Source: a virus. From it: DNA of 24,268 bases. The DNA lies in the IMG/VR virus record IMGVR_UViG_3300037392_000017, positions 1 through 24,268 of that record. One strand, given 5' to 3'. Under the pieces are notes generated by a model. That model saw only the letters and a list, made by a program, of their open reading frames with translations. It searched no databases and was not told where the DNA came from. Positions 1 through 24,268 of this stretch are shown piece after piece (position 1 is the stretch's first letter; each line of letters opens with the position of its first letter). The translations under genes were made by a program, and so were the position numbers.

Positions 1-23
1 AACGCGGGGATGATGGTGGGCAT
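1..23 (-). CDS. 5' end of a leftward gene (partial)
   Basis: Only the first seven codons (MPTIIPA) lie in the window, so the product cannot be named. The start is supported by context, not by the protein: the ATG at 23-21 sits 3 nt after the same 17-nt start-associated sequence, hairpin and tRNA-like leader that precede the three next leftward genes. Confidence 0.6.
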
Positions 24-26
24 GAT

Positions 27-43
27 GGGAACCTCCAAGTTCC
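27..43 (-). promoter_or_regulatory. Start-associated sequence (SAS), copy 1
   Basis: The minus strand reads GGAACTTGGAGGTTCCC, followed 3 nt later by ATG. It contains the Shine-Dalgarno core GGAGG, partly inside a small inverted repeat (GGAAC/GTTCC). It is identical in all four copies in this window. Confidence 0.85.
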
Positions 44-44
44 A

Positions 45-120
45 GCACCGCAACCGTTGCGGTGCAGTGCGAGCGCCGGAATCGAACCGGCGTTAGTAGC
101 TACTAACGACCATCACTCGC
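45..120 (-). promoter_or_regulatory. tRNA-like leader element, copy 1, plus downstream hairpin
   Basis: Minus strand, 5' to 3': a 7-nt acceptor-like strand (120-114), a 5-nt linker ATGGT, an 18-nt perfect palindrome (108-91) replacing the anticodon arm, a T-arm with loop TTCGATT (86-80), and the 3' acceptor strand (75-69). The acceptor pairs over 7 bp, one of them G-U. There is no D-arm. The acceptor is followed by ACTG and a strong hairpin (65-45, 9-10 bp), then the SAS. It is not a canonical tRNA. It would lie in the mRNA leader of the gene starting at 23. Confidence 0.75.
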
Positions 121-130
121 GACCTACTAC

Positions 131-146
131 TGCTAGACGCCTATCG
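131..146. promoter_or_regulatory. 16-bp operator-like palindrome, site 1
   Basis: TGCTAGACGCCTATCG, a slightly degenerate copy of the dispersed palindrome. It lies just beyond the stop codon (150-148) of the leftward gene 148-888. Confidence 0.6.
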
Positions 147-147
147 G

Positions 148-888
148 TCAGAGACCGCGCAGGTCGCCACCCTTCTTGACGGCGGGCTTGCCGTTCGCCG
201 GGCGGGACGTCGGACGGGACGAGACCGACGCCTTGCCCTGCACCTTCGGCGCCGGCTTCGCGGCGACCTTCGCAGCCGCAGCCTTGCGAGCGGCCTTCGA
301 CCGGCGTGCTTCGACGTCGGCCAGCACCGCGGACAGACCGGCGTGCAGCCCGTCCAACGTGACGTTCGGGACCGCGAGCAACGCGTCCAGCTCGGCGCGG
401 AACGCCTTGCCGTTCGCCTTGCACAGATCGACGGCGACCGCCGAGTACGACGACGCCGCGACCGCAGCCTTCGGCGTCACCTTCGCGACGTTGCCGGTGG
501 CCGCGCCGATCGCCTTCTTGACCGTCGTGACCGTGACGCCCTCCGGCCCGTGCTTGCGGGACAGATCCTCCAGGATGGAGCGGGCCTGCTTGACGTCACC
601 GACGACGATCGCCTCACGGTGTGCCGAGAACGACACCAGCGGGACGCGCTCGCTGACCGGGAACCGGATCGCCACGTCACGGTAGAGACGCAACGTGTTC
701 GCGGATTTCGTCGGGATGCCGGCGGCCTTCGCCTGGGCGACGACCTCCTCGACGGCCTGCACGCCTTGCGGCGCGATCTTGACCAGCTCGTCGGAGAGAC
801 GCCACAGTGACGCCTCGTCGTGGACGTCGCGCAGTGCGTTCAGCACACCCTCGTAGGTGCGGGCCGGGGCGATGGTGGATGTGGACAT
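148..888 (-). CDS. Putative DNA-binding protein with basic Ala/Lys/Pro-rich tail
   Basis: A 246-aa protein starting MSTSTIAPARTYEG. The ATG at 888 is chosen because it lies 3 nt after SAS copy 2; the reading frame extends upstream, but that part overlaps the tRNA-like leader. Residues 1-135 are predicted helical and include a stretch (about 66-110, LRLYRDVAIRFP...SFSAHREA) of the kind seen in helix-turn-helix proteins of actinobacterial phages and plasmids. Residues about 205-246 form a basic, low-complexity tail (AARKAAAAKVAAKPAPK...) resembling histone-like tails. I infer a DNA-binding or nucleoid-associated role but do not recognise a named family. It is second in a run of leftward genes that share the same leader. 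Confidence 0.8.
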   Translation of the reverse strand: MSTSTIAPARTYEGVLNALRDVHDEASLWRLSDELVKIAPQGVQAVEEVVAQAKAAGIPTKSANTLRLYRDVAIRFPVSERVPLVSFSAHREAIVVGDVKQARSILEDLSRKHGPEGVTVTTVKKAIGAATGNVAKVTPKAAVAASSYSAVAVDLCKANGKAFRAELDALLAVPNVTLDGLHAGLSAVLADVEARRSKAARKAAAAKVAAKPAPKVQGKASVSSRPTSRPANGKPAVKKGGDLRGL

Positions 889-891
889 GGT

Positions 892-908
892 GGGAACCTC
901 CAAGTTCC
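892..908 (-). promoter_or_regulatory. Start-associated sequence (SAS), copy 2
   Basis: Identical to copy 1 (minus strand GGAACTTGGAGGTTCCC). It ends 3 nt before the ATG at 888 and provides the GGAGG ribosome-binding core. Confidence 0.88.
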
Positions 909-914
909 TCGTTT

Positions 915-987
915 GCACACGTTGTTGTGTGCAGTGCACGTGCCGGAGTCGAACCGGCGTTAGTAGCTACTAACGACCATCACGTGC
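915..987 (-). promoter_or_regulatory. tRNA-like leader element, copy 2, plus downstream hairpin
   Basis: Minus strand: acceptor GCACGTG (987-981) pairs perfectly over 7 bp with CACGTGC (942-936). Between them are linker ATGGT, the same 18-nt palindrome as copy 1 (975-958) and a T-arm with loop TTCGACT (953-947). ACTG follows, then hairpin GCACAC/GTGTGC (932-915) and the SAS. Compared with copy 1, acceptor pairs 3 and 4 change on both strands (G-C to A-T, A-T to C-G), so pairing is preserved. That argues for selection on RNA structure. Confidence 0.78.
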
Positions 988-1027
988 GACCTTTCTCACC
1001 CCTCACTGTGACGCAGGGGTGTGACGC

Positions 1028-1043
1028 AGATAGACGCCTATCA
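1028..1043. promoter_or_regulatory. 16-bp operator-like palindrome, site 2
   Basis: AGATAGACGCCTATCA. Its last three bases are the stop codon (TGA on the minus strand) of gene 1041-1391. Confidence 0.7.
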
Positions 1044-1391
1044 GCCGGCGTACGACGGCGCGGTGTAGACGCAACGCAGGGAGTCGTAGATCAACGAATC
1101 CTCCTCCGCGGCGAACCCGTACCACCGGGTCGTCTCACCGTCGACCGGGTCGACCGTGAGCCATTCGCCGTAGTCGCCCTCGTCCGCGCCGACGTACTCC
1201 ACGTGACCCGTCGGGACCGGGAGCGCGACGCACCCGGCGACCTTGTCGGCCGACGCGGGCGACGCATCGTGCAGCGCGAAGCCGACGACGCCGCCCGCGA
1301 CGAGCGACGTGACGACCATCGCCGCGACGCGCCAGTTCGACGCCTCACGACGCACGCGGATGCGACCCTGACCGATGTTTCTACGTGACAT
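1041..1391 (-). CDS. Small membrane-anchored or exported protein
   Basis: A 116-aa protein, MSRRNIGQGRIRVRREASNW..., starting at the ATG 1 nt after SAS copy 3. A basic N-terminus (residues 1-20) is followed by one hydrophobic segment (about 22-43, RVAAMVVTSLVAGGVVGFAL) and then HDASPASADK. The protein is therefore either a signal-anchored membrane protein or is cut after an A-x-A-type site near residue 50. The remaining domain of about 65 residues is acidic and aromatic (DEGDYGEWLTVDPVDGE...WYGF) and would face the outside; it has two Cys (in AGCVAL and LRCVY) that could form a disulfide. I do not recognise the family. Accessory phage membrane proteins of this type sometimes act in superinfection exclusion, but nothing here proves that. 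Confidence 0.78.
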   Translation of the reverse strand: MSRRNIGQGRIRVRREASNWRVAAMVVTSLVAGGVVGFALHDASPASADKVAGCVALPVPTGHVEYVGADEGDYGEWLTVDPVDGETTRWYGFAAEEDSLIYDSLRCVYTAPSYAG

Positions 1392-1392
1392 A

Positions 1393-1409
1393 GGGAACCT
1401 CCAAGTTCC
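1393..1409 (-). promoter_or_regulatory. Start-associated sequence (SAS), copy 3
   Basis: Identical to the other copies. It lies 1 nt before the ATG at 1391, the closest spacing of the four. Confidence 0.87.
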
Positions 1410-1412
1410 AGG

Positions 1413-1498
1413 TGCGTCGGGATGACGCAGTGCACACCGCGGGAATCGAACCCGCGCGAGGACCACCGTGTGCGTACGCCGTTAGTAGCGACTAACGG
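1413..1498 (-). promoter_or_regulatory. tRNA-like leader element, copy 3 (rearranged), plus hairpin
   Basis: Minus strand: T-arm GCGGG-TTCGATT-CCCGC (1455-1439) and an acceptor of 6 bp (GCACAC at 1473-1468 with GTGTGC at 1437-1432). The T-stem can extend by one pair (1456 with 1438), giving 12 bp of stacked helix. The GTTAGT...ACTAAC hairpin lies outside and upstream of the acceptor (1498-1479) instead of inside it, and an 11-nt linker takes its place. ACTG, a TGCGTC/GACGCA hairpin (1429-1413) and the SAS follow in the usual order. Confidence 0.65.
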
Positions 1499-1505
1499 CT
1501 GACGG

Positions 1506-1958
1506 TCACGCCGCGGCGACCTTGACGGTCAGCATGGCGATCGCGGCGTCACGGACGCGGGCAATCTCGCCCGCGTCCTTGAGGTTGGCGAGACCGGCAA
1601 GGACGACGTCGATCAGCGGTGTCGGGACCTTCGCGACCTTCGGTTCCGCGGCCGCGGCCTTGACCGAGTCGTAGATCCGCTTGAGCGACCGCGACCCGTT
1701 GCACTCCTCGTCCGCGTACTCCGTGACCTCGTCGAACGTGGTGAACAGTTGCGCGAGCGAGTAACCCTGGCTCACGTAGACCTTCGCGGTCGACGCGGCC
1801 AGGTCGCGGGCCTTGAATGCCGCGGTCAGTTCGTCGCGGGCGACGTCATAGGTGAGTTCACCCGTGACGATGAGTTGACCGATACCGTAGTAATCGGCCA
1901 GACCTTCGACCTCACGTGAGGCAGCGCGGTCCGCGACGTAGTCGATGTATGCATGCAT
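1506..1958 (-). CDS. Helical accessory protein of unknown function
   Basis: A 150-aa protein, MHAYIDYVADRAASREVEGL..., starting at the ATG 2 nt after SAS copy 4. It is mostly helical and contains a linker rich in Ala, Lys and Pro around residues 100-115 (AAAAEPKVAKVPTP), then a second helical segment ending MLTVKVAAA. The two-part helical layout, with an Ala/Lys/Pro-rich stretch, loosely resembles the neighbouring gene 148-888. There are no catalytic motifs, membrane segments or Cys-rich sites that I can see. It is the most promoter-proximal of the leftward genes and directly borders the repeat-rich non-coding region. Function not recognised. Confidence 0.78.
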   Translation of the reverse strand: MHAYIDYVADRAASREVEGLADYYGIGQLIVTGELTYDVARDELTAAFKARDLAASTAKVYVSQGYSLAQLFTTFDEVTEYADEECNGSRSLKRIYDSVKAAAAEPKVAKVPTPLIDVVLAGLANLKDAGEIARVRDAAIAMLTVKVAAA

Positions 1959-1960
1959 TT

Positions 1961-1977
1961 GGGAACCTCCAAGTTCC
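1961..1977 (-). promoter_or_regulatory. Start-associated sequence (SAS), copy 4
   Basis: Identical to the other copies, ending 2 nt before the ATG at 1958. It fixes the start of the 150-aa gene. Confidence 0.87.
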
Positions 1978-1983
1978 TATTTC

Positions 1984-2061
1984 GTGCACCACGGTGGTGC
2001 ACAGTGTGACGGGTCGGAATCGAACCGACCCGTTAGTTACTACTAACGGACCGTCCGTCAC
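1984..2061 (-). promoter_or_regulatory. tRNA-like leader element, copy 4 (most complete), plus hairpin
   Basis: Minus strand: acceptor GTGACGG (2061-2055) pairs over 7 bp with CCGTCAC (2012-2006). The linker is ACGGT. An anticodon-like hairpin CCGTTAG/CTAACGG (2049-2030) has the 6-nt loop TAGTAA. The T-arm GTCGG-TTCGATT-CCGAC (2029-2013) has 5 bp and a 7-nt loop. Acceptor plus T-stem give exactly the 12 bp of a true tRNA. The D-arm is absent and the whole fold is 56 nt. ACTG and a 9-bp hairpin (2002-1984) lead into the SAS. Confidence 0.8.
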
Positions 2062-2161
2062 TACATCGTCTAGGCCATTCACGTGAGAACCTAGCTAGGT
2101 GGCATATCGCCTATCCGTCCCACGGGTGACCGATCGTAGGAATTGATCGGACCGTGTCCAC

Positions 2162-2177
2162 AGATAGACGCCTATCA
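2162..2177. promoter_or_regulatory. 16-bp operator-like palindrome, site 3
   Basis: AGATAGACGCCTATCA, inside the non-coding region about 100 nt upstream of the first tRNA-like leader, a suitable place to control the leftward genes. Confidence 0.72.
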
Positions 2178-2301
2178 GGCAACCTCTCACGTCGCGACCG
2201 TTACCGTCGTCGTCCCCTAGTTGTCCTAGGGCCGATATCTGACTTTCCCCTACCGTTACCCGCCGCGTCTGACTCAAGTCTCACCCTCTCAAGTGTCACG
2301 G

Positions 2302-2548
2302 TGGCACTATCCCTAACCCGTGGTCGTCTGTTGTCTTGCGTACGGTCCCGATGGTGGCACTAGGGCATTAGTTCCTACTGTCCCTAGTGCGTCATCCGAT
2401 ATCGCTATGTTTGGCATTGTTCGGCTATCCACCGTGTGCGTTACCCGCACCGTGTGGCATTAACCCCGGCGTCTGGCACTACCCGCTATCGGCTACCTCA
2501 CCCGTGGGTGCGTATCTCCTACACGCGGGGCCGCTAGACCCGGCACTA
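2302..2548 (+). repeat. Dispersed TGGCAYTA-like 8-mers
   Basis: Seven near-copies on the same strand: TGGCACTA at 2302, 2355 and 2474; GGGCATTA at 2363; TGGCATTG at 2412; TGGCATTA at 2455; CGGCACTA at 2541. All are in non-coding DNA and the spacing is irregular. They could be binding sites for a replication or regulatory protein. Confidence 0.4.
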
Positions 2549-2550
2549 GC

Positions 2551-2602
2551 TCAAGTTCGGTTTGGAGCTACTAACACTCCTTGATCCATGCACCGAACTT
2601 GA
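2551..2602. repeat. 11-bp inverted repeat with nested stem
   Basis: TCAAGTTCGGT (2551-2561) pairs with ACCGAACTTGA (2592-2602) around a 30-nt loop. The loop holds a second stem, GGAG (2564-2567) with CTCC (2577-2580). TCAAGTTCG recurs at 2813-2821. Confidence 0.6.
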
Positions 2603-2625
2603 CTAGGCATCAAGCTAGCGGATCG

Positions 2626-2640
2626 TTGCACACTGTGCAA
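2626..2640. promoter_or_regulatory. TTGCAC-N3-GTGCAA palindrome, site a
   Basis: TTGCACACTGTGCAA, 21 nt upstream of a 16-bp operator-like palindrome. It probably belongs to a promoter, but no convincing -10 hexamer is placed as at the other sites. Confidence 0.5.
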
Positions 2641-2661
2641 CACTTGCGCCATAGACAAAAG

Positions 2662-2677
2662 TGATAGGTACCTATCT
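2662..2677. promoter_or_regulatory. 16-bp operator-like palindrome, site 4
   Basis: TGATAGGTACCTATCT, with the symmetric centre GGTACC. It lies just before the tandem repeats. Confidence 0.65.
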
Positions 2678-2690
2678 GCCCTAGCGATAG

Positions 2691-2734
2691 GTGACGGGTG
2701 ACGGGTGACGGGTGACGGGTGACGGGTGACGGGT
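2691..2734 (+). repeat. Tandem repeat, 7-bp unit GTGACGG x 6
   Basis: Six perfect copies (2691-2732) plus GT. Non-coding. The 7-bp unit does not preserve reading frame, which fits an iteron-like or slippage-prone element. Confidence 0.9.
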
Positions 2735-2760
2735 CGACCCGCGTCATGCCTGCTCAAGCA

Positions 2761-2792
<32 letters not shown>

Positions 2793-2833
2793 GTCCCGAA
2801 ATTGAATCTTGTTCAAGTTCGTTCGCGTGAAAT

Positions 2834-2848
2834 GCGGACACTGTCCGC
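2834..2848. promoter_or_regulatory. Perfect 15-nt palindrome upstream of the rightward gene
   Basis: GCGGACACTGTCCGC has 7-bp arms around one base and lies 41 nt before the ATG at 2890. A possible operator for this gene. A TTGCAC half-site follows at 2866. Confidence 0.45.
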
Positions 2849-2889
2849 TCACTCTGTGTGTACCGTTGCACAACGACGAAAGGACCGCG

Positions 2890-3153
2890 ATGAAGGTCTA
2901 CCGCCAGCACCGCTGCACGAAGATGCATCGCACCGAGCGCACGTTCATGGAGTGTGCGATCCCGAGGGCCGCGTGGGTCAAGGGCGAAGGCTCGTTCGCG
3001 CTGATCGCATGGTGCCGGGTGCCGACGGTGTGGCTGTTCTCGACGGTCGAGGAGGCCGAGGCGCACCAGCGGGGCATCGACCGGTCAGGTTGTGGCGGCA
3101 TGTGCAACCGCGAGCACGAAATCGTGCGCGTCGTGCTCCCGCTGCGGCGGTAA
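2890..3153 (+). CDS. Small Cys-rich conserved actinophage protein
   Basis: An 87-aa protein, MKVYRQHRCTKMHRTERTF.... The ATG at 2890 has a good Shine-Dalgarno (AAAGGA, 2879-2884). Five Cys are spread as C9, ECAIPRA, AWC and GCGGMC, with several His (QHRC, CNREHEIV). This pattern recurs in small uncharacterised actinobacteriophage proteins and may bind a metal. The frame stays open upstream to 2809 and would add another CxxC, but the ribosome-binding site favours 2890. It is the only clear rightward gene in the left part, and it converges with gene 3190-3462 across a perfect palindrome. The function is unknown. Confidence 0.8.
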   Translation: MKVYRQHRCTKMHRTERTFMECAIPRAAWVKGEGSFALIAWCRVPTVWLFSTVEEAEAHQRGIDRSGCGGMCNREHEIVRVVLPLRR

Positions 3154-3176
3154 CGATCGCGAGCTCCCCCGGCAAC

Positions 3177-3192
3177 TGATAGACGTCTATCA
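3177..3192. promoter_or_regulatory. 16-bp operator-like palindrome, site 5 (perfect)
   Basis: TGATAGACGTCTATCA is a perfect palindrome between two convergent genes. Its last three bases form the stop codon of gene 3190-3462. Confidence 0.8.
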
Positions 3193-3462
3193 GCCGCCGG
3201 CGCCGGCGGAGTCCTCCCGGTGGACGAGCCGCCAGACGGCCCGTGCGGATTCGCGGTAGGTGAGCCCGCCGTCGGGGTCCTCGCGCTGGGTGCACCACAG
3301 GTCGTGGTCGAGGTGGTGGCCGATGCCGCCCATCACGGAGCGCAGCGCGCATTCCTGGTGCATGACGGCTTCTTGCACACCGTCGGCGGTGACGAGCTGG
3401 GTGGGCACGACACGGTCGTCGTCGTCGATCAGCTCACGGCACAGGGGGCAGTCGGGGTTCAT
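3190..3462 (-). CDS. Small Cys/His-rich (probable zinc-binding) protein
   Basis: A 90-aa protein, MNPDCPLCRELIDDDDRVV.... A CPLC pair near the N-terminus (residues 5 and 8) is followed by MHQECALR, GHHLDHDLWC and a basic C-terminal part with little order (CTQREDPDGGLTYRESARAVWRLVHRED). The CxxC...HxxC...HH...H...C spacing suggests a small treble-clef or RING-like zinc fold; this is inferred from spacing only. The ATG at 3462 is chosen because the frame upstream overlaps the previous gene in an unlikely way and an AGAAGGAAG ribosome-binding site lies about 12 nt before it. It is last in the leftward terminase-side cluster, overlapping the upstream gene by 29 nt. Function unknown. Confidence 0.75.
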   Translation of the reverse strand: MNPDCPLCRELIDDDDRVVPTQLVTADGVQEAVMHQECALRSVMGGIGHHLDHDLWCTQREDPDGGLTYRESARAVWRLVHREDSAGAGG

Positions 3463-3628
3463 CGCTCTCGGCTTCCTTCTTCGCCAGCTCGCGCATGTAC
3501 TCCCGCCCCTTGGCGGTCTGGACGTCCCGCTTACGCTTCTCGATGGTCGCCCGGACGACGGCGTAGCCGAGCATGACGATGACCAGGCCAAGTCCGGGGG
3601 CGGCGCTGCCCAGCGGTTCCGCGATCAT
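3434..3628 (-). CDS. Small single-span membrane protein
   Basis: A 64-aa protein, MIAEPLGSAAPGLGLVIVMLGY.... One hydrophobic segment (about residues 11-27) is followed by a strongly charged helical tail (RATIEKRKRDVQTAKGREYMRELAKKEAE), typical of small phage membrane proteins with a cytoplasmic C-terminus. The ATG at 3628 overlaps the stop of the upstream HTH gene in the ATGA arrangement, so the two are probably translationally coupled. It overlaps the next gene by 29 nt. A role in lysis is possible but unsupported, since the endolysin is far away. Confidence 0.65.
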   Translation of the reverse strand: MIAEPLGSAAPGLGLVIVMLGYAVVRATIEKRKRDVQTAKGREYMRELAKKEAESDEPRLPPVP

Positions 3629-3846
3629 GCGGTGAGCTTGCCGAACCGCTTGTGCGCGGCCTGGCGGGTCATGTTCATCGCGGCCCCGACCTCGTCCCAG
3701 GTGGCCCCCATCTTGCGGGCCATGTCGACCGCGTCGATGCGATTCTGCGTCGCGGCTTCAGCGGTGCGGTGGTGCACGCTGAGGTGCTTGAGGACGGCGT
3801 CGAGGGCGTCGCGGGTGGACAGTGGTTCGTCGTTCGGTGTCACCAT
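3625..3846 (-). CDS. Small helix-turn-helix DNA-binding protein
   Basis: A 73-aa protein, MVTPNDEPLSTRDALDAVL.... The C-terminal half (about 38-70) carries a helix-turn-helix, ARKMGATWDEVGAAMNMTRQ followed by AAHKRF, of a kind common in small actinobacterial regulators. The recognition helix is probably MTRQAAHKRFG. The N-terminal 35 residues are helical and may dimerise. It starts at ATG 3846 with AAGGA about 13 nt upstream and is coupled to the membrane protein at 3434-3628. It is the only recognisable transcription-factor-like gene in the window and thus the leading candidate to bind one of the two palindrome families; that link is inference. It could instead be an excisionase-like accessory protein. 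Confidence 0.75.
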   Translation of the reverse strand: MVTPNDEPLSTRDALDAVLKHLSVHHRTAEAATQNRIDAVDMARKMGATWDEVGAAMNMTRQAAHKRFGKLTA

Positions 3847-4007
3847 TGCTGACCAGGTCCTTTACAGTTTTCTTACCAGGGGAGTACGCCCTGACCTGCG
3901 ACGACGGAAAACAGTGTCACCACGCCGTGTCACCCTCTTGCCGCAGATAGCGCGTTTCGTGCAAGGTTACACATCTACGCAAGATTGCAACACCGGGGGG
4001 TGGGAAA
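3847..4007. promoter_or_regulatory. Divergent intergenic region upstream of the HTH gene
   Basis: 161 nt between the HTH gene start and a possible rightward start. It holds a direct repeat, GTGTCACC at 3914-3921 and 3927-3934, and TTGCAA/GTGCAA half-sites near 3958-3990. It is likely to contain the promoter of the HTH gene, but I could not assign clear -35 and -10 boxes. Confidence 0.4.
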
Positions 4008-4214
4008 GTGACAATCGAAGAATGGGCCTCACTCTGGACCGTCCAGAATGTGGAGGACCGCATCGAAGCAATGTGCGCCACCTGGGATGACCTCAGCCGG
4101 CCCGACGAGTGGGTACCCTCCGTTCTGTCAGCGAGCCGCTACGGTCAGGCGTGCGTCGCGCGACCGGCGAACCGACGGACGCTACGGCTGGCTTGCGGGC
4201 CTCCGGGGCGATGA
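4008..4214 (+). CDS. Possible small rightward gene overlapping the terminase end
   Basis: A 68-aa frame starting GTG, MTIEEWASLWTVQNVEDRIEAM.... The first 35-40 codons have the G/C-rich third positions and amphipathic helix character of real genes here, but the last 25 codons (PANRRTLRLACGPPGR) look like antisense of the terminase C-terminus. It overlaps the large terminase by 122 nt on the opposite strand. A purine-rich GGGGGGTGGGAAA precedes the GTG. It may be genuine, or the frame may be open by chance. The function is unknown. Confidence 0.35.
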   Translation: MTIEEWASLWTVQNVEDRIEAMCATWDDLSRPDEWVPSVLSASRYGQACVARPANRRTLRLACGPPGR

Positions 4215-5727
4215 GGACACCCCAGCGCGCCAACGTCGCCGCCGACAGGGGACCGTGGCGCTCCCACACGAACACGTCACCCACCGAGCGCCGAGCCACC
4301 TGACGAACGTCCTCGTTCAGCCGCTGATCGTTGCGGTGCGAGAGACGGCGAGCGGACACCGCGTCGTAGAACGAGCCGACCGCACGGGCCATCTCCGGTT
4401 GCGACAGCACCTTGACCCGATGCTTGCCCTTGCGGCCGTACGCGGTCAGGCGCTCCAACGTCGGAATCTCCGACGCCGCCGGGGAGCCGGCCTGGACGAG
4501 CACCATCCCGTCGAAGGCGTTGGCGTTCGCCGCGGCTCGCTGCACCAGCACATCGAAATCGGTGGACACGTCGACCACCTCCAACGGGGTGATCCGCCCG
4601 CCGTCGATGTCGGTCACGCTCCCCGCCGAGACGAGTGCGCCGATGGTGCGGTCCATGTCGAAGTCGAGACCGAAGGCGACGCGTTCGCCGGGCACCAGCT
4701 CGTCGCGGAAGCACCCCGACCACGCGGCCTCGGACAGTCCCTCCATCTGCGCCCGGTCGGCCCACAGGTTCAGATGCTCCTTGCGGAACGTGGCCGCGTC
4801 GTTCTCCGTCGAGGCGGCGCGCAGGGCGATTTCGTCGACGCCGCCGGGTTGGCCCATCGACGGGTTCGCGAAGCGCCAGTTGTCCTCGTTGTGCACGTCG
4901 ACGGAGAGCGGGTCGCCGGGTGGGGCGTACTCGATCCAGCACAGCGACGCGTCCGCGACGTCGACCATCCGCCGGCCCAGCTCCGTGTAGTGCCACCACA
5001 TCTCCGACGACTGGTCGCCGGCGTTGGAGACGATCCACAGTTGCGCCAGTGGGCGGGTGATCAGCGTCGGGTTCAACGCCTTCACGACCCCCATGTCGTT
5101 GTGCGAGTACGCCTCGTCGATGATCGCCAGATCAATCGACAGCGAGCGCCCGGCCTTCTTCGTCGTCGGGGTGACCGGCATGTAGATCGACCCGTTCTTC
5201 ATGATCATCATTTCCCGGTTCTGCTGCCGGTCGACGCGGTCGACACGGCGGGCGAACGGGGTGTCCATCAACAGCTCGACGTGCTCCATCCATTTCACAC
5301 GGGCCAGGGAGCGGTCCTGGGCGGTGTAGACGACGGTCTGGCGGGCAGGGAGCAGTGCACGGCCCACACGGACCAGGACGAGGGTCGTCTTGCCGTTCTG
5401 GCGGGCCACCGACAGCCCGACGGTGCGGAACCGTGGGCGGCCGGTGATCGGGTCGTACTCGCCGGCCACATCGGCGGCCTGCTGCTGCCAGATGAACAGG
5501 TCCCAGCCGAGCATCCCGGCCACCTGCGCGTCGAGGTCGCCGTGGGTCGGCAGGGCCGAACGTGGTGAGCCCCAGCGTGGCGCCGGGGGAGCGAACACCG
5601 GCACCGATAGGCGTCTATCAGTGGGCCCACCCGGCTTCACCGGGCGCTGTGCGGCGGCTCCACCTTCCGGCTGGCTCGGCTGCCGCTCACGTCGAGGACC
5701 CGATGGGACGGTATCAGCCCGAGCCAC
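4093..5727 (-). CDS. Large terminase subunit (DNA packaging ATPase and nuclease)
   Basis: A 544-aa protein in the usual size range for large terminases. Walker A is SVARQNGKT (about 107-114) and Walker B is DLAIIDEA (about 199-206). A coupling-type motif WIVSNAGD follows (231-238). The nuclease domain begins near GLDFDMDR (353-360), with a conserved Asp. It cuts and pumps concatemeric DNA into proheads through the portal. The GTG at 5727 overlaps the upstream gene by 14 nt. The first 41 residues are Pro/Arg-rich and read through a 16-bp palindrome (TDRRLS, 36-41). A GTG at 5604 abutting that palindrome is an alternative start, mirroring the gene at 17006. The C-terminal 30 residues also look like an extension. 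Its opposite orientation to the portal is unusual. Confidence 0.93.
   Translation of the reverse strand: MARADTVPSGPRRERQPSQPEGGAAAQRPVKPGGPTDRRLSVPVFAPPAPRWGSPRSALPTHGDLDAQVAGMLGWDLFIWQQQAADVAGEYDPITGRPRFRTVGLSVARQNGKTTLVLVRVGRALLPARQTVVYTAQDRSLARVKWMEHVELLMDTPFARRVDRVDRQQNREMMIMKNGSIYMPVTPTTKKAGRSLSIDLAIIDEAYSHNDMGVVKALNPTLITRPLAQLWIVSNAGDQSSEMWWHYTELGRRMVDVADASLCWIEYAPPGDPLSVDVHNEDNWRFANPSMGQPGGVDEIALRAASTENDAATFRKEHLNLWADRAQMEGLSEAAWSGCFRDELVPGERVAFGLDFDMDRTIGALVSAGSVTDIDGGRITPLEVVDVSTDFDVLVQRAAANANAFDGMVLVQAGSPAASEIPTLERLTAYGRKGKHRVKVLSQPEMARAVGSFYDAVSARRLSHRNDQRLNEDVRQVARRSVGDVFVWERHGPLSAATLARWGVLIAPEARKPAVASVGSPVARRTPDRSGSLTERRVPTRRAG
5605..5620. promoter_or_regulatory. 16-bp operator-like palindrome, site 6 (within terminase 5' end)
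   Basis: CGATAGGCGTCTATCA. It lies in the longest terminase frame but immediately upstream of an alternative GTG start at 5604. Confidence 0.7.
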
Positions 5728-5983
5728 TGGTCATCGCCTTCGCCAACTGGTCGAACGGGTCGTGCTCCGCGTCGGGTTCGATCCCCAGCAGGGCACGCCG
5801 TTCCAGATCGGCCCCGAACTTGAGGAGCTGCACCGCCACGTTCACCGGGATATCCGCCGGCTCCATCTGATCCAGCACCTGCATCGCCTTCGTCATCGCT
5901 CGCCGCCCGAGGTCGCGGTGCAGCTCGTACATCTGGCGGAGTTCCTCCGCATGTTCGACGTCCGGGTCCGGTGGCGCGCTCAC
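5714..5983 (-). CDS. Small protein upstream of terminase (possible small terminase)
   Basis: An 89-aa protein starting GTG, (M)SAPPDPDVEHAEELRQMYEL.... The GTG at 5983 overlaps the stop of the HNH gene (GTGA), with GAGGGAG about 6 nt upstream. It is almost entirely helical and charged (EELRQMYELHRDLGRRAMTK, then VLDQMEPADIPVNVAVQLLK), then acidic with a flexible end (DAEHDPFDQLAKAMTSGSG). Position, size and the helical dimer-like character fit a small terminase subunit, which recognises phage DNA and hands it to the large subunit. No clear DNA-binding motif is seen, so the assignment is tentative. It overlaps the large terminase by 14 nt, suggesting coupled translation. Confidence 0.6.
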   Translation of the reverse strand: MSAPPDPDVEHAEELRQMYELHRDLGRRAMTKAMQVLDQMEPADIPVNVAVQLLKFGADLERRALLGIEPDAEHDPFDQLAKAMTSGSG

Positions 5984-6285
5984 AGCCACTCCCTCGACGG
6001 TGGCCGGGAGGCGTGGATCACCGGCACCGGCAGACCGAGCGCCTTGAACCGGGCCGACTGCCCGGCCAGCATCCGCGCCTGGCGGAGCTGGCAGGCCGTG
6101 CACGCCGGGCGGAGCTGGCAGCACCCCGAGCCCTCGACGTGGTGGTGGCGGGACAGCGGCGGGTCGTGATCGCACGACGTCGCCGGCGCGCCGTCGCACA
6201 CCAGGCGCATCTGACACGGCTGCCCCTTCATCGCGGCCCTCACCCGCTCGTAACGCGGGCCGTACGGTGAACCCTTGCGCGGCAT
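5980..6285 (-). CDS. HNH endonuclease
   Basis: A 101-aa protein, MPRKGSPYGPRYERVRAAM.... It has the Cys-bracketed HNH layout: C24 and C30, then CDHDPPLSRHHH (38-49) with the DH pair and catalytic-site histidines, and CC (55-56), C62 and C65 forming the second half of the zinc site. HNH proteins encoded next to the terminase take part in specific DNA cleavage during packaging in several phages (established, for example, for HK97 gp74). The same role is likely here, given overlap with the genes on the terminase side; a homing-type nuclease is the alternative. It is only 1 nt from the end of the DUF1360-like gene. Confidence 0.85.
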   Translation of the reverse strand: MPRKGSPYGPRYERVRAAMKGQPCQMRLVCDGAPATSCDHDPPLSRHHHVEGSGCCQLRPACTACQLRQARMLAGQSARFKALGLPVPVIHASRPPSREWL

Positions 6286-6286
6286 G

Positions 6287-6574
6287 TCATTCGTGCGCGG
6301 CGACGAGCCCGGCGATCATCGACGCCGTCAGCGCGATCAGGCCGATCAGCACCACCCGGTTGTCGCCCCACAGGACGGCGACGGTGGCGACGATCGGGGC
6401 GATGTAGACCGACGCGCAGTAGTCGCAGCCGATCAGGTACGCCCGCTTGGAGTCCTCGCCCCAGCGGTCCGTCAACCGCTCGCGGATCGGGGACGTCACA
6501 TAGTCGGCGGTCACCAGACGGGTCAGGCGCATCGTGGCACCGATCGTCAGCACGACGAGCAACCAAGCGGGCAT
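6287..6574 (-). CDS. DUF1360-like membrane protein
   Basis: A 95-aa protein, MPAWLLVVLTIGATMRLTRL.... A first membrane segment (2-15) leads into MRLTRLVTADYVTSPIRERL, then CDYCAS (50-55) and two further hydrophobic segments (57-69 and 74-92). The RLTRL...D...RER...W...C.YC.S pattern matches the DUF1360 family of small membrane proteins found in actinobacterial phages and bacilli. Function is not established; holin-like roles have been suggested because of size and topology. The start lies only 6 nt after a -10-like TACCTT (minus strand, 6586-6581), so transcripts may be leaderless. Confidence 0.75.
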   Translation of the reverse strand: MPAWLLVVLTIGATMRLTRLVTADYVTSPIRERLTDRWGEDSKRAYLIGCDYCASVYIAPIVATVAVLWGDNRVVLIGLIALTASMIAGLVAAHE

Positions 6575-6584
6575 GGGTGCAAGG

Positions 6585-6599
6585 TAGCACGATGTGCAA
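6585..6599 (-). promoter_or_regulatory. TTGCAC-N3-GTGC palindrome, site b, promoter of 6287-6574
   Basis: Minus strand TTGCACATCGTGCTA. It overlaps a -10-like TACCTT that ends 6 nt before the ATG at 6574. Such spacing predicts a leaderless mRNA. Confidence 0.5.
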
Positions 6600-6899
6600 T
6601 CAGAAGTGCTGGACGTCCGGCGGCCAGCGTGCCCACACGTCGAACAGGCCCGGCTCACCCTCCGCCGCGGCTACACGAAGCTGGCAACCACGGACACGGA
6701 ACGGCTTGCCGGCCGCCGCGCCGTCCTTCACCGAATGGCGGACCACCGCCCACTCCCCAGGGCGCTCGCGGAGCATCTCGACGTGGTAGTCGATCATCTC
6801 CGACTTGGCGAGGTTGCCCCCTCGCCGCCTGAGTTCTGGTGGGTCCTTCCATTCCAGCTTCCAGTCGTCGGGAACGTTCTGCGGTGGGTCGTTAGGCAT
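6600..6899 (-). CDS. Conserved small phage protein
   Basis: A 99-aa protein, MPNDPPQNVPDDWKLEWKDP.... The ATG at 6899 is chosen over a longer open frame because it sits 6 nt after a -10-like hexamer and the upstream part is non-coding in character. The core has EMLRERPGEWAVV (about 41-53), a hydrophilic loop, then GCQLRVAAAEGEPGLFDVWA. This 'RPG-W-v...G-e-RvR...y-ary' layout is common in small uncharacterised actinobacteriophage proteins, where it may form a small alpha/beta fold binding nucleic acid; that role is inference. It is the first gene of the leftward packaging cluster. Confidence 0.72.
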   Translation of the reverse strand: MPNDPPQNVPDDWKLEWKDPPELRRRGGNLAKSEMIDYHVEMLRERPGEWAVVRHSVKDGAAAGKPFRVRGCQLRVAAAEGEPGLFDVWARWPPDVQHF

Positions 6900-6905
6900 A
6901 CACCA

Positions 6906-6934
6906 GAAGTAGCACAAGCGACAATCCCTTGCAA
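6906..6934 (-). promoter_or_regulatory. Probable promoter of the leftward packaging cluster
   Basis: Minus strand: TTGCAA (6934-6929) as -35, a 17-nt spacer, and TACTTC (6911-6906) as -10. The ATG follows 6 nt later at 6899, so the transcript would be leaderless. The stretch 6924-6910 also resembles a degraded TTGCAC-type palindrome. Confidence 0.5.
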
Positions 6935-7118
6935 TAGCCCTACTACTTGCCTCACGCGTGAAGTCTCCAAATAGCACTATGGGGGGGTGTGGGGGGGGCG
7001 CACCCCCGTTCACGTGGCAATGTGCCAAAAGGGTCTCCTCCCCCGGAAAGGACGCAAACTCGGGCTGCCCCTGCACCGCAGTTCGACTCGCAGCCACGGA
7101 CTGACTTAGGGTCCCTGG
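6935..7118. other. Divergent intergenic region with G-runs
   Basis: No gene is seen. G7 (6981-6987) and G8 (6991-6998) are separated by TGT and followed by C5 (7003-7007), which can form a G5-CGCA-C5 hairpin or a G-quadruplex. There is no U-tract, so it is not a standard terminator. Confidence 0.5.
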
Positions 7119-7144
7119 TCGCACAACGTGCAACGGTGTACGAT
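7119..7144 (+). promoter_or_regulatory. Probable promoter of the virion operon (palindrome site c)
   Basis: Palindrome TCGCACAACGTGCAA (7119-7133), then 5 nt, then TACGAT (7139-7144) as -10. The ATG of the portal gene is 8 nt further on, so the mRNA would be leaderless or nearly so. Confidence 0.55.
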
Positions 7145-7152
7145 TCGCCACA

Positions 7153-9063
7153 ATGAGCGATCGACGCCCTCGCCGCCCGACGCGCACGCCGCCCCGGTAC
7201 AACTCCATCGTCGCCTCCGCCACGGTGATGCTCACCCGACCCGTCGCTCTCCGCTCACAGACCAACAACGAGTCGTGGCAGGAAGAAGCGTGGGCGTTCT
7301 ACGACTCCAACGGCGAGCTGCGGTTCGCGGTCGGCTGGATCGCCAACGGGCTCTCCCAAGTGAGCCTCGTCGCCTCGCAGCGCCCCGAACTGCTCGGTGA
7401 CAACCCGGCACCGCTCACCGGCACCAGCGGGATCGACAAGGACGCCAGCAACCTCGTCGCCGCGATCGCCGGGGGACCTGACGGGCAGTCGCAACTCATG
7501 GCCCACCTCGGCCGGCTGCTCACCGTCGCCGGCGTCGGCTGGGTCCTCATCGAATCCCAAGGCGGCGACTCGCTCGACGCCGACACCTGGGAATGGCGAG
7601 CCCTGTCCAACGAAGAACTGCGCTCCGATCACGGCGACTACGAAGTCGAGGACATCGAGACCACCGAAGCGAACCCGGACGGGTGGCGACCACTCGCCAC
7701 CAACCACGTGCTCATCAAGGTCTGGCGCTCCCACCCGCGGCGGGCATCCCGTGCGGACAGCTCCACCCGTGGCGCGCTGCGCCCGCTGCGCCAGCTCGCC
7801 ATGCTCGACGACCACATCGACGCCACCGCCCAATCACGCCTTGCCGGTGCGGGCCTGCTGATCGTCCCCAACGAAATCGAGTTCGCCCCGATCGCCACCG
7901 ACGTCGACCCCGACGACCCCGACGCCCAACCCGACGGGGCGACCACCGACGATTTCGTCGAAGTCCTCACCGACACCATGACCGTGCCCATCGCGGACCG
8001 GGCCTCCGCCGCGGCCGTCGTGCCGCTCACCGTCAAGGTGCCCGGCGAGTTCGTCGACAAGGTCCGTCACGTCACGTTCTGGACCGAGTTCTCCGACACC
8101 GTCCTCGGCCTGGGGGAGCGGGCGATCAAACGCCTCGCCCTCGCCCTGGACATGCCGCCCGAAGTCGTCACCGGTGTCTCCGGGATGAACCACTGGGGTG
8201 CCTGGCGGGTGCAGGAAGAAGCGATCACCCTGCACATCATCCCGTTGGCCGAAGTGATCTGCCACGCGCTGACCAAGGGCTACTTGCGCCCCGCGCTGCT
8301 GGCGATGGGCTACAGCCAAGCCGAAGTCGAAGTGGTGATGATCGGCCACGACGTCACCGACCTCACCGTGCGCCCCGACCTGTCGGACAACACGATCGCC
8401 GCATGGGACCGGTTGGAGGTCTCGTCGGCCACCCTGCGCCGCGAAATCGGCCTGTCCGAATCCGACAAGCCGACCGACGCCGAGTACCGCGAGCGGGTCA
8501 TCATGCGCGTCATCGACCGCTCCCCGCAGCTCGCCCCCGTGCTGCTGCCGTTGCTCGGCATCACCGTCGACATGAACGCCGCCGGCACCCAGCCGTACCC
8601 GATCCCCCCGACCGAGACCACACCCGGACGTCAGATCGGTGGGCCACCCGATACACCGCCACCACCGGCCGAGAGCGCGTCGGCTGATAGCCGCCTATCA
8701 GTCGACGCGCTCACCGCTTCCTGCGACGCGCTCGTCTACCGGGCGTTGGAACGAGCCGGCCTGCGGCTCCGCAACAAGGCGGGCCGGGTCGCCGGGGGAC
8801 CCGAACACGTCGACTGCGGCGACGACCTCACCGAGCTGCACACCCGCCTCGACGCGTCCACGTTCTCCAACGTCCACGAACTCCTTGACGGTGCATGGGT
8901 GCGTGTCCCGGTGATCGCCTCCCGGTTCGACGTCTCCGCCGAGGAGCTGCTCACCGCGATCGACTCGTACACCCGCGGCCTGCTCGTCTCCGGGCAACCG
9001 CACGACATCGGACGGATGCGTGACGCGCTGCCGCTGTGCGCCGCCGTCGGGGGGTTGACATGA
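7153..9063 (+). CDS. Portal protein
   Basis: A 636-aa protein, MSDRRPRRPTRTPPRYNSIV.... It is the first gene of the rightward virion operon and is followed directly by the maturation protease, the classic portal position. The N-terminal part carries SWQEEAWAFYDSNGELRFAV, and a large alpha/beta core runs to about residue 480, including KVPGEFVDKVRHVTFWTEF and ALDMPPEVVTGVSGMNHWGA. These are characteristic of the portals of actinobacteriophages. It forms the dodecameric ring through which DNA enters. After a Pro-rich linker (about 480-508) a 16-bp palindrome reads through as ADSRLS (511-516), and an extra C-terminal domain of about 120 residues follows. This end may be a fusion. The start has no Shine-Dalgarno. 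Confidence 0.92.
   Translation: MSDRRPRRPTRTPPRYNSIVASATVMLTRPVALRSQTNNESWQEEAWAFYDSNGELRFAVGWIANGLSQVSLVASQRPELLGDNPAPLTGTSGIDKDASNLVAAIAGGPDGQSQLMAHLGRLLTVAGVGWVLIESQGGDSLDADTWEWRALSNEELRSDHGDYEVEDIETTEANPDGWRPLATNHVLIKVWRSHPRRASRADSSTRGALRPLRQLAMLDDHIDATAQSRLAGAGLLIVPNEIEFAPIATDVDPDDPDAQPDGATTDDFVEVLTDTMTVPIADRASAAAVVPLTVKVPGEFVDKVRHVTFWTEFSDTVLGLGERAIKRLALALDMPPEVVTGVSGMNHWGAWRVQEEAITLHIIPLAEVICHALTKGYLRPALLAMGYSQAEVEVVMIGHDVTDLTVRPDLSDNTIAAWDRLEVSSATLRREIGLSESDKPTDAEYRERVIMRVIDRSPQLAPVLLPLLGITVDMNAAGTQPYPIPPTETTPGRQIGGPPDTPPPPAESASADSRLSVDALTASCDALVYRALERAGLRLRNKAGRVAGGPEHVDCGDDLTELHTRLDASTFSNVHELLDGAWVRVPVIASRFDVSAEELLTAIDSYTRGLLVSGQPHDIGRMRDALPLCAAVGGLT
8685..8700. promoter_or_regulatory. 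16-bp operator-like palindrome, site 7 (within portal)
   Basis: TGATAGCCGCCTATCA, inside the portal frame at the junction of the Pro-rich linker and the C-terminal extra domain. In another frame it would give the TGA/TAG stops seen at the intergenic copies. Confidence 0.75.
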
Positions 9064-10451
9064 ACAAGAAGCGCGCCCGCGCCCACCTGATCACCATGAA
9101 CTCGACCGGCGGGAACCTGGCCTCGACGTGGTCGATGGTCGCCGCCGCCCCACCCGAAACGACCGCCCCGGCCGACGGGTTCTACGCCCTCATCGCCCCC
9201 GAGGAGGTGTGGTCGTCGGACGGGCGCCGGTTCGCCGCGGGCGCGCTCGCGCCCCGTGAAGGCCCCAACGAGATGCCGCTCATGGGGCTCATCGAGAACA
9301 CCGACATGCACGACCGGGCCGTGAACGTCGGGCATTTCACCCGCGTCGCCCTGAGCAACGGATGGTGGGAGGGCTACGGGGTGTGGGCCGACTCGCCGGA
9401 AGCGAACGCGATCCGCGAACGGGTCCGCGCTGGGGACGTGACCGGTGTGTCGGTCGACGCCGCCGTCTTTGAGGCGCAGTACCTCATCGAAGCCAGCGAG
9501 TACGACCAGCTCGCCAGCATTCTCGACCCGGCGACCCCGGTGGAGGACACCGAACCGGAACGGGTCGTCATCGACGGCGTCGAGTACATCGTCGAGACCG
9601 CCACCCCCGGACGGTCCATCGCCACCCAGGCCGAGATGATGGGCGCGACCATCGTCCCGTTCCCCGCGTTCGCCGGGGCCACCATCACCGACCTGCAAGC
9701 CGACGACGGTCTCACGCCCGCCGTCGAAACGGTGACCGCCGGCGCAGCTCCCGTCTCGCCTCCGCGTGACTGGTTTGAGCTGCCCGGCGGTCACACGGAC
9801 GCCTACGACGTGATCATCGACGACGACGGCCGCATCCACGGCTACCCGGCGGCGACCTGGTCGTCGTGTCACCTGTCGTTCCCCGACGAGTGCGTCACCC
9901 CGCCCCGCTCGGAGAGCGACTACGCGTTCTTCAAGGTCGGCACCGTGCGCTGCGCGGACGGCACACGGGTCGCCACCGGCCCGCTGACCCTGCGCGGCGG
10001 GCACGCCGACCGCACCTGGTCCGCATCCCGCGCAATGGCGTTCTACGACGACACCGACAGCGCGTTCGCGGACGTCGCGATCGGGGAGGACGAACACGGA
10101 ATGTGGGTCGCCGGCGCACTCCGCCCGGAGACGTCCGCCGCCGACATTCGCACCGCGATGGCCTCCGGGTTCTCCGGCGACTGGCGGGCGATCGGCGGCA
10201 CCCACGAACTCATCGCCCTCTCCGCCGTGAACACCCCCGGCTTCCGCCGCCACGCCAGCCTCTACGAATCCGACGGGCTCGTCGCCTCGATGATCGTCGA
10301 CATGCCCCGTCAGGACGCGCTCGTCATCGACGAGGCCGACGCCCTCGCCGCGTCCGCGATCCAACGGATCGCCGCGTCCATCGGACGCACCCCCGAACAG
10401 CGCATCGCCGCGCTCGCCGCCCGTGTTCACCGAGAGATGGAGGTCGCCTGA
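9060..10451 (+). CDS. Capsid maturation protease (possible tandem domains)
   Basis: A 463-aa protein whose ATG overlaps the portal stop (ATGA, 9060-9063), so it is probably translated by coupling. The C-terminal half (about 285-400) has the prohead-protease pattern of actinophages: GGHAD (His315), FYDDTDSAFADVAIGEDEHG, MWVAGALRPE and GFSGDWR (Ser372); His and Ser are the probable catalytic pair. The N-terminal half (about 40-135) repeats the layout more weakly: GLIENTDMHDRAVNVGHFTR with candidate His84 or His92, and GDVTGVSVDA with Ser131. It would cleave the capsid N-terminal region and itself during head maturation. If both halves are protease folds it is a duplication; the linker region (about 140-280) is of unclear fold. 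Confidence 0.85.
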   Translation: MNKKRARAHLITMNSTGGNLASTWSMVAAAPPETTAPADGFYALIAPEEVWSSDGRRFAAGALAPREGPNEMPLMGLIENTDMHDRAVNVGHFTRVALSNGWWEGYGVWADSPEANAIRERVRAGDVTGVSVDAAVFEAQYLIEASEYDQLASILDPATPVEDTEPERVVIDGVEYIVETATPGRSIATQAEMMGATIVPFPAFAGATITDLQADDGLTPAVETVTAGAAPVSPPRDWFELPGGHTDAYDVIIDDDGRIHGYPAATWSSCHLSFPDECVTPPRSESDYAFFKVGTVRCADGTRVATGPLTLRGGHADRTWSASRAMAFYDDTDSAFADVAIGEDEHGMWVAGALRPETSAADIRTAMASGFSGDWRAIGGTHELIALSAVNTPGFRRHASLYESDGLVASMIVDMPRQDALVIDEADALAASAIQRIAASIGRTPEQRIAALAARVHREMEVA

Positions 10452-10666
10452 TGCCCTGCGGTTGTGGAAAGCGCATCGCCCGGAACGCCGCGACAGCGCC
10501 GCGCAAGCAAGGGTCGGTGACGAGCGCGGAATCGTTCGCCGCGTCCGCCAACCCGCGCTACCTCGTCGTCGCCCGGCAGACGTCCACCAGCGGGACCCGG
10601 TTCTCCACGCTGACCGCCGCGCAGGACTACGCCCGCCGCACCGGCGGGATCATCCGGCAGCTCTGA
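10451..10666 (+). CDS. Small CxC protein of the head gene cluster
   Basis: A 71-aa protein, MPCGCGKRIARNAATAPRKQ.... It begins one base inside the protease stop (TGATG) and is translated by coupling. The N-terminal MPCGCGK is typical of small proteins found after the protease in actinobacteriophages and may bind metal. Then a basic stretch (RIARNAATAPRKQ) and a short beta/alpha domain (YLVVARQTSTSGTRFSTLTA) follow. Its TGA stop is the first three bases of a 16-bp palindrome. In related phages the capsid gene follows; here the tape measure does. Function unknown; structural or assembly role likely from position. Confidence 0.78.
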   Translation: MPCGCGKRIARNAATAPRKQGSVTSAESFAASANPRYLVVARQTSTSGTRFSTLTAAQDYARRTGGIIRQL

Positions 10667-10679
10667 TAGACGCCTAGCA
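10664..10679. promoter_or_regulatory. 16-bp operator-like palindrome, site 8
   Basis: TGATAGACGCCTAGCA. It includes the stop codon of the small CxC gene and ends 4 nt before the tape measure ATG. Confidence 0.7.
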
Positions 10680-10683
10680 GCAC

Positions 10684-12984
10684 ATGGCACGCAAGGTCAT
10701 CGCCACCGCGGTCGTCGAGGTCCAGGCCGACGTCGACAAGTTCCGCCAGCAGGTCGGCGGGATCGGCGGCTTCGCGTCCACTGCGTTCGGGAAGATCAAG
10801 AGTGTCGTCGGGGCGCTCGGGCTCGGCAACGCCGCGAAGGAAGCATTCGACTTCGGCAAGAAATACACCATCCAGATCGACAACGCCGGCGCAGCCGTGC
10901 GCGGTCTCGTCGGCAACCAGAAGGACGCCGACAAGTTGCTCAAGGACATGACCAACTTCGCGATCCAGACACCGTTCGATCTGCCCGGTGTGCAGAACGT
11001 GACCACCCGCCTGCTCGCCGTCGGCAAGGGGTTCGGGGTCACCAAGGACAACGTGATCGAGTATTCGCGCACGCTCGGCAACGCCGCCGCGGCCAACGGC
11101 AAGGGCAGCAAGGAAATGCTCAACGTCGTCAACGTCATGGGCCGCATCTCCGGTCAGGGCCGGATCATGACCAAGGACATGAACCAGCTCACCGCGAACT
11201 TCCCGTCGCTGCACCCGTGGGAGGTGCTGGCCGACGTCACCGGCAAGAGCGAGGAAGAACTCCGCAAGCTGTCCGTCAAGCCCGGCGGCCTGTCCGGCAT
11301 CGTCGAACCCGGCGTCGTGATCGACGCGCTCAACAAGAAGATGAAGGAACTCCCCGGCGCACAGAAGGACATGGCGACCGGGATGGACGCGATGGACCGC
11401 AAGATGGCGACCTTCGGCGGCTCGATGGAGCTGATGAAGGACTCGCTGGGCGTCGCCTTGGCGTCGGGGCTCAAGCCGTTCTTCGGCGCATTGCAGAAGC
11501 TGATGAAGGACCCCGCGATCACCGAAGGCTTGGCGAAGCTCGCCGTCGGGTTCGGCACGCTCCTCAGCGCCGTCATGGTCAAGCTCGGCCCGGTCATCCC
11601 CAAGCTCGTCGACTCGCTCGTCGAACTGCTCGACGCGTTCCTCCCGCTCGCCCCGGTCGTCGCGGACCTGGTGCAAATCTTCGTCGACGCGATGGTCTAC
11701 CTGCTGCCGGTGGTCAAAATCCTCGTCAAGTTCGTCGACATCGCCATGAAGCTGATCATGGCGCTCGACCCGACCATCCTCGGGGCGATCGCCGCCGCGC
11801 TCATCGTCCTGTGGCTGGCCGCGAGCGGACCGGTGGGTCCGGTGATCATCGCCATCACCGCGGTCATCGGGCTGCTCGCCGGCCTGTGGAACAAGTTCGG
11901 GCTGACCGAGGTGCTCGCCAAGGCGATCGGTGCCGCGTGGACCTGGCTGTTCGACCACGTGTTCGCCCCGCTCGGGGACTGGATCATGAAGATCGTCCAC
12001 TGGTTCCAGGACCTGTACGACAAGCTCATCGGACACTCGATCATCCCCGACCTCATCAACGGGATCGTCGACTGGTTCAAGAAGCTGTGGGAATGGCTCG
12101 GTGCCATCATCGGCACGATCAGAGACGGCATCGTCGCCGTGTGGGACGCGATCAAGACCGCCGTCGAGGCGGTCGTCAGCGGCATCGCCACCGTCATCAA
12201 GTGGTACTTCGACCTCTACTGGACGATCATCAGCACCGCGCTGGAGATCATCAAGGCCGGAATCCAGGCCGTGTGGGACGCGATCAAGAAAGCGGCGCAG
12301 GTCGCGTGGGACGCGATCCAGCTCATCGTCACCGGCGTGTGGAACGCCCTCAAGGCTGCGGCGCAACGCATCTTCGACGGGATGAAGCGGATCATCGACG
12401 ACGTGTGGACCGGCATCAAGACGGCCGCCAGGACGGCCTGGAACCTGATCCACGACTACATCGTCGACCCGATCACCGACGCCGTCGACTGGGTGAAGGA
12501 CAAGATCGACAGCGTCGTCGACTTCGCCAAGAAGCTGCCCGGCCGCATGTCCAACCTGTTCACCGGCATGTGGGACGGCATCAAGAACTCGTTCAAGGCC
12601 GCTGTCAACTGGCTCATCGGCAAGTGGAACGGCCTCAGCTTCCACGTCGGCGGCGGCTCATTCCTGGGCGTCGACATTCCGTCGTTCAGTCTCACCGTTC
12701 CGCAGATCCCGTATCTCGCCAAGGGTGCGCTCGTCCAGCGGCCCAGCCTTGCGATGCTCGCGGAGCGTGGCCCGGAGGCGGTCATCCCGCTCACCAATCC
12801 GGCCCGCGCCATGCAGCTCATGCAGCAGTCCGGGCTCGACCGGCTCGCCGCACAGATGAGCAGCCATCGCGAGGTCACCGGGCCGCTCGTCACCATGCCC
12901 GGAGCGATCATCCAGGACGCCACCGACGCCGACCTCGTCGCCCAGCGCACCCTCGTCGCCATGCAGGCGGCGATGATTTCCTGA
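10684..12984 (+). CDS. Tail tape measure protein
   Basis: A 766-aa protein that sets tail length. The N-terminal tape-measure domain (about 60-255) includes KYTIQIDNAGAAVRGLVGN, FAIQTPFDLPGVQNVTTRLL and NVMGRISGQGRIMTKDMNQL. Hydrophobic segments follow (about 290-405, with AAALIVLWLAASGPVGPVII). Trp-containing helical repeats (about 480-590, VWDAIK, VWNALK, VWTGIK) are partly encoded by a 21-nt exact direct repeat at 12136 and 12268. The C-terminus has the LAERGPEAVIPL motif shared by many tape measures. At about 0.15 nm per residue the tail would be near 115 nm (inference). No Shine-Dalgarno is visible; the start lies 4 nt after a palindrome. No tail assembly chaperones precede it. Confidence 0.93.
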   Translation: MARKVIATAVVEVQADVDKFRQQVGGIGGFASTAFGKIKSVVGALGLGNAAKEAFDFGKKYTIQIDNAGAAVRGLVGNQKDADKLLKDMTNFAIQTPFDLPGVQNVTTRLLAVGKGFGVTKDNVIEYSRTLGNAAAANGKGSKEMLNVVNVMGRISGQGRIMTKDMNQLTANFPSLHPWEVLADVTGKSEEELRKLSVKPGGLSGIVEPGVVIDALNKKMKELPGAQKDMATGMDAMDRKMATFGGSMELMKDSLGVALASGLKPFFGALQKLMKDPAITEGLAKLAVGFGTLLSAVMVKLGPVIPKLVDSLVELLDAFLPLAPVVADLVQIFVDAMVYLLPVVKILVKFVDIAMKLIMALDPTILGAIAAALIVLWLAASGPVGPVIIAITAVIGLLAGLWNKFGLTEVLAKAIGAAWTWLFDHVFAPLGDWIMKIVHWFQDLYDKLIGHSIIPDLINGIVDWFKKLWEWLGAIIGTIRDGIVAVWDAIKTAVEAVVSGIATVIKWYFDLYWTIISTALEIIKAGIQAVWDAIKKAAQVAWDAIQLIVTGVWNALKAAAQRIFDGMKRIIDDVWTGIKTAARTAWNLIHDYIVDPITDAVDWVKDKIDSVVDFAKKLPGRMSNLFTGMWDGIKNSFKAAVNWLIGKWNGLSFHVGGGSFLGVDIPSFSLTVPQIPYLAKGALVQRPSLAMLAERGPEAVIPLTNPARAMQLMQQSGLDRLAAQMSSHREVTGPLVTMPGAIIQDATDADLVAQRTLVAMQAAMIS

Positions 12985-12993
12985 ATCATCGCC

Positions 12994-13009
12994 TGATAGG
13001 CGTCTATCT
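12994..13009. promoter_or_regulatory. 16-bp operator-like palindrome, site 9
   Basis: TGATAGGCGTCTATCT, between the tape measure stop and the Dit-like gene, 6 nt upstream of a TTGCAC-type palindrome. Confidence 0.72.
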
Positions 13010-13015
13010 GGCAGA

Positions 13016-13030
13016 CTGCACATTGTGCAA
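13016..13030 (+). promoter_or_regulatory. TNGCAC-N3-GTGCAA palindrome, site d
   Basis: CTGCACATTGTGCAA. The GTG start of the next gene (13025) lies inside it. No -10 box follows, so it may regulate translation or transcription from further upstream. Confidence 0.5.
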
Positions 13031-13912
13031 GTTGAGCTGTTCGACGACGATCTTGGCTTTCTGGAACTCGGGTGCGATCCGTTCGTCGTGGCCTCCCTGC
13101 AAGTCGGTTCGCCGGACGTGCGCGAGGTGTCCCGTGTGCGCTCACTGGGCGACGGTGTCCTCGACGACAGCCGCTACCTCGGTGCCCGTGCGATCACCCT
13201 TGCGATCCGGTTCCGCGACAAGCTGCTCTCCGGGTGCGGCGACAACCCCTACTCGATGCAGAACCTCATCGACCAGCTCACCCCGTTCATGTCGCCACGT
13301 CGTCGGCCGACGCTCACCTGGCAGCTCCCCGGCTCCGACGAACTGCGCGCCGCCGTCGTCCGCGGAGCGAACTGGGGATGGACCGTCAGCGGCCCCAAGG
13401 CCCAAGGCATCACCCCGCAATGGGTGGTCCCGGACGGCATGATCCTGCTCGGCGGGCCCGACGCCCACCAGTGCGTCACGATCCGCCCCTCCGTGTCCGT
13501 CGAAGCCGGCCGAACCTACGACCTTGTGTTCGATCGCCAGTACCCGGCATCGGACCCGATCGGTGGGCGCAGCATCACCAACCCCGGCACCGCGCCCACC
13601 CACTGGACGCTCACGTTCTACGGCCCGGTCGTCAACCCATCGTTCACGATCAACGGCATCCAGTTCACCACCGACCGCCAAGGCGGCGTCACGCTCGCCG
13701 CCGGGCAATCCCTGGTCGTCAACACCTACAACCGGACCGTGCTGTTCAACGGTCTCCCCGACGCGTCGCGCTACCAGTGCACGAACTACGACACGTGGGC
13801 CTGGGACGAGCTGCTGTTGGAACCGGGCGCGAATGTGATCCGCTTCGACGGCACCGGTCTCACCGCGCAGTCGTCCGCCCAGCTCTGCTACACCCCCATG
13901 TTCATCGGGTGA
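13025..13912 (+). CDS. Distal tail (Dit-like) minor tail protein
   Basis: A 295-aa protein starting GTG, (M)QVELFDDDLGFLELGCDPFV.... The N-terminal half resembles the Dit core (RSLGDGVLDDSRYLGARAIT, then RFRDKLLSGCGDNPYSMQNL). The C-terminal half is a galectin or jelly-roll type domain with the usual GTAPTHWTLTFYG, NPSFTINGIQF, SLVVNTYNRTVLFNG and LEPGANVIRFDG strands. Dit forms the hexameric hub joining the tail tube to the adsorption apparatus. It follows the tape measure as expected for siphophages. The start lies inside a TTGCAC-type palindrome with no leader. A frame open in the +2 phase over the same DNA is a shadow. Confidence 0.87.
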   Translation: MQVELFDDDLGFLELGCDPFVVASLQVGSPDVREVSRVRSLGDGVLDDSRYLGARAITLAIRFRDKLLSGCGDNPYSMQNLIDQLTPFMSPRRRPTLTWQLPGSDELRAAVVRGANWGWTVSGPKAQGITPQWVVPDGMILLGGPDAHQCVTIRPSVSVEAGRTYDLVFDRQYPASDPIGGRSITNPGTAPTHWTLTFYGPVVNPSFTINGIQFTTDRQGGVTLAAGQSLVVNTYNRTVLFNGLPDASRYQCTNYDTWAWDELLLEPGANVIRFDGTGLTAQSSAQLCYTPMFIG

Positions 13913-13916
13913 CCCG

Positions 13917-14984
13917 ATGAAGCTGCGCGCCGGAGACGTCAGCGCGGACGTCACGCTCGCCGTCGGCCCCTCGACCGGCAACGCCCCCTTGCAGGAGGTC
14001 ACGTTCTCCGGGTCGGTCGAAATCGTGTTCGACCTCCAAGCCGGGAGCAACATTCAGTTCGTCACCCGCTCCAACGCCCCGGAGGCCGCGTACATCGACG
14101 AGCTGGCGACCGACGTCTGGTTGCTGGGTGACATCAAGGCCCGGTTCCGTGCCTGGGCGGTGTGGCAGGAGTGGTACCAGAACGGTCAAGACAACGTGAA
14201 CGTCATGGCGGTCACGTACAAGAAGCTGCTCCAACGCCGCCATTTCCATGCCGCGCAGACCTACACCAACGTCGACCTCGGCAACCTGATATGGGGCATG
14301 TGGCAGCACACCCAGGCGCTCCCCGGTGGCGACCTCGGTGTCACCCTCGGTTCACCGATCACCACCGGCCTCGTCCGCACCCGTGAGTACAAGATCGGGG
14401 AGAACATCGGCAACCAGGCCGACCACGAATACGAGGAAGGCATGTGGTGGCAGGTCGACGAGAACCGCGTCTACACCGCCGGCGCGCTGGCCTCCCGCCC
14501 GTTCATCGGCTCCCCGCTGCACCTGGGAGCGAACATTCAGGAACTACAACGGGCCTCCGGGTCCGACTACGCCAACGCCGTCTACGGGGACGCCGACGAC
14601 GAAAAGACGACCGGCGTGTGGGCCGAAGCCGCCGACGTCGCCACCGACCCCCGCGGGCGATGGGAGCTCGCGTCCGGGTGGCCGACCGTCGTGCTGCAAC
14701 AGACCCTTGTCGATCGCACCAACGCGTTCTTGAACACGTCGCACGTCAGTGTCGCCCACTGGAACTTGGAGATGGTCCCGTCGCGCTGGCTGACCGACAC
14801 GAAGATCATGCCCGGCGACCACTGCATCCTTGTCGTGCCTCGCTCGCTCGCCGCCCCGATCGGCGTCGCGAGCCCGTCCATCGTCGTGCAGATCACACAG
14901 GTGCTCATCCAGGTCGACGCGTCCGGGTCGGTCAGCGTGAAGGCGATCGCGATGGAGCACCCCGAGATTCCGGTACCGAGCTGA
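13917..14984 (+). CDS. Minor tail / baseplate hub (Tal-like) protein
   Basis: A 355-aa protein, MKLRAGDVSADVTLAVGPST.... It lies 4 nt after the Dit-like gene. It includes the tube-like beta stretch FSGSVEIVFDLQAGSNIQFV, then FRAWAVWQEWYQNGQDNVNV, LGNLIWGMWQHTQALPGGDL, and a C-terminal VVQITQVLIQVDASGSVSVK strand pair. This is the layout of the actinophage minor tail protein that follows Dit, corresponding to the Tal or gp44-like hub through which DNA leaves. It lacks a peptidase domain. Its TGA stop lies in a 16-bp palindrome. Function assigned by position and general similarity. Confidence 0.82.
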   Translation: MKLRAGDVSADVTLAVGPSTGNAPLQEVTFSGSVEIVFDLQAGSNIQFVTRSNAPEAAYIDELATDVWLLGDIKARFRAWAVWQEWYQNGQDNVNVMAVTYKKLLQRRHFHAAQTYTNVDLGNLIWGMWQHTQALPGGDLGVTLGSPITTGLVRTREYKIGENIGNQADHEYEEGMWWQVDENRVYTAGALASRPFIGSPLHLGANIQELQRASGSDYANAVYGDADDEKTTGVWAEAADVATDPRGRWELASGWPTVVLQQTLVDRTNAFLNTSHVSVAHWNLEMVPSRWLTDTKIMPGDHCILVVPRSLAAPIGVASPSIVVQITQVLIQVDASGSVSVKAIAMEHPEIPVPS

Positions 14985-14997
14985 TAGGCGTCTATCG
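14982..14997. promoter_or_regulatory. 16-bp operator-like palindrome, site 10
   Basis: TGATAGGCGTCTATCG. It includes the stop codon of the hub gene and lies 12 nt before the next ATG. Confidence 0.72.
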
Positions 14998-15009
14998 AAA
15001 GGTCCGACC

Positions 15010-16116
15010 ATGCCCGTCAATCCGAGCGTGAACGCAACCGACCAACTGGCGGCGCACTTCCGCAGGATCAACGACCGCCTCGCCTCGCTGGAACGCGCAT
15101 CGAGCGGCGGCGGGGGAGGGGGCACCCCCACGCCGGTGACACCGATCTACTGGGGCCGGCTGGAACGCACCACCGACGTCGCGCTTGCCGCGAACACGGT
15201 GACGGCGATCACCTGGGAGACACGCACCGACTCCACCACCCCACCCCTCCCGGCGTTCACGCACGCGTCGGACGGGATGATCGTTCCGGTCGACGGCATC
15301 TACGAGGTCTCGGCCTGGGCGCAGTTCACGCAGACCACCGACAACACCGGTCGGTTCAACATGCTCATCCGCAAGAACGCCGCGTACGTGTACTCGGCGG
15401 CGACGTTCTACCCGGCGACCAACCTGAACACCTCGCAGCACATGATCACCTATCAGGTGCCGTGCGTGGCAGGGGACAAGCTCTCGGTGCACGTCGGTTC
15501 CTACGGCCAGGCCGCGACACTGCTGACGATCGACATGAGCGTCACCGGGCCGATCAGTGCCACCGGCCCGACCGGCGCCACCGGCCCCGCAGGTCCACCA
15601 GGGGGCATCACCGACCACGGTCTGCTCACCGGTCTCGGCGACGACGACCACCCGCAGTACCTGACCAACGCCCGCGGCGACGCGTTGTTCCTCACCCCGG
15701 CCGAAGGCAACGCGGCCTACGCCCCGCTGGCGACGATGCCGCAGTTCCTGTCGCAGAGCGTCACCGCGATTTCCACGCCCGCCAGCACCGCCGAATCCGC
15801 GACCTGTCTGTCGTTCACGATGGGTCCATTCCCGGTCGCCGGCACCGTCAACATTTCTGGCGTCGTCAACGGGGCCGCAGGTGTCGTGGGTGACGTGTTC
15901 AACATGAACTTGAAGAACGGTGGCTCCGTGGTTCGTGTCGTGCGCGAGCAGGTGTCCAACACCACGAACCAGGCGACCGTGTTCCCGTTCAACGTGCTCA
16001 TCACCGTCGCCGCGTCCGGTTCGGTGACGATCACGATGACGTTCGCCCGTGTCTCCGGGACGGGCATCTTCACCACGCAGGCAGGTTCCATTCTCGCCGT
16101 GTGGTTCCCATCATGA
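15010..16116 (+). CDS. Minor tail fibre protein with C1q-like and collagen-like parts
   Basis: A 368-aa protein, MPVNPSVNATDQLAAHFRRI..., with GAAAGG upstream. A short helical N-terminus (1-32) and Gly-rich linker precede a C1q/TNF-like beta domain (about 45-180: TWETRTDSTTPPLPAFTHAS, DGIYEVSAWAQFTQTTDNTG). A short collagen-like stretch follows (GPTGATGPAGPPGG, about 190-203), then HGLLTGLGDDDHPQYL, a fibre segment seen in many phages, and a C-terminal beta-rich domain (265-368). It is probably a trimeric fibre touching the host surface. The globular domain comes before the collagen-like part, the reverse of the usual C1q order. Confidence 0.85.
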   Translation: MPVNPSVNATDQLAAHFRRINDRLASLERASSGGGGGGTPTPVTPIYWGRLERTTDVALAANTVTAITWETRTDSTTPPLPAFTHASDGMIVPVDGIYEVSAWAQFTQTTDNTGRFNMLIRKNAAYVYSAATFYPATNLNTSQHMITYQVPCVAGDKLSVHVGSYGQAATLLTIDMSVTGPISATGPTGATGPAGPPGGITDHGLLTGLGDDDHPQYLTNARGDALFLTPAEGNAAYAPLATMPQFLSQSVTAISTPASTAESATCLSFTMGPFPVAGTVNISGVVNGAAGVVGDVFNMNLKNGGSVVRVVREQVSNTTNQATVFPFNVLITVAASGSVTITMTFARVSGTGIFTTQAGSILAVWFPS

Positions 16117-16135
16117 GCAACGAAAGGACCAGCCG

Positions 16136-16405
16136 ATGAGCTACCTCACGCAGAACGACATCGCCAACAGTCAGGCGATGCAGAACCGGGTCGCGCAAGC
16201 CGTCGCCCAAGAAGGGCTCCCCGATCAGGACCCCGACCTGTGGACGTTCAACAACCGGCGCACCTGGTCCTCCGCCCCCGGATGGGACGCCGCCTGGGAA
16301 AGCGCACTCGTGTCGAATCCCGACCCGGAGTACGACCCTGGCAAGGACCCCGGCGTCATCACCGACGGCCAGATTCTCTCGCAAGTGCAGTCGATGCTGC
16401 CATGA
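16136..16405 (+). CDS. Small conserved tail-operon protein
   Basis: An 89-aa protein, MSYLTQNDIANSQAMQNRVA.... The start at 16136 has GAAAGGA 7-14 nt upstream. It contains the pattern NRVAQAVAQEG, WTFNNRRTWSSAPGWDAAWE and NPDPEYDPGKDPGVITDGQI, which recurs in small proteins among actinobacteriophage tail genes. No enzyme motif is visible. It is encoded between the collagen-type fibre and the next tail gene; a structural or assembly role is likely but not proven. Confidence 0.82.
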   Translation: MSYLTQNDIANSQAMQNRVAQAVAQEGLPDQDPDLWTFNNRRTWSSAPGWDAAWESALVSNPDPEYDPGKDPGVITDGQILSQVQSMLP

Positions 16406-16421
16406 GCCGGGATTCCACACA

Positions 16422-16446
16422 TCGCACGATGTGCAAGGCGTAGGAT
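16422..16446 (+). promoter_or_regulatory. Probable internal promoter (palindrome site e)
   Basis: TCGCACGATGTGCAA (16422-16436), then TAGGAT (16441-16446) as -10. GTG follows 6 nt later at 16453, consistent with a leaderless transcript. Confidence 0.5.
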
Positions 16447-16452
16447 CAGGCC

Positions 16453-16992
16453 GTGGCACGCGAAACACCGAAATGGTTGCAGGCCGGCGCGTACTCCGCC
16501 CGCCTCGACCGGCACATCATCCAAGAACTGTTCCGCTCCAAGAACCGTGTCCTGCGCGGCTTTGCCGTCACCCAACGTGCGGCCGGCGCGAACTTCACCG
16601 TCGACCTCTCCGCCGGCTCCGCGGTCGTGCTCGGCACCACCCAAGCCGACCAGGGCGCGTACGTGATCCGCGGCACCGCCGTCGACACCGTCACCGCGTC
16701 CGCGACCCCGGCATCGAATCGCACCGACTCGGTGTACCTCGTCGTCCAAGACCCCAACGCGGGTGGACCGGCCGGGAGCAACTGGCTCCCGGTGTGGGTG
16801 AACGGGGGCAGCCCCGCGCCCGCCGACTCGATCTTGTTGGCGACGATCGCCCGCACCCCCGGCGAGTCCGCGATCCTCAATGCGGCGATCACCGACATGC
16901 GCCCGATGGGGGAGTGGTCGTGGACGGTGGGCACCACGAACCCGCCGACGAACAAGGCACCCGACGGCGACCTCTACATCGTCGTGACCTGA
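16453..16992 (+). CDS. Minor tail protein
   Basis: A 179-aa protein starting GTG, (M)ARETPKWLQAGAYSARLDRH.... After a helical N-terminus, it is beta-rich: NFTVDLSAGSAVVLGTTQAD, YVIRGTAVDTVTASATPASN, RTDSVYLVVQDPNAGGPAG. This layout resembles the baseplate or upper tail proteins of actinophages and pre-neck appendage-like domains that often start with a short coiled coil. It sits between two other tail genes and its TGA is part of a 16-bp palindrome. There is no Shine-Dalgarno: the GTG follows a -10-like box by 6 nt. Confidence 0.78.
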   Translation: MARETPKWLQAGAYSARLDRHIIQELFRSKNRVLRGFAVTQRAAGANFTVDLSAGSAVVLGTTQADQGAYVIRGTAVDTVTASATPASNRTDSVYLVVQDPNAGGPAGSNWLPVWVNGGSPAPADSILLATIARTPGESAILNAAITDMRPMGEWSWTVGTTNPPTNKAPDGDLYIVVT

Positions 16993-17005
16993 TAGGCGGC
17001 TATCA
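16990..17005. promoter_or_regulatory. 16-bp operator-like palindrome, site 11
   Basis: TGATAGGCGGCTATCA. It includes the stop of the previous gene and abuts the GTG at 17006 with no gap. Confidence 0.75.
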
Positions 17006-18793
17006 GTGGCAAACGTCCCGCCCCGTGGCCTGTTCGCCCGCTACGCCGGGGTGTGGGAGAACCCGCTGGCGGTCTACGCCCGCGTCGCCGGCGTGTGGAA
17101 GCCCGTCGAGTTCGTGTACGCGATGCGGAACGGGGCCTGGCAGTTGTTGTGGTCGCGCAGCGCCACCTCCCCGACGACCGTGACGATCGCCTACACCCGC
17201 GGGCAGGTCAACGTGACATGGGTGCCGACCAGTCCGTCCATCGTCGACACGTACAACATCTACCGGCCCGACGGCTCCGGTGCAGGGACCGTCGTCGCGG
17301 GAACCACCTCGTTCGTCGACGTCGACCCGAAACCGTTGTCCGGTGCGTACACCGTGAAGGGCGTCCTCGGTGGCGTCGAAGCGATCACCGGCACCGCGTC
17401 GAACTCGCTCGACCTACGCCTGCAAGCCGCGACCCTCGCCGCCGTCGTCGAGACGAACGGCAGCGTCACCCTCAACTGGACCCCCGCCGCGGTCGGTGCG
17501 CCCGACTCATGGAACCTCTACACGTTCAGCACGACCGGCGTCTACACCTTGATCGCCAACATCGACGGTCTCGTCAACACCTACAACGATCCCTCCGCAC
17601 CGGCCGGCGTCATCGTCGACTACCGGCTCCGCCCCGTCCTGTCCGGCATCGAAGGCACGGAACGAGGCGTCACCAGCGGCACCCCGCCGAAGGTGCCGAC
17701 GTCGGTCGTCCTCGCCGCGGTCGGGGCGTCGAACCTGCGCCTCACGTGGGTCGCCGCAACCGGCACCGTCACCGGGTACGAGGTCGAGACGTCCACCGAC
17801 AACACGGCATGGGCAGCGAGCGCGGACGACGCGTCACCGGTCGATTGGGCGACCGGCACGACCACCGGGTACATGCGCGTCCGAACCCTCGCGCCCGGCG
17901 GTGTGTCGGCGTGGGTCACGAAGGGTCCGGTGGCGGCGATTACCGACGTCACCCCACCGTCGAATGCGGCGATCCAGTCGTGGATGCCGGAATCGTCCTA
18001 CGGGCGGATGGTGGTCCGCTTCGCCACACAGTCGGGCGCTGACGTCGACGCGTACCTCGTCCAACAGCGGCTCACGGGTGGCGCCTGGGCCGACGTTGGC
18101 ACGTGGGTGTCGTGCAACCCGAGCACCATCTACTCGAAGGTGTGTTCCACCCGATCGGCCGGCCAGTCCGCTGAGGTCAAGGTGATCCTGCGCGACGCCG
18201 CCGGGAACCAGAACACCGGCGACACCGCGGTCTACGTCCTCGACGCGAGCCCCATCGTCATCGACCCGTCCGGCTCCCTGTCGGGCACGTTCCGCAACGG
18301 GGCCTGGCGCAACGACTCGTCCCGGTCAACCACCGAACTCGCCACCGGATGGACCAGCTCCGGGCACAACATGGGCTGCTTCTTCTACGGCACCACCATC
18401 TACGCGGCGATCAGCGACAAGACCGTCCTCAGTGCGACGATGGAGTACTACCGGGAGAACGAGGGCGGTCTCAGCTCGGCGGTCGTGCCGCTGTTCTGGA
18501 CCCACCAGCTCGCCACCCGCAGCGGCACCCCGGTCCCCGACGACGAAGGTGCGTCCTCGACGTCGCGGTCCGGGCCGGGTGTGGTCCGCTCCACACCGAA
18601 CGACACCGCCACCTTCGCCCTCCCCGCCGGATTCATCAACGCGCTCAAGACGACCGCCAAGCGCGGCCTGTGCATGTACCGCGGCTACCAGGGTTCCGGC
18701 GACCCCGACAACTACTACGCGCTCATGGGCATCGGTGACGTCGCCAACAACGGCGTCGTCAACGGGCGGCTCCGGTTCACCCATTTGGGGTGA
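17006..18793 (+). CDS. Large minor tail protein with fibronectin-III-like repeats
   Basis: A 595-aa protein starting GTG, (M)ANVPPRGLFARYAGVWENPL.... The N-terminus (8-50) has three short Trp repeats (YAGVWENP, VAGVWKPV, MRNGAWQLLW), common in actinophage tail tips. Then come three or more FN3/Ig-like domains (about 55-330), seen from TVTIAYTRGQVNVTWVP, TNGSVTLNWTPAAVGAPDSW and ASNLRLTWVAATGTVTGYEV. A C-terminal beta domain (about 420-595) includes TGWTSSGHNMGCFFYGTTIY and FALPAGFINALKTTAKRGLC. It probably decorates the tail tip and binds host glycans or protein. The start lies directly after a palindrome with no ribosome-binding site visible. Confidence 0.85.
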   Translation: MANVPPRGLFARYAGVWENPLAVYARVAGVWKPVEFVYAMRNGAWQLLWSRSATSPTTVTIAYTRGQVNVTWVPTSPSIVDTYNIYRPDGSGAGTVVAGTTSFVDVDPKPLSGAYTVKGVLGGVEAITGTASNSLDLRLQAATLAAVVETNGSVTLNWTPAAVGAPDSWNLYTFSTTGVYTLIANIDGLVNTYNDPSAPAGVIVDYRLRPVLSGIEGTERGVTSGTPPKVPTSVVLAAVGASNLRLTWVAATGTVTGYEVETSTDNTAWAASADDASPVDWATGTTTGYMRVRTLAPGGVSAWVTKGPVAAITDVTPPSNAAIQSWMPESSYGRMVVRFATQSGADVDAYLVQQRLTGGAWADVGTWVSCNPSTIYSKVCSTRSAGQSAEVKVILRDAAGNQNTGDTAVYVLDASPIVIDPSGSLSGTFRNGAWRNDSSRSTTELATGWTSSGHNMGCFFYGTTIYAAISDKTVLSATMEYYRENEGGLSSAVVPLFWTHQLATRSGTPVPDDEGASSTSRSGPGVVRSTPNDTATFALPAGFINALKTTAKRGLCMYRGYQGSGDPDNYYALMGIGDVANNGVVNGRLRFTHLG

Positions 18794-18809
18794 TGCTAGA
18801 CACCTATCA
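18794..18809. promoter_or_regulatory. 16-bp operator-like palindrome, site 12
   Basis: TGCTAGACACCTATCA, a degenerate copy directly after the stop at 18793 and 3 nt upstream of the capsid promoter palindrome. Well placed to repress it. Confidence 0.65.
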
Positions 18810-18812
18810 CCG

Positions 18813-18839
18813 TTGCACGACGTGCAATGTGTGTATGAT
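18813..18839 (+). promoter_or_regulatory. Probable major capsid promoter (palindrome site f)
   Basis: TTGCACGACGTGCAA (18813-18827), then 6 nt, then TATGAT (18834-18839), the best -10 hexamer in the window. TTGCAC could serve as -35 with a 15-nt spacer. A leader of about 95 nt follows before the capsid ATG. Confidence 0.6.
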
Positions 18840-18940
18840 CACAGTCACGACATAAGACCCCACGGTGGCCGAAGCCTCGCGGGGCAGCGACCGGGCCGAG
18901 CCTGGCATCCGAATCTTCCACCACTTCCTGGGAGCGACTT
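18840..18940 (+). other. Leader of the major capsid gene
   Basis: About 100 nt of untranslated DNA between the putative promoter and the ATG, with GGGAG (18930-18934) as the ribosome-binding site. GC-rich and able to fold. No small frame with a ribosome-binding site is seen. Confidence 0.5.
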
Positions 18941-20533
18941 ATGCCCGACCGCCCTGATGTTCCTGCCGATCTGGCCGAACTCGATGACGACGCCCTGACC
19001 GCGCTCATCGAGTCCCTGACCGCAGAGTTCGACCGCCTGCTCGACGAGGGCAGCCGAGACGTTGCCGCGATGACCGCGCTGGCCGACGACATCGACCGTG
19101 TGTCCGCGGAGGTGACCGGTCGTGAGACCGCCGCCGCCGAGGAGGACGCCGCGATCGCCGCGCTGACCGAACGGGTCCGTGGCAGCGACACGGAGCCGGA
19201 GCCCGAGGCGGAGCCCGAAGCCGAAGATGAGGATGCCGAGACCCCGGAGGAAGCCCGCGTGCCGGTGCTCGCCGCCGCAGGTGCCCGTCCCGCACTCGGT
19301 GACATCGCCCGCCGGACGCGCCGGCCGCGCATCGAACAGCGCCGCCCGTCCATCTCGATCACCGCCGCCGCCGATCTGCCCGGCGTGTCGCCCGGCACCC
19401 GCATCGACTTGACCCAGGTCGCCCAGTCGTTCCACGACCGTGCCCGCAACCTGGCGATGGGTCAGCGTGCCCCGGTGGCCCGTGTCGAGATTCCGCACAC
19501 GCACCGGCTGGGCACCGACCCGCAGGCCAACTTGCGGGCCATCGACGACCTGATCGGTGAGCCGTCGGCCACGGCGCTCGTCGCCTCCGGTGGCTGGTGC
19601 GCCCCGTCGCAGCCGTTGTTCGACCTGTTCGACATCGGCCCGGACACCCACGACCTGTTCGACCTGCCCGGCCTGGGCAGCGACGTGCGCGCCGGGGTCC
19701 TGGTCCCGTCGTTCTACACCGCCGCCGACGCAGCCGGCGCGCTGTGGACCTGGACGGAGGCGAACGACATCGACGCCGCCGACAACAACGGCACCGGTGA
19801 CGTCCTCAAGCCGTGCCTCAAGATTCCGTGCCCGACATGGACCGAGGCCCGTCTGGAAGCCGAAGGTCTGTGCGTCACGCACGGCAACCTGTCCGACCGG
19901 GCGTGGCCCGAGCTGACCCGCCAGTTCCTGTCGATCGTGATGGGAGCGCACCAGCGGCGCATCTCCGCAGCGAAGATCGCCAAGGTCCTCAACGGACTCA
20001 CCGTCGTCGCCCCCGGCGCCGGGATGACACCGTCGGACGCGGCCGGCGATCTGCTCAACGTCGTCAGCCTCGCCGCCGCCGACATGCGCTCGCAGTACCG
20101 GGTCGCCGCATCCCGCTCCATCGACGCGTTGTTCCCGTCGTGGATCAAGGACGTGCTCCGCTCCGACCTGGCGATGCGTTCCGGGGTCGACATGCTGTCG
20201 GTCACCGACGGCCAGGTCGTCGGCTACCTCACCGCACGGGGCATCCGTCCGCAGTTCACCCCGGACTGGCAGCCGCTGTACGTCAGCGCACCGGCCACGA
20301 CCTGGCCCGCGAACGTCACGTTCGCGATCTGGTTCACCGGGGCGTACGTGTCCATCGACGGCGGCTCCATCGACCTCGGCGTCGTGCGTGACTCCACGCT
20401 CAACGAGACCAACGACTTCACCGCCGCCTGGTCGGAGCAGTTCTACCAGGTGGTCCGTCGCGGCCCGCTCGGCCGCTCGTACACCGTGCCGCTCGGCATC
20501 GACGGCGTGACCGCCTGCTGCCCGATCGCCTGA
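18941..20533 (+). CDS. Major capsid protein (HK97 fold)
   Basis: A 530-aa protein, MPDRPDVPADLAELDDDALT.... Residues 1-80 are helical and coiled-coil-like and 82-108 are very acidic (SDTEPEPEAEPEAEDEDAET), resembling an N-terminal delta domain that acts as a built-in scaffold and is removed by the protease. The HK97-like core begins near 185, with ATALVASGGWCAPSQPLFDL (190-209), a signature of actinophage capsids, and continues through FYTAADAAGALWTWTEANDI, RQFLSIVMGAHQRRI and WPANVTFAIWFTGAYVSIDG. The protein forms the icosahedral shell. A long leader and its own promoter suggest high expression. It follows the tail block, not the protease. The stop is part of a 16-bp palindrome. Confidence 0.93.
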   Translation: MPDRPDVPADLAELDDDALTALIESLTAEFDRLLDEGSRDVAAMTALADDIDRVSAEVTGRETAAAEEDAAIAALTERVRGSDTEPEPEAEPEAEDEDAETPEEARVPVLAAAGARPALGDIARRTRRPRIEQRRPSISITAAADLPGVSPGTRIDLTQVAQSFHDRARNLAMGQRAPVARVEIPHTHRLGTDPQANLRAIDDLIGEPSATALVASGGWCAPSQPLFDLFDIGPDTHDLFDLPGLGSDVRAGVLVPSFYTAADAAGALWTWTEANDIDAADNNGTGDVLKPCLKIPCPTWTEARLEAEGLCVTHGNLSDRAWPELTRQFLSIVMGAHQRRISAAKIAKVLNGLTVVAPGAGMTPSDAAGDLLNVVSLAAADMRSQYRVAASRSIDALFPSWIKDVLRSDLAMRSGVDMLSVTDGQVVGYLTARGIRPQFTPDWQPLYVSAPATTWPANVTFAIWFTGAYVSIDGGSIDLGVVRDSTLNETNDFTAAWSEQFYQVVRRGPLGRSYTVPLGIDGVTACCPIA

Positions 20534-20546
20534 GAGACGTCTATCA
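20531..20546. promoter_or_regulatory. 16-bp operator-like palindrome, site 13
   Basis: TGAGAGACGTCTATCA. It includes the capsid stop codon, is followed by GGAAGGAG (20550-20557), and then the ATG at 20567. Confidence 0.68.
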
Positions 20547-20566
20547 GCCGGAAGGAGTAGCCGAAC

Positions 20567-21328
20567 ATGGTGACCATGAACCAGGTGCACGCACGGGTCG
20601 AAGCCCCGGTCGTGGTGCCGCACCCGTTCGGGCTGTTCTCCATCGCCCCGCCCGCCAGTCCGACCGACACAAGCTGGCAGGCGGGAGCGATGTGGGAATC
20701 GTGGGCCTGTGTCGACGCCGCCCTGACCACGGACCCGTGCATCAGCGGCGCGGCGCAGAACCCCAAGGATTTCGATTTCTGCGGCTGGCTGGGCCAGTAC
20801 CGGCCGATCACGGTGTACCTCGGCATCAAGGGGTCCGGCGCGTCGGCGGACGTCGCCGCAGCGACGGCGCTCGCCACGCTGCAAGGTGCGGAGGAAACCG
20901 CGATCGAAGAACACGTGTGGGCGCAGTTCGGTGCGGCCGCCACCCCGGTGTCAGCCACCTCGCTGCCCCTCGCGCTCGCCCAGGTTGAGGCGGCGTTGGC
21001 CCGCCACTACAAGGGCACCGGCGTGATCCACATGAACCGCGGTGTGGCGACGCTGTTGTCCACGCATCTCGTCAACAAGGGCGACCACCTGGAAACGTTC
21101 ACCGGCACCCCGGTCGTCGCCGGGTCCGGGTACAACCAGGAACTCTCCGACGAGCCCGTCGGGGGCGACGCGGTCATCTTCGGGACGGGAGCGTTCGCCG
21201 TGCGCCGTTCCGACGTCCTCGCGTTCGACGCCTGGGACACGGCGATCAACGACCACCTGGCCCTGGCGGAGCGCACCTACGTCGCCGGCTGGGACTGCTA
21301 CATCACCGGCCGCACGGCCACGGTCTGA
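20567..21328 (+). CDS. Capsid-associated structural protein
   Basis: A 253-aa protein, MVTMNQVHARVEAPVVVPHP..., with GGAAGGAG 10 nt upstream. It is acidic to neutral. The central part (ALARHYKGTGVIHMNRGVAT, 135-165) and end (EPVGGDAVIFGTGAFAVRRS, then LAERTYVAGWDCYITGRTAT) resemble features of phage head proteins located after the capsid gene in actinophages. The last part is faintly like the C-terminal end of the major capsid protein (an FGTGAFAVRRS-like strand, then a helix). It could be a cement, decoration or second capsid-like protein; I cannot decide. It lies 12 nt upstream of the major tail gene. Confidence 0.72.
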   Translation: MVTMNQVHARVEAPVVVPHPFGLFSIAPPASPTDTSWQAGAMWESWACVDAALTTDPCISGAAQNPKDFDFCGWLGQYRPITVYLGIKGSGASADVAAATALATLQGAEETAIEEHVWAQFGAAATPVSATSLPLALAQVEAALARHYKGTGVIHMNRGVATLLSTHLVNKGDHLETFTGTPVVAGSGYNQELSDEPVGGDAVIFGTGAFAVRRSDVLAFDAWDTAINDHLALAERTYVAGWDCYITGRTATV

Positions 21329-21340
21329 GGAGGCCCACGA

Positions 21341-22216
21341 ATGGCTACCAAGAAGCTCCGCTCGATCAAGGGACGCCGGATGCGGCTCACCGCCCTCGAC
21401 GAGTGCGGCGCGCCGGACTACTCCAACCCGTGCGGTGTCATCGTCACGTCCGGGTTCATCTCGGTCGCCTGGTCCGACGAGGTCGAGAACGGCGACGAGT
21501 ACACGCAGAAGAACGCGTGGGGCGATTTCTGCATCGCGGAGAAAGACTCCGACCGCGTCAAGTGGACGAACGTCACCATCTCGTTCTGCGAGGTCGACCC
21601 CGAGATTCTCGTCATGCTCGGCGGCGCGATCCCGAACGTCACCGCCGACGGCGTGATGACCGGCGCGTTCTTCACCCGTGAACCGAACCCGCTGTCCTAC
21701 GCCCTGGAAATCTGGACGAAGAAGGCCGGCAGCGACGCGTGCGCCGCGGGTGGCGATCCCGAGTGGGGCTATTTCGCCGGGTACAACATTCGCAACGGCA
21801 TGCTCGACGGCGACCTGACCATCGAGTCCGGGCCGCTGGCGCTGAACATGAAGGGCGAGCTGTACGGGGCGGCCTCCGCCTGGGGTGTCGGTCCGTACCC
21901 GGACAACCCGTTGGAGAACGTGACCGGTGTCCCGCCGGGCGCGTTGCGCTACATCGGTGTGACCACGGTGCAACCCCCGGACGAGACCGACGGCTGCGTG
22001 GCGATCACCCCGGCCACCGGTGCGACGATGGGTTCGCCGGGCACCTGGACGCCGACGAACTCGGCTCCGCCGGCCACGCTCGCGGACCTCACCGACGGCG
22101 ACCCGGTCGTCACCGCCTCGCCGGCGACGGCGTGGACGACGGGCACCTACGTGGTGCTCGGTGACGCCTCGCAGGCGCACTGGAACGCAACGGCCTGGGT
22201 CACCGGCCCCGCCTGA
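21341..22216 (+). CDS. Major tail (tube) protein with C-terminal extra domain
   Basis: A 291-aa protein, MATKKLRSIKGRRMRLTALD..., with GAGGAGG 7 nt upstream. The N-terminal part (1-190) matches the actinophage major tail protein layout: RRMRLTALDECGAP, a beta-rich core with CEVDPEILVMLGGAIPNVTA and ALEIWTKKAGSDAC, and YFAGYNIRNGMLDGDLTIES. It polymerises into the tail tube around the tape measure. From about 210 an extra beta domain follows (GCVAITPATGATMGSPGTWT to HWNATAWVTGPA), probably surface-exposed on the tube. It is far from the tape measure gene and not followed by tail assembly chaperones. Its stop is part of a palindrome. Confidence 0.9.
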   Translation: MATKKLRSIKGRRMRLTALDECGAPDYSNPCGVIVTSGFISVAWSDEVENGDEYTQKNAWGDFCIAEKDSDRVKWTNVTISFCEVDPEILVMLGGAIPNVTADGVMTGAFFTREPNPLSYALEIWTKKAGSDACAAGGDPEWGYFAGYNIRNGMLDGDLTIESGPLALNMKGELYGAASAWGVGPYPDNPLENVTGVPPGALRYIGVTTVQPPDETDGCVAITPATGATMGSPGTWTPTNSAPPATLADLTDGDPVVTASPATAWTTGTYVVLGDASQAHWNATAWVTGPA

Positions 22217-22229
22217 TAGGTGGCTATCA
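22214..22229. promoter_or_regulatory. 16-bp operator-like palindrome, site 14
   Basis: TGATAGGTGGCTATCA. It includes the stop of the major tail gene and lies 3 nt before an ATG at 22233. Confidence 0.72.
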
Positions 22230-22280
22230 GCCATGCCCAACTCGTACTCGTTCATGGAACCCAACCCGAGGGAGCGGATC

Positions 22281-22496
22281 ATGCCGAACTGGAAGCTGGA
22301 AGGCAGCAGCGTCGTGTGGGACGAGAACGCCCCCGACCCGGTCGACGACACGTTCGACCCGTCGGCCAACAGCGTCGCGGACGTGAAGGCGTACGTGGAA
22401 GCCAACCCCGACGAGCGGGACACCGTGCTCGCCGCAGAACAGGCGGGCAAGGGTCGCGTCACCCTCATCGACTGGCTCTCTGCTGACGGGAGCTGA
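22281..22496 (+). CDS. Small head/tail cluster protein
   Basis: A 71-aa protein, MPNWKLEGSSVVWDENAPDP.... The ATG at 22281 is preceded by GAGGGAG; an in-frame ATG at 22233, 3 nt after the palindrome, would add 16 residues (MPNSYSFMEPNPRERI) and is a real alternative because other genes here start in that way. The C-terminal half, SVADVKAYVEANPDERDTVL followed by AAEQAGKGRVTLIDWL, resembles a short helical motif that recurs in small actinophage head proteins, where it may anchor other subunits. Exact function unknown. It is followed 3 nt later by the head-tail adaptor gene. Confidence 0.72.
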   Translation: MPNWKLEGSSVVWDENAPDPVDDTFDPSANSVADVKAYVEANPDERDTVLAAEQAGKGRVTLIDWLSADGS

Positions 22497-22499
22497 CCC

Positions 22500-23195
22500 A
22501 TGAGCGGCTGCGAGGAATGGCCGGTCGCCTGGCCGTGCCAGACCGCCGGAGTCGACCCAGTTCTGCTCGACGCCGCACAGTCGCTCGCGGGGCAGCTCCT
22601 GTGGGCTCTGAGCGGCTACCGCATCGGCCGGTGCACATACCGGGAATCGTTCCGTCCGGCGCTCACAGGCGACTGTGGGTACCCGTACAAGGACGTTCAC
22701 GGCAACTGGCAGAACAACGGGCACCGCGGCGGCGAATGCTGCCGGGTTCTGCTCTCCCACCGCCCCGTCGACACCATCACCGAAGTCATCGACGCCGGCG
22801 CGATCGTCGACCCCGTCGACTACTCCCTGGAAGGGTCGTGGCTGCGCCGCCGCGGGCAGTGTTGGACGACGAGCCTGCCGTGCAACGACCCTGAGCTGAT
22901 AGTCACCTATCAGTCCGGGGTCGGGTTCCCGCCCGGCACCGCCAGCGCGGTCGGGGAGGTCGCCTGCGAATACCTCTCCGCCCTACAGGGCGACCCCTGC
23001 CGTCTGCCCTCGCGAGCCACCTCCATCACCCGTCAAGGTGTCACCGTCACCCTCGACACGTCCGACGCGTTCATCAAGCGCGGCCGCATCGGGCTCCCCG
23101 TCACCGACGCCTGGCTGGAAACGGTCGTCGGCATCGGTCCCCGCGTCCCGTCCCAGGTGTACTCGCCGGACCTCCCGAGAGGGACCCGTGCCTGA
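22500..23195 (+). CDS. Head-to-tail adaptor
   Basis: A 231-aa protein, MSGCEEWPVAWPCQTAGVDP.... It is helical at first (VDPVLLDAAQSLAGQLLWAL), with RIGRCTYRESFRPALTG, a beta section (LLSHRPVDTITEVIDAGAIV, DYSLEGSWLRRRGQCW) and a final helical part. This is the usual layout of actinophage head-tail adaptors that bind the portal (gp6/gp15-like). The palindrome at 22897 is part of the coding sequence as LIVTYQ (133-138) in a conserved-looking stretch. It overlaps the next gene by 8 nt (23188-23195). The Cys count is unusually high for a cytoplasmic protein. Confidence 0.82.
   Translation: MSGCEEWPVAWPCQTAGVDPVLLDAAQSLAGQLLWALSGYRIGRCTYRESFRPALTGDCGYPYKDVHGNWQNNGHRGGECCRVLLSHRPVDTITEVIDAGAIVDPVDYSLEGSWLRRRGQCWTTSLPCNDPELIVTYQSGVGFPPGTASAVGEVACEYLSALQGDPCRLPSRATSITRQGVTVTLDTSDAFIKRGRIGLPVTDAWLETVVGIGPRVPSQVYSPDLPRGTRA
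22897..22912. promoter_or_regulatory. 16-bp operator-like palindrome, site 15 (within adaptor gene)
   Basis: TGATAGTCACCTATCA, in the middle of the adaptor gene. Not at a gene or domain boundary, so it may be partly a coincidence of coding sequence. Confidence 0.5.
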
Positions 23196-23709
23196 TGTCC
23201 TCGCAGCCTCGACGGCCGACGTGTGCGAGCTGTGGTTGTCCCGCTGCCTGACCGCGCTCCAAGCCTGCCCCGACTCCAAGCCGATCACCGCCAGCTACGT
23301 CGCCGCCGGGTCGATCGCCTGGGATTCCTGCTGCGGGCTGCTCGTCGCCGCCCCCGAGCGGGTGTACCGGACGTCCACGTTCCCGATCGAAGGGAGCACC
23401 GACTACGTGTGCGAGGCGTACCTGACCGTGGTCGATGTCGTGATCCTGCTGTTGCGTTGCGTGTCCACGCTCGACGACCGCGGCAAGGCACCCACCCCGG
23501 CGATCATGAACGCCGAGTTCCACGACGTGATGACCGACGCCGCGGTGATCTGGAACGCCGTCAACGGCGAGCTGCCCGAAGGCTGGGAGCGGGCCAACGT
23601 CGACCAGGCGTTCGTCGGTGCCGCAGGCGGGTGTGTCGGCGTCGAAACCCGGCTGACCATCGGACTGCCGCAGGGCGAGTTCTGCCCGGACTGTGGAGGG
23701 ACCCCATGA
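23188..23709 (+). CDS. Head-tail connector protein
   Basis: A 173-aa protein starting GTG, (M)PDVLAASTADVCELWLSRCL.... It overlaps the adaptor by 8 nt with GAGAGGGA upstream. It has an alternating helix and strand layout (CLTALQACPDSKPITASYVA; VYRTSTFPIEGSTDYVCEAY; LTVVDVVILLLRCVSTLDDR) and ends in FCPDCGGTP, a CxxC that may bind metal. The position after the adaptor fits a stopper or tail terminator, the proteins that complete the connector and cap the tail. Which one cannot be settled from the sequence alone. It is ATGA-coupled to the next gene. Confidence 0.72.
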   Translation: MPDVLAASTADVCELWLSRCLTALQACPDSKPITASYVAAGSIAWDSCCGLLVAAPERVYRTSTFPIEGSTDYVCEAYLTVVDVVILLLRCVSTLDDRGKAPTPAIMNAEFHDVMTDAAVIWNAVNGELPEGWERANVDQAFVGAAGGCVGVETRLTIGLPQGEFCPDCGGTP

Positions 23710-24071
23710 CCATCTTCGGTGACATCGAACCGGAGGACGTGTTCGACGCGGCCGGGCACCCCGACCCCGAACAAGTCGCCCGGCGGCTGCACGAAATCAT
23801 CTCCGCCCTACGCGTCCTGTCCGGTGGGGTCCCGCTGCCACCGTGGCACCTGTGGGACCGGCGCGGCCTGGAAATAGCGGCGATCGCCCCGTCCGTCGAC
23901 AACCTGACGCTGGGCAACGCCGACGACTTTGCCGAGACGCTCCACGAAGAACGGCGCATCCTCGACCCCCTGCCCGCCTGGGACGACCTGACGGCGGAGG
24001 AACGGGAGGTGGCGACGAGCATCGCCCACCTGATCATCGCCTGGCTGTTGGCCGAAGGGAGCTTGCGATGA
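23706..24071 (+). CDS. Helical small protein before the lysin
   Basis: A 121-aa protein, MTIFGDIEPEDVFDAAGHPD..., in ATGA overlap with both its upstream and downstream neighbours. It is mostly helical and acidic (PEQVARRLHEIISALRVLSG; ADDFAETLHEERRILDPLPA; EREVATSIAHLIIAWLLAEG), with a PPWHLWDRRG turn. No enzyme motif or transmembrane segment is clear. The position suggests a structural or assembly role in the head-tail cluster. I do not recognise the family. Confidence 0.75.
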   Translation: MTIFGDIEPEDVFDAAGHPDPEQVARRLHEIISALRVLSGGVPLPPWHLWDRRGLEIAAIAPSVDNLTLGNADDFAETLHEERRILDPLPAWDDLTAEEREVATSIAHLIIAWLLAEGSLR

Positions 24072-24268
24072 GCGGCATCTACTACACGGACATGCTCGAC
24101 GTCCTGCGCGCCGCCGGGGTGAAGGTGGCGGAGAACTCGACGACGGCCGGGTGGCAGTCGCGGGCACGCAGCAGCGGCGGTTTCCCGTCCCCGCCGCTGT
24201 GCGTGTTCTGGCACCATACGGCCAGCCAGACCACACCGCAGAATGATCTGCTCTACATGATCCAGAAC
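24068..24268 (+). CDS. Endolysin, amidase type (partial, lysin A)
   Basis: The first 67 residues, MSGIYYTDMLDVLRAAGVKV..., cut by the window end. It starts by ATGA overlap with the upstream gene. The segment PLCVFWHHTASQTTPQNDLL (44-62) matches the first zinc-ligand motif of N-acetylmuramoyl-L-alanine amidases of the PGRP / amidase-2 family, with His in WHHT as a metal ligand, a form common in actinobacteriophage lysin A proteins. It would cut the peptide from the glycan strands of the host wall at lysis. Any further domains lie outside the window. It is directly downstream of the connector genes. Confidence 0.85.
   Translation, partial: MSGIYYTDMLDVLRAAGVKVAENSTTAGWQSRARSSGGFPSPPLCVFWHHTASQTTPQNDLLYMIQN

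Follow-up and report, generated by a model that had tools for sequence, protein, structure and literature searches.

Repeated tRNA-elbow mimics between genes of actinobacterial phages as a candidate device for mRNA punctuation

What is a tRNA-like fold doing in front of several genes of one phage, and does it recur elsewhere? The question arises from the viral record IMGVR_UViG_3300037392_000017, analyzed here over 24,268 nucleotides (the window). The original prediction held that four leftward genes start after the same ordered module and that its tRNA-like part could be a target of RNase P or RNase Z, cutting a polycistronic mRNA, or a structure used in translation control. All four modules were located on the minus strand (120–69, 987–936, 1473–1432, and 2061–2006; Table 1). 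Each runs from the tRNA-like fold through ACT, a variable hairpin, and GGAACTTGGAGGTTCCC to an ATG 1–3 nt on, the first base of the variable hairpin being the G of "ACTG." A blind descriptor, requiring a T-loop and T/acceptor pairing of 11 bp or more, matched four times in the window versus 0.08 times per shuffled window. Acceptor stem and T-arm stack over 11, 11, 12, and 12 bp in copies 1–4 beneath a canonical 7-nt loop, TTCGAYT; the 7+5 bp claimed for copy 4 proved exact. In single-sequence MFE folding, copies 2, 3, and 4 each formed the complete tRNA-like stack; copy 1 retained its T-arm and palindrome hairpins and lost the acceptor stem.

Table 1. Positions of module parts, palindromes, and leftward genes in the window
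Feature	Position	Strand	Remarks
tRNA-like element copy 1	69..120	-	acceptor GCGAG/CTCGC; mini-D-loop GATGGTC; palindrome insert; T-arm CGCCGG-TTCGATT-CCGGCG; descriptor; covariance models R1 E=1.3e-4, R2 E=1.6e-3
Variable hairpin copy 1	45..65	-	begins 2 nt past discriminator A; ACT = 66-68; sequence and fold
Invariant Shine-Dalgarno (SD) hairpin GGAACTTGGAGGTTCC, copy 1	28..43	-	GGAAC/GTTCC hairpin; Shine-Dalgarno GGAGG in loop/stem
Start codon after copy 1 module	ATG 23-21	-	gene extends beyond window
Palindrome GTTAGTAGCTACTAAC in copy 1	92..107	.	anticodon-arm position
Leftward gene behind copy 2	148..888	-	246 aa; without family match
tRNA-like element copy 2	936..987	-	acceptor GCACGTG/CACGTGC; T-arm CCGG-TTCGACT-CCGG; descriptor; R1 E=8e-3, R2 E=1.3e-3
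Variable hairpin copy 2	915..932	-	GCACAC/GTGTGC; ACT = 933-935; sequence and fold
Invariant SD hairpin copy 2	893..908	-	
Palindrome GTTAGTAGCTACTAAC within copy 2	959..974	.	
Leftward gene behind copy 3	1041..1391	-	116 aa; without family match
tRNA-like element copy 3	1432..1473	-	compact, insert-free: GCACAC GGUGGUC CUCG CGCGGG-TTCGATT-CCCGCG GUGUGC; descriptor; R2 E=3.7e-6, R1 E=2e-3
Variable hairpin copy 3	1414..1428	-	GCGTC/GACGC; ACT = 1429-1431; sequence and fold
Invariant SD hairpin copy 3	1394..1409	-	
Palindrome GTTAGTCGCTACTAAC	1481..1496	.	5' of copy 3, not within fold
Leftward gene behind copy 4	1506..1958	-	150 aa; without family match
tRNA-like element copy 4	2006..2061	-	7-bp acceptor GTGACGG/CCGTCAC; 5-bp T stem GTCGG/CCGAC; descriptor; R2 E=6e-4, R1 E=0.012; fold z=-4.7
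Variable hairpin copy 4	1984..2002	-	GTGCACCAC/GTGGTGCAC; ACT = 2003-2005; sequence and fold
Invariant SD hairpin copy 4	1962..1977	-	
Palindrome, 2 mismatches, within copy 4	2032..2047	.	
Fifth, degenerate palindrome copy	2560-2575		

Parts of the proposed module required redrawing. The fold had been described as lacking a D-arm, which is imprecise: All four copies carry a mini-D-loop, G[RYGGU]C, whose GG corresponds to that of the tRNA D-loop. A GTTAG-type hairpin, listed among the regular components of the fold, lies within copies 1, 2, and 4; in copy 3 the palindrome sits upstream of the acceptor stem (1496–1481), and it is missing from the 40–45-nt forms found elsewhere. Because it falls outside the fold in copy 3 and recurs as a degenerate fifth copy, the GTTAG palindrome is an element separate from the tRNA-like fold. 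The SAS hairpin, in turn, is confined to the present phage; other phages of the wider family carry ordinary GGAGG/GAGG sites. Among viral contigs, exact matches to the 16-nt SD hairpin occurred only in IMGVR_UViG_3300037392_000017, apart from two inside coding sequence that we take as chance. The exact palindrome together with the T-arm gave no match, and the SD-hairpin plus T-arm pattern gave three matches in viral contigs, none of them a descriptor element; the window-specific decorations were thus not found elsewhere in these contigs. The protein encoded at 148–888 likewise had no relatives in viral contigs or phages.

The tRNA-like fold itself belongs to a wider family. Two covariance models, R1 and R2, were built with the window sequences excluded from both. 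Scanned over both strands of the window, each ranked the four copies first (R1, E 1e-4 to 1e-2, next best 0.22; R2, E 4e-6 to 2e-3, next best 0.022). Relatives backed by covariation exist outside the window, so the first refuting condition of the original prediction, their absence, did not arise. The same element grammar precedes genes in well over 100 known viruses of soil actinobacteria, including Streptomyces phages Lika and phiHau3, Mycobacterium phages Oaker, Send513, HINdeR, and Tiger, Gordonia phage Morgana, and Corynebacterium phage StAB. Streptomyces phage genomes hold up to nine BLAST-level copies each. A second element type has the same fold as the first, and copy 3 is the window form nearest to type II as found in other phages. 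Among the strong matches listed, every one falling outside coding genes was without annotation. Mischief19 and Manuel contained no clear elements (one uncertain descriptor match in Mischief19), and R4, phiC31, and TM4 gave nothing above noise with descriptor or covariance models, so that even within the R4-like phages only some have the element. The phages that share it differ considerably in gene content.

Covariation across the family supports both the helices and contacts beyond them. Acceptor and T stems covary, with compensatory changes at nearly every pair, and the T-loop sequence is conserved almost completely. Two further interactions, which played no part in selecting the elements, are 99–100% paired with both sides varying: pair 7:13 (C-G/G-C/A-U), closing a one-pair mini-D-loop, and pair 14:T-loop-60 (A-U/G-C). 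The mini-D-loop GG, equivalent to G18G19, is invariant (157/157). These features point to a mimic of the tRNA elbow without an anticodon arm, in which secondary structure and extra contacts are read from sequence and covariation and docking of the elbow is probable.

The elements share with tRNAs an acceptor stem, a T-arm with a TTCRANY loop, and a discriminator, and with RNase P and RNase Z substrates an 11–12-bp acceptor/T stack, the T-loop, and elbow contacts. They are not tRNAs in other respects. An anticodon arm with a 7-nt loop was found neither in the 40–45-nt forms nor in window copy 3, and at the corresponding position copies 1, 2, and 4 have the palindrome with a 6-nt loop. No element scored above gathering with the Rfam tRNA model RF00005, nor did any Rfam model on the window; sub-gathering tRNA-Sec matches in three copies (E 0.14–0.46) merely reflect the T-arm. 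ARAGORN reported neither tRNA nor tmRNA in the window, and neither a tmRNA tag reading frame nor a tmRNA model match was found with Rfam and ARAGORN.

Position and flanks were summarized across annotated and pooled elements. Eight annotated phages supplied 37 elements, of which 36 lie between genes; the flanking genes are almost always co-directional, and the element most often begins 7–8 nt past the stop codon and mostly ends 35–58 nt ahead of the next start; co-directional gaps shorter than 75 nt held none. On the 3' side, a discriminator A or G is followed by C in 179/183 elements and then by U or G, rarely C (12/183). Sampled actinobacterial host tRNA genes have N73-C74 without CCA in 43/66 cases (CU 21, CA 12, CG 10), so the 3' context of the elements matches that of CCA-less host tRNA genes, as expected of a processing substrate. 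The 5' side does not resemble the host: At position −1, 144/183 elements have A and hardly any have T, versus A in 9/66 and T in 17/66 host tRNAs. A downstream hairpin scoring at least 14, usually 2–4 nt past the acceptor stem, accompanies 61% of elements versus 7% in shuffles. Pairing of −1 with 75 as an alternative end helix was rejected (75% paired vs. 61% expected, with weak covariation).

We lean modestly toward a cis-acting tRNA mimic through which host RNase Z and/or RNase P would punctuate polycistronic phage mRNA. The element, the acceptor/T-arm half of a tRNA with no anticodon arm and a minimal D-loop putatively docked on the T-loop, would be transcribed within an early mRNA, its place between co-directional genes being observed and co-transcription probable. 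It could then be recognized by tRNA-maturation endonucleases of the host that need no more than the elbow, the 11–12-bp stack, and the 3' end. RNase Z would cut 3' of the discriminator (A|CU), RNase P would cut 5' of G1, or both would, and the message would be split. The upstream mRNA would either be cut ∼7–8 nt past its stop codon or keep a tRNA-like 3' end at that point. The new 5' end of the downstream mRNA would lie 2–3 nt ahead of a hairpin that shields it, and this message's own ribosome-binding site would come next. The operon would be punctuated per gene, with segment half-lives set separately. The broader proposition is evenly balanced in our judgment: an undescribed, widespread class of tRNA mimics by which actinobacterial dsDNA phages divide their early operons gene by gene via host tRNA 5' and 3' processing enzymes, leaving hairpin-protected downstream 5' ends and tRNA-like upstream 3' ends.

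Two features count against processing. A 3' CCA aids RNase P activity, and its absence from the elements speaks against RNase P cleavage; the A-rich, T-avoiding −1 position speaks against the processing reading more generally. Scarcity of T at −1 leaves A73 unpaired. Processing does not account for the preference for A, which could even signal avoidance of one of the two enzymes. On the supporting side, RNase P is known to cleave mRNAs and two phage RNAs (PMC11143913).

A stable structure that is never cut would be compatible with most of the same sequence evidence, and it constitutes an unlikely alternative: a tRNA-shaped barrier or insulator that stops exonucleases from both sides, separates the upstream gene from the ribosome-binding site that follows, and may also prevent ribosome read-through or re-initiation. 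The very stable, compact fold most often 7–8 nt after stops and ∼40 nt before starts suits this role, as do its absence from short gaps where translational coupling is likely and the un-tRNA-like −1 position. A simple hairpin would suffice for it, however, and it needs no canonical T-loop, D-loop/T-loop covariation, discriminator, or C74, yet phages of several host genera conserve them all.

It is rather improbable that the elements instead bind a trans-acting factor recognizing the tRNA elbow or T-arm—a phage protein, a tRNA-modifying enzyme, SmpB, or the CCA-adding enzyme—that coordinates early genes in the manner of autoregulatory tRNA-mimicking leaders. Several similar copies before genes of one genome region are consistent with such a factor, and nearly full T-loop conservation fits T-arm modification enzymes; against it, an unsystematic search identified no conserved phage partner gene, and the family spans phages quite unlike in gene content.

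A transcriptional role has less to recommend it still, and we hold it to be distinctly improbable. Here the elements would be antitermination or RNA-polymerase-modifying RNAs, comparable to the put sites of phage HK022, carrying polymerase past hairpins and Rho; their repetition along long operons with hairpins downstream is in keeping with this. Put sites act over long distances and few copies are needed, whereas most sufficiently long intergenic gaps hold an element, and the conserved features are those of tRNAs. Finally, although some elements resemble tRNAs lacking one arm (L111 3191–3250 retains a D-arm; L092 8796–8864 is nearly full length), an origin as decayed tRNA genes or attachment-site remnants is hardly credible, being contradicted in the main types by base pairs that are almost all maintained through compensatory change and by the two extra contacts, conservation that decay would not produce, and by the almost strictly intergenic, coding-strand placement.

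We found no Rfam family or annotation for the element and no description in openly licensed full-text literature; it would represent a structured RNA family unrecognized within phage genomes that are numerous and heavily annotated. Punctuation by tRNA-processing enzymes predicts exact RNA ends, testable in the available phages Lika, phiHau3, Oaker, and Send513. If the elements are processed, phages would be using a host housekeeping activity as a general means of dividing operons, and a compact (∼40 nt) processing tag would become practical for actinobacteria. If instead they stay uncut, the conserved elbow in these mRNA leaders calls for another recognizer, which would be equally new.

Several known systems share parts of this design. 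The tRNA-like domain of tmRNA likewise lacks an anticodon arm and consists of an acceptor stem, a T-arm, and a D-loop that has no stem; tmRNA, however, acts in trans and has CCA and alanine identity, whereas the elements appear as cis mRNA leaders, many per genome, with no encoded CCA. In mitochondria, RNase P and RNase Z cut out the tRNAs that lie between genes, freeing mRNAs; that punctuation uses real tRNAs, whereas the elements, without an anticodon arm, would serve as cutting signals only, their excision being putative. The 3' tRNA-like structures of plant RNA viruses are also viral tRNA mimicry with an elbow, but stand singly at the 3' end of a genome RNA rather than between genes in dsDNA phage operons. 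Non-tRNA substrates of RNase P include the phage C4 antisense RNA, the phage M3 RNA, and mRNAs (review, PMC11143913). The elements resemble these as phage or mRNA structures with a tRNA-like helix; the known examples are one-off, whereas the elements, as putative substrates, are covarying elbow mimics before many genes per genome.

The closest parallel to the start-site part of the module is the SAS/ESAS system of cluster K mycobacteriophages: ordered repeats a few nucleotides from starts of nonstructural genes, of which about half have an inverted repeat upstream (Pope et al. 2011, PMC3203893). For the ESAS, its authors found little support for RNA hairpins and preferred DNA–protein binding (PMC3203893). 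The cluster K phage TM4 has no tRNA-like element (no descriptor match; best R1 E=0.4). The cluster K SAS consensus at starts is the 13-bp GGGATAGGAGCCC (PMC3203893). The window's GGAACTTGGAGGTTCC is similar in placing a Shine-Dalgarno within a short inverted repeat, but does not conform to that consensus and is present in four exact copies.

Each of the four leftward genes at the left end of this 24,268-base viral fragment, whose portal, tape measure, capsid, and head–tail adaptor genes run rightward, is preceded by the ordered module that the original prediction placed there on the minus strand. In all four copies the tRNA-like element is followed by ACT, a hairpin starting at the next G, and GGAACTTGGAGGTTCCC 1–3 nt before ATG. 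The hairpins are variable, their stems pairing though their sequences differ (GCACCGCAA/TTGCGGTGC, GCACAC/GTGTGC, GCGTC/GACGC, and GTGCACCAC/GTGGTGCAC). A descriptor with only two requirements, a TTCRANY loop of 7 nt and T-stem and acceptor pairing that totals 11 bp or more, found exactly these four copies in the window, versus 0.08 per shuffled window. Single-sequence folding gave z-scores of −2.2 to −4.7; the minimum-free-energy structure is the complete fold in copies 2, 3, and 4, and in copy 1 it exchanges the acceptor stem for an alternative. The annotated phage collection contained no near relative of this phage: five IMG/VR contigs encode a portal 73–77% identical to its own, and among annotated phages the best relatives, mostly actinobacteriophages, reach about 30–35%.

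Positions of the tRNA-like elements in the window
Feature	Position	Strand
tRNA-like element copy 1	120-69	minus
tRNA-like element copy 2	987-936	minus
tRNA-like element copy 3	1473-1432	minus
tRNA-like element copy 4	2061-2006	minus

Relatives were sought by a pattern scan of viral contigs, then the descriptor, then a second, more specific scan. The same grammar recurs in some 60 viral contigs, with 157 distinct elements, each 40 nt long and made up of a 5-bp acceptor, 11 nt, and a 6-bp T stem, when the count is restricted to those with a start codon and Shine-Dalgarno sequence within 110 nt; such starts accompany 277 of all 324 non-tRNA descriptor matches in those loci. Carriers include Streptomyces phages Lika (seven copies), phiHau3 (six), and Dagobah; Mycobacterium phages Oaker, Send513, HINdeR, and Tiger; Gordonia phage Morgana; and Corynebacterium phage StAB. 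When one consensus was compared with the annotated phages by BLAST, 184 records matched, and in 140 the match spanned at least 80% of the element; some of the weaker matches are real tRNAs or archaeal-virus sequences. At the strong matches listed, existing annotation gives nothing except where the match falls in a hypothetical gene. Two of 150 sampled Streptomyces genomes hold four clustered copies each; these probably lie in prophages, because the gene behind one copy reads at its N-terminus like a Lika/phiHau3 gene.

Pairing across the family supports a tRNA-like fold that lacks the anticodon arm. In 43 representatives, a set chosen for pairing, every acceptor and T-stem pair is formed and all but one vary on both sides. 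An unbiased set of 99 sequences, collected by exact pattern with no pairing demanded at acceptor or variable T-stem positions, has these pairs 97–100% formed, with many compensatory changes. Two pairs unused in any selection rank among the strongest mutual-information signals: column 7 with 13 (C-G, G-C, A-U, or U-A; 99%), closing a five-base loop that contains an invariant GG, and column 14 with the final base of the T-loop (A-U or G-C; 100%). Covariation and the tRNA fold together suggest that the 7:13 loop is a D-loop cut down to one pair, whose GG could dock onto positions 55 and 56 of the T-loop, and that column 14 makes a purine–pyrimidine contact to T-loop base 60, recalling the 15:48 Levitt pair. 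The earlier description of a fold with no D-arm needs amending in part: covariation points to a one-pair D-loop that holds the invariant GG. A second type replaces the first loop with G[AUGGU]C, and its stems covary again in a smaller set selected for pairing.

The window's copies belong to this wider family. Covariance models built without window sequence, from 43 type I elements (R1) and 19 type II elements (R2), each ranked copies 1–4 first across both window strands (R1, E = 1.3e-4 to 0.012, next hit 0.22; R2, E = 3.7e-6 to 1.6e-3, next hit 0.022). Covariation-supported homologues elsewhere, whose absence would have counted against the original prediction, do exist. Copy 3 has the plain type II form.

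Of 37 strong matches in eight annotated phages, 36 fall between genes, and the flanking genes are nearly always co-directional. The preceding stop codon lies at most 12 nt away in 20 of 36 cases, most commonly 7 or 8 nt, and the next start mostly 35–58 nt beyond. Among co-directional gaps, 35 of the 56 that span 75 nt or more hold an element, as against none of the 79 that are shorter, a pattern consistent with a device employed wherever translational coupling between genes is absent.

Past the acceptor stem comes A (or G), then C in 179 of 183 elements, then U or G, with C at that last position in only 12; the following hairpin usually begins 2–4 nt past the stem. Among 66 distinct tRNA genes drawn from the best-scoring ones of five actinobacterial genomes, 43 have the discriminator and C without a second C. 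The element's 3′ end is therefore the one seen in host tRNA genes that do not encode CCA. All 43 sampled host genes lacking CC at 74–75 (loci L400–L429 and L445–L474) keep C74 right after the discriminator.

RNase P recognizes the elbow and acceptor/T stack, with the T-loop needed and the D-loop dispensable, and CCA is an RNase Z antideterminant (PMC4919913); some mRNAs and two phage RNAs are known RNase P targets (PMC11143913). Starting from the observed structure and position, we infer cleavage, enzyme, and effect: because the features these enzymes read are all conserved and the anticodon arm, which they ignore, is missing, the best explanation, held to be slightly more likely than not, is that the elements are cutting signals for host tRNA-maturation enzymes that divide an early polycistronic mRNA. 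If RNase Z cut after A73, the downstream mRNA would begin with CU and then the hairpin. A hairpin so close to the start of an mRNA is an arrangement generally known to protect 5′ ends. The cutting-signal reading has no account of the strong A at position −1, which sets the elements apart from host tRNAs: 144 of 183 type I elements have A there and only 6 have T.

Cluster K mycobacteriophages carry start-associated sequences with upstream inverted repeats, which their describers doubted were RNA hairpins (PMC3203893), and cluster K phage TM4 contains no tRNA-like element. The tRNA-like domain of tmRNA has a similar shape yet belongs to a different kind of molecule. For elements of the window and of the relatives that were tested, no Rfam family reached its gathering score; the single match was an ordinary tRNA. 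No description of these elements was found in the openly licensed literature searched; tRNA mimicry is already known, and the elements appear undescribed as an RNA family.

The GTTAG-type hairpin, originally taken as a fixed part of the fold, is not supported as such. Palindrome GTTAGTAGCTACTAAC occupies the anticodon-arm position in copies 1, 2, and 4 and lies just upstream of copy 3; five copies occur (92, 959, 1481, 2032, and 2560–2575; 0 expected), four at leaders and a degenerate fifth that lies 500 bp upstream of copy 4. Its place outside the fold in copy 3 and the degenerate copy at 2560 make it best read, from sequence, as a separate element, perhaps DNA-binding, that tolerates insertion into the fold: a candidate operator or early-promoter element.

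Larger tRNA-like leaders also precede genes at three other loci (L111, 3191–3250; L092, 8796–8864; L054, 18038–18096), one with a D-arm but no anticodon arm and one nearly a full tRNA; they are possibly intermediates or further subtypes. Element-like matches outside Actinobacteria, in a Gemmatimonadota MAG (L278) and Empedobacter (L282), may come from phage sequence contaminating a bin, or the family may truly range more widely. Lika gaps (e.g., 23312, 21557, 20805, and 19404) carry an inverted repeat, TGTGC-TACCTTC-GCACA, upstream of many elements and in element-less gaps too, perhaps an operator counterpart of the window palindrome. A 16-bp palindrome, TGATAGACGTCTATCA, has 14 copies across window positions 131–22912 (at most 3 mismatches; 0.02 expected), mostly near gene boundaries (including 1028, 2162, 3177, 5605, 8685, 12994, 16990, and 20531), and by analogy looks like the repressor/stoperator system of cluster A mycobacteriophages. 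The divergent intergenic region at 2690–2792 contains two perfect short tandem arrays, a 7-bp unit repeated 6.4 times and a 6-bp unit repeated 5.3 times.
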